Assembly (NCBI GenBank): GCA_950295325.1
Contig: OX485803.1
Location: 12,958,001 to 13,022,000 of the forward strand
DNA: 64,000 bases
Origin: Polytrichum commune
Taxonomy: Eukaryota; Streptophyta; Polytrichopsida; Polytrichales; Polytrichaceae
Reading direction: 5' to 3'
Both the position numbers and the translations under genes were made by a program. Of the stretch, positions 1 to 64,000 are shown one piece after another (the first letter of the stretch is position 1; each line of letters begins with the position of its first letter). The notes under the pieces were generated by a model. It was not told where the DNA came from. It ran no database searches and saw only the letters and a list, made by a program, of their open reading frames with translations.

Positions 1-696
1 AACTAATCAATAACTACAACAAAGATGCGATCATAACCATATTGAGTCATGGGAACATCCCCAGTAATCAATCCAAAACTTGAACAAGGAACCCTAAATG
101 GTTGCATCTTAATTGTGTCATACCATACACATGCTTTGTCTTATATTAGAAAAGCAATGGTGGGCTTAAGTTTGTGCCTTGTTTGTGCCATGTTTGTGCT
201 TGTACAAGTGCTTCTTTAAGAAAATGTTTTCAATGATGGATGATCAATGGACATGCTATAGGGGCCAATGAACAAAAAGGAAGGACCTCATCGGCTTGAA
301 ATCATGCCCTCAAAAACTAGACTTAGATGTAAATAAAATAATAAAATAATAAAATAAATCACATCGCTCATAGCATTGACAGGATAGGGGCATGTAGGAA
401 GCGTTCTCGTGTTCATGCTATGTTTGAGTTAGATCTACATCAATACTACAATTATTAAAAAGTAACATAGCTTTCAAACTTAACTTTAACATAAAATAAC
501 GATAAATACATTTTAATTAATTAATATAGTAGAATGAAACACCACTATGGCATATCAAAATATGATAGCATGAAGTACAAGATGCAATAAGAAATTCACA
601 GTTGCAACAACAACAACAACATACATGTATGCATTCATAAGAACAAAAAACATACATTTGGCAACTTAGCTTAGCATATGCCAATAATTTGTGTGT

Positions 697-840
697 ATAG
701 AGAGAGAGAGAAACTTCGGTCACCAGTAGGGGACCGACATGAATGAAGTGTCTGTTCGTTCCACCCCCTAGACCTAAATAGACATAGGAATAGAAGTAAA
801 GAACTACTTCCATTTGTGTGTACATAAGGAACTTGAAGAA
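697..840. repeat. Dispersed repeat, inverted partner of 13795-13945
   Basis: GAAACTTCGGTC, GACCGACATGAATGAAGTGTCTG and AGACATAGGAATAGAAGTAAAG are reverse complements of blocks at 13795-13945. Long open frames on the minus strand here are incidental. Confidence 0.65.
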
Positions 841-1229
841 AACTTGTGAAAGTATAGGGCCACTTTCCACTATGCCCAAGGCCAGAGACCATGAAACTGT
901 GAGGACCCCTTGAAATAGGCTTAAAATGTATTCGAAGTCCGCACCATTGAAAATTGAAATTGGATTTTTTTTATTTTATTTTATTTTATTTTTTGGTGGT
1001 CGTTGGGCTTTGAATACGTGTGGTTTACAAAGAAATGTGACTAGGCTTTCAATGGAAAGCCATTTCGTTGCTATCTTATTTATGTGCGACATTCCACACA
1101 ATAAGTTACAATTAAGTTTAGGGTCATGATGTTCAAAAGTTCATTGGCTCTTGCTTTGTGTTAAACACACCTTGTTCTTGGGGGTTGAACTCTTCATTAT
1201 ACACCTAAATGACATGCGTGGGTCACTAT

Positions 1230-2870
1230 GAAATCGAACTCTTAAATTTGAGAAGTTTATAAAGAAAAACAAATCTATACATATTAATAACATTCTAGAA
1301 AATGGATTCATGTATTTATACTAAGCTTTTGAAATTTAATGTGATAATGTCTTCACTACATATATAAAATAAAAATGATGAATTAAATAGGTTTTAATTA
1401 CAATAAATTTCACTTTCACTTTCCACTTAAATAGTCATTGAACACTTCTTCATCCATAGCATGTAACTCACTGATTGCATCAAACAAACAAAGACAAGAG
1501 CACAATAACTTAGCCACAATCCAAAGAGCAAAACTCATGTTTGTAAAAACCTAGAATCCAAATGGAACCTCTAACAAGAACAGATAGGGTAGTCATCGAT
1601 GACTATTACCATGTGACAACAATGGATTATGTGAACCGGATTAAACTAACACATCTGTTGTAAAAAAAAACTGTAAACTTAAGGCCCCCTTTTGTACATC
1701 TACCTTTACTTCAAAATTCTTAATAGCCTTTTAAAATGTACAAACTAAAGAAGAATAACACCTCTCCCTTATATGTATACTATGGACACTGATGCCTCAA
1801 ATAACACCCCTTCTTACACTCACGTTAGTTCGCATGTGGTAGAAGAGTCCACTCCTCGGACCTCAGTCCTCTTTGACATGAGTTTCACGCCAAATTAGGT
1901 AGACCATGGACCATCATCCATTTCATGTCATGTAGGACCCATGAATTTTTTTTTCATCCATTCAAACTTCCTTGGTCCTTTAACTCTTAGAGGTCATAAA
2001 GTCCTTTATGAGCCTAAAGACATAGTACATAAATGTTTAAGATGACTTGTTGCTAAAGTTAAATGAGCATATCAAATTTGTTCCTCTTTAGAATTAACCC
2101 ATTCATCAATTATAGGTCAATTGCATTCTTCAAATGAAGCATATCAAAAAATGAACATAGAAGATTTGGGCTTGTATATGAGACCTAGACTCAAACACAT
2201 ATGGCATAATAATTTCTTTTATGATCAATGGAGGGTCTACTCTTCATTCTCGTCTTCATTGGAACTCTGTGCATGGGTGACTATTAAATAGACCACCACA
2301 TGCAAGGAAATCATATAAAAAACAAATGTATATGTACTAATGGTATGTATACTTGTTTGTATATAATAAGGTATTTTAGTATTTTGTGATATATGCCTAC
2401 ATTACATCCACAAATTATAGGTGTTGAAAAAAGGTCTTCATTATGTACACAATACACTTTCACCTTTCATCCAGAAACTTATTTAAGATATTTCTTCATC
2501 CACATGATGTAACTCACATTAATATGAACTTACAACACATGTTTGTTGTAATGTTTCCCTAAAGTTTAGGAACTCCTCTTGTACATCTACTGTTACTTTA
2601 AAATTCTCACTACACCGATTATCCCAATTAGTCCATGTTACTATTTTAGAGTTATGCAATGCAATATAATTACTTAACAAGAATGCAAAATTCTTACCAA
2701 GCAAAGTCATTTATGTTCTAGGTATAATCAGTGTAGCCTTTCTTTTTATTTATACACACTAGAGAACAACAATACCTACCCCTTATGTACTACAAACATG
2801 CACTCACGGTAGTTCGTATATGATATGAAGTGTGGACCCCCCCCCCATTCTATCATTGTTGTCAAATATG
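1230..2870. repeat. Two diverged direct copies of a repeat of about 600 bp
   Basis: Copies near 1230-1900 and 2220-2870 share CTTCATCCA..ATG.TGTAACTCAC and TTGTACATCTAC..TTACTT(C/T)AAAATTCT. An inverted third copy lies at 22745-23340. Confidence 0.55.
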
Positions 2871-4570
2871 TTAATATTTTCACTTCCTCTTTGTTGTCGG
2901 TTGTGTTAATAAAGTACAATGAAACATTCATACAAATTTGGAACTTGCATAAACTATCACGTAGAGTGTATTGGTCTCCCTCTTTAGTATGACACGTTTG
3001 GGAAGCACAAAAAAGTCATATTATTGAGGTGTCATCTTCTCATTAATATGACAAATGGCGTAAAGTTGTCGTATTCTTGAGGGAATACAAAAACATAAGT
3101 AATATGAGCTTATATATATATATACACACACACACAACGACTTTTAATCAATGTAGATGGTATGAAATAATAACTTGTAATTCTAAACAAATACAAATAT
3201 CCTCAAGAACTCTTGAAATAGGAGTCCAAAGATCTCTAGTGTTGTCTGGCCAAGTTAGCAACTGTCATCTTATCTAAATTTCCTACTAACTTTTGAAAAC
3301 CAACAATTTCATTAACACCAAATTATAAAGAGTTTTTTAATAAGTAACTAGACAACAATGATGCATGACGTTCAACAACATACTAGACATGAGGCCAGTC
3401 TAACCCTAACTATGTCCATTTTGCACTAGTAACCCTAATTCTCATTAAGTTCCCAATGGTAAGTGAATTTCCCAAGTAGTTCCCAAGTGAAAATGAATGT
3501 ATTTTAGATGTCCATAACATAGATGAAAGGAGTTTTAGCATTAAGTACCTCTTTAATATGACAAAATGGAGATTCTAAATGTCACATTATCGAGGGTCAT
3601 AGTGGTATAGAAGAGGGAGTTTTGAACTAAAAAGTTTGGTCGCGCAAAAATGTGTCATAATATCAAGGGTGTCATATAAACGAGTGTCGTATTAACAAGT
3701 TATTTGGGTCTTCAAGCTCTAGTGTAATTGGAGTGCGACAATTTGCCTTTTTCCACCAAGCTCTATAACATTAAATATTTGTATGTAGTGTCATATGGCA
3801 TTTGAAGTCACCGTGGTTACTTTTCTGATGACACTGCTTATGGAAAGGTTTTAAAATATCGTCATCCCAACTTACTTTCAGTTCATCCAAATGCCAATTA
3901 TTGAAACAAAGTTTGGTATAATCTACATCCTAACAACTCTCATGAAATTTATCATGGATGATTGAAATTTGGCTGAAAGAACACACAGTAAGTGATAGTA
4001 ATTACGACATTGTGAATCTATATATAATGCCCACAACTCGTTTACAAGGATTAACAAATAATTTTAGGTTTGCATTTAGTGTTGGTTACAACTACACATG
4101 CGGCTTTATATTTTGAATACCAAGCACGACAAATAGAATCGGTGACACTTATTACAACATTTATCATGTTCTAAATTTATGCCCCTTTAGTATTGTAGAG
4201 GGTGCTCTTATCCATCTTTACTTTGCTCGAATCTAGCTTCCACATGGGATTCACATGAGGGGTTGATCACACCAACCACTCATGGCACCATCCGTCAGCA
4301 CCTCTGATTATAATAGTGTGAAAAGTGGTGGACCAACATCTATTTTTGAACATAATCCCCAACAATTTCACCGTTAAAACTGAATGGAAAGTTTGGGGTG
4401 ATCGGGGTATGAGTCTCTCAACCAATGTAAGATTGACAACCACACTTTATACCTCATGTGGAGTCGAATAATGTCGTCTGCTCATTTCTTTTCTCGGAAT
4501 AGAGAGAGAGGCCTCTACAGTAACTTGAAGGTTGGCTCCTCCACTGGTTATCCCAATTAATGCGTGTTAC

Positions 4571-4751
4571 TATTCAGGGTTATGTAGTGTTATGTAGTGC
4601 AATTATAACATCGTACTTAGGAGTTCGATTCTTACTAACTAAAGTTCAATAGGTTGTTTGGACGTTATAGAACATGAATGACTTTGCTTGGTAAAATTGT
4701 GCATTCTGATTAAATAGTTAATTTAATCATAGCACTGCATAACCCCGAATA
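4571..4751. repeat. Small inverted-repeat element related to S1
   Basis: TATTCAGGGTTATGTAGTG at the left and CACTGCATAACCCCGAATA at the right form an inverted pair about 180 bases apart, touching the H1 MITE. A half copy lies at about 2610-2720. Confidence 0.6.
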
Positions 4752-4752
4752 A

Positions 4753-5254
4753 GGGCCACTTCACACACGTGACCGAGAGCCCATCACAATTACACTTCAA
4801 GCCACTCTCATTGGTGGAAAAGGCGGAGCCGGTCCAAGTTTGCTTCACACTACGCTTGAGAGACCAACGGAGTAAGTGAATGCAAGGTGGATGTAAAGTC
4901 TACATGGATTCCGACATGGCATCGAATGGATCATGTTTCATGGTCTCTTGAACTATTTTCAAAAACCACTTCTTGGAGGTAGGCCCAACACAAAACCGGG
5001 AGACCATGGCACTCCGAACGCTCACAACCGTTGATGTATTCTATTCTATCACGCGTGAAGACCCCCATGAATAGAAATCCATCGAAATAGCATTTCACTG
5101 AGGGCCCGGTTGCATATGACTTCACACTACACTTGAGGGTGCGTGACCGCACTACACGAGTTTGGAGGTGTGTTGGGGACGGCCTTTGGACACGTTTCTT
5201 TTGGGCTCTCACAATTTCATGGTCACGGCTCTTGGCTCGTGTGTGAAGTGGCCC
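4753..5254. mobile_element. Harbinger-type MITE, copy H1 (502 bp)
   Basis: Inverted ends GGGCCACTTCACACACG and CGTGTGTGAAGTGGCCC flanked by TAA on both sides (4750-4752 and 5255-5257), the 3-bp TWA duplication of PIF/Harbinger. The interior matches H2 and H3 along its length. It carries no transposase; the long minus-strand open frame within it is incidental. Confidence 0.85.
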
Positions 5255-6019
5255 TAAACAAGCAACACACACTAATTGGGATAAGCAGTGTAAGGTAGAA
5301 ATACCATAAGCCATTAACCACCCTCGACCCGTGCACTAGACCGCCGTCGTAATGGTGAAGTGCCATTTCTAAAACCGATCATGGCTCGTCATCAACTTCA
5401 ATGCGTGTACACTTAGTGTAGCCAACAGGAGTCAACTGTCAATATACTCACGAGGTAACCGATTTAGGCGATGTTTTGTATGGAAAATGCGGATTACCGT
5501 GTTCGGTGTAGGGAGAATCCAGTGAACGAGAAGGAGGTTGGACAACTTTCCACTTTGAAAAATTATAGCATTTTTTTGTAGAGGGCAGAAAAACATGAAA
5601 CAACTTGCATTCTTCATGAACCCTTCTCGTCTATCGTGGGAAAATGATCTCCTGATTGTCAGACCAGATCTTCGATGCAATAAAATCACCTCAATTTCAC
5701 AGGCTGTGGTGTTTCTACCTTAATTAGTGAGGGGTTCCAGTTCAGGAGCTCAAAGGGAGGTGCCACTGGTCGGTGCATGTGCGAAGAAGGCGTCCAGCAC
5801 GAATCTCCATAAGCCAGGCCGATGTGGTTGGTCTGAAGGAGTGAAAGAAAACTTCCCTAACTTAATTAGTTTAGTGTGTTGTGTGAGGACTTGGTCAGAA
5901 ACTGGACATGGGTCACGAGGAGCTACCCTAGCGTAGTAGTAGTAGTAGCTGCTTTGTGTGCTATAGTTTACATCGATATCATCATGGTGTGGTTGCAAAT
6001 CATGCCACTCTGTCTGTGC

Positions 6020-7145
6020 ATGAGGTTCACGGGGAGGTCATTCCATTGTCAAGTTGAACGACCACGTGTGAACGAATTACATGTAGAAAAATGTTAAAAA
6101 TGTATTGATGATCATCATGGGGGAGAACCGGCAGTTCGTTATAGATGAGCCGGTTGTGTTTGAGATATAACCGGTTGAGGTTCAAGACTGTAGGGAAATG
6201 ACTGGTCGTTTTAGAGGGATTCATAGAATATACCCCAATTTAGTGAAGGAAAACCGGAGGATGTCAGCATGTAACCGGCCGGTTGGACGTGCAAACACTC
6301 AGATCTCAACCGATTATGAATGCCCAAAAATCTCCGCGATCACTGAAATGTACATAAAGCATCACCGAAACGGGTCAAAATTTTATCAATTTTTCTTTCT
6401 TGAGTAGATATACACGGTACCTACTACATAGTAAAAAAAGGTAACTAAATTTGATGATTTGTTTTTTAAAAATAAAACATACAATTTCTAATTAGAATGA
6501 CGCATAATTGAACTGAAAAAATAACTACAAAAATGAAGATGACTTGAACTTTCAATAAAATACATAATAGATGCTATCAATGGTTGTGTATATGTAGGAA
6601 AAAATATCATAAATTTTAAAAATATTTGTGGCATGTTATATAGGGGTAGCACACTTTGTTCGCATGTAGTGTTCAACTTGACAATGGAGCAACCTCCCCG
6701 TGATGAGATTTCCTTGTTGGAATCCATACTATTAACGCGATGAGCGGGCCGGAGAGGGAGCATCGACCGCTAAGTTACAGATGAACCGGTTGAGGTCGAG
6801 GAAATAAGCGGTCGAAGTTCATCGAGACTTCGGGAAAACGTCAGGTCGTTTATGAGGAATCACCGCTTCTTGGGATCTATCAAGTGGGTCTAATGACATG
6901 ATGATGTTTGTTTGGCAACTTCGTGACATTCTAAGTTTCCCATTTTGAGAAAGCGTCATATTTGTGACATTGTTCCGCTCAATAAGTTGCTAAATTAACG
7001 CAGTCAAGCACACTAGTGTATGGAATATGCCTCGAATTAGTAAAGGAAAACCAAGATGACACAACGTATATATAATTGGTTAGGCTTGGAAACACTGGGA
7101 TCTTGACCGAATACGCCTAACAATCTTCCCGGGCACTGAGTTGTG
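6020..7145. repeat. Dispersed repeat with ACCGGTTGAGGTC blocks, two copies and inverted flank
   Basis: Blocks AACCGGTTGAGGTTCAAGAC and GTCGTTTTAGAGG at 6165-6220 recur near 6785-6870. The AAACACT..ATCT(C/T)..ACCGA end recurs near 7085-7115. CACGGGGAGGTCATTCC at 6030 is inverted near 6690. Inverted relatives lie at 8430-8600 and 9195-9360. Confidence 0.55.
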
Positions 7146-7150
7146 AACTA

Positions 7151-7486
7151 CACTAAATAGGATATTCAATGTTTGATACACTAAATACGAACACATACAC
7201 TAAATATCAGTAAGCTTTTGACAGTAAGTAACATGAAATGTAAACTCAAGCACTAAATATCAACTATAGTAATATGTGAAAGTTGCATGTCTGAATTCAA
7301 ATTTAGTAAGGATATGAAGAAAGAAAGAAAAAGGATATAAGAAGGTAGGTGGCAGTAGGGGAAGGTAGCGGCACATTTACGTCTAACACTAATTGTCAAA
7401 GAATTGAAAATTAGTGTTGAGCAGGGTAGGGTGGTAACATCACTAAGTATTATCAAACACTGAATATCCTATTTAGTGTATTAAAG
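7151..7486. mobile_element. CACTAAATA-type MITE, copy S3
   Basis: Left TACACTAAATAGGATATTCA..TGTTTGATA and right TATCAAACACTGAATATCCTATTTAGTGTA are inverted copies about 330 bases apart. No coding capacity. Confidence 0.75.
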
Positions 7487-7703
7487 GCCTTGTGCATTCA
7501 TCTTGCCTGCCTTGGGGCTACTGAACTTTTAAGTTATTCAAGCAAGGTCATTGGTACTCCCATCATGTTCCCATGTGTTGAATTAGATTAACATTAATTG
7601 CACCCAAGCTACACTTATGGCCACTCTGGGTTAGAGCTCCGCCAAAATATATAACTTCTTAGTTATGTGTTGACGTGGACAACATCAAAATTATGTAGAA
7701 GTA

Positions 7704-8099
7704 CAGTAACCTCCCGCTTAAGTACGCAACTTGAACATGCGCAGTTTGTGCATACTTAGTTGGTAGGTGCGTACTTTAGGGTTTCTCAAATTGCTTGTGT
7801 TTCGCTATAGTTGGTAGGTGCGTACTTTAGGATTTAGGGTTTCCCAAATCGCTATCGCTTGTGTTTCGCTATAACCAGTAGGTGTGTACTTTAGGGTTTA
7901 AGGTTTCCCAAATCGCTTGTGTTTCGCTACAATGTCGAAGAAACCAAACGGAAAGCGTCTCAATGAGCATCAACGTTGCAAAATCATCTTGAAGCTTAGC
8001 ATAACGAATACTCCGAGTAAAAGGGCTCTAGCCCGAGAGTACATCGTTAGTGAAGGCGGTGTTAACACTCAGGAGATTCTTACATGTGGAATGCACTAA
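7704..8099 (+). pseudogene. pogo/Tigger-type transposon, left end and N-terminal transposase stub
   Basis: Starts with a TA dinucleotide then CAGTAACCTCCCGCTTAAG, the CAGT terminus expected of the pogo branch of Tc1/mariner. Three tandem repeats (7758-7931) follow, then an ATG at 7932 opening about 55 codons. The start encodes KRLNEHQRCKIILKL and SKRALAREY, resembling the N-terminal helix-turn-helix of pogo/CENP-B-like transposases, where it binds the element ends. The frame stops at 8099 and no DDE domain follows, so it is a truncated relic. Confidence 0.6.
7758..7931 (+). repeat. Three tandem repeats near the pogo-type left end
   Basis: Units of about 50-63 bases share GGTAGGTG(C/T)GTACTTTAGG, TTTC(T/C)CAAAT and GCTTGTGTTTCGCTA. 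They sit between the terminal repeat and the transposase start, where such elements often hold subterminal binding sites. Confidence 0.8.
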
Positions 8100-8429
8100 G
8101 ATTGGTGCATTGTAACACATAATATTATGATACTAGTGCGTTTTGTGCAATACGACGCACTTGCACATCTCAGTGAAATCCACATGTTTATTATAAACTA
8201 CACAACGGGTGAGAGGAGAGTGGATGATGAGCTACAATAGTAATGAGATGTCCAACGATTTTCAGCCGTTATGGGACATACTAGGCCTACTTGTAGATGT
8301 AAAATTTACTAGGTCATAACTTATGGATGAAATATCGTCTATGTGAGTAAAAGAAAGCAAGAGAGTTGCCCTCCAATGCCACTTGGATGAGCGACCTGTT
8401 TATGAAAACAACATCATCTCTACAGTGAT

Positions 8430-9360
8430 CATGGAGATTTGTGGGCATAATCGGTTGTTGAGGATCGCAGTGTTTGCAAGTCCAACCGGTTACATGTTGA
8501 CATCCTTCGGGTTTCCTATATTAATTTGAGGTATATTCCATGAATTCCTCTAAAGTGATCGGTACTTCTCCTGAAGTCTTGTAACTAACTGCCGGTTCTC
8601 CCCCACCATAGCACCTCTATCTCAATATCTATGATGTGAAAGAAAGATGTGCCACTTCACAAGTGTTACAGCCTATCCCCATCCTATCTTCATCCTATAC
8701 ACACTTGGGCATTGTAGATGCACTATAGAGCCCTTGTTGACCATTTAAATAGTTCACATGAGATGGAATATGAATTGACATGCATGCATGCGTGCATGCA
8801 AATTGGATTGTTGGTGAAGGAAAGTATCTCGAACGACGATTCATAGGCCTTCCTTTCTCTCCATTGTATTCATTTTGTAAAAGAGTTGGTGGATTGCGTT
8901 GATTGCTGTTGTAGGGCCGCGATGGCACTAATGTGGGGGTTCTTTATCCGCCCCAAGCCATGCATCGCGCAGGCAATCAACACGTGCTGCCCAAGTCAAC
9001 AGATAATTCAGTTCCCGATTCACGCAAAAAAATAAATTAAATGAATGTCCTCACACAGCAGGGGGAGAGGCCAGGGGAGGGGGTTTCCATTCGAACTATA
9101 AGACAAAAGAAAAAAGAAAAAACAACTCCATGTGCCACATAAAGAATGTAAAGTGATCCGAGGACGCGTTTACACTAGGGTCCAAGACCAGAGCAGTGAT
9201 CGGGGAGATTTTTGGGCACAATCGGTTGAGATCCTAGCTAGTGTTTGCAAGATATATATCCTTCGATTTTTCTGTATTAATTTGAGGTACATTCCATCAA
9301 TTCCTCTAAAGTGATTGATAATTCTCCTGAAGTCTTGAACTTCAACCCGTTATTTCTCAA
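8430..9360. repeat. Two inverted copies of the ACCGGTT repeat family
   Basis: 8430-8600 and 9195-9360 share GTGATC..GGAGATTT.TGGGCA, AATTTGAGGTA(T/C)ATTCCAT and AATTCCTCTAAAGTGAT..TCTCCTGAAGTCTTG. They are reverse complements of the 6100-6345 copy. Between them is unremarkable sequence. Confidence 0.65.
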
Positions 9361-9454
9361 ACTCAAACCGGTTCATCCCAGTCTCCCCAATCATAGGACC
9401 AGAGGAAGAAACTCTGTAATCAAGTGCGCAATCTTATTGCCGGAGAGCTAGGGT

Positions 9455-9715
9455 TTGGAGCCAAGGAATTTACAGTAGGGTCCAAGTCCAAAATTTGATG
9501 AATGTGAAGCAGCACTAATGTGGCACAACTTCTCTTCCAAATCTTGGCGGTCCTGACTCAAGCAAACACTCCATCCAATTCAAGAAACTTGAAGCTTGCG
9601 TCCAATCTTGAGTCGAAAAGAAAAGTCCATGAAGGGGTGTTTTGGACCCCAAGTTTCTGAGACCTGGACTTGAATCCTTGAAACTCTGAGAGGCCCATTC
9701 TAGGCTTCAATGTCT
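9455..9715. repeat. GGTCCAAG repeat family, copy 1
   Basis: Runs from TTTACAGTAGGGTCCAAGTCC to AAGTTTCTGAGACCTGGAC. The same order of blocks occurs at 12485-12720, 12725-12930 and 14020-14145. The TTTACACTAGGGTCCAAG and CTTGGACC..GATGTAAA ends are inverted, so this is probably a MITE family. Confidence 0.6.
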
Positions 9716-10444
9716 CATATGGAAAGCTTTGGGATTGTTTCTTCATATTCAAAACTAAAAGTGTCAAAAACCACCCTATTTAGATTCTGAAATTGTTCTA
9801 TATACCACACGCAATCTTCCAATCAAAATGTACGCACATTTTAAATGAATTATAGATAAACTTGAGCTCCTATAAATAGCTCAAACTCAAATACGCGCCG
9901 CATCTGTTTAATCACCATTGGTCACACATGATGACCATATTTTCAATCCCTGTTTGTAACAGTTGTTCTAAATTTGAAGTCAATATCATAGAACGAATGA
10001 CATTCACTCTCATACTTGCTGGGGGTTCGTGCAAATCGCCACGTATTCCGTATAAAACAAACCCTCTTCCCCTGGAAGGGGTTACGTAAACCCGTGCCTG
10101 AATCTCACATCATCAATAAAGCAGAGATTCATATATAGTGATGTGCGAAATATTTTCTATTGATCTGCCTAACTGTCTAGGCCACTAGGTCCAAACCTAT
10201 GGCATGGATCCACATTATTATTGTATGTGTTTCACCGACCAAGCACAAGGGCCATGGCTTTCAAAGAAGCTGCCGAAGGGACTGGGCACTGTTCCAGCTA
10301 CATACATTGCTACTACACTGGCTGCCATGCAACTTTGAACTCTTAAAAAGCAGCTGCCATTGACCTAGCCATTGCCTTGGATCCCTCGCTCCGACTCTGT
10401 GGGACCAGAGTGTAGATTTAAAGGATTCCCAATGCAATAGAGTT

Positions 10445-11020
10445 ATTCGTTAAAGTAAAGCAGATGAAAACATGGGTTTAGTCCCAAACCCTGAGTTGGT
10501 GGGAATTAACAGAAAGTTACCCAAGTTTTCAATGCTTAAATCACCATAGAGAGAGAGAGAGAGCGGATTCTAAAATTTGAATTGTTAGTATATTCTACTA
10601 GGATGGGTGGGCCAAGCTAGCCTTGCATAGGCTGATTCGGGATGCAGGACAACATGTCTCATGCGCACACCGTATTTCAAATTCAAAAATTCTCTCCAAG
10701 TTTGTGAGGCGGTAAGCATAACATTACTCAACAATGTGGGCCCTCGGAATACGATAGTGGGATGCTGGGAGTTTAGTTTGAATTTGAGTCTTCCTTTGTA
10801 GCTTTTTGAGCATTTGACTGTTAGATTAGGAGGGTCGATAGAATCCTGAGAAATGTTAGAAGAGGAAGTCCCAAAGTTTTCACCCAATTTTCAAAATGGA
10901 CTCCAATACACGACGAGCTAACGAGCTCTTAATGGACGGTTTTCTCAAAAGGATTAAACCCACACTTTCGTCTCTCGTTGAGGGACTTCACAATAACTCT
11001 AACGATCAAAGTTCTTTGAG
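10445..11020. repeat. Dispersed repeat, inverted partner of 60720-61130
   Basis: ACACGACGAGCTAA.GAGCTCTTAA, TCTC(T)CG and GAGGGACTT match the reverse complement of the 60720-60850 block. GGAATTAACA..AAGTT..AATGCTTAAA matches the block near 61060. A stretch of about 550 bases, probably a MITE. Confidence 0.6.
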
Positions 11021-12484
11021 CTTATGAATTAATTCGCTGGAGACACGGTCAGGTGGCACATCCATTTGATGAACCCTCCACACGTTTTACATCATCCATC
11101 GCAGTACTGTTTGCCCTGTATGCCACAGGTGCAGATAATGAGTGAGAGTAATTCATTCCAAGCAAAGATGTGATGATTTAATTCATCAAAACCTACTGCT
11201 AAGTGCAGCTTCTTAGAGCATGTTTAAGACAGTGGACATATCAAGTGTGACTGCAAGTACGTACACGTGAGGTTCTGTGTACTATTCGATGTGAATAAAT
11301 CCAACTGCAAAGTTACTCATGACAATAGGACCTCTTGGCTAATCCATCAACTGCAAAGAGCTGCTAAGACTTAAGGTGATTTCCGAATGAATAGGAAGCG
11401 AAGATGTAGGGCACTAGAAGCAGAGAAAGAACTAATCTTTTGTCGGTTGCTGGTTCATTTAACCATGTTAGCCACTGCGAGGAAGTGCCACTTGCACATG
11501 CATTTTTAACATACATGAGCCAGGTAGTTGCCCATACCAAAGTAGGGGAAATGACTCTAAAGTGGGTTATCTGCCATAACACTTAGTTGCTTGAGAATGC
11601 ACACTTGTCAAGTAGGTTGGTCGCTACAAGTCACAACAACTTAGATGTTTGAGAAATGGAAGGCGATTGCTTGTAGACAAAGAAATAGAAAAAAGCAACC
11701 CTTTTCAACGAGTGTCTCAATTCTCCTTTGCACTTGTGCAATAATCAAAATTATGAACTTGATTGTTCACTTGAACCATGTGGTTGGGTACTAATACTTT
11801 ACTTTTGTCCTCACATGGATCCCTTGACATTTCTTTGAAATTCCTTTTACTAAATTGTTTTGGTATACTAGGAGAGTCCAATATTATAAGAATTGGCCTT
11901 TTGAGCATCTAGGCAATTGTACTATCACTTGATTACTAACAATTTTGTTGGGTCTTGTTGGGAGGGATGGGGAAAGAGTACATGGGCAACACATCTTAAC
12001 ATATTCTAGTTTCTAGACACCTTACAAATTTCCAATGTGTAGTGTATAGGTGTGTCCTAAAATGACCCTAGGCTCTCATGTTCAGAACATGCTCATTTGA
12101 GGCAAGATTCTTTAGGACTTGTCCTAGGATTGCATTTGACTAGGTGTCATAATTAAGTGCACCTATCATGAACCATGACCATAATGGATTCTAACATACA
12201 GGTGCATATTCAACATTGGAATGTACATATATGAAACAAGACCATTATAGGTCATCCATGAATTTCACTTCAAAACTTTAGAGATGCTCACTTTGACTCC
12301 TAAAATAGCAAGATCAACTCTCATTTGAATTTTCTAATGTGCTCATATATTATTCCCAAATGTTAACAAACATCTACCTAAGCTGAAATCCAAAAGGTGC
12401 ATTCCAGGTGCACTCACCTTAGGCTAGGTTAACACTAAGGTACAAGACGAGAGAAACTCCATAATCAAATGATCTTACTAGTCA

Positions 12485-12930
12485 AAATGTATATTTTGGA
12501 TCCAATGAATTTACACTAGAGTTTGGATCCAAGGTATGAAAAAAAAAAAACCCTAATTTGGCATCACTTTCTTGACACATCTCGGCGGCCCCTAGTCAAG
12601 AAAATACTCATTCTAGTTTGCAAATCTCCAATCTTCAAGCTCGAGTTCAATAGTCAGGTAAGGTCCATTAAGGGATTAATTTGGATCCAAGTTTCTTGGA
12701 CCTAGACCTTGATGTAAAATCACCCTTACACTAGGGTCCAAGACCAAAGGGGACCAATGAACTCCAAAATCAAACGATCTTATTGGATGAGTACAAAATT
12801 TTGGGCCCGATGTATTTACACTTGGATACAAGTCCAAGTTATGAAAACATAAAGTGATGCTAATGAGGCATCACTTTCTTGCCACATCGACGGTCCCAAC
12901 TCAAGAAAACCCTCCTCTAGAAAATACATT
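12485..12930. repeat. GGTCCAAG repeat family, two adjacent copies
   Basis: Copy at 12512-12716 from TTTACACTAGAGT to CCTTGATGTAAA with inverted ends, and a truncated copy from 12727. Both carry GGCATCACTTTCTTG and GGCG/ACGG..CCC..AGTCAAGAAAA blocks. Confidence 0.6.
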
Positions 12931-13170
12931 GGATATTGTATTTAGTGTCGCCAATTCTAATCATCTTGCTCAATACTAGTTGTAAACCGCCTTTATAGAG
13001 CCATTGACACTAAGTGTGAACCTAACATTAGTTGTCAGCCCTTGTAAGGAAATCTGGGCATTATGATTTTACAATGTTGCAAAAACTGTCACATACAAAG
13101 TGATTTTCTCATCCAAATTTCAAGCATCTATGATGATAGTATTTCCTTGTAAAAAAATTGTATCAATTAA

Positions 13171-13701
13171 TTGACATGGATTTCATGCACCATGCCACAA
13201 TTTCAAACAATAACAAAGGCCTTTAAAACCACCCACCCACCCACCCTTGAAGGTCACAACCTTCACTCTAAGTGGCTGAACCAAAAGTCAGTTGGGACGA
13301 TGTCCAATACTCGTATACTTATTTCTTTAGACAAATTTTCACCAGAAACACTAGAAGCTAAAGCTAACAAATACAAGCCACTGATAGAAAACATTGCTGC
13401 TCTAGGCTGGAAAATTGATCTGCTCATTGTTATTACAGTAGGCGCCAGAGCCACAACACACATTCCATCAATGAAACTACTTGAAGACAAATTTAAACTA
13501 CCTATGCCATCCATCCGAAATACCTTCAAAAACATTAATACCATTGCCATACAATACGCCATGTCCATCCTCCTCCACAAAAGAAGACTAGAAAATCACC
13601 AACCTCTACCACAAATACAAGACCCCCACTATATGACTCAAAAGTTGTATTATGAAAAACGCCCTCTCCACACAACAATGAGACCATGGCATGGCGTCTA
13701 A
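13171..13701 (+). pseudogene. LINE polyprotein C-terminal fragment
   Basis: Open for 176 codons without the RT itself. The part SPETLEAKANKYKPLIENI followed by ALGWKIDLLIVITVGA resembles the region after the RT in plant and algal LINE proteins, where a KYxPL block precedes a helical tail. The ending NTIAIQYAMSILLHKRRLE fits that tail. No flanking poly-A or RT motif was seen nearby, so it is an isolated piece. Assignment comes from recalled patterns only. Confidence 0.45.
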
Positions 13702-13794
13702 ACCCCGTACAAAACAAACCCTATATTTATTAAACCTTATTCGTACTCTTTCTATTGGTTATTGGCTTCTATTTGTTACTGGTTACTGGTGACT

Positions 13795-13945
13795 ATAGTG
13801 TCTACTCTCGAAAGGGGAAAGTAGTTCTTTACTGCTATTCCTATGTCCCATGGACATAGGACTAGGGGTAGAACGAACAGACACTTCACTCACGTCGGTC
13901 CTCTCTGAGGGTCGAAGTTTCTTCTCTCTTTCTCTTAAGAAGGTG
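13795..13945. repeat. Dispersed repeat, inverted partner of 697-840
   Basis: CTTTACTGCTATTCCTATGTCC, CAGACACTTCACTCACGTCGG and GTCGAAGTTTCTTCTCTC match the reverse complement of 697-840. Confidence 0.65.
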
Positions 13946-14600
13946 CCCTTATTAAAAAGTTACCATAGCTCGACATGAAATACCATAGTATGACCCTAAT
14001 ATCATATTTTATATAGTTTGAGAAAACAAAATCCAAGCTCGGGTCCAATCTTGAGTCCGAAAGCAAGCTTACGTCCATGGAGGGTGTGTTTTGAACCCCC
14101 CATGGCAAGTTTGTTGGACCCGGACCCTAATGTAAACCCACTTTTAGACGTTACCATAGTGCTAATTCTCGTAAGGGACCCAACAAAGATGACTCAGAAT
14201 CCGGAAAGGGTAGTTAATAAAGCATTTGGAAAAATCATTTGGTTAATAATAGTGTTGAAGGACACTGAAGGGAAGACCAATTCTACACCTGAGCTAGCCT
14301 TCTTCCTCCTCCTGCAAGGCTCTGGCTTCCTGTCTTGTTCTTGGCCACTTGGCGTCGCCGCTTGCTTGCTTGCTTGCTTCACCTTCACACCGACATCGAT
14401 CCACTGCTCGCTCCCGAATTCAATCCTCTCCATGCTCACTCTAATATCCCCATTCTCCTAATCATCTTCATCATCATCTTATAAGTGTAGTAATTTCTAT
14501 CCCCGCCCTCCCATCTCATCTTCCACCTTATCCAAACGAGTCAGGATTTCCAGGAGACCGACCCACCTCTTCTGCAGCAGCTTATAGCTAAGCTTAGGGA

Positions 14601-14772
14601 GCCTTATCGGCATCGCATGATCGGCAAATTAGCGTCGTCACAACTTCCATTCCACCCGATCGAGCTCCTCTGAAGCTGCAGGTAGCTCTTGAACCCTATC
14701 GGCATCGATCGCATAGGCAGCAGGTATATTGGAGTCGCCATTAGTAGTTGGTGCATCCCACCCGGCGATCGA
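14601..14772 (+). repeat. Two-copy direct repeat just upstream of the tail-anchored gene
   Basis: A stretch of about 85 bases containing TATCGGCATCG and ending in CCACCCG..GATCGAGC occurs twice in a row with moderate divergence, immediately before the start codon region. It probably lies in the 5' UTR or proximal promoter. A TATA-like TTATAAG lies further upstream at about 14479. Confidence 0.5.
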
Positions 14773-14833
14773 GCACTAGATTGTGGAACTGGTGATCCAG
14801 GAGTGCAGTACTGCGACTACGTCGACGTACGTT

Positions 14834-15622
14834 ATGGCGGATGGTGAGGGAGCTCCAGGTGCGTTGGAGGAGGTGCCAGTAGAAGTGGCACCGGCTGAGG
14901 ATCAAAAGGCTGAAGAAACGACGGCTGAGGAGTCGGATCCTGCAGCGCCTGCAGCGGAGGCGGAGGCGGATTCGACGACGACGTCGGTTGCAGATGGAGT
15001 ATCGGCAGCTGCAGCGCCAGTTGCAGACAAGCTGAACTCATTCAAGGATCTCGTGTTTTCCGAGGTGGACCATGAAACACCCGCGCTCGAGTTCACCGAA
15101 GACTCGCCGCCTCCGACGCCCCAAGCTTCCGAGGAAGCTCCCGGACCGGTTCCCAGCGACTCGGAATTAGACGTCACGTCGGTCCCTCGCAAGCTCGGAG
15201 ATGGGTTGGCGGAGACAGCGGCTACAGCGGAGTCCAAGCTAAAGGAGGTGCTCCCCGGGAACGATGAGTTGCCCCCGGTGGCGAATAATGATGACGACGA
15301 TGCTGCGGATGAGACCGAGATGGTGGATGCGAGGTCCGGGTGGTTTGACATCTATCCGTCGATGAAGAAGCGGGCGGATAGCGTCGTGAACCATCCGGTT
15401 GTGACGAAAACCACAGAGACGTTCTGGCAGACGGCGGCTGCGGCACATGAGCGGATGATCCAGCCCATCGTGAGCCATCCCTATGTGCAGTCGGGGACTC
15501 AGACCTTGAAGGCAGGTGGCGCCTATACCCTGGAGAAAGGGAGGAACATGCGCCTCGCGCCCATCTTAGGATTCGTCATCGGAGTCGCTCTTCTCGGGGT
15601 TGCTGTTCGAGGTAAGGATTAA
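14834..15622 (+). CDS. Acidic, probably tail-anchored membrane protein (262 aa), family not recognised
   Basis: Uninterrupted frame of 262 codons. The ATG at 14834 has a purine at -3 and G at +4; the frame is open for 17 more codons upstream but without another ATG. Residues 1-170 are rich in Glu, Asp, Ala and Pro with an Asp run near 165-170, so probably disordered. Residues 185-235 look helical and amphipathic and contain two similar blocks (NHPVV and SHPYV, each followed by a Thr-rich stretch). Residues about 241-258 form one hydrophobic segment followed by only RGKD, the layout of a tail-anchored protein facing the cytosol; the target membrane cannot be told. GC content is far above the flanks, which supports real coding. 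The last codons contain a strong donor-like site (CGAG/GTAAGG at 15609), so an alternative spliced end is possible. I do not recognise the family and assign no function. Confidence 0.72.
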   Translation: MADGEGAPGALEEVPVEVAPAEDQKAEETTAEESDPAAPAAEAEADSTTTSVADGVSAAAAPVADKLNSFKDLVFSEVDHETPALEFTEDSPPPTPQASEEAPGPVPSDSELDVTSVPRKLGDGLAETAATAESKLKEVLPGNDELPPVANNDDDDAADETEMVDARSGWFDIYPSMKKRADSVVNHPVVTKTTETFWQTAAAAHERMIQPIVSHPYVQSGTQTLKAGGAYTLEKGRNMRLAPILGFVIGVALLGVAVRGKD

Positions 15623-17180
15623 GATCGATCGATCCAGTACATATTAATCGGATGTGTTGTCTCACGTAACCCCTCCTCATGTTCATCTGTTTATGTCGGT
15701 CGCATGTTGTTGAGAATTAGCTTCGGAAGGTAATTAGCTTCGATGTGATCGAGAGGAGAAAGAAATTCTATCTTCCTGAACATGCAACCCACGAAGGATG
15801 GGTGGCAGCAAGCCTAGAAGGAGGAGGGAATTAATACTTCTTGCTATCTGAGGTACGGAAGATCGATACGTACATAATGACCCGATTATAGAACTTCGTG
15901 ACCGATAGGGAAAGAACGTTTGCCTCGGGTCCTTCGGAATTATCCACCTCACACTTCTTGGGCTGGCGCTTTTCGGTTTAAATTGAGACCGATTGATCAA
16001 GCACACAATCCGAGGAGTTGCCACATATAACCCCTCATTTTGATCTGTTCATGTCGGTCGCGTGTTGTTGAGGATTAGCTTCGATATTGAGAATTGGCTT
16101 CGACCTGATCGATAAGAGAAAGAAATCCTAACTGAAGCTACAAGCATAGTACGAAGAATCGGCGGCAGCATTCCTAAAAGCAGCAGGGAATTAATATTGC
16201 TTGCTATCCGAGGTAAGGAAGATCGATACGCACAATATTCCGATTATAGTGACCCCGTATTTTGCTGCTCGATCATGTCGCGATATAATTGAGAGGCTTA
16301 AGAAGTTCGTAATCGACAAGGGATGAACCACGCGCCTTTCTTCGGACTCGTCATCGGCCTCACGATTCTCAGGCTTAATGTTCGAGGTAAGGATTGAGAT
16401 TATCCACCGGTCCAGCACCTAATCCGAATAGATGTCTCAGACAATCCCTCAATTCCTGTTCATGTCGGTCGCATGGTGAGAATCAGCTAAAGAAGGTCGA
16501 CGGAATCGATAGGAGCAAGAAATCATATCCTTCTGAAGATTCAAATATACGAAGCACAGGTGGCTCGCGCTATCTAAGGTAAAAAAGATCGAAACACACA
16601 AGGATCCGGTGATATCATTAACCTGGGCCTCATTTTCTGCTCATGTCGCATTGTAATTGAGAAACTGAGGATGTTCGTGACCGACAGGGGAGATAAGAAC
16701 GTGCGCCTCGCGTCCTTCTTCGGAATAGTCATCGGCCTTAGGCTTCTCGGGCTTGCCGTCCCGAGGTAAGGATTACGATCGATCGATTTAGCACATAATC
16801 CGATGAGTTGCCACAGATAACCCCTTATCTGGATCTGATCATGTCGGTCCACTGAAGAAGTTCGTGATCGAGAGGAGCAAACTTTCTTATCTTTCCGAAG
16901 ATCCAAAGCTACGAAGAACCCTTGAACTGAATTAGCAGATTGTAGATCTAATCAGAAATGTATTGCTTGCTATCCGAGGCATGGAAGATCGATACACACA
17001 ATCCGATGGTAGTAGAACCCTCAATTTCTCTTCATGTCGCAATGCAATTGAGAAGCTCAAGGAGTTCGAGATCGATAGGAATATAAATCGTTCTGAAGAT
17101 GCAAACATACAAAGAGTTGGTGGCTGCAATCCTTGTATGCAAGTAGCAGAATTGATGAAGATCTAATCAGAAATATATAT
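15533..17180 (+). repeat. Tandem array of about four diverged copies of the tail-anchor-coding end and 3' flank
   Basis: Unit 1 begins inside the gene at about 15533. Further units start near 15905, 16324 and 16699, with period about 370-480 bases. Each unit carries, in order, a stretch matching the membrane-anchor codons, a GAGGTAAGGATT-like box (changed in unit 2), a block near CATGTCGGTCGCATG, a GATCGA(TA/GA)GGAG block and a CTATC(C/T)GAGGTA block. Unit 3 still encodes FFGLVIGLTILRLNVRGKD followed by a stop. Unit 2 has a readable hydrophobic frame ending in a stop. Unit 4 has a shift before its end (VPR and stop). So the duplicated piece is the last about 25 codons plus 3' flank. Either dead duplications or alternative 3' ends. 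Confidence 0.75.
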
Positions 17181-17362
17181 GTTTTCCTGTTACCTACATC
17201 GTATATTTGCTTACCCATCGATTTGGAGAACAGCAGTGCTGCGGCACATTGCTCTGAGAACTTTCACATTATTACTCAAGCTCTTCGATCGGTCGATTTC
17301 CTTCTTTCACCCTAATTTTGTTCCTGACATGTGTCATCCTTGACGATTGTCGTGTGTTCCAG

Positions 17363-17446
17363 GAATCCATCTTTGGCGATGTGGCCCAAACAATGAGCAA
17401 GCGTGTCCAACTATGGCAGAAATATCCTGTGAACTCCGATCTAGAG
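17363..17446 (+). other. Exon-like segment of 28 codons, unassigned
   Basis: Flanked by an acceptor-like TTCCAG and a donor-like GAG/GTATGA, open in phase 0 across 84 bases, and encoding a charged stretch containing GDVAQTMSKRVQLWQKYP. It could be an internal exon of a gene on the plus strand together with a Lys/Phe-rich open stretch at 18511-18648 (repeated GDKF motifs, ends at a TAG). No start exon or known family was found, so this is only a candidate. Confidence 0.25.
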
Positions 17447-20239
17447 GTATGATACGCTGGCCTTCTTCGATTTTCAAGATTGATGTAGTACAATGGTCAA
17501 AATCTGGTGGGTGCTTGTGCACACACTACAATGTGTTCATTCAAAAGTGACCGTCAATGACATGAAATTCCATCATTGGTTTGTGTCTGCTACTTAAATT
17601 TACACGCCCATTGCCAATAGAAGCGCCTACAACAGACACTTTGAGCACTTGAGAGCCTTTCCGTGCTCCAAACATTCCACTGAGAATTCCAACGCAGGAG
17701 GGGATTAAGTTAATGCAATTGAGTTCAAGAAAGTTTTACATCATGTGATTTAGATATTATTGACGAATGTCAAGGTTTTGCTTGCAATCCAAAGCGGTTG
17801 CATTGGCTCCCAAAATGGACATTGTTGCATGTTGACTTCTTGTCTCTCTTAACCAATGATACACATTTTCAAAATTTATATCATCAATATTTGCATTTTG
17901 GAAATACATAGTTGTCCCATGTTGCGACAACAAACAGTGTCGGAATTGGCCACTTTTGACATAATTGGGCACTTCCACCTCATCAATGTATCATATAATA
18001 ATAAACGTGCAAAGGATAAGGTGGCTTAAACCCAAGGTCCTAACCCGGATCCCATGGGAACTCCGAAATTTACCCGCCTAAGGGCGGAATGGTACTTATA
18101 TGGATGATTTCCTAGCTTTTGATATATGATGCACTCTCAGTGCACGGGGGGTTTATGCAGTAAACTAGATATATTCAACTAATCATGTGGAAATTTAGGA
18201 ATGTGCCCTTGGGGGAGATATAGGTGCCAACCGTTTTGTCCTCTCCTTTGAAAAGAGGCAATAATCCTCAGGGGGTCTCTAATTCTTGTACTCTCAGTTT
18301 CGGGATTACATAATGACTTAAGACCAACTTTAAAATGAAGCAACACCATAATTCACGCCAATGGCAACATCAGAGTCGTCTTTCTTCCGCTTTTCTTCCA
18401 GTGCTAAGGATCTGTAATTAATGTGGCACTTTAAGAAGAGAAACTTATATCCCCTGGAAATGTGGCTTTATTTATTGACATGTTTGAGCAACGGATGTGC
18501 AGCAACGCATTTGAAGAGCGTGGGTCACACCAAGTTTTCGGAGACGTTTGGTGACAAGTTCAGTGACATGAAGGTCGGTGACAAGTTCCACAAATTCGTT
18601 GAACAGTTCAGTGATAAGCTTGGTTTCCACAAGAAAGTCGAACTCTAGGAGGTGCAAGAACTACTACAAAGGGACTACAAGTCTAGAGCTTCACAGGTCT
18701 GGAACTTGGGTAATCAATCATCAAATACATTAATGCAGATGTATAATATCATGCAACCTTGAATATTGTTCACAACGATTATTGATCTTGTGACAGTAAT
18801 CAAGTTACTTACGTGTATTGTTAACTAGTCATTATAGCTCATTGCATCATGAAGACTTATCAGTTGGCAAAGCCGGTTCAGTTGAAGCCCAAATGACATA
18901 TTGACAAGAATTTTCCAGGAATGAAAGGTACACGTGTTCCTCAAGACATACCATTTGGGTATATTCTACGTACACTTCCAGAAGCCTTTGCTGCGAATTT
19001 GAATTTTTGCGTGAACCCGTTAGATTTACAGAAGGTGATGACGCGGATTCAATGTACACATCTATCTACTTATTTTCACATGTGTGTTGATTCTTCGAAT
19101 TCATCATCATAGAGACAGAGATAGAGATATAGAAACTGTCAGACATCAATTTCAAGCAATAGAATTGCAAATGGAATTGGATGCACTATTTCACTGAATC
19201 TCATTTTTCTGTGATACACCATGTCTACCCATGCTTGGCATTGCTTAGATTAGCTTATAATTACAGTTTGATAAGGCCTGCAGAATTGAATAGCTGATGT
19301 AGTCACCCTTCACCTCCAAAACCATGCGAATTTGTAGAGTTGAAGGTAGTGTTAAAGCCTGGTTAGGTTGAAGTCCTTCAAATGTGTTGTGTATGCTTTG
19401 CATGAACTTAGAATCTAAACAAATCACGTAACTTGCAAGACCATTCAACAGAAATGAAGAGGTTGGTTTTTGGGTGGTAATATCCTAAACTTACCCCCAA
19501 CGACATATTAAGCAGAATGATGAAGTTGAACTTCTTCCATTTGTATCAGAAAAGAAGATGTATTAAGCGGGAACTTCCGCAAAATTCTCACTTGCATTCA
19601 TTGAACATAAACCTGTATCTGCGCTGTAAGATATATATAATACAATGGGTCCACTAGAAGCAGGTCAGGGAAAAAACAATCTCCGAGTGCTCATCGTTTC
19701 ATATGTAACATTGTAAACCATGGGAAGGAAACGCCACATGTTACCATTGTGTGACGTGTGCATCTGGACGTCATATTATTGAACACACTAACGCCAAGAT
19801 AAAAACAATAATGCCAAGTGTCATGAGGTTACAATAATGATCAAGTTGTTGGTCATTAGTGGAACTTAATATAGGCCTCATAATAGGGTAAGTAACATTA
19901 TTACGCAAGTAATTTTAAATGTCGTACATGATGGAACGGGAATACTTTACTCTTGTCTTCATGCGGATCTCTCATCTTTACCCTCCTTTTGCTAAATGTT
20001 TTTGGCATGGAACTCGGGAGAGGGGTATTGCAATGGTGCTAATGAATCAGGTCACATTCATAGACACAATTCAGTTAAACTATGTCAACAGTTTCGGAGT
20101 GCACTTCGACTCACGTGAACTTAAAATTGAGAAGTACACCGTAACATTTGTAATGTCACCCTTTGTAATGTCACTCCCTCTCTTATATCCCAAAACCCTA
20201 GGGAACAAATGTGCTCAGTTCAAATCCCCCTCTTTGTTG
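17447..20239. other. Gene-free spacer
   Basis: AT-rich with no recognised gene. The only coding-like piece is 18511-18648 (repeated GDKF words, ends in TAG), mentioned with the exon-like segment at 17363. Confidence 0.45.
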
Positions 20240-20731
20240 CAGGGTTGTCTATTGTGTCGTGACGGAGGGTAATCCCGGCATAATGTCGTGCCGTCACGAC
20301 ACGTATCCGTCACGACATTATGCCGGATGCTGTCTTTATCTTGACGGACTTGAATTTTACCGATTTTTTTGTGTAATTACATTAACCCAATTCGGACACG
20401 TAGGATTTACAATGTCCACGTGTGATGACATGTCAGCAAAGTAAAGGTAAAGTGGGGAAAAATTTACTAGAGCCCGTCCGCCCCCCCGTCCGCTCCAGTT
20501 TTTTTTTTTTTTTTTTTTTTCCCCCCCCCCCCCCTTCCCCGTCCGCCCCATTTTATAAAAAAAAATTCCCCCCCCTCCGTCCGCCCCATTTTATAAAAAA
20601 AAATTCCCCCCCCTCCGTCCGCTCCCGTTCCCCCCCGTCCGCCCCCGTTCCCGACCCCGTCCGCTCCGTTCCCAACCCCGTACGCCCCGTTCCCCCCCGT
20701 CCGCCCCTCCGTCCGCTCCCCCGTCCGCCCC

Positions 20732-20762
<31 letters not shown>

Positions 20763-20868
20763 CTTCCCCCCCCTTCCCCGTCCGCCCCCGTTCCCGACCC
20801 CGTCCGCTCCGTTCCCAACCCCGTACGCCCCGTTCCCAACCCCGTACGCCCCGTTCCCCCCCGTCGGC

Positions 20869-20904
<36 letters not shown>

Positions 20905-22085
20905 CTTCCCCCCCCTTCCCCGTCCGCCCCATTTTTTTTAAAAACAAAATTTCCCCCCCCCTCCGTCCGCTCCCGTCCGCCCCCGTTCCCGACCCCGTCC
21001 GCTCCGTTCCCAACCCCGTACGCCCCGTTCCCCCCCCCGTCCGCCCCAGTTTTTTTTTTTTTTTCCCCCCCCCCCCCTTCCCCGTCCGCCCCATTTTTAA
21101 AATAAAAAAATTTTCCCCCCCCTCCGTCCGCTCCCGTTCCCCCCCCGTCCGCCCCCGTTCCCGACCCCGTCCGCCCCCGTTCCCAACCCCGTCCGCCCCT
21201 GTTCCCAACCCCGTCCGCTCCGTTCCCAACCCCGTACGCCCCGTTCCCCTCCGTCCGCTCCCCCGTCCGCCCCAGTTTTTTTTCCCCCCCCCCCCCCTTC
21301 CCCGTCCGCCCCATTTTTTTTTAAAAAAAATTTCCCCCCCCTCCGTCCGCCCCCGTTCCCAACCCCGTCCGCTCCGTTCCCAACCCCGTTCCCCTCCGTC
21401 CGCTCCCCCGTCCGCCCCAGTTTTTTTTTTTCCCCCCCCCCCTTCCCCGTCCGCCCCATTTTTTTTTTTAAAAAAATTCCCCCCCCCTCCGTCCGCCCCC
21501 GTTCCCCCCCCGTCCGCTCCGTTCCCCCCTCCGTCCGCTCCCGTTCCCCCCCGTCCGCCCCCGTTCCCCCCCCGTCCGCTCCGTTCCCCCCCCCGTCCGC
21601 TCCCGTTCCCCCCGTCCGCTCCGTTCCCCCACCCGTCCGCTCCCGTTCCCCCCGTCCGCCCCCGTTCCCCCCGTCCGCCCCCGTTCCCGACCCCGTCCGC
21701 TCCCGTTCCCCCCCGTCCGCTCCCGTTCCCAACCCCGTCCGCTCCGTTCCCGCCCCCGTTCCCGACCCCGTCCGCTCCGTTTCCCCCCCCCACCCCCGTC
21801 CGCCCCACACCCTCCTTAGTCGTTTTTTACTACTTTGATTTTAACAAAATGGTAAACAAAATGGCAAAATGATTTACCTGGCGCTAGGCATATCCACGAC
21901 CACGTCGGCGTTTTCTGCCACATAGGACGCCACCTTGGCAAGAAGGTAAGTATTTTACCCACCCTAGTCCGTTCCCCCTATGTTGACCCTACGTGGACCC
22001 TATTGTGTCGTGACGGAGGGGTCCGTCACGACACGACACGACATGACGGCACGACACCGTCATGACGTCGCGATAGACAACCCTG
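20240..22085. mobile_element. hAT-like non-autonomous element (1846 bp) with 8-bp target duplication
   Basis: Terminal inverted repeats CAGGGTTGTCTAT / ATAGACAACCCTG-type at 20240 and 22085 are flanked by CTTTGTTG at 20232-20239 and again at 22086-22093. An 8-bp duplication and CAGGG termini are typical of hAT. Behind each end are subterminal arrays of CGTGACGG/CCGTCACG words; at the left they fold into a perfect 16-bp hairpin (20275-20290 with 20311-20326). The interior is the C-rich minisatellite plus about 200 bases of ordinary sequence. No transposase is encoded, so it would need one in trans. The clean duplication suggests a fairly recent insertion. Confidence 0.8.
20462..21810. repeat. 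C-rich/poly-T compound minisatellite inside the hAT-like element
   Basis: Short words such as CCCCGTCCGCCCC, CGTTCCCGACCCCGTCCGCTC and CGTTCCCAACCCCGTACGCC alternate. About five times they are separated by a spacer made of a T run (8 to over 25), a C run, TTCCCCGTCCGCCCCA, then a T/A tract and another C run, giving higher-order units of roughly 130-240 bases. The minus strand has dense runs of four or more G and could form G-quadruplexes. Large Pro-rich (+) and Gly-rich (-) open frames exist only because the words lack stops. Homopolymer lengths may be inexact. Confidence 0.9.
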
Positions 22086-22744
22086 CTTTGTTGCCACATT
22101 ACCCTCTCGTACATCATTTTTTTTTACATTAAAATAATCCACCAAAGAGTTCAAACCACGTGCTCGCTTGCATCACGTTGTCGTCATTGCCATTAATGCA
22201 ACGTTGACTTTGTACTGTTCCAGAATATCACATGCTACACTGAATTTGTATCATCACAAATCCATGTTAACATTGCATACCTCCTTGATATCACGTGCAC
22301 TTTGGTTGCCATGGGCATGATATTAGGGAGGTTTAGGGTGGACATGCATGCGGATGCTCCATGTGGCAAGCCTTTCACACAAGGGCCGCCATTTCTTTGT
22401 CGGCTATCGTTTTAAAACAATGCAAAGATTCCTTGATTCCTCCAGAATCCATTGAATGGCCCAGACTCAAAATGATTTTGGGGGGCATAAACTCCCCGTA
22501 CTTGAATTAACCCCTAAAGCCTATCCAGGCGGGTTTCGTTTCCCAACACCTAAGTCACTATTGGGGATGCGGTATAAATTTGTCCTTAAGATACGACATG
22601 CATCAAAAATAACATAAAATAACATGTGATATATTATTACTTTTCTTTTGACTTACATAAATTCAAAATTACATTTTAAAACAAGTGTTTTAAGACTTCG
22701 CGATAAGTTGTGTTACACGTATTCTCATGGTGGAGGGGGTGGAC

Positions 22745-23340
22745 TTTTCATACCACATACAAACTAACATGACTGTAGAAAGGAGTATTATTAGAGGCAG
22801 TAGGGTCCGGGGTACATATTAGTCTACATAAGAGAGGGGTATTGTTCGTCTCTCTAGTGTGTGCATTTAAAAAGGCTATATTGAGAATCTGAAGTGAAGG
22901 TAGATGTACAAAACGGGGGCCTTGAGGTTTAGAGAAAAGAATGACAATAGATGTGCTAGTTTGATTCAATTTACCTTATTTCATCCCAACGACGTGTTTT
23001 TAAGGTCACATTATTATGAGTTATATCCTATGGATGAATAGATGTTTATTGACTTTCTCAATGAAAATTGAAAGTGGATTTTATATGTAATAAAGGCATG
23101 TTCATTTCATGATTTATACTTTGTGTATGTAGTGGAGGCATTTAATATCTCAATAAAAGAAAGACCTTCATAGTAAATTTACATGAATCCATTTTCTAGC
23201 CCATTGTTAGTACATGTAATTTTTTTTTCTCAATGAAATTCTTGTGTACAGAGGATTATATTTCACAGTCACCTATGAACATCATTTAGGTTTCCAATGA
23301 AGAGTCCACCCCCAAGCATGTATTAGGTCGTACATTGAAC
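22745..23340. repeat. Inverted copy of the 1230-1900 repeat
   Basis: GAAGGTAGATGTACAAAACGGGGGCC and ATGAATCCATTTTCTAG-type blocks are reverse complements of the 1230-1900 sequence. Confidence 0.55.
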
Positions 23341-23489
23341 CCTTAGACCTTTGGAAATGCTTGTACCATATGGCAATGCTTATTATGTAAATACTAAATA
23401 ATATCATGAACTTTGACATGATTCGTGGGCAACTCTTTGGGGACAAATCACACGGAATCGGTGTTTGGAAAGAGAAGCTTTCACTTGAC

Positions 23490-23840
23490 ACCTCCACTTT
23501 GCTACTCCAAGTTAGGTAAACTTGCCTATTTCCAACATAGCAATAATTTAGACACCTATATTTGAGTCGTACGTGGTTAGATGTGAATCTAAGAGCAAAC
23601 ATCAAAACAATGTCATGTGTTTAAAAAAGATTAGAGCACGTACTTAAAATATGCCAACTATTCCAGATTCAGTAGACAACATAATTGGAGGACCTACATG
23701 ACCACTTAATGGCATAAAAATGAAGTTCTTTAAAAGCAAATTGAGCTCTAGAGACAAATGATATACGATCACGATTTGGATTTGCTAATCATCTCGCACC
23801 CATTGCATGATATTTCTTACTAGAAGTGGGTGCAGAGCTA
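23490..23840. repeat. Dispersed repeat shared with the BAG gene intron
   Basis: ACACCTATATTT, AGATGTG.AT.TAAGA, ATTTGGATTTGCTAATCATCTC and AGAAGTGG.TGCA.AGCTAAAA..GTCC follow the same order as at 49310-49690. Confidence 0.65.
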
Positions 23841-25410
23841 AAAATGTCCGAATTAGGCATACCCTCCTAATGTGTTAATTGCAGGAGCAAAGTCCTATAT
23901 GCAGAACATGAAAGATGAATAGAAGGGATGAAAAAAAACAAACTGCAAGCTATTATTACCAAGTGGGGTGTTCTAAGCCATTTAAATATTCAAGGAAGCA
24001 AGTTCTCGGCAACAATGCATCATTCAAAGAGACAGTCGTGACCAATTCTCTTTTGAAATTCGAGGAAGGCTTCACAATGGAAATCTTCATGGCAAGAAGT
24101 CTAGACTCTGGCACTGGTTGAAGCTTAAGAGCTAGCTTGTGCTATATATATATATATAGCTTAGGAATTAGAACCCAGATTGAATCAGTTTTAAGAAGTC
24201 TTGAGCGGACGACAATATCCCATCCTCATTACACACTTGTTCTTGTAGAGGAGGCACTAATCTTGTATATTTGTATGACAAAGACTCTTGTTTATGAGAA
24301 AGTTTTGATGTGGTCATATTTGATCAATACTTAATGCTGTTGGCATCAAGGACTACCATTATTGGGAGCTGAGTCCAACTCGAGAGAGGAAAAAGGATGA
24401 CCACAGATGTTACACTACTATGGCCCCATTAATAATTGTGTCGTGGCATGGGCCTACATATATAACATGTCCAATGCCAACCCCATTGCAGAGTCAAATA
24501 TTTGAACAAGTCTATTAATTTGTTTGTCTTTTATGCATGTTTCTTCACTCACGCTCACTTTCCACTTGAGCTTTCGGCTTGGCACCTTGAACGTTGTACT
24601 GGGGCTTACAATGGATAGCTCTCAACTCAAGCTCTAAGGTAGATGAGGCTAATGTGGACAACTTCAAGTCTTTGGAATGATCTGGCTAATGGATTCAAGC
24701 ATTTGGAGCTTGAGTAGGTTAGCAATTGTGAATCAAGACCAAAGAATTTGAAATCGGAGTTGAGGAAGGTGTTGATCTAGGTTTTGGAATCGAAGGTTCT
24801 CTGCTTCCCAATCCGGTCTTATAAGGGGGGACTCTTTTATCGTTCAACTTTGTGTAAGTGGATGACATCATTAGCGGATTGTACATGGGTCATTTGCCAA
24901 TGAAAACCAAGTTTTATGCCAATATTTGTTGCGTCATGTCTCTAAAGCAATCACCTGTAAGATAAAATGTTGCCGAGTTGGTTTTTCATTATATAATACC
25001 CACTATACAAGTTGGTCGGAACCTCACAACCACATGTCGCCTACTAATTTGCCCACCTCACACATAAATATCAAGCATGTCATAGTCTGGTGGATAGCAC
25101 TCCTAATTATGGAGGATGGTGGGTGTAGTTTGATTTTTTGCAAAGGTGACTAAGGGTGAGTTTCCATATAGGCCACTCGCCCACTAGATTCTAGATAATA
25201 GTGGGTCGGAAGTGTTCGCATGTAGTTAAGCACAACTCGCCATCCAGCCACATCCTAGCAGCCTACTAGAATGTGAAGGGTTGTGGACACATGCCGCTAA
25301 ACTTTCATACGCCCACTAAAGAATCTAATGTAAAGTGTGCCTAAATATTGTAGCAAGTTGCCTACTTGTGAGTCATTTCCTCCTCTCATTACATGATATA
25401 TATATATATA
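23841..25410. other. Gene-free spacer left of the PLE locus
   Basis: Contains (TA)n tracts near 24143 and 25390. No recognised gene or repeat end. Confidence 0.5.
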
Positions 25411-26345
25411 ACGAGAGAGCTCGGCATTTCTTGAATAAATCTATGCTTACATTCAAGCATAGGCCCTTCTTAGTACATCCTCTTGCTTAGAGGCCAAACC
25501 ATTCCTCTACATATCTATGTACCTTTCTTCTTGGCCATATCATTGCAAATTTATGACTAAACTTTTATTACTAACTCTACTTGGTATGTATCTAAACTTA
25601 TTTAAACCTTTGAGTATTCAAACTACTAAGGTTGTACCCATTGTACCCTCAAACAAAATATGGCATTCCATATCCAATACTTATCAAGTCAAGTTCAATG
25701 GAATTTGTACCACTCATTCATAATGTACTTCACAAGGTTCATGCACAACTTAGAAATGCTTTGTATCTCACTACATTTTCAAGCATTCTACAGACAATAT
25801 TTTTGCACAAAAATAATATACAAAACCTAAGATAGCCGTCCAAGTGTTGAAGGGTCTACCTCACATGTGCCCATGCCACCAACCAAGTTTTAAAAGAGGG
25901 TTAGCAACATACACGAGGTGAATAACAACAAAACCCAATTGTTATTTATGTCACACAAATGACAACATCGTAATCATACATTTTGTATCATAGAATACCT
26001 AAACATACATCAAGTATTTTACATGTTCCTTAGCCATTTGAACTTTCGGTGATCACACACTGAGGCAAGTAGCATACACCTTCCACAAGTCCGCACTTAT
26101 TTACTTACACTAAACCTAGAAGTTACTTAAGGTGAACTCCATATGCGGCTTAACCTTTGAAAGGAGGTTCTCATGCCTCCTCTTACTTAATATAGGATTA
26201 GGTATATGTTCTCATTTGTAGATGCTTAAAATAATATCTACGGCGGATATCTATTAGGTAACGCTTTCCTAACCCTAAAGTGCTTAGCTCTTTGGGGTTA
26301 TATTTTATTACGTATTCAATTTATTTATGGCAAGGTAATAACAAA
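25411..26345 (-). repeat. Short pseudo-LTR-like unit B, left copy
   Basis: About 0.94 kb between GA boxes. It shares with the copy at 34190-35320 a small hairpin-like CCTCTTG/TTCAGAGGCCAAA block near its left end, the structured motif in the middle, and an ATGG(C/T)AAGG(T/C)A..AACAA block just before the right GA box. It is diverged from that copy, so not the product of one recent insertion. Confidence 0.55.
25852..25956 (-). ncRNA. Structured RNA-like motif, copy 1
   Basis: On the plus strand GGGT..ACCC form an outer stem, ACCTC/GAGGT an inner stem, and the conserved core is TGTGCCCATGC plus GTTAG..ATACA. A GTTATTTATGTCACAC tail follows. It lacks the CAG/GTGAGG step of the other copies (CACATGTGAGG on the minus strand). 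No hammerhead core was found. Function unknown. Confidence 0.45.
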
Positions 26346-26349
26346 GTAT

Positions 26350-28709
26350 GAGAGAGAGCTGACCAATCTTGTCAAGATTATTCTCTAGTTAGAATAAGAT
26401 AAGTTAAGTTAAGTTATCCTTCTGGTAGAGTTATGTCATGTAGACTTTAAAGACAACATACATCCCTGTTCGAATGGGGTCTTGATACTCAAATGGTCTT
26501 TACTTATACATGTTCTCTTTTTGTCAGTCCTGTACAGATAGGCAAGCCTTCTGTTCCCATTACGCAAACCTTCTTTAAAAGAGTATCCAATTACTGAAGT
26601 CAGTATTCGCTTCTTGTTTATCCGTAATCTCGGTTATACTTCACCCTACACGTTTGAGGGCGCTGAGTAGCGACTAGTCCAGAATAATCATCCTTCTCAA
26701 GACAGAGTATGGGTAACATCATCTGCCCCCATTAGTTGGGTGTGTTACCTCTTTGTGTAATTCAACCATACATCTTATAATCGCTGTATGAACTGAATCA
26801 GTGTTCTTATCAACTCTATTTCGACTATCTTTCCACGTTTCATGAAACATGTACTGAGTACGAGAGTAATTATAATTGTTCAACAATTCTCTTATCTATG
26901 AACAGAATCAGAGACCCATCCGGTGCACAGAGCTATACAGTTTCCTTTTCTGCACCTTTCTAAAGAACCAAGCTCTCACCAGGTTATTCCCAGTGCTTCA
27001 TAGTATGGTTCCGAATCTTATTATTGAGAGGGAATTATATTCTAACTAGGCCCCAAACCGATACCAAGTATGAGTATCTTCTCACCTTAGGCTTCAGTCA
27101 CATATTACTGAAGCACATCACTCAAGTAGGTCCGTGGACGGACTTACGGTTAGATCCATAAGAGCTGTTTCCATTCCTCACTCAGCCCATTTGGTCCATG
27201 CTATTACCAAAGTCAAAAACTCTGTAGGTGTATAGAATAAACAACCCATGTTGTAATTCCCCCAGTACTATAGTTGTATCATATCTTATGAAAGCATTGT
27301 TCATATGGAATCAACATATCCGACCATCATAGTTCGGTGAACTCCACAGGTTAACGACATATAAAATAAGTATGAGTGTAGTCATATTTTCTCACCATAA
27401 CTCTCATATGAATCATGTTTAAAGAGAAAACAGATTCATGGATAAGTGGGAATTCCTTTTTTACTTCAGTAAATCCCATGGCCACCAATTTATTTCTGCT
27501 GTTCATCGCATAGAACAGAATCGTTATATTTTGAGTGGGTCTTTATTTTGTTTAGTCAGCAAACCTTTCAGTACCTTCACAAGGATGCTGTAGTAACACA
27601 CACTGAAGCAATTCTCTCAAATGGTCCATATGGACAGCCTGCGGTTGTGTACCATAGGAACTATATTTTCTCCTCTTGACTTACTACGTAGTGTTACTGC
27701 AACTACAGGAGGGACCATCTCTGTAGTTATATAGCTTTACAGCTTTATTATGTTGACATTCCGCAGTATTTGTCATTCTATACTGGTAGCAGATATCAAG
27801 CTGGAAACAAAACAGACTCAATCTGCCTTATTCCAATGATCAGAGCAAGATCTTATTACCCGTCTATTATAGCAGGAAAAATATGTAGAGAGTATATATT
27901 GTTTTTCAATCAAGAAAGCTAAAACTCATGGTCAATAGTTCAAATTTCAATGAGAAATTTCTTGTAAAATAGCCATGAGTTGGACAATTCTTCGGAAGGT
28001 GCTCGGCACTTGTAGAAGAGGTCCTCACCTGTGCCCATGCTCCCCAACATCAAAAAATAAGTTAGTAGAGCGTACAACAGGTGTCAACGGACCTTCTTAC
28101 TTGTTATCGATGTCAACAAGTCAATACATCTTCCTTGGAACTTTATACAATACTCAATATCATCTACATATATTTGCATATATTGAAACTGTTCTTGAAA
28201 CCGGAATTGGGTGAAATCAGACAGTGGCTGGATTTTCCCTGTATTCCCATTCATTCTTCAAGTGTCATCTGTGTAAGTTGTGCAACTTCTTTTTAGAAAA
28301 ACACCTTGAATTCACTGTCGGTTGAGCTCTTCTTGCTCATTTTGATGCACTTTGTTCGTATTCGAACTGGAATGAACCCTGCCTTCAGAGCGGATAAGAT
28401 CACTTAACAGTCACTCAGTCTACACGAATACTGCAGTAAGACTGTCTCCGTTTGTATACAGATCGACTGTTCTCAAAACCTTCAAGGCTTTCACGCTCAT
28501 CTCGCAGTCTATCTTACTACATGTATCGGCTGAGTGCTGAGGAACTTTCTTGAGCACCTAACGTCAGGGCCGGACTACTCACGTCGAAGGTGACTCTGTA
28601 TGGACAGGCTTCCCCGCGTATATTGGTTTATATAATGATGTATTCTGTCTAATTTTCGGGCAGCCCGTAAGGAATTTTACAGAGCCCGTACTTGCAGAAT
28701 TTCAAGAAA
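26350..28709 (-). repeat. Long pseudo-LTR-like unit A, first copy
   Basis: About 2.36 kb. It starts (plus strand) with CTGACCAATCTTGTC and a block around ACAACATACA(T/G)CCCTGTT, and ends with GGGCAGCCCGTAAGG..GCCCGT..AATTTCAAGAA before the GA box. The same marks occur at matching positions in the next copy. The middle is strongly diverged and holds short hairpins such as GGTCCGTGGACGG (27128) and GGTCCATATGGAC (27623). Confidence 0.6.
28020..28118 (-). ncRNA. Structured RNA-like motif, copy 2
   Basis: Nested pairing: GGTCC (28020-28024) with GGACC (28089-28093), CACCTGT (28026-28032) with ACAGGTG (28077-28083), and GCTC (28039-28042) with GAGC (28068-28071). GTTATCGATGTCAAC follows. Nearly identical to copy 3. 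Confidence 0.55.
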
Positions 28710-31065
28710 TAGAGAGAGCTGACTTAATCTTGTCTTGATTAAAGTTATGTTACAATAGGTTATGTCAAACCTCTGTAGAGTCAGGTTAAGTAAGGTAGTA
28801 GACAACATACAGCCCTGTTGGAATAGGGTCTTGATAATATCATCATGGTATAGAATTCATCAATTCTTTCATATGTATCCCTTGTTCAAGTAGATGCCTG
28901 AACTGTTTATCTGAGTGTTCATCACCACATTTTAGTCATGTATAATATAGGTATGTCTGCGGTAATCAAACCCTGTCGTTAACGACCAGCTTCTTCTTAC
29001 CCACTGGATAGCTCCTTTAGCTGTTTATTCTTTCAGCCTTATACAATCAATACCAAAGTGGTCCTGATCGGAATATTCACACACCTAAGTGTTGTTTTAC
29101 TATCCTGGAATGTTAATCTCAACGGGTTGTATAGAGTTATCCAAAAAGGAGCCCTGTTGTGTTCCGTTGTAAAGAAGTTACACGACGCCTTAGTTCTTCT
29201 GAGTCTCAAGTTTTCTACGAGGTTTAAAGAGACTTTGTATGGAGCATCCTACGACATGCCGACACAGGGAACAGTCAACGAAGTTCGCTCAAATTGTCAT
29301 AAGCCATTTCTAAACAAGATTTGCATAAGAATCTATCCCGATAGATCTTTGTATTCCTGAAGTATGACCAGGAACCAATAAGGGTGGTGAGCCTTCACCC
29401 AATCTCTTTACGGTATTCAGTGGTTATCCTCAGATGGTTATCTGTGAATCATTCCTGCGGTTTATTTTGCTCATAAGTGGAAGAATGGTTAGAGAATCTC
29501 TGCAGCTCTTTGCATGATTCGTACTTATAAAGCAGGGAATCCTTCGTCATTAATTTCTTATATGCAAAGGTAGAACATATCACAGCAAACGGTTCATAAA
29601 TGTTTCCTAAGAACACCCAAAGTGTCTCTTATATTGCAAACCGTATGGATCTGTTAAACAGATCTTTGTAAGTATTTCTCCTAACATATTCCCTGTCATG
29701 TTCATTTTTCATATCAGAAGGTCAGGAGTATAAACTTCTGATTATGCATTTCGTAAGACCCTTTTCTCAGAAAAGTTTATTGCGACTATACGCAATGGGA
29801 GAATTCCCTATATTGTCTTATTTCAGAGACGATTCCCTCATATATTCTTCACGTGTTTTTCTCAAAGACTGTAGAGACAGAACTATTCCTGTACACCTTT
29901 ATACAGTAATGTGTATTAGTCATCTCTCGAAGAATCAGTAGAATGGATTTCAAAAAAATCAAGAACCGTGTCTCTATTGAGACTCACAACTGATTCACTC
30001 TCAATTGGTTAGTAACAGAAATCAATACTCATGATCTTATTATCCACATCATTCTCGTCTCTCTGACTTATGTTTAGATCATAAAGATAGTCAGAACCAC
30101 TGCATCTTGTGCCATACAGTATATCTTGATGGTTCAGTCATATCCTCGAATTAGTAGAGTAGTATAACTGGAAATTTCCTGCTGTATGCGGGTAAAAACA
30201 TCTGTTCTTATTACCTGGCTATTTTTTATCAATTGACAGATGCAGGTAATACCCATTTTTATAGAGTATGTAAAATATACTTGTCAAGTAAGAAAGTACT
30301 CATGATCAATTTTCTAAGTTTCAAATTGCTAGAAAAATTGTGATGAGTGGACAGTTTCTTCGCAAGGTGCACAGCACTTGTAGAAGAGGTCCTCACCTGT
30401 GCCCATGCTCCCCACAATTACCATAGAGTAAGTTAGTAGAGCGTACAACAGGTGTCAACGGACCTCTTACTTGTTATCGATGTCAACAAAGCCATATCAC
30501 CTTACTTGGAAGTAGGTAGTATATCATATATTTGAAATGACAAATTCTTGAATGGTATGCAATCTTGAATCAAGAATTGGAAGTATATATTTTTTCCAGA
30601 ATAATAATCCCATATACTCTTATTTCATCCCAAGTGTAGTCAGTGTGCTGAAGCAATTCCTGGACCCACACCTTGAAATCATCCTGCAGAGAACTAGTTT
30701 TGTTCATCCTGTCAGCTTACTGGGATCAAAGAACAGTGTAGATAGTGGCGATACAAGTATGTATCTGTACTGAGGTGGTACTAGGCATAAAGGTCTTATG
30801 CTCCTTTCTGTAGCTACCTCCCGTCGCCTCTTCACTCATAGATGAGGCTCTCTGTACTCTACCTATATCGCTCCGAGGAGACTACTCAGCAAGTAACTCT
30901 CAGGAACAGCTATCTACAGGAGTAACTTCGCACGCTTGAGGCAAGACAGACAGGGATACTGTTTAGTTTGCCTTCACAGTTTTATACTGTATTTTTTATT
31001 TTTAGACGGGCAGCCTGTAAGCTCTTTTTTTGTGGGGCTCGTTGTTTCTAGAATTCAAGAAGTAG
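28710..31065 (-). repeat. Long pseudo-LTR-like unit A, second copy
   Basis: About 2.36 kb, head-to-tail with the first A copy. Shared ends are CTGACTTAATCTTGTCTTG and GGGCAGCCTGTAAGC..GGGGCTCG..AATTCAAGAAG. Similarity is clear at both ends and around the structured motif and weak between, so the duplication is old or the middle evolves fast. Its right end abuts the truncated RT frame directly. Confidence 0.6.
30388..30488 (-). ncRNA. Structured RNA-like motif, copy 3
   Basis: Same three nested stems as copy 2: GGTCC 30388-30392 with GGACC 30460-30464, CACCTGT 30394-30400 with ACAGGTG 30448-30454, GCTC 30407-30410 with GAGC 30439-30442. The loop differs in sequence and length from copy 2 while all stems are kept. 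Confidence 0.55.
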
Positions 31066-31123
31066 AGAGAGAGAGAGACCCCTTCGCCTGCATAACAATC
31101 ACTACAAGCAACTATCCACATGT
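31064..31123 (-). repeat. Exact 60-base direct repeat, copy at the truncated RT end
   Basis: Identical base for base to 35324-35383. It comprises a GA run, CCCCTTCGCCTGCATAAC and on to CCACATGT, and contains the last readable codons of ORF2 on the minus strand (HMWIVACSDCYAGEG). Beyond it both sides differ. Confidence 0.9.
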
Positions 31124-32348
31124 GTTTGTTTCTCATATTAGACATATCTAGACGTGTAATGAATTCCATTGCATCATATAGGGTGTTATTACCCGATATA
31201 GGAATGGATTCAAAACATCGTGTGATGTCAGCAACATATATGTTGTTGATCACGTCAGGGGTATTGAGGGTAAAATCAGTTATTGAATCATTTATCCAAT
31301 AAATTGATGTTTCCACCCCAAGAAAATTTTTGTATCCTTTGATAGTGGTGTTTGCCCATTCCTTAACCTCTTCAAGCAATGCCATGGTTGAAAGAGTGAG
31401 GAGAGTGGCTATGTTAACATAGATTGACCCAAAAGCATTGGAAATCCATCGATATTTTTTCTTATGGAATTTGTATATTGCCATGATGTAGGGTAGTTCA
31501 ATCTCACCTATAGGCAATTCAGGTATAAGACTAGTCAACTCCGTCTTGATTTTGGTTGTAACGACATCGATGGAATCTCATATTCCATTGTGTTGACAAG
31601 GTTCAAAATCCGGGCCATTAAGTCTAAGTAATGCTTGGTGTCTTATATGGAAGATGCATATGAAGCAAGCATTACTAGCGGCTTTGTCTAGACCAGAAAT
31701 GAACATGTGCCTTAATAACCATGCAAGTTCATTATCAACAGTCTTGTCAGAGAAGATGTGTGGTTTGGAGTACCTAAAGCCATAAAGATTTTTCTTCATG
31801 GCTGATATTAGCTTGTCCCTTGATATTGTCCGAACAAGCTTGGATGCGCTTTCCACATCCAAACATCCCTCCACCTTGAGTAGTTGACATACCTGTACAA
31901 AAGTATTTACTACCACTTGTATAACCTCCTGTATGTTAGTATTTCTTAATGGTATGTGATTTAATCCTAATGTGATTGCTTCTCTAAGTCCATGATGATG
32001 GATTATCCTTGTGTCCATAGTGCGTACATGCGCCCTTGGATCCTGGGGATTATCATTCATGGTATCATGGTCTACAAATTGTGCCAGTCTCTTAGACTTA
32101 GTGCACATGCAATCATATGAGCCCGTCATGAGTAATTCAACACTGAAATCTTTGAATACCAAAGCCGGTTTATAGCAAAATTTGGATACATTTGGTGAAA
32201 AGTTCCAGGCGAACATGATGTTAAGTAGTAATGGTATAAAATGTGGTATAGAAAAATGGCTAAACACCTCGGAGAATATCCTTTTCATATTCACCCACTC
32301 CAGTGCTCTGCTACAATAGTGCACATGTATAATGTCTGTCTTATCCAT
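31066..32348 (-). pseudogene. PLE ORF2: N-terminal PLE domain and start of reverse transcriptase, truncated
   Basis: The ATG at 32348 opens a frame of 256 codons ending at a TGA (31580-31578). The same frame then continues open to the pseudo-LTR, so one stop splits the gene. The first part carries HGLREAITLGLNHIPLR and SGLDKAASNACFICI, which fit the N-terminal domain typical of Penelope-like RTs (DKG-type motif). After the stop come KYRWISNAFGS, FLGVETSIYWINDS and VADITRCFESIPI; the last is the palm motif A with its catalytic Asp. Coding stops soon after: motifs B-E (including the YxDD-type box) and the GIY-YIG domain are missing because a pseudo-LTR unit begins at about 31065. It cannot make active RT. 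Family assignment rests on recalled motifs. Confidence 0.72.
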
Positions 32349-32503
32349 GCTTTTGTTACGGGATACAAACTTTCGTCCAAATATGTTACGGCGCAGTATG
32401 CGACCATGATCTGCGATTTACAAAACACTATGAGAATAAAGCTGTTAGCATGAATCTAATAGCTTGTTATTAATACCTCACTAAATCCAGCTCTGCTAAG
32501 GTA

Positions 32504-34111
32504 TCAGATGTCTTCCCATAGAAGAACTCGCCCTTTCAACGGTGAGTGTCTGGCACCAGCTGGCATCTGCTCGGCACCTGTTGCTCCCACTGTGCTCGGC
32601 GAAGTGCCCTCGGCGACCTCGCGATGTGTGTGAGAGCGACCACTGCCATGACCTCTGAATCCCCTGCCGCTGCCTCGGGGGATGAATCCTCGACCGTCCG
32701 GTGATCTGCCTCGTCCTCCTTGCCTTCCATGCTCTGATGGGGGCGTGTTGAGGTTTAGGCGTTGTTTTTTGAAAGGTGATGGAGCTTGACTGGGAGATCC
32801 AGGGTGCATGAGTGAGAACTTTGGACCCTTCAATAATCTCTCAATCTTGGTGGCTAACGGAGCATCCTGGAGATTAGGTAGCAATTTCTGAGTAGGGTTC
32901 TCAGAGAGTTGCGTTGCTGCTTCAATCATATGTTCCCTCCCAATGTTGAATACTATTGCCGCTTTCACCGCGATCTTGGCAGCACTACTCAGCCATAGCA
33001 TAAAAGCTGCGAATCTGGTATTGCTATTGGGTTGGTTTGGAAAGAACATCTCTAGTTTGTTAATCATTGCCCATATGGCATGATCGAACCAGATTATGGA
33101 ACCCTTGCACCCAGAGGTAGCTCGTGGGTTGCACAAGCATCTCATATATGGGCGCTGAACATTCCAGAGTTCAGCTAGGTGAGACTCTTTCCTGTTGTAC
33201 CCTGTAGGTAGATCATGTTTTGTATGTAACTTCACCTCCGTGGTTGTACATTTGGAATGCTCAAACATGTTGAGCGAGAATGCAGGTATCAGATCTACAG
33301 GTGCTCTCAAGACGCCCACATTGTTTAGCGCTTGTTTCTTACAGTGTTCCAGTTCACTTTCCGAAATCCCAGCCCATGTCTTCCACATGGGGATCGTGAT
33401 AGGTGCAAGCAAGTTGGTGTTGCCAACTGCCCACATTCTATGCTGATGGTCTGCAACCACGAGCTCTACACACCTCGGTGGCTTAACAAGTACAACCGGT
33501 CCCTTTGTGAAGACCAGAGTCTACTTATCTTTTTCCGTCTGTGAAGAGCTTAGGGTTTCGGTGAAGTCTTCCAGGGTAGATCTTTCTGCCGATGAAATCT
33601 TCATCTTCGCAAGTAACGGATGTGTGTTGCTTGCAGTTGCCGCAGCTTCATTGGTCTCCAGACACGGTTCGGTGATAGACCGGTTTGAAGTATTCTCCAG
33701 GGCGTCGTTGTTAGCTAACTTCAAGGCTTCTTCAATCATGGAGCAGACTCCGATGGATCGAGTGGCCTCCTGTTCGTCCTGTAGCAGTAAATCACCTAAC
33801 TTGGCTTGGGCAGATTTGATATGGGCCAGGGTCTTCGCTGGGTCAGTGGTGGCAGTTACGAAGAGCGACGTCCATAGTGACAAATCTAGGGAATCGATGA
33901 GAAGGGGCTGGTGCACACCTTCATCGTCACAGTCGGCGAGGGCTGCTGTATCGCTTTCTTGGATGAATTGGTGTAGTTCAGGTAGATCGATTGCTGAGAG
34001 AGTCGTTTGCACAGCAGGAATTGGTGCAGGTAGCGGTGGGCCGTACCCCATGGCTAGCAATTCCCCATTCCAAGCTGGTCCCTTGTTGTTGCTCTGTAAT
34101 GTTAGATTCAT
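32504..34111 (-). pseudogene. PLE ORF1: unknown protein with RGG-rich tail, one in-frame stop
   Basis: A single frame of about 535 codons starts at the ATG at 34111 and is broken only by a TAG at 33523-33521 (about codon 197); the frame stays open for 20 codons on each side and then to 32504. The first third is acidic with no motif I recognise. The middle has LWNVQRPYMRCLCNP followed by SGCKGSIIWFDHAIWAMINKLEMFF-like hydrophobic helices, shown here only in part. The last about 80 residues contain RGG/GRG repeats (GGRGRSPDGRG, GSGRGFRGHGSGR), typical of RNA-binding tails. It lies just upstream of the RT frame in the same orientation, so it is probably the element's first protein, with a nucleic-acid-binding role inferred. 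No homologue is recalled. Confidence 0.6.
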
Positions 34112-34189
34112 AACATATGCAACTTGTGTTTAGAAGAATGTGAAGGATCAGGTAGTGGGTTCCACGCCACTAAAGGATAATTCAGAGAG

Positions 34190-35323
34190 AGCTGACTTTT
34201 CAAAACTTTCACAAAGTTTGAACTTCCTCTTTTCAGAGGCCAAATCCTTCAAGTTCTTCTTCACTGTAATGCAAGGGTGGGTGGGTGGGAATGTTTACAA
34301 GACTCTTTCTAAGTCACTTACCTTGCCCTATTTCACCATTACATAATGCTTTGCATAAGAGAGTCCTTTGCAGTCATATATTGATGGGTGTATTGTATCA
34401 CCTAAGTATTCTATGCCATATCCTAACTTGCCTTGCAATGATGAGTGCCTCATTTACATGCTTTGTGAACAAATGGTTTTCATTACCCATTTGTATGGTT
34501 TCACTTATCCCATGCTTTGGAGTCTAATCCCCAACCTTCATGTTTTAATGCAAAAATGTATCTATCTTGTCCACTACATGTATGAGGTACTTACAAAGAG
34601 AAAATAATCCTATTAGCCTCAACCAATGGAAATGCATAAAATGTCATAATCACAAAACATTACTGCATTGAACGTGTGAAGGGCCTGCCTCACCTGTGCC
34701 CATGCAACCAACCAACAAAAAATGAGGATTAGTTACGTACACGAGGTAAATAACAGCAGGACCCAGTTGTTATCCATGTCGCACACTTAGACTCCATTTC
34801 AAAAACATCAAAGTATTTCAAGAAAGTTACACTCATTGTCAAGCCACATATGAGTGTTCAAACCTGTTCTTTTGCCATGATGGGGTAACTCCAAGTAGAA
34901 TACTCTTCTTGGTGGTGACTCCTACTCCTTCACGCTTAGCACTTAACTAATACCCTAATTCACACTAAGTTGGCCGCACCTTCCACTACCGTGAATAGTA
35001 GAAAAGAGGCTCCGTTTTAGGGTTAAGGGTTTATATTGGAGTTCTTACCTATGGTAAGTTCTCTCAACCCTAATTTTGGCTTTAGGTTTGAGACGTGGGC
35101 CCGTCTGTCACTAAGCTCGTGTCATATTTTTCATCCATTCCTCCATAGTGTTTGCTTCATGGTAAGTACAAATTCTTGCCATGTGCTTGGGTCTTAGTAT
35201 TTTTTGGCTTATTGGTCATTTATGCTATTAGCAAATACCTTTGCCACGTGCTCATTTATAAAGGTAGTTTATGAATTTCAGAAAATTGCATGGTAAGGCA
35301 TTAAACAAGAGCTAGAAAGAGGG
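34190..35323 (-). repeat. Short pseudo-LTR-like unit B, right copy
   Basis: About 1.13 kb upstream of ORF1 in the coding orientation, hence in the position of promoter and 5' UTR. It holds the structured motif (34681-34765) and ends in a (GA)n box followed by an exact 60-base repeat of the ORF2 end. Confidence 0.6.
34681..34786 (-). ncRNA. Structured RNA-like motif, copy 4
   Basis: GGGCC with GGACCC, GCCTC with GAGGT, and an inner stem that on the transcribed strand is GUAAC/GUUGC in place of GCUC/GAGC of copies 2-3, a compensatory change. The core TGTGCCCATGC and GTACA are kept. It lies about 570 bases upstream of the ORF1 start. Confidence 0.5.
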
Positions 35324-35383
35324 AGAGAGAGAGAGAGACCCCTTCGCCTGCATAACAATCACTACAAGCAACTATCCACATGT
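35324..35383 (-). repeat. Exact 60-base direct repeat, copy outside the right pseudo-LTR unit
   Basis: Second copy of the 31064-31123 sequence. It is either the remnant of an upstream tandem internal region with the same RT truncation point, or one half of a long target-site duplication. Confidence 0.9.
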
Positions 35384-36839
35384 TAGTTCAAATTGATGTG
35401 CAAGTGATGTTTTCACCTTGCAGTTCGCATAAATAAATAAATTGATGACCAATAGCATCTTTTTTTTTCCTCCTCTTCTAGTGCCTCCAAACAACAAAAG
35501 CCCATCTCATGGAGGTCAAGCTTTCTTGGCTTGATCATGTTTACCACATGTAGGTGCTCACATTGAAACCTCCTATGGCAGGGAGTCTCTTATGTAGAAT
35601 GTACTAGACATTATGCATTTTGTAGACCAACCTGAGGGGCATGTGGCCATGAGCCAATTCCACCGGTTGCCCATTACCTAGTCTAATTTCCAAAATGAAG
35701 ATGAGATTATACACATCATTGAGAAAGTATGTAGACAATTTGTTGGTCAGTTTGACATTTTCATAAATGCTATGAGAGCGCTCATGAGCAAATGGATTAT
35801 CCGAGTTCTTCTATCATTTACAAATTATTTTAAGGTACCGCATCATGTAACTACAAATTGTCTTACCATGGCTTTTAGGGTCCTTCCTCTCTTTGATTGT
35901 TCTCCCCCAACTTCTTTGTCAGAGGTGGATCAAAAAGTATGGCACCATATTGCTCAATTGTGGAAGGTGATGGTGTGCACGACCACCTTTCTCTCTTCTT
36001 CATGTCCGGAGGATATTTTACAATTTAAAATTTGATGGCAAATGGAGCACCAAGGCCTTTATTTTAGGATTACCATGGCTAGGGCCTTCATCCTCTACAA
36101 GAAAAGGTTGGAGATTTTTCCGAGACGTATGGTACCCTAGATGGAATGACTTTTTGAGACGGGAGGATGCAAGGCTTAAATTCTCCCTTGCTAAGGTTTA
36201 TTTTGATTTATAGGTGAAGCTAGTGGAACATTATGGTTTGTTCCATGAGAGGATGCATAGCCAACATGGTACTAAAATTTTGGGGTGTGTAATATACCGT
36301 TGGATAGGTATTTTCAAGGTCTCTCCAATGGTATATTACAAGCCCCCAAATTATGAACATTGAGTTGGTAGACTAAAAAAACAAATCTGCACTTGAATTC
36401 TTGAGTTCTAGATGTCCCACGTGGTTTGGTGAAACACGTGGGAGCCGGTTTAAGGGGTAGGGCAAGGTAGTAATGGTATGTCTCATGGACTATGATATAA
36501 TTAATGCACCTAGAGGGTAGATTCATCAAAAATTTATTCAAATGGCATTTCTTTGGCATAGGCCCTTGCCTTTTCCTACCATATCACCTCTCTTGCCTTT
36601 CACCGCAAAACTCTTTGGACCATGTCAATGCATTTATTAGGCCTTTCAAATCATATTTTGGGGACCTCGACCTCCATGGTCCCTCTGCCATTTTTTCCTT
36701 AGTGTAAACTAAAGTTGTCCCGGGACAACTTCAACAACCAATCAACTGCCTTGCAGAGCCCTGGTCCAACTTCATGGTCCATAGTTTAAACCGGCCCTAA
36801 ACCTAACTTACATGAATGGGTTGATCTATACAAAAACGC
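35384..36839. other. Decayed repeat DNA between the PLE and the LINE remnant
   Basis: Contains broken coding-like stretches (35770-36230) that may belong to the same LINE, a long hairpin at 36272-36355, and from about 36590 to 36797 the right part of a Harbinger MITE related to 38305-38803 (ends AGTTTAAACCGGCCC then TAA). No intact gene. Confidence 0.4.
36272..36355. repeat. Long imperfect hairpin
   Basis: Left arm TTTTGGGG..GTGTAATATACC..TTGGA pairs with right arm TCCAATGGTATATTAC..CCCCCAAA over about 30 bases with a short loop. It resembles a tiny foldback element inserted in the LINE remains. Confidence 0.7.
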
Positions 36840-37720
36840 AAAGGATATGATGCCAGAATGGGTTGTTTGCGTTGGATACCTCAAGGATTTCAATTTTGAC
36901 CCTGTAAGCTTTAGTGTGGAATTGATGGGCACCTTTCCTAAATCCACTATTGGGTTGCAATACTTTACCCATATTGAGGTGCAACCTAATGCGTGAATGT
37001 TGTTCTTCCTATGGTTTTCTCATGTTGGATGTCCAAGGTTAGGGTGGATCAACTCTCCTATGGACGTGCACAGACTCAATTTAATTTGTTCTTTGGAAAA
37101 TTGGATCAATTACTGTTTGACCCAACACGATGATGATGGCCCGACGTTACACCTTTCTTGGCGTATTCCTCCAAACTTGGCAAGACTTGGATCACTTCCC
37201 AAGTGACTCTTAGGAAATTGATCCCGGATAAGTGGCAGAATGAAATTCCTTCTTCCACTTCCCTTAGATGGAACGTAATTTGGCATAAATATAAGGCACA
37301 TAAGGAAATGGCCTTCTTTTGGTCAGTATTTCACAAGGCACTAGTGGTGAACGAATGGCATGGGAGAATCTCAAGAGAGGGTTGACAAAAGTTGTCCACA
37401 TTGTGGTTCATGATCCATGGAATTGGTAGAGCACATGCTCTTCAATTGTTTGTTACCTCAACAAGTGTGGCGTTATGCGACTAACATCATTTGGCAACTC
37501 TTTGCGAAAAGAGGCAACCTTGGCCCTCGGAAGTTTTTTTTAATGATGCAATGCCTCTTTGATCACCACTCAACAAATCTCTAAAACCTTTCAATAGAAT
37601 TTGGCTCTTCTTGAGAAGCGACCTCCGTGGATCATTGGGCGTCAGACATAATGATTTAGTTTTCAATGCTAGTCAGTGACCTTTGGAACAAGACACACCA
37701 AATGGTGTAGGACTCCTTAC
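36840..37720 (+). pseudogene. Decayed LINE remnant with zinc-binding (zf-RVT) domain
   Basis: Several open stretches in changing frames. From about 37280: KYKAHKEMAFFWSVFHKALV and NEWHGRISRE, then after a one-base frame change DKSCPHCGS, a stop, and ELVEHMLFNCLLPQQVWRYA. The CPHC ... HxxxxC pattern is the zf-RVT domain found after the RT of plant LINEs. Further loose coding-like pieces reach 37720. The RT domain was not found, so this is a 5'-truncated, mutated copy. Confidence 0.65.
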
Positions 37721-38304
37721 TGGACTATGGGAGATTGGAGTGGCAACGGACTCTCCATGACTTGGAAAACGCTCCGGATGTTGCCTATGAGGATATTCTT
37801 AACGAATTTGACTCAATATGGTGTGTTAAAGATCTTATTATTACTCATTGCAATTTGTCGGTAACTTGAAAGGTTAGATCCCAAGTGGGCATTATTTTGA
37901 TAGGCCCCTTAGTTATGTGTTGGTTCACCCAAGGTGACATGCATTTTTCCTTTGCAATTGAATTTGTCTTCAATTTGTGCCAACAAAAAAGAAGAGAAAG
38001 GATAAGATTTTGCATTGGACTGAACTGGTACATTCAAGACTCTATAAGTGTTACCCCTATAAGCAATATAATTTCATATATGCTAAGAAATTTTACTCCC
38101 CTACAAAAACATAATTGGTAAGATTAGTGAGTGTTATGTGTTAAGTGTTATAACATGCTCTACTCCCTTCTTTATTAATTGCACCTCTATATGTGTTAAT
38201 TTTGAGAAAATCAAGGTAATAATATATGAGAGCGTACATTTTAAACATGTAATCACATTTATCCCATATTCTTTGCAAACAAGTCAAATATTCTCTCTTA
38301 TTTA

Positions 38305-38803
38305 GGGGCGGTTTACACTATGGACCAAGAGCCATGACCAAGAAAATTAAATCATTTTCATGGTCATAGCTCTTGGCCAAGAGCCGTGACCATGAAAAAT
38401 CAAAAATGGAATTTTGAGTGGCTTGGTCACTCTTGTAGTGTAAAGTGGATTTGGACCGGGACAACTTTGGGCTGAATTTTTTAATATAAATACAGTAACG
38501 TCAAAAAATTCGGGAAAAAAAATATTTAAAAAAATTTCGGCCAATGGCTGATTTTCAGCCTTACGGCTCCCTTGATTTCCGTTGAGTCGAGCATTTTGCC
38601 TCGCCCCAACGGAAAACCTGTTGGACCATGGCACATTATCCAAATGGCAAATTTTAGTAGTTTTTGGGGACCTCAAAGTTAGTGGTCATTCTCCTTTTTT
38701 CAAGGTAGTGTAAAGCCAAATGGGACCAAGAGCACTTTACTCTCCAATCACAGATTTTAGAATTTCATGGTCATGGCTCTTGGTCCATAGTGTAAACCGC
38801 CCC
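38305..38803. mobile_element. Harbinger-type MITE, copy H4 of a related subfamily (499 bp)
   Basis: Ends GGGGCGGTTTACACTATGG and CCATAGTGTAAACCGCCCC with TTA on both sides (38302-38304, 38804-38806). The subterminal CAAGAGCCATGACCA is also found in H1-H3, so the subfamilies share ends. The almost unchanged ends suggest a younger insertion. Confidence 0.85.
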
Positions 38804-39149
38804 TTAGAGATCCTTCCTCCTTGTGCACTTTCAAGCAATTTGGGTGAGGAGATGGCAGACATAGAAGGTTTGGGAGTTGGGATGCTTGTTGTGTGCTAGT
38901 TTGCTAGTTGGGGCTTACAATCTTGATATAGCATCTTTCAGGTTCAACAATCAGATGGGCGTAGGTAATGTATGGACCTTTTTTTGTTGTCTTTCTTTTC
39001 TTTCTTTCTTTTCAAAAAATTACAAGCATATTTTTAGTCAACGTGTGTAGAGATCAATCAAGGGTATGGAGCCTGATTTTTATTTGATTTTTATTCTTTT
39101 TTCCCCAAAAAATTGCAATTTTTGTAATTGTAAGTGGCCTTCACATCTA

Positions 39150-40037
39150 GGAACATTCTCTATCTGGAGAATTTGGGTATTAAGTGGGCTGCTAACAAGA
39201 AGGCGTGGATGACTACGGTCAGTTTTTAGCAGTTTATACTAGATTTTGAGAGGAGGATGGTGTTGGCACAAAAAGAGAAGGTGTTTTTGCTCCTGGGCAA
39301 TATCTCAGGTCATCAAGTGCCAAATGTAGGTTCACGATTGAGGGTCACATGATTAGAATTTCTACCTCCGAACACCACAAGTCATTTTTAACCCATGGAT
39401 GCAAGCATTATTGCATCTTTCAAGGCACAATACCGAAAGTTGGTGATTCAATATCAAATAGATTGTTTTAGTGCAAACAAGGTGTTTGCAATTGATATAT
39501 ATATATCAAGCTATTGTTATGGTTGAGCGGGCATGGCATGCAGGAGTTACCACACCGACAATTCCAAATTTTTGGAGTCACACAAATGTTCTTTCGATGT
39601 TTATTGAGAGGGAGATAGAGGAAGCTAGGCGCTTGGTAGAGGTTGATGAAGTTGCTACTCTACTTCATTAACTGACGTTATTATCATCTGATAGTGAGGT
39701 CGGTGACGTGACGAATGCTCATAAATACCTCAATTATGAGATGCAGTTTGATTTAAACAACCCTTATGAACCTACCGATGAGGAGTTTTTGAATATGTAT
39801 TCCTCATAACATCAAGAAATTCATGTTGATGAGGTTATGGTTGATGTGGTAGAAGAAGTTATAGGTTTAAGTGTTGCTGAGCGTTCTATAGATACTTTGA
39901 AGAAATACTTTAAACAAAGACCAAATGATGCCCTAACACACATGAGGAGCATTCAAGGACTCCAGAAGGAAGTTTCATCTCATCATTTGAAAGCTTCTCG
40001 TCAAACTACTATAAACTCTTTCTTTCAGTTAGTTTAA
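39150..40037 (+). pseudogene. pogo/Tigger-type transposase, C-terminal half, decayed
   Basis: Readable pieces in order: NKKAWMTT, FERRMVLAQKEKVFLLLGN, SGHQVPNVGSRLRVT, LEFLPPNTTSHF, PMDASIIASFKAQYRKL, VERAWHAGVTTPTI and a C-terminal stretch ending FFQLV at 40037. This is the DDE_1 endonuclease order (LLLDN.SGH, LPPNTTS..QPMD). The expected Asp in LLLDN is Gly here (GGC), a stop replaces Gln before PMD, and several more stops and a shift at about 39500 split it, so it is inactive. The last 200 bases are acidic with no breaks. No terminal repeat was found after it. Confidence 0.75.
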
Positions 40038-40361
40038 TTGAAAGAATCTCGTCAAGTTACTACTATATAGATTATTTCTTTCAATTAGTTTAATTGAATT
40101 ATGTATTATCATTTTTACTTTCATTTTTTATGTTTATAGAACATTATGTTCTTCATTTTTGAAAATTTTAAGTGTTATTTCTATAAATGTTATTAATCAT
40201 CGGTATGAATTCTATAAGTGTTATTTTTTATAATTCTCTATATGTTATTTTTTTTCTACTCCCGACCTGTAACATTTATAGAGTCTTTGGGAGATTTCGC
40301 TTCGGCCTTTAGGGGTTAATTACGCACTTGTATACGTGCATTATGCGGTGGAATGGGGTTG

Positions 40362-40384
40362 GACACGTGTCACGCACACGTGGC
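40362..40384 (+). promoter_or_regulatory. Two ACGT (G-box/ABRE-like) sites upstream of the K+/H+ exchange-related gene
   Basis: GACACGTGTC at 40362-40371 is a perfect palindrome with an ACGTG core, and CACGTGGC follows at 40377-40384. Both lie about 210-230 bases before the ATG at 40594 in a local GC-rich island, a plausible promoter. Such sites are bound by plant bZIP and bHLH factors; function here is inferred only. Confidence 0.45.
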
Positions 40385-40593
40385 GGTGCTCCCTCTGACC
40401 CTTTCCCTGACGGCCGCCATAGCCAGCACGCACACTCCACCAGGTGCTTCGAGCTTCGCCGCACTATGATAGTACTTGCCAATCTTTCATTCTTGCTTTT
40501 AGTGCGCAAAGTCGGAGAGGGATTTTCAGTGCTGCATCATCCTCTTCGAATTCTTTGATATTTTTTTTTGGTCTCTTGTGTGGAGGAGGCTCG

Positions 40594-43500
40594 ATGGCGA
40601 CGAAGGTGGTTGTATTTCCAGTGGCAGGGCGGCGATGGAGTTTCAGCGCCCTACCTCCTTCCGGCCCAGTGGTGGGAAAATACAGCTCTGTGAAAACCCT
40701 TTCGCAGCTATGGCAGCGCCTTCGATCGCTGCAGCAGCTGACGGATCGCGCAGAGCTCATGGAGCAATTCGCATCGACGAAGGTCAGGGATACCTCGATC
40801 ACTTTGTTTACAAAAATTTCGTGAGATTCTAGATCTTCTCTTGAGATATTCATAGCGTGTTATCATTCTTGTCACTAATGTCACGACTTTTTCTAATGTA
40901 GTATTTTCAAATTTTCGTTGAGCTGCAATCGGGAGGAAATTCGATGAACCATTGAGCTTGGTCGGTGGAGTTTAGCTAGGGTTTAAGCCCTATGTTTATG
41001 TTCACAATTTTATTTAGTCTCCTCAAGTTTTCCTTGTTGCAATTGGGAGGAAATTTGATGAACCCTTGAGCTTGGTGGGTGGGTTTAGCTAGGGTTTAAG
41101 TCCTATGTCAGTTCACAATTATTTATTGATGTAGTCGTCTCAAGGTTTATATGAGGGGGTTACTTAATTCTTTGTTATCCATTGCTGAGCAGATGCAAGA
41201 CAAGTGGGCAGAGCTGGGAGCACAACCCAGCGAAAGTATCCGGCACAAAATCTACAGGTATGTACATTGTTGACGTTTCTTTAGTAATGTATGGTACTCC
41301 TAAGTATCACTTAATCATCAAATGCATGGTTATCCAGATATGTTCAAATGCTTCATACGAACATGAAGTAATGGAATATAGAGCAATGTTTCACTTATTT
41401 GCATATAGACATACATGAGAATAAAAAGCACGCATTGTAATAGGAAATGAAATCAATATTCGAAATAATACACTTCACAAGAAATTAGAAGAGGAAAGGG
41501 GGAATTTAAGAGCATGGATATTGGACTAGAGTAACTATGAATTTCTATGTAAAATTATCGTAGTCGGGCTAGTTGTGTGCACATGCAAAATGCCTTCCAT
41601 CTTCCTTTTAGCAATTGAAAGTGGGATAGCTGCTTTCAACAATTCGATGAGCATACAGGTTAAATTGAATTATAGGTCAAGTTTTGACCTAACAGTATAT
41701 ACTAGGTTGGCATTGGAATGCGGGTTGGCAGGGGGGAGCTAATGACATGCGGTGTGCAGCGTCGGGCAGAAGTTATTGAATCGTCTTCCAGCTGAGGAGC
41801 ATGTTTTAAAGGCCATTTCAAAGGATACCCGGAAGGTTGAACTTGTATTCCCTGCAAGGTATTTTTCACCTCTGTGTCAAGTTTGATACTTTATAAAAAA
41901 ATAACACACTCTTGTCTTTGGATTCTACTCATCATATTGGCTGTTCAGCTCGGAATCTCATTGCCTATACATGATACAAGTTTGTAAAATTACTCAATTG
42001 ATAGGATTCTGTTGGTTATAAGCAGATCATTATCTTCATCAAGTTCCTTCTGATTATAAATTCTGTGCTAATCTGTATACTCTCTTGCTATTTGTTGCAA
42101 AGAGTAACTTTGTTCTCATAATCTTTGGCCTTTTAACAGTTTAAATCCAAGGCTGGTGCGTAGGAGGGTGCGCCACCTTGCTCATTAGTAAGCATTCTCT
42201 TTCATCTTTTGTTTAAGATTGCTGCTTCACTTGGGATATCCATCTAGCTCATAGTGGTGCTTTTGGCCCTTGTGATGAAACATGAAATAGATCATAAATG
42301 TTGGGACACATCAATTGTCTTTGACATTGTAAGCCCTCCAAGCTTTAACTATCATCATCTATGTTACAACAATATACTTTGTCCGAATCAAGCCAGCTAC
42401 CAGGAAAGTAGATATTCTAAACACAATGCACTAGGGTTATCAAGTGTATCACAAACTGGCTGTATTAAACTGCTCTAATCTCTTGTGATTATTGCCACAG
42501 TGGGACTATATATCATCGGAAGCTTATGTATGGGTCGATTTCACTTCTTCCCTGCACTGTGCTACTCGGGGTATGTCTCCTGATGCATTTAAGGCAACTG
42601 AAATGGTTTCCAGATTATCCTGTCCAACTATTTATACCTGTCATGTTAGTGTATTCTGAATCAAGACACAGATATTTTCATCAATCTTCAGATTGCTGCT
42701 GAATTAGGTTTGATATATGATGAATATGTGACTGCAGATTCTTCCTTTGCCCAATGTTGTCTTTTTCTGGAATCTCTTCAGAGCACATTCACATTGGCGT
42801 GCTTGGCAGGTGAGAACTGACACCTGATCCATCATCCCAGCCTATTGTCTTCAAAATTGAGCATTAAAATTGGTTGTTCTGGAAGTCTACAACCAGTAAT
42901 AAAATATGTGCATTGCCAGCAATTTCTTGAACTGAATTATTTTGTAAAAAAATTGCACTATTGATGTGATCAGGGCAGCACAAGGCTCAAGATGTTGGTA
43001 ACAGACAGTGAGACTGAGGCATCAATTGCAGAACTTGACAATCAACGTACAGAATCTGTGCAGACTGACCTTAGATACAAACCTCATAAAGAAGTCTCTG
43101 ATCTCCAAATGTCGGTCTCGAGCCAGAAGCCTCCTTGGGTGAGTTTCTTGTTTCCATCTCCAGCCATACCTGCTTCTGGTATGACAATCCTGTAGGGGCT
43201 GCTCTACTACATCTTTACTATACTAAATATTGTATTTAGTGTCACCTACTATTTGGAGTTACACAATGCTATATCTTCTTACTCTTAATGTAATTTTTTA
43301 CCAAGTAAAGATGTTATGTTCTATAATGTCCAAACAACCAATGTGACTTTTGTTGACCAAAAATGGGATATGTAGTAAATAGTTATAGCATTGTGTAATT
43401 CCAATCAGTAAGTGACACTAAATGCAATATTTAGTTTAGTGCTGGAATGTAGTTTGCACATGGGATTTAAGTAGGTCTCAGCCAAGTGTAGGAATGACAT

Positions 43501-43862
43501 GTGGTATAGTTTTAAGGAAAAATATTTAACTCCTTGGAATAGAGAGCTCTACAGGATTTGAGATCAGTTTGTATTACCAACTAACAAGCCTGGCAACAAA
43601 TTATGAAGCTCATGATGACATGCTAAACTCCTGAGTTCATGCTTGGCACGAGTTTTCGAATTTACATTGCTCATGTAGTCCTGTAACATTTTTAGCTCAT
43701 GTTTTGCAGGTATTTGTGCCTTCAACTGAGTTGGAGTCATTAGTTAAACCTGCTGAAGTGATGTCAGGCGTCATCCAACCATCAACAGTTTCTGCTATCT
43801 GTAAAACTTTTGGTTTAGAGTCGAGTCAAGTGGAAGCTTGGTTGAGGGGTCAGTCCTTATAG
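40594..43862 (+). CDS. Mitochondrial K+/H+ exchange-related protein (Mit_KHE1-type family), 8 exons, 286 aa
   Basis: Exons by GT-AG sites: 40594-40782, 41193-41257, 41760-41858, 42140-42187, 42501-42570, 42738-42809, 42974-43138, 43710-43862. They sum to 861 bases with a frame that stays open through every join. The ATG at 40594 is preceded by a G/C-rich leader. Residues 1-63 start with a short basic, hydrophobic stretch that may help organelle import. Residues 119-134 carry a strongly basic LNPRLVRRRVRHLAH segment. Residues about 147-172 are hydrophobic, with LPLPN and then FFWNLFRAHSHWRAWQGS, the signature I recall for the fungal/plant family linked to mitochondrial K+/H+ exchange. The tail (237-286) holds an ICKTFGL motif. 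The family role (mitochondrial cation homeostasis) comes from fungal work; its exact biochemistry is not settled. Length agrees with plant members. Intron 1 contains a local duplication. Confidence 0.9.
40921..41130 (+). repeat. Tandem duplication inside intron 1 of the K+/H+ exchange-related gene
   Basis: Two copies of about 95-110 bases (from about 40921 and about 41034) share GGGAGGAAATT, GATGAACC, TTGAGCTTGG and TTTAGCTAGGGTTTAAG in the same order. It lies wholly in the intron and does not touch the splice sites. Confidence 0.75.
43217..43441. mobile_element. CACTAAATA-type MITE, copy S1, in the last intron of the K+/H+ exchange-related gene
   Basis: Inverted ends ACTAAATATTG(T)ATTTAGTGTCAC.. 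over about 50 bases, with inner ACACAATGCTAT / ATAGCATTGTGT. It lies between exons 7 and 8 and leaves the splice sites intact. Confidence 0.75.
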
Positions 43863-46800
43863 CATGCACACATATGTTCCACCTCGACAATGTCTCAAAT
43901 TTTTCAGGTTCATTAGACTAGTGATAGGTTGTGAGAAGTTATACATGAATCTGTGACCAGTTGAAAAGTCATAGTGACTTTGGTCAGATTGCATTGAATT
44001 ATCAACAGCATTCATCTGTTTGGTGCTGCACTTCAGCACCAACTTTTACAACGAGAAAGTGTTTAGTCTACTTTGACCTTCAAGATTTTTTTATATATTT
44101 GGTGTACCACAGTGAAAGTATTGGTCAGTTATTGTCAATTCTGTGGATACACTATTCTGGTGCAATGTTCCAAAATGTGTGCATATCTTGTCTTTCTCAA
44201 AATGTAGGAATCATCTATTATAGCCCACTGCATCTAAATCTTGTCAAAAGCAACATCCTTCCTCAATTCATTGAATGTTGCAGTCTCCAAAATGTTGACA
44301 ACCAACTTTTATCGAAGGTTGAATTAAGCTGCTTTGCAGTGGATAGTTCTGGTCATGTTCACAATGGCCGGGGATTCGTGGCACTCATGTATTTTCATTA
44401 GTGAGAGTTCATTCATCTTTGCGGATGAGATGAACCACTTTAGACACTACCTTACGTCATCGGCTTCTTGTCTCAAGGGTTTCAAAAATACCAAGTTTTA
44501 GTAGTTCTAAATAATCCTAGTCTAATCTAATACTTAAGGCAATAATACAAAGGGGGTTAGACATAAAAATTAAAAAAATTAAAAAAATACCTCATATAAA
44601 AGCAAGTGGATGCATCATGGGTTGCCAACCTATCATTACTAGTCTAGTTGTTTTTGAAATAAATTCTTGAACCCGACTGAAAATTGTTGCCCATCCCGTC
44701 TAACTTCGAAAAAAAACATTGCCCTTGCATTCTTGAAGGCCGCTTGACTACAAACCCCATATTGAGTGCACTTCACCTTCAAGGTCTAAAATCCAATATA
44801 TATGTGCACTTTCAATTAGTAAATAATCAATTGATTGGGATTTCATTCCGAAAGTGAAACTATCAATGAAGCACATAATTAACTTGGAGGTCTTAAACAT
44901 TACAAAATCCTCATTAACATTGAGGTTATAATTTTGTGATTTACCATTTAAAATTATATTTGTTATTCTAATGATAGATTAGTGCAAGTGTTCATAAGAT
45001 GACCAAAATGAAACAATGAAGATAGAATATAAAATATATAACAAAAATATTATATAAAATCAATTTTATTTTTTAGGTAATATAATATGATATATAAATA
45101 GATGGTATGTTATTTGGAATTAGACTTGTGGGACAACGTTATGGATGGGGTATACTCAGAATATCATATGTTTCTGACTATAGCCTATCTGAATTATTGT
45201 AATATTTTATCCTTGTCATATATTGTATTATCTTTAAAATTGCATGGTGTATATTAATTATTTTCAAATAAATTTCATTATATAGTAGTAGTAATATTAT
45301 TATTATTATTATTATTAATGAATTGATCTTTTGAGTTCACCAATTTACCATAAGGTGATATATATTATTTTGACATATTACAAAATTGGAGCAATCACAC
45401 TCGTGCAAAATAAATGAATTATGAACAAACAGAAAATGTCGATGACAACACCTTATAATTATATGTTGCACACGTTGATATCTTGCGATATTTATCAAAA
45501 TAATAATGTGGAATTCAAAGCCACATCATGGCCTTGGAAACGACTCATGGGAGATCATAAAATAGACTTAGAGCATCCAAGGCCACATCATTGCCCCTTG
45601 CCAACTAATTGATATTTACAATATAGCTAATAGTTCACAATAGCTATGAGGAAGAAAATAGGTCTTACATGCCAACTCGGAGGCGTTTCACTAAAATAAG
45701 CTCCATCCAAACTTCTTGATGGACTCATCCGATTTTTGGTACCAGATGACTTTACTTGAGTGCCACGAATCCCCGGTTGTTGGCAATCATATGTTGACAG
45801 ACTGAAGTATACTATACATATATGTATACATATGTATAGCTTAACAAATCAAAGCTTACATTACAACGAGGTTGAGTATCTCTCTTTCAATCAATGTGGA
45901 GCTAAAATCTCATTTTGCACACTGAAAATGGTGAGGATTATTCATACATAGAGTTGCATAGTTGCTTGCTAAAACCTTTTACGTTGAGGACCTTGCTTGT
46001 GTTGCAATCCTAAATTGGACCACAACAATGAGCAAGCTGCAAGATTTCAGTTCTATGATTGACAAGCCACTGATTGATTGCTCAATGTTGAAAAGCCCAC
46101 TTTTCAGCACTGTTCAATCCAGTCAGTTGTATGATTGACAAGCCACTCATTAATTGTTTGACACACAGTCATTTCATTCAAATGATGATGCTAGACAAAG
46201 GCCAAATGCATAGTTTAACAGGTTAATCTAGTCCTGACCAACAAAATGCTCATAGATTAATGAAGTGAACAGTCATGATGATTTCAACATGCAATGGACT
46301 ATCCAATAGTCATTTCAGTGATTGTATAAATATGACTTTGGGCAAATTTATTAATGCTGCAACTTCTGTTCAAACCTTCAAGTGGAAGGTCATTTCCTTT
46401 CAAGGAATCATAACATCAACGGAATTGAGTTTCTTGGTAAATAGGTCATCAACAGGGCGCCAACATCTTTGACATGGACCATCAGTATGTCAGTGTCAAC
46501 AGAATTGAAAGAAACTCTGCTTCAAGATTAAGATGTTGTGGCAAGGATCTGAAAATCTTGATATGTAGTACATACAGGTTCATGTGGACCTAATAGTGAA
46601 TATATACAGATGATCGTGGGAATCTTTCATGATCGAAGCAAATTGGGAGTAGAAATGCTCAACACTTTGCATCATGTCATGAGTCCTACAAATAGTGCAT
46701 CCAGCTCAGTGCCCAAAAAATCACAAAAGTTTCTCTTCCTCTGACAATAATCCAAGTACCCACACAAATCAAAGAGAATGGAATGGAGAGGACAATCGAG

Positions 46801-47197
46801 TTCCCAAAAAACAAGAAGAATTTTCTAGAAGGGGAAAACCTCAGCATACCACTCTTATGTCGATCATGCTCCCTCAGGCCTCCAATCAGATCAATGACAG
46901 GGGGAACCAAGAAGGTAATAAGCAGCAACAATTACAAATGACGATGGTACTCTCTCTTGCTGGAAGTAAGAGGGGTGGTATTGTAAATGCCAACATCCCC
47001 AAAAAACCTCAAACTTACAAATACTAAGTGTACAGTTAGAGCCACAACCACCGCCCTCTTCTCATTTCTAAATCATACCTCTCTAAAATCCGAGGTCATA
47101 AGATTCAATTATATACGACAAGTATCTAGTGAACTAGGCTTCCCTGTAGAAAGTATACAGAGATACAAAGCCAAAAAAAAATGTTCCCGACAGATTC
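43863..47197. other. Spacer between the convergent K+/H+ exchange-related and BAG genes
   Basis: Holds both 3' UTRs (ends not determined) and AT-rich sequence. Open frames at 43961-44401 and 46695-47027 have no family resemblance and low-complexity composition; the first is likely 3' UTR. Confidence 0.5.
45292..45318. repeat. (ATT)n microsatellite
   Basis: Nine uninterrupted ATT units in an AT-rich spacer. Confidence 0.85.
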
Positions 47198-49949
47198 TCA
47201 ATCAAATGTTTCCCAGTCAGTAGTCATTGGAGCATTTGTGGAGGAGGGTGGTGGAGCACTGAGACTGCCAATGCCGTTATCAAAAGTTTCCCAGTTGGTT
47301 GTCACAACAACACTTGGGGCGTCATGATCTATCAGCGGAGGCGGCTCCATCTGCAGTCCTCTCAATTTGTCAATTGTTTCTACCAAGGTCTGAACCCTCT
47401 TCACCTGCAACACACAACAAATTCATGTTACAACAAATGCTTAGTCAAAAAGCCGGAAGATTCCACCATTGAGCACAATGCACAGAATCTGCAGTCACAA
47501 TTTGTTGAGTCCATTTATACTTGGGAAGACTCTCCTCAATATTATTCCAGAAATTTCCTTCAGCAACTTGTTGGAGTATAATGAAGCTTAATTTGACCCA
47601 AATATATTTTTTTAAGTCAGGACTGAAGCAGTACAAACTGCACTTTCCCTTTCTAGCACTATCAGCAGGACTTTAAGTTTCGCAAATGCCACCAACATGA
47701 TGGTAAACATCCCAACCGAAACTATCTGATATATGTGAATTGCCTGATGGATTGACTTCACCAAGTCAGATCTTTACGCAAGAAGCACTAATAAAGCTCT
47801 TATTCTATAACCATACCTACCAATTTTAACAAGCAATGAAAGGAATAGAGGATTTCATTTGAATGATCAAAATTTCAGAGTCTGTGAAAGGTTGGACATG
47901 TTGGTTGAAATTATCTGGTTATCGGGAAGCATGTGGAACTATGATGTAACAAGGAGAATGATCACAGTATGGAACCCAGATTCAAATGCAATTAGCAAGC
48001 TGACATTAGATCAAGAGTTCAAACAAGTACAACAGCACAAACCCCTACACAGGAAAAGCTTGAAGTAGTAGATAAGATTAGTCAAGTTCAGCAGACCTCT
48101 GTTCTCCTTAATGCTTTTGCATCTCCATCTGCCTCAATACCATCGAGCTTCAGTAATTGCCGCATGAGCATTTCACTGACCGCCAGCATATCACTGTCCG
48201 CTGGCTTATCTCCACTTTTGACCTGACCTTGAAAATTGGTCACCTGCAATCCAGGACTACATAAATTAAACTCCCTGAAATAGGAGCACAGTTTGACACT
48301 ATGACCAACAGAAGTAGCAGTTGCCTGTTCTATGAATGGGCCAATGTACAAATTGCAGCTTTCTGAAGTAAATCAGAAGATATTCAAAAGAACCCAATAA
48401 AAAGTCGCAAGTTGAGAACTGGCTACCACAAATAGAGACATGGTGGCACAAAACCAAGACATATATGCAGCTTAACAACCACTTATCACACCTGTGCAAA
48501 GCATACCTGTGTAGCTAGGTTGTCAATCTCTCCTCGAATACTGCCAATAGCTTGACAAGTGCGTGCAATTCGCTCAAGCTTGCGTTGCTCTAAGATCTTC
48601 TTTTCCTTAGCTGCTGGGTCTTCCACCAGAATGAGTTTTGCTTTATCCTTCACTCCTGCCAAGTGAAGGGGCTCCCCATCCTCCTTCTCTTTCCCTCTAA
48701 AGAGCAACCGTTGTTCAGATGGCTGCAATCCAGTATCTCCAACAAGCATCCTCTTCACATCACCTGTTACCAAAACCATCAGGGATTAAAAGTCACGGAT
48801 GCAAGTTATGCACAATAAAAAAACCAAAGATGTTGAACCCCTTTATATATTTAGCACAATATGAATTGCACAGGTAGGTAAAATTCACTCCACCTGCTGA
48901 TCCCATATTGACTGGAACAAGCAACTAACATCACATTAACAGCAACCCTAGCAAAAATTAAAGGCCGACTGAGGAACTATAGAACTCCACAATATGCATG
49001 TAGACTTTGAAGTCCTCTGATGGAATGTAACTTGTACCAAACACCATGATAATATCAACTTCAATGATTGACAAGGTCAAGTGACATTAAAGTGACAAGA
49101 CACTAAGATGTGCCTCAGACGCAGTTCATAGATTATATTATAGGTTGCCGACACCATATAAACAAATGCTTTTATAGGATCTATATATTAAGAACAAATA
49201 TGTAGATGCTGATCATGATTGAGAATCAGTGAAACAAGATTCCAAGACTCATGCTCATCACGTGATTGTAAGCCCAAAAGTGAATGAGCACACTTAAAAC
49301 AGAGTGGTATAAAGTATGCAGCCCTTACTTGGTTACTTTCTTAAGCAGACACCTATATTTAAGTGATTTGTGGGTAGATGTGGATGTAAGAATGAACACT
49401 AAAAAAGAGACATCATGTGTTGAAAGACATTGGATTACGCGCTCAGAATTTGTTCACCATTAGCAGTCATCAACATAATAAGGGGACCAATATGACCATT
49501 TAATGAGAATTAGAATCTTCAATTTGACAAATGAATAAGACATTCATATGAGCTCCAAAAATTACGAGGAAAATGCACACAGCCACAAATTGGATTTGTC
49601 AATCATCTCACACATACTAATTGGGGTGCTTTATATCAACAAGAAGTGGATGCATAGCTAAAAGTGTCCAATTAAGGTCCACTTACCTTCAGTGCCACAT
49701 TAGGTTGGTAACATACAGGAAGGGAATAATAAATGCATACTTACCAAAAGTGGCATGAGCCGAGACGTTAATGTCATGACCGAAGAGGCCATGCGATACC
49801 TTGATTCTAATGATAGGTCCGGTGGCAATGGCAGCATCAGGATCCCTCTTCTGAACCAGCATCCCACCAGGCCGCATTTCCCATTCTATAGGGTCTGCAG
49901 GCTCTTCTGAGCTCCCCGGCATAGCACCTTTCGAATTCGTCCGATGCAT
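47198..49949 (-). CDS. BAG family molecular chaperone regulator (ubiquitin-like + BAG domain), 4 exons, 271 aa
   Basis: Exons on the minus strand: 49949-49745, 48763-48507, 48243-48097, 47404-47198. They total 816 bases, frame intact, with donors GTAAGT, GTATGC and GTCTGC and acceptors in CAG. Residues about 46-118 form a ubiquitin-like domain (IRIKVSHG ... DVKRMLVGDTGLQPSEQRLLFRGKE ... LILVEDP). Residues about 122-220 form the BAG domain, a helical bundle that in this family binds the ATPase domain of Hsp70 and promotes nucleotide release. This UBL-BAG order and the length match plant BAG1-4, which act in the cytosol in stress and growth control. The C-terminus carries two copies of WETFD (241-245 and 267-271). 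The gene converges on the K+/H+ exchange-related gene. Intron 1 has a dispersed repeat at 49310-49690. Which of BAG1-4 it matches cannot be settled here, so no symbol is given. Confidence 0.93.
49310..49690. repeat. Dispersed repeat in intron 1 of the BAG gene
   Basis: Diverged copy of 23490-23840 in the same plus-strand orientation. Its right end lies about 55 bases from the exon 1 donor. It leaves the splice sites intact. Confidence 0.65.
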
Positions 49950-51077
49950 TGTGATGAATCTCTCTCCCTGCTCCTCTTCGATTCTAGTGTTATTTCAGGT
50001 GACTTACTCGACTAGGTAGCCTTGACAACAATACCGTCTCGCAACTCCTCGATGCCTGCAATGTAGGTATATTCACTCTATCGCATACTAGAACTATGTC
50101 TTTCTTTCCTTCCGGAGACTGCCAAAGATGATAAAAATGACACAGAAGAAACCCTCATCCACCTTTTGCACCTTATCCCTCAAGCCTTCATTTCACCTTC
50201 CCTCAACCATCTGCGCCGAGAATCAAACTTGTCGCCTTCTCCTTCACACCAGTACAACACGCTTTCTCCTTCTCAGTCTTTCTCCGTCGGATAACCGTCA
50301 AATCTCCTTCCGAAAAAAAATCTCCTCCAAGAAAGATACGGTTCGGCACAAACCCAATACAAAGCAAACCAAAGCAAAGCAAACCTAACCTTTCCTCCTT
50401 AACCTCTCCGCTCTCGAGATCCAGAAAGAACAAAGCAAATCCTTCACACGAAACAGCAACGCACAAAAAAATCCCTCACTCGAATAACTAAGTTACCTCA
50501 TAGAAACCACACTGACACCAAACCGCACACTCTAAGTTAGATACCTCTCCAGCACCGCGTCCGTCCCGTCACTATACGAGAAAACTCGAGGAAAATCGAG
50601 GAAACCCGCAAAAAATCGAGAAAAAATCCTCCCGAACTTGCCGGAAAAAAATTGCACCTCGGATCCTCCCCACCCCCCGAGCAGGGACTCGTGGCACGCC
50701 GAGGTGCCCGCCGCGCAACACAATCTCTCACACTCTCGGAGGCGTGGAGAGAAGCGAAGGAACTTCAGCTTCCTTCCTCCTCCGAGCACCTGTAAAAGCT
50801 TCCAACACTAAAACCCTCCTCCCTTGAATCTACGAACTGAGTACATCATCTACCCCAGATCTACTCCCTCGCCTGATGCGCTATCTACCTAACCCTGGTC
50901 ACGAATACGTCTGACAGGACTCCGTATCTACGAATTTAGAGAAAATGTGTAGATGCCCGTGCTCCTTAGGATGTGTATGGGACCATGGATCATGTATGTG
51001 TGATATAATGTAGTGGATGGATCTATTCCATGGACATGCTTGAAAATATCAAAAGAGGATGGGGGATTGGTAAGTTA
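49950..51077. other. Promoter and 5' UTR region of the BAG gene
   Basis: 49950-50060 is likely leader. 50530-50790 is a local GC-rich island with AAAATCGAG repeats, of unknown role. No convincing open frame. Confidence 0.4.
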
Positions 51078-51480
51078 GGGCATGTTTACACGAAAGGCAT
51101 TAGGCCATGGCTCTTGAGAATCCTTGAATTCTCATTGGTTGAGAGTGTCATGGGCCCCTGCTTTAGGTTTACATGAAAGTGATTTCGGGACAATAATTCA
51201 TAACATTTTCAGTGGATGAATAATCTACATGGAATCCCACATGGCATCTATGCATAATGTTGGCTGGAATTATAGGGATTTCTTTCCGGGAAGGCTCTTG
51301 TAGATTGGCTTGACAAAATCTGCAACGGGAATTTGCGTTTATACTAAAGGCTTGTGCCCTCCAAAAGACGTTGGGTTATAGGCAATCCATAAACTTCCCT
51401 ATACTCTCATCCAAAACCATGCTATTATGGTCATTTAAGAGCCATGGCCTCATGCCGTTGGCATAACACATAACACAATA
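51078..51480. mobile_element. Eroded Harbinger-type MITE, copy H6
   Basis: Left end GGGCATGTTTACACGAAAGG after TTA, with GCCATGGCTCTTG just inside. An inverted AAGAGCCATGGCCTCATGCC lies near 51443. The right terminus is degraded and cannot be placed exactly. Confidence 0.5.
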
Positions 51481-51781
51481 CTAGAATTGTGGTATTTTCA
51501 CAACATGCATATACGACAAAAGTGGGTTTGAGTCCAAACTTTCGACTCCAATGGCCTCCAATCACATCAGTTGTCCAATGTTTCAACTCGTGTTTAACAT
51601 TGAAGTTGAAATGTTGTGAACTAGGACGTGTAGGTCAAACTTGTTAGTTAGTAGGCATGGCCTTTATGTTGGGTGGGGTCCATTGCACTCACGAAACAAT
51701 GCTTCAATAATGGTTGAACCACTTCCAAATTTTACCAAGTACCTTTCATGGAGAGAACCTACAACACGACCTTGGTGAGCA

Positions 51782-51972
51782 CTACACTAAATATGATATT
51801 CAAAGTCACCTACTATTTAAATTTATGCAATGCTATGTCTATTTAATGTACATATCATATTTTACCAACAAAATACCTTGTTCCTACTACACTAAATATG
51901 AGATGTACAGTAAATAGATAGAGCATTGTGTAACTCCAAATAGTAAGTGATACTAAATACAATGTGTTTTTA
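51782..51972. mobile_element. CACTAAATA-type MITE, copy S2
   Basis: TACACTAAATATGATATTCA at the left, GTGATACTAAATACAATG at the right; inner blocks ATGCAATGCTAT and AGAGCATTGTGTAACTCC match S1. Confidence 0.65.
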
Positions 51973-52778
51973 AGTGACCATGTCGACCCTCTCGATTGGC
52001 TTAATTATTATACTTAGAATGGTTTCCATGCTTCATGAGCACATAGTCCAATCTCATCATAACAATGTCTTATTGATGTTAAGTTTAAACCCCTCACCTC
52101 TCCACACACGAGATGTAATAGTTATGTTTTTGTTAATGCGGGGCGCCCGAAGTATATTTTTGAATTACATGCATTCACATTGGCTAATTCTGTCAAAATT
52201 GGGATGATATAAAGCTAGTTCATTCATAAAGTGCATTTTCTCACTTGGTTTGAAAAGCACACTTGAAGAATGAGTTAATTTTACATATGCCCGTCCTCTT
52301 TGACACAATTGACTAAAATGGAAGTTTATAACCCAAATATTTAGCATAGTAATCATCAATGTGACAAATGGGTATGCTATTTTCTCCTTGTCATAAGATA
52401 ATGTACCTTGTATCATCTGAAACCCACTTAAATGTTGAAAGTGACATAAATTAAACTCGGTGACGACTCATAGACATTGTGCATACATGACTTGGAATTT
52501 GGGGAGTTAATACAAGCCTTGATTGCAATGGTTAACTACATTGATGTTTGCAATTAGGTTGCCCCATGCTAATATATCAACATTCCACATTATTTTAATA
52601 ATTACAAAAAGATTACAAAAAATAGTAACTACTTATGTATTGTAGTTTCTATACGGATTAATAATCAAAGTGGGAAATGAATGTAATCTAATTTTCACCC
52701 AACGTAATTTGCAAATGAGGAAAGATGGAACCTTCTCACAAAGGCAACCTACTTGCATAGACCAATGCACAAAGCTTA

Positions 52779-53276
52779 GGGCCACTTCACACACGAACCA
52801 AGAGCCATGAGCATGAAATTGTGAGAACCCCAAAAAAGCATCCAAAGGCCGTGTCAAAACACTTCCAAAATCATGTAGTGTGATCACAAGCTCTCAAGTG
52901 TAGCGTGAAGTCATGTGTGACCGTGCCCTTAACCAACTGCTATATCAATTCATTGGGAGGGGGGGTCCCCTCACACACGATAAATTTATAGTAAATCAAC
53001 GTTTGTGAGATTTCATAGTGCGATGGTCTCCCAAATTTGTGTTAGGCCTACCTCAAAGAGGTGGGTTGTTGAAAATAGTTGAAGTGACCATGAAACACAA
53101 TCCATTTGATACCATGTACGAACCATGTAGACTTTACATCCATCTTGCATTCACATACTCCGTTGGTCCCTCAAGTGTAGTGTGAACCGAACTTGGACCG
53201 GCTCTGCCTTTTCCACCAATGAGAGTGCTTGAAGTGCAATGGTCATTGGCCCTTGGCCTTGTCCACAAAGTGGCCA
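52779..53276. mobile_element. Harbinger-type MITE, copy H2 (498 bp)
   Basis: Same family as H1 in inverted orientation: GGGCCACTTCACACACG at the left, AAGTGGCCA at the right, TTA duplicated at 52776-52778 and 53277-53279. The right end is more eroded. Confidence 0.8.
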
Positions 53277-55328
53277 TTATCTACAAGAGGTCCGAGCACC
53301 TAAATTTGCACCTATATACACCTATATATGCATCAAGATGATTTGATGACTTGGTTGAAATTGGCATGGAGTGGGGCTTTGGTAAGGTGCATGTGTGACA
53401 ATGAAGAGGCCCTAGGTTTGTGCAATCAAGCTTGTTACAACATGCCTTGTATAATCCACCATGGACACTTCATCGAGATTGGATGGTCTGGATGTTCAAA
53501 GCAGAGGATGCACTACCTCCGACGAGCTTTTGGAACCCCCCTCCACGTTCGGGCATGGCGGAAAATCCACAAAATAATAATTCTTGAAAATAGGAATGAC
53601 ACCTATAAACTTTATGGTTTGTTGGGGGTCTAGCAATAGACCATCCAAGAACAATCATGTCAATGTCATGAAACCCCCAATTTCCCTACTTGTGATGTGA
53701 CCATGATGACTGCATATCTGACACTAAACTTGAAAACTCGAACCTCTTTCGACTTGGGTCAAAGTGGTGCACGCTTGGTCATAACGTAGTCGTTTGCAGT
53801 TATATGGAGATCCCTTCTTTGGTAGTGACATGCCTTTCCTAAGCCCTAACTTAGGACAACATTGAAAGCAAGAGTACCTAACTTACTCCCAAGGTCTTGA
53901 TGAATGCATTTGATCTTGTTGCATCGAATTGAATCACTCATTGCATTTGGTGTTTTTCCTTGGTTATTCGTCCTTTGAGATGTACTTCCCTTGGTGTGTG
54001 TGTTAAAGAGCCCAATCCTTGCACACTTGAATGTTCGTTGAGACGGTTATATGCTTCATTGAGGGTTCAAGCATATGACCATCAACAACCCACTATAAGT
54101 TTAGGTTTGTCCGAATGGGGGGTAGATTGTAAACATCAATTCATCTTCGTGTAGGTGATTTTTCAACAAGCAAACGCTCTAAAGTTTCAAGTATCAATGC
54201 AACCTTTTTCTAATATTAGCAACTGCATGAGATCAAGGTACAACATTTAAGCATCTTTCACACCTATTGTGAAAGGGATGGTAGCTTGATGGTGGAGCAG
54301 TGGTAACTTAGCTGGATTGACACCCACCTCGGAGATATTACGCGGATGCCATTGTGGCAATGACTTAACATTAATGGTAGTGCAGTGGTATGGTGTTTAC
54401 TGTCTCATGGCCTAAAATTGACATGATGATGCTGCAAAAAAGGTGGGGTATCCCACCACCTTCCATTTTGTACAAATAACTTATCACCAAGCTAGTACGA
54501 CATGACACATTTAGCCAAAGAGGTAATTTAAACATGGGACACAATATAATCTTAAGCAATATGAATTTCACATGTGGCATAGTTATTCCATGAATAACTG
54601 TCAAACAAGACAACAATTGTACTCTCCATTTGTTGAATTGGCTCTTGCATGGGAGTCCATACTTAGCTTGGCACAAAGCATGTCCTAGTGTCTTTGAGAA
54701 CCCCACCTTATTATTTCAAGAGTTTACAACATTATAAATTACCATAAATTTCATTTTTGAAGCATCACAACCAAAGAATGAAACGAGTCTCTAAAATTTT
54801 CTTTCTTTCTTTCTTTCTTCCATATAAGGAATGCCATTGAACGATTGGGCCAATAAGTTTCACGGTGAGGGTCCCCTTCCCAACACACACTTATTTTGTA
54901 GGAACCAATTGTTGGAGAAGCCAACATGTGCATCACCTTTATGTAAAGTGGGCCCAAGTTTCAAACTAAGGTACATGGGTCCTTAAGTGGCTCATTTTCT
55001 TAATCAAACCCCTAGATTTGAGTGGTTTGGTGAGGATCAAAAGAAATAAATGATAATGACACATGTCTGAAAAAGATTGGACTATGTCTTCCAATATTAA
55101 TTACTCTACACTCAACAATGAACACGACTGGAAGGACCTATGTATCCAATTAAAAAAAATCATAGAAACATGCATTCCCCATAAGCATAACTAAATCAAT
55201 GGAGGTAAATTTTTCAATTTGGTTTTTGCATATGTCACTATCGTAGATTTGCTAATGTAACATAAGCTTTTTGTGTAAATCTAATCGGTAGAAGTCGGAG
55301 AACATGAAAAAACGAACCTTAGGCCTAA
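53277..55328. other. Gene-free spacer
   Basis: The 101-codon frame at 53328-53633 has no recognisable domain and ordinary spacer composition. No repeat ends seen other than the flanking MITEs. Confidence 0.45.
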
Positions 55329-55804
55329 GGGCCAATTCACACACGAGACTAAGAGCCCGTGACCATTGCACTTCAAGCACTCTCATTGGTGGAGAAGGCA
55401 GAGCCGGTCCAAATTCGCTTCACACCACGCTTGAGGGACCAACGGAGTATGTGATTGTAAGATGGATGTAAAGTCTACATGGAATCCTACATGGCATCGA
55501 ATGGATAATGTTTCATGGTCACTTGGACTACTTGGCCTAACACAAAACCGGGAGACCGTGACACTCCAATTGCTCAAAACCGTTGATTTATTCTATTTTA
55601 CCATGTTCGAAGACCCGCATGAATAGACATCCATCGAAATAGCATTCGGTTGAGGACCTGGTCACATATGACTTCACACTACACTTGAGAGTCCGTGACC
55701 GCACTACATGAGTTTGGAGGTGTGTTGGGACGGCCTTTGGACACTTTCTTTTGGGCTCTCACAATTTCATGGTCACGGCTCTTGGCTCGTGTGTGAAGTG
55801 GCCT
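55329..55804. mobile_element. Harbinger-type MITE, copy H3 (476 bp)
   Basis: Same orientation as H1. Left GGGCCAATTCACACACGAG, right CTCGTGTGTGAAGTGGCCT, flanked by TAA. The interior repeats H1 blocks such as CTCTCATTGGTGGA and AGTTTGGAGGTGTGTTGGG. Confidence 0.8.
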
Positions 55805-56189
55805 TAAGACTCACCATGTATGTATATGTGCATACTGTATGTCCATACAGAGACCCATGCATGTATCGGTCATCATGGTGGAGGAATTATTGTGGAGGCC
55901 ATCCATACCCATGGATCCCATGGCTTTTGTCGGCTTCCTGGGATGCATCCCTTCTATAATTGGCCCAGACATTACACGTGTCAACTGACGTCCGCCTCCC
56001 TCAATTATGGGTGGTCTCCATGTACGCCAGATGTACATTCCCGTACTCTACGCAGTTACACTCCCATGTAGACAATTGGTAGATTTCACAATGTATATAC
56101 TGTACACCATCGCATACACCGACTTTGGTTTACATTGTGAATGTGACTCCGCCAGCATAACGTTTATTAAGAAGTGTGTGTGTTCGGTC

Positions 56190-56259
56190 ATGTGGGGCCC
56201 GAGAATATAACCATGGTTATATTCTTGACCATCCCATGGTTATGTTCTCGGGCCCACAT
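56190..56259. repeat. Long hairpin, arms of about 26 bases
   Basis: Left arm ATGTGGGGCCCGAGAATATA..CCATGG pairs with CCATGGTTATGTTCTCGGGC..ACAT with two differences and a 17-base loop. It may be a foldback element or a small-RNA-type hairpin; nothing shows transcription. Confidence 0.75.
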
Positions 56260-56565
56260 GAATGAATGCACATTGTTTAATAATGTTAAGATATTATATG
56301 GTAGTTGGCAATATACTCTAAACTCCATAATATCACACATGTGGTAACCAAAGTACACGTGATATTACGGAATTTTGTAGTGTTAACATGGATGTGTGAT
56401 ACTATAGAATCAGTGTAGCATGTGACACTACGGAATAACACAAAGGAGATGTGAGGACAATTTGAGTTTGTTCTCCCATCACATACGCTACTAGTGTGGT
56501 CCACTCCACTTGGCCTTCCCGGGCGATGTGGAGGACACATGCACCAACATTCAATAAGTGGCATA

Positions 56566-56586
56566 AGAAGAAGAAGAAGAAGAAGA
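56566..56586. repeat. (AAG)n microsatellite
   Basis: About seven AAG units; Lys or Phe runs in overlapping frames come from this. Confidence 0.85.
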
Positions 56587-58749
56587 CGCTCCACATGTTG
56601 ACACGTGGTGTAATGCGAGGGTGTGGGTTGACCTCTTTGATGGTTTGCATTAATGACAAATTTTGTGATATAAGGGAGAGAAATGTGACAATAAGGAGTG
56701 AGATTTGAACTACAAACATTTGTCCCCTAGGGTTTCAGGATATTAGAGAGTGTGTGACATTATGGGGGGTTGATATTACGGAGTTTAGGGTGTAACGACT
56801 CTGGGTGTAAAATATATTAACACCTTTAAGGTATGTGACCCTATGAAGGGAAATTTCATCCCAACGTTCGATTTTGATCATTGGATTGTATTGGATTGGG
56901 AATTGTTGGTTGGTCATCGCTTCATAATCACGTAAATTGACATTTCATGTTTCAGAAATGGAGTACCGAGTTGATATGCAAAAGTTCTAAGAGGTCAAGA
57001 TTAATGTTTTCTTTCTATTTAACGTAAATGACCACACAAGTTGTCCCGGTTGTCTCAATTATTTGAGTTTAGAGCGTTGTCTATATTTTGAGCACGTAGT
57101 CCAATCTCGTCATAACAATGTGTCATTTTGTGGTATGTTCTTATCAATGATATAATTACCAAACCCTTGCCACGTACCACTCAAATTATAAGTGTCCGAT
57201 TTGAGAGGAGTGACTGCATAAGGCTCGCATACCTTGTAACTTACTAGTTTCCTTTATGGAGTGTGGTGCACAAGAACAAGAGGTGATAATAATGAGCGTA
57301 TTAACTTCCTCGGGAAGAGATGACTCCGATGTTGCCACCGATGTGAATTATTGTGTTGCTTCATCTTCAAGTGGGTCTAAGTTGACCGACTCAACATGAT
57401 TTTGATGCCAAGACTTTACAAATAACAACGTCGTTTTTCAAAACAATCTCATCCACTTTTCATTAAAGAAAAAAAAAACTAAATGCAATGACTTAATTGC
57501 ATATCATACGGCCGTTTATAACATGGTTGTTTGGTTACAAGATTTGGGGAAAAAAAAAATCTTAGGAACACTAACATGTTGCATAACGACGACTTCAATT
57601 GTAGCTTGGACATCTTAAGTCAATAGCTACGTAGAAGGTGGTAGCATCCTAGCATCCCCAACTCATGGTAATTATTTTTGCTTCGGCATTTATTTGGTCC
57701 CACTCATCGTCGTGAACGCATAGGCACAAAATGCAAGCATTTATTGTTTGTTTGTTATGAATATGAGCTATCCACATTTCGCACCATGGGTCCGCCTAAT
57801 AATGCAACAAGCCACCGAGTAGAATGCGTACCATCTCACCTTGATTGGAGAAGCTTAGTTACTAGAAGTACGGGAAGCATTATCATGATAAAAAACTTTT
57901 TCTCGGTTTGAACCCCAATCTATTGAACAAATCCTCAAAAGCCCATACACAACATTACACATTTTTTTGGTTACATTATGTGGGCTCATGTATCACATGA
58001 GCACACTTGTTTTTTAAGTATGGGATTCTCCATTTATGGGGAGCCTCAAGGTGTGTGTTGTGAACCTTTTGACGAGCAAATGTAACTATCATTTCTTTAA
58101 TTACAACCTCTATCTTTAATAAGAGACCATGATGCAGTTGTTTAGTAATGTTATGTATACTCCCTTCTAACATGTTCAAACACCCAAAATGATCATAACA
58201 TACATATCTTGCTATTTCCATGCTTTATTTGTACAATTGGACTAAGGCAAATACCAAGTTCTAACAAGCATAACATCTTTTAGCTCACAACACAAACAAG
58301 CAAGTATCTTATAAATAATCACACATGTCATCCCCTCCTCCAAATGCCACCGCCCAAGCAAGTTGGTCATAGTTGTCACATACTTTTAGTTTACTACATT
58401 CAAGATCATCAAAAAATTTGCACTTGTAATGGTATTATTGGCAACAATGAAGTTACTAAACCTACATTTAGGTTGTCAAATTACCTCCACACAACACAAT
58501 GGAATCCACATTCGAAACTTGCAAAGGAAAATTTACGCATATATCATTAGCAAAGCACATGCAAATGATACATTCATGTATCTTACAAGTGGCTCTCGAA
58601 TTGTGATATTAACCAAAGTTGGTCAATTTCTTTTTGTGTTGCCATCATGAAAATCCATGAAGCAAGTGTGGTTGGAAAATGTGGAAATATAAGGCATGGT
58701 TTGCTTTGGTGTGCATGTAGTAGACTTATTCAACTTGATGATGATGATG

Positions 58750-58787
<38 letters not shown>

Positions 58788-58788
58788 G
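58750..58788. repeat. (TA)n(GA)n microsatellite
   Basis: About nine TA repeats followed directly by about nine GA repeats. Confidence 0.9.
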
Positions 58789-59509
58789 TTATTTATCTCT
58801 AATTAGTCACCTCTATATTGTAAGTTTCTAAAGGATGGTGTTTAGTGTGATTGTTACTTTAAAGTTATACTTAGTGATGCGTAATGTACTTTTTTCATGA
58901 TACAAGCATTATAAGTATGTAACAATTTGCTTAGTAGTGGCTTAAATTGGCACATAATAGAAGAAAGAAAAATCTCCATCCAATTGTCAAAACATTAATT
59001 GGACAATTATGATGTCGTTGTAAATTTTTATTCTTTTTACATGATATTTATGCCTACAACATTTGGTAATCTACTTCCATTGCTAGTGGACCTCCTTAAT
59101 CATACCCCACAAAATATTTAGAGAACAAGAATTCTATAAAGTTGGTACATTGTTGGAAAAAATGACTACATAGAGGAACAAATAGGTTGACCTTACCTCC
59201 CTCTTCACGTGTCCTTTGTTCCTTCCTTGCACATTCCTCGCGTCTTCTTTTGCCCTTGCATACATCGTGTCTATCGAAGCTTTGTTTTGTTACAAGAGGA
59301 TGATTGCTGTTTGTTAAAGGACAAGGAGAAGCATGTATAATTCAACAATATGACCAAGGAAGAATTAAGATATGAACATAGCACGATGAATTGTGACAAG
59401 GACACTTATGACACAAAGCCCGTCTTCATCTCCTTTGCTCACATCAAGCCAAGCAACTTTTGTGATGATATGGTTTCTTTGGATGTACTAGATGTCATCG
59501 TTGGATGTA

Positions 59510-59850
59510 TCGCTTTGGTATGCAATGGATTAGGTTTCATGGTCTACTAGATTTTGCATCAATCTCACTACATGAAAGAGGTCGTTCTAACACAAAACAT
59601 GAAGATCATGACACTTCAAAGTCTCACAACCCTTCATAAATTACAATCTTATTATGACATAGAGGGGCTTGCATGAATATTTGATGACAATGACATTGGT
59701 TGAGAGTCCAAGTGCAAATGTCATTAAACTATTGTCGAAAGCCTACTACCACACATGATTCAATGTCAAATTTCCATGGTACAACCTTCACAAGGGTTTC
59801 AAGGGCCACTACAAATTCATGGTCACAACCCTTGCGATAAGAAAGACACA
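59510..59850. mobile_element. Degenerate interior of an H1-type MITE
   Basis: Blocks GTTTCATGGTCTACT, AACACAAAACATGAAGA, TCTCACAACCCTTCA and CATGAATATT follow the order of the H1 interior. The terminal repeats are lost. Confidence 0.45.
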
Positions 59851-60719
59851 AGTCTTCAACAATTACTTTATTCATGTTCATTGTGAAAATACAACTTTGA
59901 TTTGCAAAGTATCATTTTTTTTGCTAAACTTTGTAAGTGCGGACAACGAAGACATGCTCGATTGCAAAGAGATCCAAAACACTCCTTGAATTGCTATGAA
60001 TTTCCAAAATCAATGGCCACGGAGCCATAACTCAATCACATCCCCCTTCCAATAATGTTGACTATCGAGTTTAGAATGGTTAACAGATTTTGAAACTCAT
60101 AGAATTCACCATCTCGGATCTTGCTGATGTGTGGTGTCTTCATTAAACAAAAACACGATAATGTAGACTGTAACAATCGACCCTCGTGACATGGTGATAG
60201 TTATGCTCAATATCATACACGTGTCACCTTGCTCCGGGATGTAACATGGATCCTTGTGTACCTACTGTGTAGCTCTTGTGACTTGATAGGTAGCATAAAG
60301 ACACCTCGTTGCAACTCTTGTCTAAAATTCCTCACATACAATATACGGTTCAATCTTTTTTAAACACATGTCTTTTAGGTGTTCGTTCTTAGATCCATAC
60401 CCAACTATGCACCAATCAATTATTGATACCTTAAGATAAGCAATCAAATCACGACCGCTTACCTTAGCTTTAAGACGTGCCCCCGTTTTCATGTATAATT
60501 CATGTTATTTTTTCTCCCGAGTGCCGCCGGAGGGGGGGGGGATTCCATGCACCCCCAGTGCATTTCGACGACACATGTTAAATTGATTAACAAGGAAGAT
60601 AAGGTCTGCTTTTTAAGCAAGGGAAAGCCCTTCATGTCGGCTTTACAAAAAAATTGTCCTTCCCCTTGGACTAATTTGTTGTAAAGCCCTCCCATGAGGG
60701 CTTAATTTTATACATAAAG

Positions 60720-61130
60720 TGACTATAAATTTTTGTTCCATTAGCGTTATCCATAAAGTCCCTCAAAGAAGGGTGAAACCTTGGGTTTGATTATTCTTCG
60801 AGAGACCGTTCTGTTAAGAGCTCATTAGCTCGTCGTGTATTGAAACCTATTTTGAAAGTTGGGTGAAATTTTTTAGACCTTCTCTTTTCACTTTTCAAAC
60901 TTTGAGAGAATGTCATGATCTAAAATAAGGTATGTGCATGGGACCACCCACTGTCCAAATCGCCCTATGCAAGGCTAGCTTGGTCCACCTATCATGACGA
61001 GACAAACTATAAAACTAGTTTTCAATAATCCAACACATTCTTTGTGTATGATGGTTTAAGCATTAAGAAAACTTGCATGACTTTGTGTTAATTCTCACAA
61101 ACTAAGTTTGAGATTGATCTCATGGTTTCA
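60720..61130. repeat. Dispersed repeat, inverted partner of 10445-11020
   Basis: AAGTCCCTCAAAGAAGGG, TTAAGAGCTCATTAGCTCGTCGTGT and GTTTAAGCATTAAG mirror the 10445-11020 copy. Confidence 0.6.
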
Positions 61131-61265
61131 TAACATTATTCAAATTCATAACACAATCTGAATGTGGGGAATATCCGAGAATACTATGTGAAATACTGTC
61201 AGTCCCACAAAACACTGTTATGGATCTGAATAATGTTATGTTCATAGGCTTTACTTTACAAATAA

Positions 61266-61288
61266 CATTATTATTATTATTATTATTA
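61266..61288. repeat. (ATT)n microsatellite
   Basis: About seven ATT units, about 960 bases before the TONSOKU-like start. Confidence 0.85.
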
Positions 61289-62080
61289 CCGCCTTTGTAG
61301 GCCGGTAGAAGGGTGTGTTGTTACTGTGTTTCCCGCGGATTCATAGAGCGGGTGGTGGTTGTGGTTTTGGCGGGAACGCCAACAGCCCTGCGCTTGAATG
61401 CACACTCTCGCACGCAGTCAGTATGTTGCTGCTGGGCATCTCCATCATTAGGATAAGTTAGATCCATATCATATCTTCTGGAATTCTGTAATAAAAAATT
61501 CTGTCAAACTGCCAAAAATTCCTTCTGGGAGCACTTCATCTCCTTCTGAGGAAACCGGTTCAATTCAAGTATCGCTGTTGCGGAGTGGCAGGGTTTAAGG
61601 GTTCAGTGAAAGTATAGGCCGAAGGTATAAGTGACGAACAGGACTTAGATTCATCTCCTCTAATCTTCTCTCTGCTTCACCAAAATTTCCCGTGCATTCT
61701 TAGAGAGTGAGGACGTCGGTTCACTTCTGCCTTTGTATTGAACCGAGCAGGAATTGGATCTAGCATTCGTGCTGCAAGTGGCATTTAGGATTTAGGGTTA
61801 ACCTTAGTTAGGCCAAGCGTAAAATGCCGTTCGGTTCAACATTTTGAGTGCTGGAAGGTAATTTCCACATAGGATTAAAAAGGTCTTGACCAATGTGCAA
61901 ACGACACGTTTCAAATTCGTTTTACGTCGAACCAGACAAACACGGAGGAGTGAGATTCATCTCTGCCCTCTCTGTTTATGGCGGGAATAAGAACGAGAGG
62001 CTTTTACTTGAATTACCATACGCTTTACTCACTCGCATTCTTGGTTGCCTTGTTGTGGAATTCTTTAGTGCACAGGAGTT

Positions 62081-62111
<31 letters not shown>

Positions 62112-62120
62112 CGTCGTCGT
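62081..62120 (+). repeat. (TTG)n/(TCG)n microsatellite before the TONSOKU-like start
   Basis: About nine TTG/GTT repeats followed by TCG repeats, 125-165 bases upstream of the start codon, probably in the promoter or 5' UTR. Runs of identical residues in overlapping frames come from this repeat, not from genes. Confidence 0.85.
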
Positions 62121-62244
62121 CCACCACGATGACATGTGCGTTCTCAGGGGTTGCAGGTTTGTTGTGAGTATGTGGTGGTCTTTTGCACCTTCGCATCGAA
62201 GGTTCCAGTAATTCAATTCAACATATTTTCTTCGTTGCGGAACC

Positions 62245-64000
62245 ATGGGGAGGCATGGCAAAAAGGGGGAGGCAGGGGGCCTCGAGGGCATGAAGGCATG
62301 CTACAAGGCAGCCAAAGAGAGCGGTGATCGGGAGGAGGAAGCTCGCTGGGCTAATCAAATTGGTCACGCTTTCAAAGAACGCGGGAAGTATGTGGACGCC
62401 CTCACGTGGTTTCGTCTCGATTACGACATTTCCATCAAGCGAGACACGAATGACGGAGGGCCTCGCCTCAATCTCATGCCCACTTGCCAGTCGCTCGGAG
62501 AAGTCTACTACCGACTCGGGGAATACGAGGAAGCTCGTCACTACCAGGTATGTATGTGAAAACTTAGCCAATGCCTTCTTCATTTTGCCACTTCTCTAGA
62601 TAATCATATAGGACATATATGATATAAGGACACGCCGATTGCGTCTTTCTTGATCCTCGTGTTCCGGATCTTTGGCATTTCGGCCAGAATTGCCAAGGTT
62701 CTCGAAGTCGCAGATTCTCATATCTGTAGGCTGCGAGGAGTTGATCACATTCATAATCAATTCTCAAGTGTTTCTTCCCCAATCAGGTTTCAGCTTCCTA
62801 AAATTGATATCTTCGCGATACAGTTTTCCAAGCCGGTTTGTGAATTTGTGATTTTCATTTCAGCACCAGTGTTCAGCTCATGACCTCTTTTAGTAAGAGG
62901 ATTTTGGATTCGCACTTCTTTTTCTCCAGCAATTCAGTATATGGGTTGAATGGCGCGGTGGTAAACAAGAAATGTCCTTTGTAAGCTTGGGAGCAGCCAA
63001 AGCAAGATCAAGTTCTGGATATCGAGTCCTTGCAAACACAAAGAGTATATGGCATCAAACCAAAGGTTCCAATCTTATATTAGATTCAACTCAGTACTGA
63101 AACAATTTACTTCTGTAATGAAGAGTCCACCTGTGCTAAAAGTAACTTAAGTGACTAAGTTATCCCTGCAATCCGAATGATACATCCGTGGTGAACACAA
63201 TCTTTTTTTTATGAAAAATAGATATGTAGACACGATTTCAATTAACAGAGATAGCTGGATGTGTGGCATTTCTAGTCACAAATACATGAATGGGAGACAT
63301 TTCCTATATAGGAATCATTATAACATTTCATAACGAGATAGTTAGTATTTGACCTGCATGGAGAGAAGTAAAGAAAATATCTGCAATGCATTTCTACTGA
63401 GCCGAATTACGCAATCCTTGCCAGGGACAGAAGCACGTATTATAACCACTTTCTTAAGAGGTGTTCTTGAAAGACTTGTACAGACAAGTATTCACTGGAT
63501 ACAGCAAGGGAGCTCTGGTAATCAGGCATTACAAAATGAAATAGAGTTGAAGACAAGAATGCTTGACATAGCTCATGTTTACTAAGCTTCCCCAACAGAA
63601 CCTAATGCTCAAGTCCTGAGCATCCAACACAGAGGCAGTTTTAGAGCTCAAGAGAGCCACCTAATAATCCCCCCCCCCCCCCCCCCCCCCAATCTATCCT
63701 GCCACCTTCATTGTGGCCCTCATTCAACAGAAGATAGGAATGTCCTAGATTACTCAAGGGGGACAGGAGGAAACCCAACAATGGGGTTTAGGGGCTAACT
63801 ATTCTGGTTTAATGTTGTGATTGTTCTATGTGGTGGCAGCAACGGCATTTGGATTTAGCAGTGGAAGCTAATAATCTTGTGGAGCAGCAGAGAGCGCACA
63901 CACAACTTGGAAGAACCTATATGGACATGTATGATATAAAGGACTGGCTGTGGGCATTGCCAAAAGCAAAAGAGTCCTTTAACAAAGCAATGGACCTTGC
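62245..64000 (+). CDS. TSK: TONSOKU/BRUSHY1-like TPR protein, 5' part (runs off the window)
   Basis: ATG at 62245 in an ideal context (AACCATGGG). Exon 1 is 62245-62547 (101 codons), donor CAG/GTATGT. Exon 2 starts at 63840 after TGGCAG and is open to the window end. Exon 1 encodes TPR helices (about 33-66 and 78-101), including [25 protein letters not shown] and [15 protein letters not shown]. Exon 2 continues with [16 protein letters not shown] and [10 protein letters not shown], as expected at the N-terminus of plant TONSOKU. Known family role: TPR plus leucine-rich-repeat protein (TONSL in animals) that reads newly replicated histone H4 and supports replication-fork repair, genome stability and meristem organisation. 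Intron 1 (1292 bases) contains a 22-base C tract. The LRR half lies outside the window. Confidence 0.93.
63669..63690 (+). repeat. Poly-C tract in intron 1 of the TONSOKU-like gene
   Basis: An uninterrupted run of 22 C lies about 150 bases before the exon 2 acceptor. The true length is uncertain because homopolymers are error-prone. Confidence 0.85.

What the first reader, a model, noticed from the sequence alone, without database searches (positions are those of the whole stretch)
25852..34786. Four-copy, covarying RNA-like fold in a plant Penelope-type element
Seen: four copies (25852, 28020, 30388, 34681) keep nested complementary segments while loops drift. The inner stem changes from GCUC/GAGC (copies 2-3) to GUAAC/GUUGC (copy 4) and the outer from GGUCC/GGACC to GGGUCC/GGCCC; cores AUGGGCACA and GU(A/G)UAC are invariant or nearly so. 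Known: PLE pseudo-LTRs often encode hammerhead ribozymes. I see no CUGANGA..GAAA core here, so this could be another ribozyme class or a packaging/priming structure. Its placement in every unit argues for a role in the element's cycle.
Basis: partly seen in the sequence, partly recalled or inferred. Interest (0 to 1): 0.75.

Follow-up and report, generated by a model that had tools for sequence, protein, structure and literature searches.

The report
Conserved RNA hairpin in plant retroelements
A roughly 95-letter RNA hairpin sits in the repeated ends of reverse-transcriptase mobile elements in this plant genome, has kept its shape while its stem sequences changed, and matches no catalogued RNA, so it is probably a handle or processing signal the element needs in order to copy itself.

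Summary
Four copies lie at 25849-25941, 28013-28103, 30383-30473 and 34678-34769, on the MINUS strand, which also carries the element's ORFs. The motif is a ~93-nt hairpin of three stacked helices with a conserved internal loop (UAC/AUGGG). Its core occurs 995 times genome-wide against 2 for the reversed control. It lies upstream of the reverse transcriptase in 10 of 11 loci read. Between the two main element clades it is the best match in 29 of 30 comparisons of DNA around the motif. Across fold types 15 of 25 pairs change on both sides (alignment fitted to the model), but tree-aware tests within one type are not significant. The hosts look like endonuclease-lacking, Penelope-like retroelements inserted at (TC)n and ending GTCAGCTCTC. 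Rfam has no match and the hammerhead core is absent. None of 21 close copies ends at the fold, which argues against a linear fold-cleaved template. Best explanation: a cis-acting RNA recognised by the element's own proteins. A new self-cleaving ribozyme remains possible and untested.

The parts
34678..34769 (-). fold copy 4 (type 1): P1, 5' bulge, P2, internal loop UAC/AUGGG, P3
   Evidence: covariance model match 110 bits, E 1.4e-25 (this copy was in the model's training set); MFE fold z -2.77 on the minus strand
34767..34780 (-). conserved block GACAUGGAUAACAA just 5' of fold copy 4
   Evidence: read; conserved in alignments A3 and A4 of types 1 and 2; absent in L027
30383..30473 (-). fold copy 3 (type 2)
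   Evidence: E 7e-5 with a model made from type 1 only; z -3.38
28013..28103 (-). fold copy 2 (type 2)
   Evidence: E 1.2e-7 with the type-1 model; z -3.70
25849..25941 (-). fold copy 1 (type 1)
   Evidence: 105 bits, E 2.8e-24 (in the training set); z only -1.24
34187..35338 (-). unit 4 pseudo-LTR, from the (TC)n start to its 3' end GTCAGCTCTC (34187-34196)
   Evidence: same two boundaries (-633 to about +520 around the motif) in stand-alone copies L013, L016, L017; L018 starts at -616
32504..34129 (-). ORF1 (RGG-rich, gag-like guess) of unit 4, with one in-frame stop
   Evidence: ORFs 33521-34129 and 32504-33520; open 529-aa counterpart at L021:1721-3307
31079..32417 (-). N-terminal part of ORF2 of unit 4, one in-frame stop, cut off before the RT motifs IPMG and YIDD
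   Evidence: the open frame runs on to 31002; full open ORF2 of 725 aa elsewhere; motifs in L021
28713..31075 (-). unit 3, no element ORF seen, type-2 fold, 3' end GTCAGCTCTC at 28714-28723
26353..28720 (-). unit 2, no element ORF seen, type-2 fold, 3' end GTCAGCTCTC at 26354-26363; alignable with unit 3 around the fold (236 nt, 81%) and at the 3' end (136 nt, 71%)
   Evidence: with looser scoring the fold match grows to 339 nt, 74%
25400..26360 (-). unit 1, partial, type-1 fold
31079..31123 (-). 45-bp stretch repeated at 35339-35383; each copy ends where a (TC)n run starts the next unit

Best explanation
The fold is a cis-acting RNA recognition element of an endonuclease-lacking, Penelope-like retroelement. 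Proposed cycle: read-through RNA of a unit is made from the strand that carries ORF1 and ORF2; the element's own proteins (RT and/or the RGG-rich ORF1 product) bind the hairpin through its conserved internal loop and neighbouring block and so select this RNA, from autonomous and non-autonomous copies alike; the 3'-terminal CUCUC of the RNA pairs with a free GA-rich 3' end at a (GA/TC)n tract; RT copies the RNA from there, leaving a unit flanked by (TC)n. Shown: the fold, its strand, its conservation, its place in each unit, the (TC)n junctions and the recurring 3' end. Inferred: protein binding, RNA selection and priming by the CUCUC end.
For: Around the motif (-650 to +1000) the fold is the best match in 29 of 30 type-1 x type-2 comparisons (E from 2e-11 to 0.022); with the fold masked, two of the 30 pairs keep a match below E 0.02 (E 0.003 close to the fold; E 2e-20 in the tail of a neighbouring unit). 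Against unit 4 it is 83-94% identical in L022-L024, L026 and L027 while coding DNA is 70-72% and the rest of the pLTR does not align at E 1e-8. It lies upstream of RT in 10 of 11 loci read (L019, L021-L028, L030 yes; L029 no). It stays conserved in units 2 and 3, which lack element ORFs and whose other sequence has mostly diverged, which speaks for a role in cis for mobilisation and not for translation. Fold type goes with RT clade: RT 52-72% identical to the window's in the 7 type-1 loci, 38-40% in the 3 type-2 loci. 995 genomic copies of the core motif against 2 for the control. GUCAGCUCUC ends and (TC)n junctions. In a rotifer Penelope family the authors infer that cis-acting pLTR sequences sufficed for integration in trans (PMC3846280, passages); in an Anolis PLE the authors hypothesise a protein-binding motif in the template RNA (PMC11167929, passages).
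Against: No binding data of any kind. A ribozyme would be conserved in cis in the same way. One RT locus (L029) shows no fold in the 4.5 kb read upstream. In the Anolis PLE the inferred binding motif is in the first 172 nt of the ORF and the full pLTR was not required for insertion in vitro, so by analogy a pLTR fold need not be the binding site; here the fold lies 0.5 to 1.7 kb upstream of the 3' end. A fold that tracks RT clade is also expected from plain common descent.
Confidence: 0.5

Rival explanations
1. A new class of self-cleaving ribozyme that takes the place of the hammerhead in these elements and cuts tandem or read-through RNA into units, perhaps followed by circularisation.
For: Hammerheads sit in pLTRs of other PLEs (PMC11167929) and next to the target-complementary 3' repeats of rotifer Terminons (PMC12477314). 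The motif is compact, once per unit, on the sense strand, with a conserved unpaired core. A circular template would explain why copies do not end at the fold.
Against: No Rfam ribozyme family matches. All 21 copies of a close subfamily carry the DNA on both sides of the fold; 0 of 21 end there, and 28 of 34 fold records (some overlapping) show a (TC)n or GTCAGCTCTC junction 488-823 nt upstream, so a linear fold-cleaved RNA is not what was copied. The core is one hairpin with no pseudoknot or multi-way junction that I could see.
Confidence: 0.22
2. A 5'-UTR element that controls translation, stability or export of the ORF1/ORF2 mRNA.
For: In full elements it lies upstream of ORF1.
Against: It is kept in units 2 and 3, which lack element ORFs and whose other sequence has mostly diverged, and in stand-alone pLTRs.
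Confidence: 0.1
3. A DNA element (promoter or factor site) conserved for its sequence, with incidental complementarity.
For: Long conserved stretches such as CATGGGCACANGTGAGG. Copies 2 and 3 fold well on either strand.
Against: Compensatory change between types; strand asymmetry, 98 G.U against 21 A.C in the sense reading; fold energies favour the sense strand in type 1.
Confidence: 0.07
4. A conserved spliceosomal mini-intron of about 70 nt.
For: PLE pLTRs can hold introns (PMC11722881, passage). Most type-2 copies have GTAAGA, UACUAAC and CACAG at suitable spacing.
Against: Type-2 copies L077, L101 and L103 lack the GT but keep the outer stem; type 1 has no consensus 5' splice site; CACAT copies lack the AG. 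No copy with the joined flanks at up to 2 mismatches, one junction tried per type.
Confidence: 0.04
5. A degenerate or variant hammerhead.
For: Position in the pLTR only.
Against: 0 of 122 motif records contain CUGANGA; in 13 element sequences, both strands, 13 core-spaced CUGANGA...GAAA matches lie elsewhere and only one has even a 3-bp stem II (L028). No Rfam hammerhead match. The genome-wide search with RF00163 found nothing but its controls did not ring, so it is uninformative.
Confidence: 0.02

Closest known systems
Hammerhead ribozyme of Penelope-like pLTRs (Rfam RF00163 and relatives)
   Same: cis-acting RNA, once per unit, in the pLTR, on the sense strand
   Different: no CUGANGA...GAAA core and no Rfam match; three stacked helices with a UAC/AUGGG internal loop; genomic copies examined do not end at it
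Terminon/Athena and related endonuclease-deficient PLEs
   Same: RT without endonuclease domain; RNA 3' end complementary to a repetitive target
   Different: target here is (GA/TC)n, not telomeric repeats; the fold is not a hammerhead and lies 0.5-1.7 kb from the 3' end (the Athena features come from a passage of PMC12477314, and from recall)
Template recognition in an Anolis PLE (PMC11167929)
   Same: element protein thought to bind a motif in its own RNA; internal RT start in a stem loop
   Different: that element has an endonuclease and a hammerhead, its proposed motif is in the ORF and its full pLTR was dispensable in vitro; no homology was tested
R2 retrotransposon protein-binding RNA motifs (recalled)
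   Same: structured cis RNA bound by RT
   Different: no sequence or structural relation tested

Membership tests
Penelope-like element (host of the fold) | reverse transcriptase ORF | tested here: met
   L021 ORF2 weak RVT_1 match, E 2.3e-4, below Pfam's cut-off; weak group II RT match, E 1.3e-4, far below cut-off; IPMGFSCSPLWCN and YIDD motifs; L019 ORF2 44% identical
Penelope-like element (host of the fold) | long direct terminal repeats around the ORFs, tandem and solo copies | tested here: met
   repeats of at least 1055 bp, identical, in L021 and at least 1651 bp, 99.9%, in L019; stand-alone units L013, L016-L018
Penelope-like element (host of the fold) | RT falls in the PLE/telomerase clade of a tree | not testable with these tools
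   no reference PLE proteins held; PDB profile search found no RT
Penelope-like element (host of the fold) | GIY-YIG endonuclease (canonical PLEs only) | tested here: not met
   no match in Pfam at E 0.1; ORF2 ends about 170 aa after YIDD. So not a canonical EN+ PLE; the endonuclease-deficient kind is what fits
Hammerhead ribozyme | CUGANGA...GAAA catalytic core | tested here: not met
   0 of 122 motif records
Any Rfam 15 family | match at or near gathering score | tested here: not met
   0 at gathering in the window; none at the folds at E up to 5 or up to 10 in seven element loci, where 22 weak matches lie elsewhere, all below gathering
Self-cleaving ribozyme (any class) | site-specific self-cleavage | not testable with these tools
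   needs RNA biochemistry
Spliceosomal intron | GT and AG ends kept in all copies; spliced copies or reads | tested here: not met
   no reads available
Structured RNA | compensatory base changes in excess of phylogeny | tested here: inconclusive
   strong between types on a model-fitted alignment; not significant within type 1 or type 2 with tree-aware nulls

The most novel reading that the evidence does not exclude
An undescribed self-cleaving ribozyme class that has replaced the hammerhead in an endonuclease-lacking plant Penelope lineage, making unit-length (perhaps circular) RNA that RT copies by annealing its CUCUC end to GA-rich DNA ends, much as telomerase uses its RNA.
Probability: 0.18. 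Interest if true: 0.88.

Novelty: new variant of a known kind. Interest (0 to 1): 0.6.

Why it matters
How PLE proteins pick their own RNA, and what the pLTR ribozyme is for, are open questions. Here is a compact RNA, present about a thousand times in one genome, with several sequence types that can be tested side by side. Either answer is useful: a new ribozyme class, or a conserved recognition RNA for an endonuclease-lacking PLE, a group allied to telomerase.

Tried and rejected
Plus-strand reading: rejected for type 1 on energy and overall on G.U/A.C asymmetry; copies 2 and 3 alone fold as well or better on the plus strand (copy 3 again). Hammerhead and other Rfam families: no match; a genome-wide RF00163 search is uninformative because its controls did not ring. 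Tree-aware covariation inside type 1 (55 rows) and type 2 (20 rows): no helix pair passes; the best P1 pair has p about 0.0125 uncorrected. L033 and L044 were left out of both sets: a third fold type and a copy with a degenerate 5' side. Alignment A6 used 34 of the 55 type-1 rows, leaving out near-duplicates and some length variants and divergent copies (L047, L052, L057, L060 among them), so its 95.2% paired is on the high side; those four are in A7. A7 took 34 chosen sources and held one chance row, window 7361-7453: with it 16 of 25 pairs change on both sides, without it 15 of 25 in 35 rows; the shuffle and slide controls were run with it. Most fold sequences were chosen by an exact match to CATGGGCACANGTGAGG, so invariance of that stretch is partly built in; helices P1 and P3 lie mostly outside it. 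One P2 position (CACANGTG) is G, T or A with no change opposite, and P1 pair 12-87 is unpaired in 13 of 34 rows: results against a perfect helix. The single-sequence fold of L033 was made on a stretch cut short of the 5' strand of P1 and gave another structure. MAFFT misaligned types 1 and 2, so the cross-type count rests on an alignment fitted to the type-1 model. A pairing AUAACA/UGUUAU in type 1 was considered and dropped by eye: no compensation. Mini-intron: rejected. Motif hits in bacterial/archaeal and viral contigs (12 and 2) are chance: no fold. No eukaryotic genome other than this one could be searched. PLE-clade membership of the RT could not be tested against reference proteins. Literature searches (listings, plus passages of PMC11167929, PMC3846280, PMC12477314, PMC11722881) showed no paper describing this fold; only open-licence PMC papers are held, and Cervera 2014 (PMC4209133) and Arkhipova 2017 (PMC5850863) could not be read.
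Full report
What was checked. The four copies are present at the stated places. A covariance model built from 34 type-1 sequences (window copies 1 and 4 are among them) finds all four in the window, on the minus strand, with E 1.4e-25, 2.8e-24, 1.2e-7 and 7e-5; the next match (7361-7453, E 0.28) is not convincing. The last two of the four are type 2, which the model had not seen. In 14 unrelated contigs that hold the core motif by chance the best match has E 7.3.

Strand and shape. Minus-strand folds beat dinucleotide shuffles in three of four copies (z -3.70, -3.38, -2.77; copy 1 only -1.24). On the plus strand copies 1 and 4 show nothing (-0.34, +0.44), but copies 2 and 3 have z -4.49 and -5.02, better than on the minus strand. 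With other stretches the minus/sense signal is uneven: copy 4 z -2.52, L022 -3.08, L074 -2.68, but copy 3 -1.07 (plus strand -2.84), L027 -0.88, L045 -1.16, and L033 -0.93 on a stretch cut short of P1. The strand call therefore rests on type 1, on the ORFs, and on 98 G.U pairs against 21 A.C mismatches in 839 cells of the sense reading. The shape is a hairpin of about 93 nt: outer helix P1, a 5-7 nt bulge on the 5' side, P2, an internal loop with UAC (32-33 of 36 rows per base) opposite AUGGG (35-36 of 36, partly built in by how copies were found), and P3 of up to 10 pairs with a drifting terminal loop. A block GACAUNGAUAACAA lies just upstream in types 1 and 2, but not in L027.

What it sits in. 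The minus-strand ORFs of unit 4 are ORF1 and the N-terminal part of ORF2, each with an in-frame stop; ORF2 is cut off before the motifs IPMG and YIDD. Elsewhere ORF2 is an open 725-aa frame with those motifs and no endonuclease domain found. Complete elements have direct repeats of at least 1055 bp (L021) or 1651 bp (L019) around ORF1 and ORF2. Stand-alone repeat units run from about -633 to +520 around the motif. Many units start at (TC)n or directly at the GTCAGCTCTC end of an older unit: 28 of 34 fold records (some from overlapping loci) show such a junction 488-823 nt upstream; the six without are L006, L008, L015, one each in L020 and L025, and L027. Where the 3' end was in reach and recognised it reads GTCAGCTCTC, or GTCAACTCTC in L021; it was not recognised in L022, L024 and L026. 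These are the marks of Penelope-like elements without endonuclease. That RT belongs to the PLE clade is a reading from motifs and anatomy; I could not test it with a tree. The plant's identity is unknown to me.

How common and how conserved. The pattern CATGGGCACANGTGAGG with up to one mismatch occurs 995 times, the reversed control 2 times. A looser two-part pattern occurs 358 times, its control 0. The fold is upstream of RT in 10 of 11 loci whose upstream DNA I read (L019, L021-L028, L030; not L029). Against unit 4, elements L022, L023, L024, L026 and L027 align in the pLTR, at E 1e-8, only around the fold (-80 to +30; 93-94%, L027 83%), while coding DNA aligns at 70-72%. Closer relatives (L021, one copy in L025) align over much of the pLTR, and a more sensitive search aligns more of it within type 1. 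Of 30 type-1 x type-2 comparisons (-650 to +1000) the fold is the best match in 29, with E from 2e-11 to 0.022; in the other the best match is the tail of a neighbouring unit. With the fold masked, two of the 30 pairs keep a match below E 0.02 (that tail, E 2e-20, and one at E 0.003 close to the fold). The 10-nt 3' end is shared too but too short for this test. Units 2 and 3, without element ORFs, share the fold region (236 nt, 81%; 339 nt, 74% with looser scoring) and the 3' end (136 nt, 71%). This is the strongest argument for a function in cis in mobilisation.

Covariation. Within type 1 (34 of 55 rows), 95.2% of cells pair, against 33-49% for slid structures; four pairs change on both sides. 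Across types (36 distinct rows, alignment fitted to the model, one chance row included) 89.4% pair against 73.3% in shuffles; 16 of 25 pairs change on both sides (shuffles 12.8 on average, 1 of 500 as high); covariation score 0.435 against 0.187 (sd 0.011) in shuffles and at most 0.140 in slid versions. Without the chance row: 89.5%, 15 of 25. Clear cases by eye: P3 GCUC/GAGC becomes GUUC/GAAC in L074 and L088; P1 GGGU(Y)CUGC/GCAG(R)CCC in type 1, AAGAGGUCC/GGACCUCUU in copy 3, and GGUUuCAU/AUGAACC in L033. Against: tree-aware scans inside type 1 and type 2 alone give no significant helix pair, because there are few independent events. One P2 position is unpaired in many copies and P1 pair 12-87 fails in 13 of 34 rows. 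So the structure rests on agreement between types more than on statistics inside one.

Mechanism. 21 close relatives of unit 4 (unit 4 included) were found by the fold, by the DNA just downstream and by the DNA just upstream; the three sets are the same 21 places, so none ends at the fold. Each call scored 40 of its 658, 265 and 349 candidates; the other 19 in each list are less similar copies that I did not trace. A linear RNA cut at the fold was therefore not the template of these copies; a circular one is not excluded. In the Anolis PLE, hammerhead mutants did not affect insertion in vitro, the full pLTR was not required, and the authors place a protein-binding motif in the first 172 nt of the ORF (PMC11167929, passages): support for recognition of own RNA, but not for a pLTR site. 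In Terminons, target-complementary repeats at the RNA 3' end lie next to a hammerhead (PMC12477314, passage). Here the target-complementary end (GUCAGCUCUC) and the fold are separate, 0.5-1.7 kb apart. I favour recognition of the RNA by the element's own proteins (0.5), with a new ribozyme as main rival (0.22).

Known or new. No Rfam 15 family matches, and the paper searches listed in Tried and rejected showed no description of it. The kind (a cis RNA in a pLTR) is known; this one is not a hammerhead and is not catalogued: a new variant of a known kind.

Noticed in passing
window 25400-35338: Serial insertions: Penelope-like units start at a (TC)n tract or at the GTCAGCTCTC end of another unit, so older units seem to serve as targets for younger ones.
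   Followed up: partly
window 31079-31123 and 35339-35383: A 45-bp piece of the ORF2 coding sequence occurs at both ends of unit 4, each time directly before a (TC)n tract; why both end at the same base is unexplained.
   Followed up: no
L007, L028, L030 and window 28713-28800: Four of the five type-2 3' ends seen carry a hairpin whose loop (UGACAU) repeats the GACAU of the conserved block beside the fold, which could mean one protein reads both; unit 2 lacks it.
   Followed up: no
L096 (C2:17039599-17039815): A very divergent fold copy that keeps the core motif with other stems; possibly a fourth type.
   Followed up: partly
L020: An element with two identical repeats of at least 1.3 kb (5158-bp period) and no ORF over 124 aa.
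   Followed up: no
window 20539-21803: GC-rich tandem array of CCCCGTCCGCC-type units with long T runs.
   Followed up: no
window 38304-38345 and 38763-38804: 42-nt inverted repeats 417 nt apart (98% complementary), like a small inverted-repeat transposon.
   Followed up: no
L021:3372-5546: ORF2 residues 90-182 gave an odd E 1.4e-5 match to PDB chains named GAPDH, not seen with L019 or with the profile; probably chance.
   Followed up: partly
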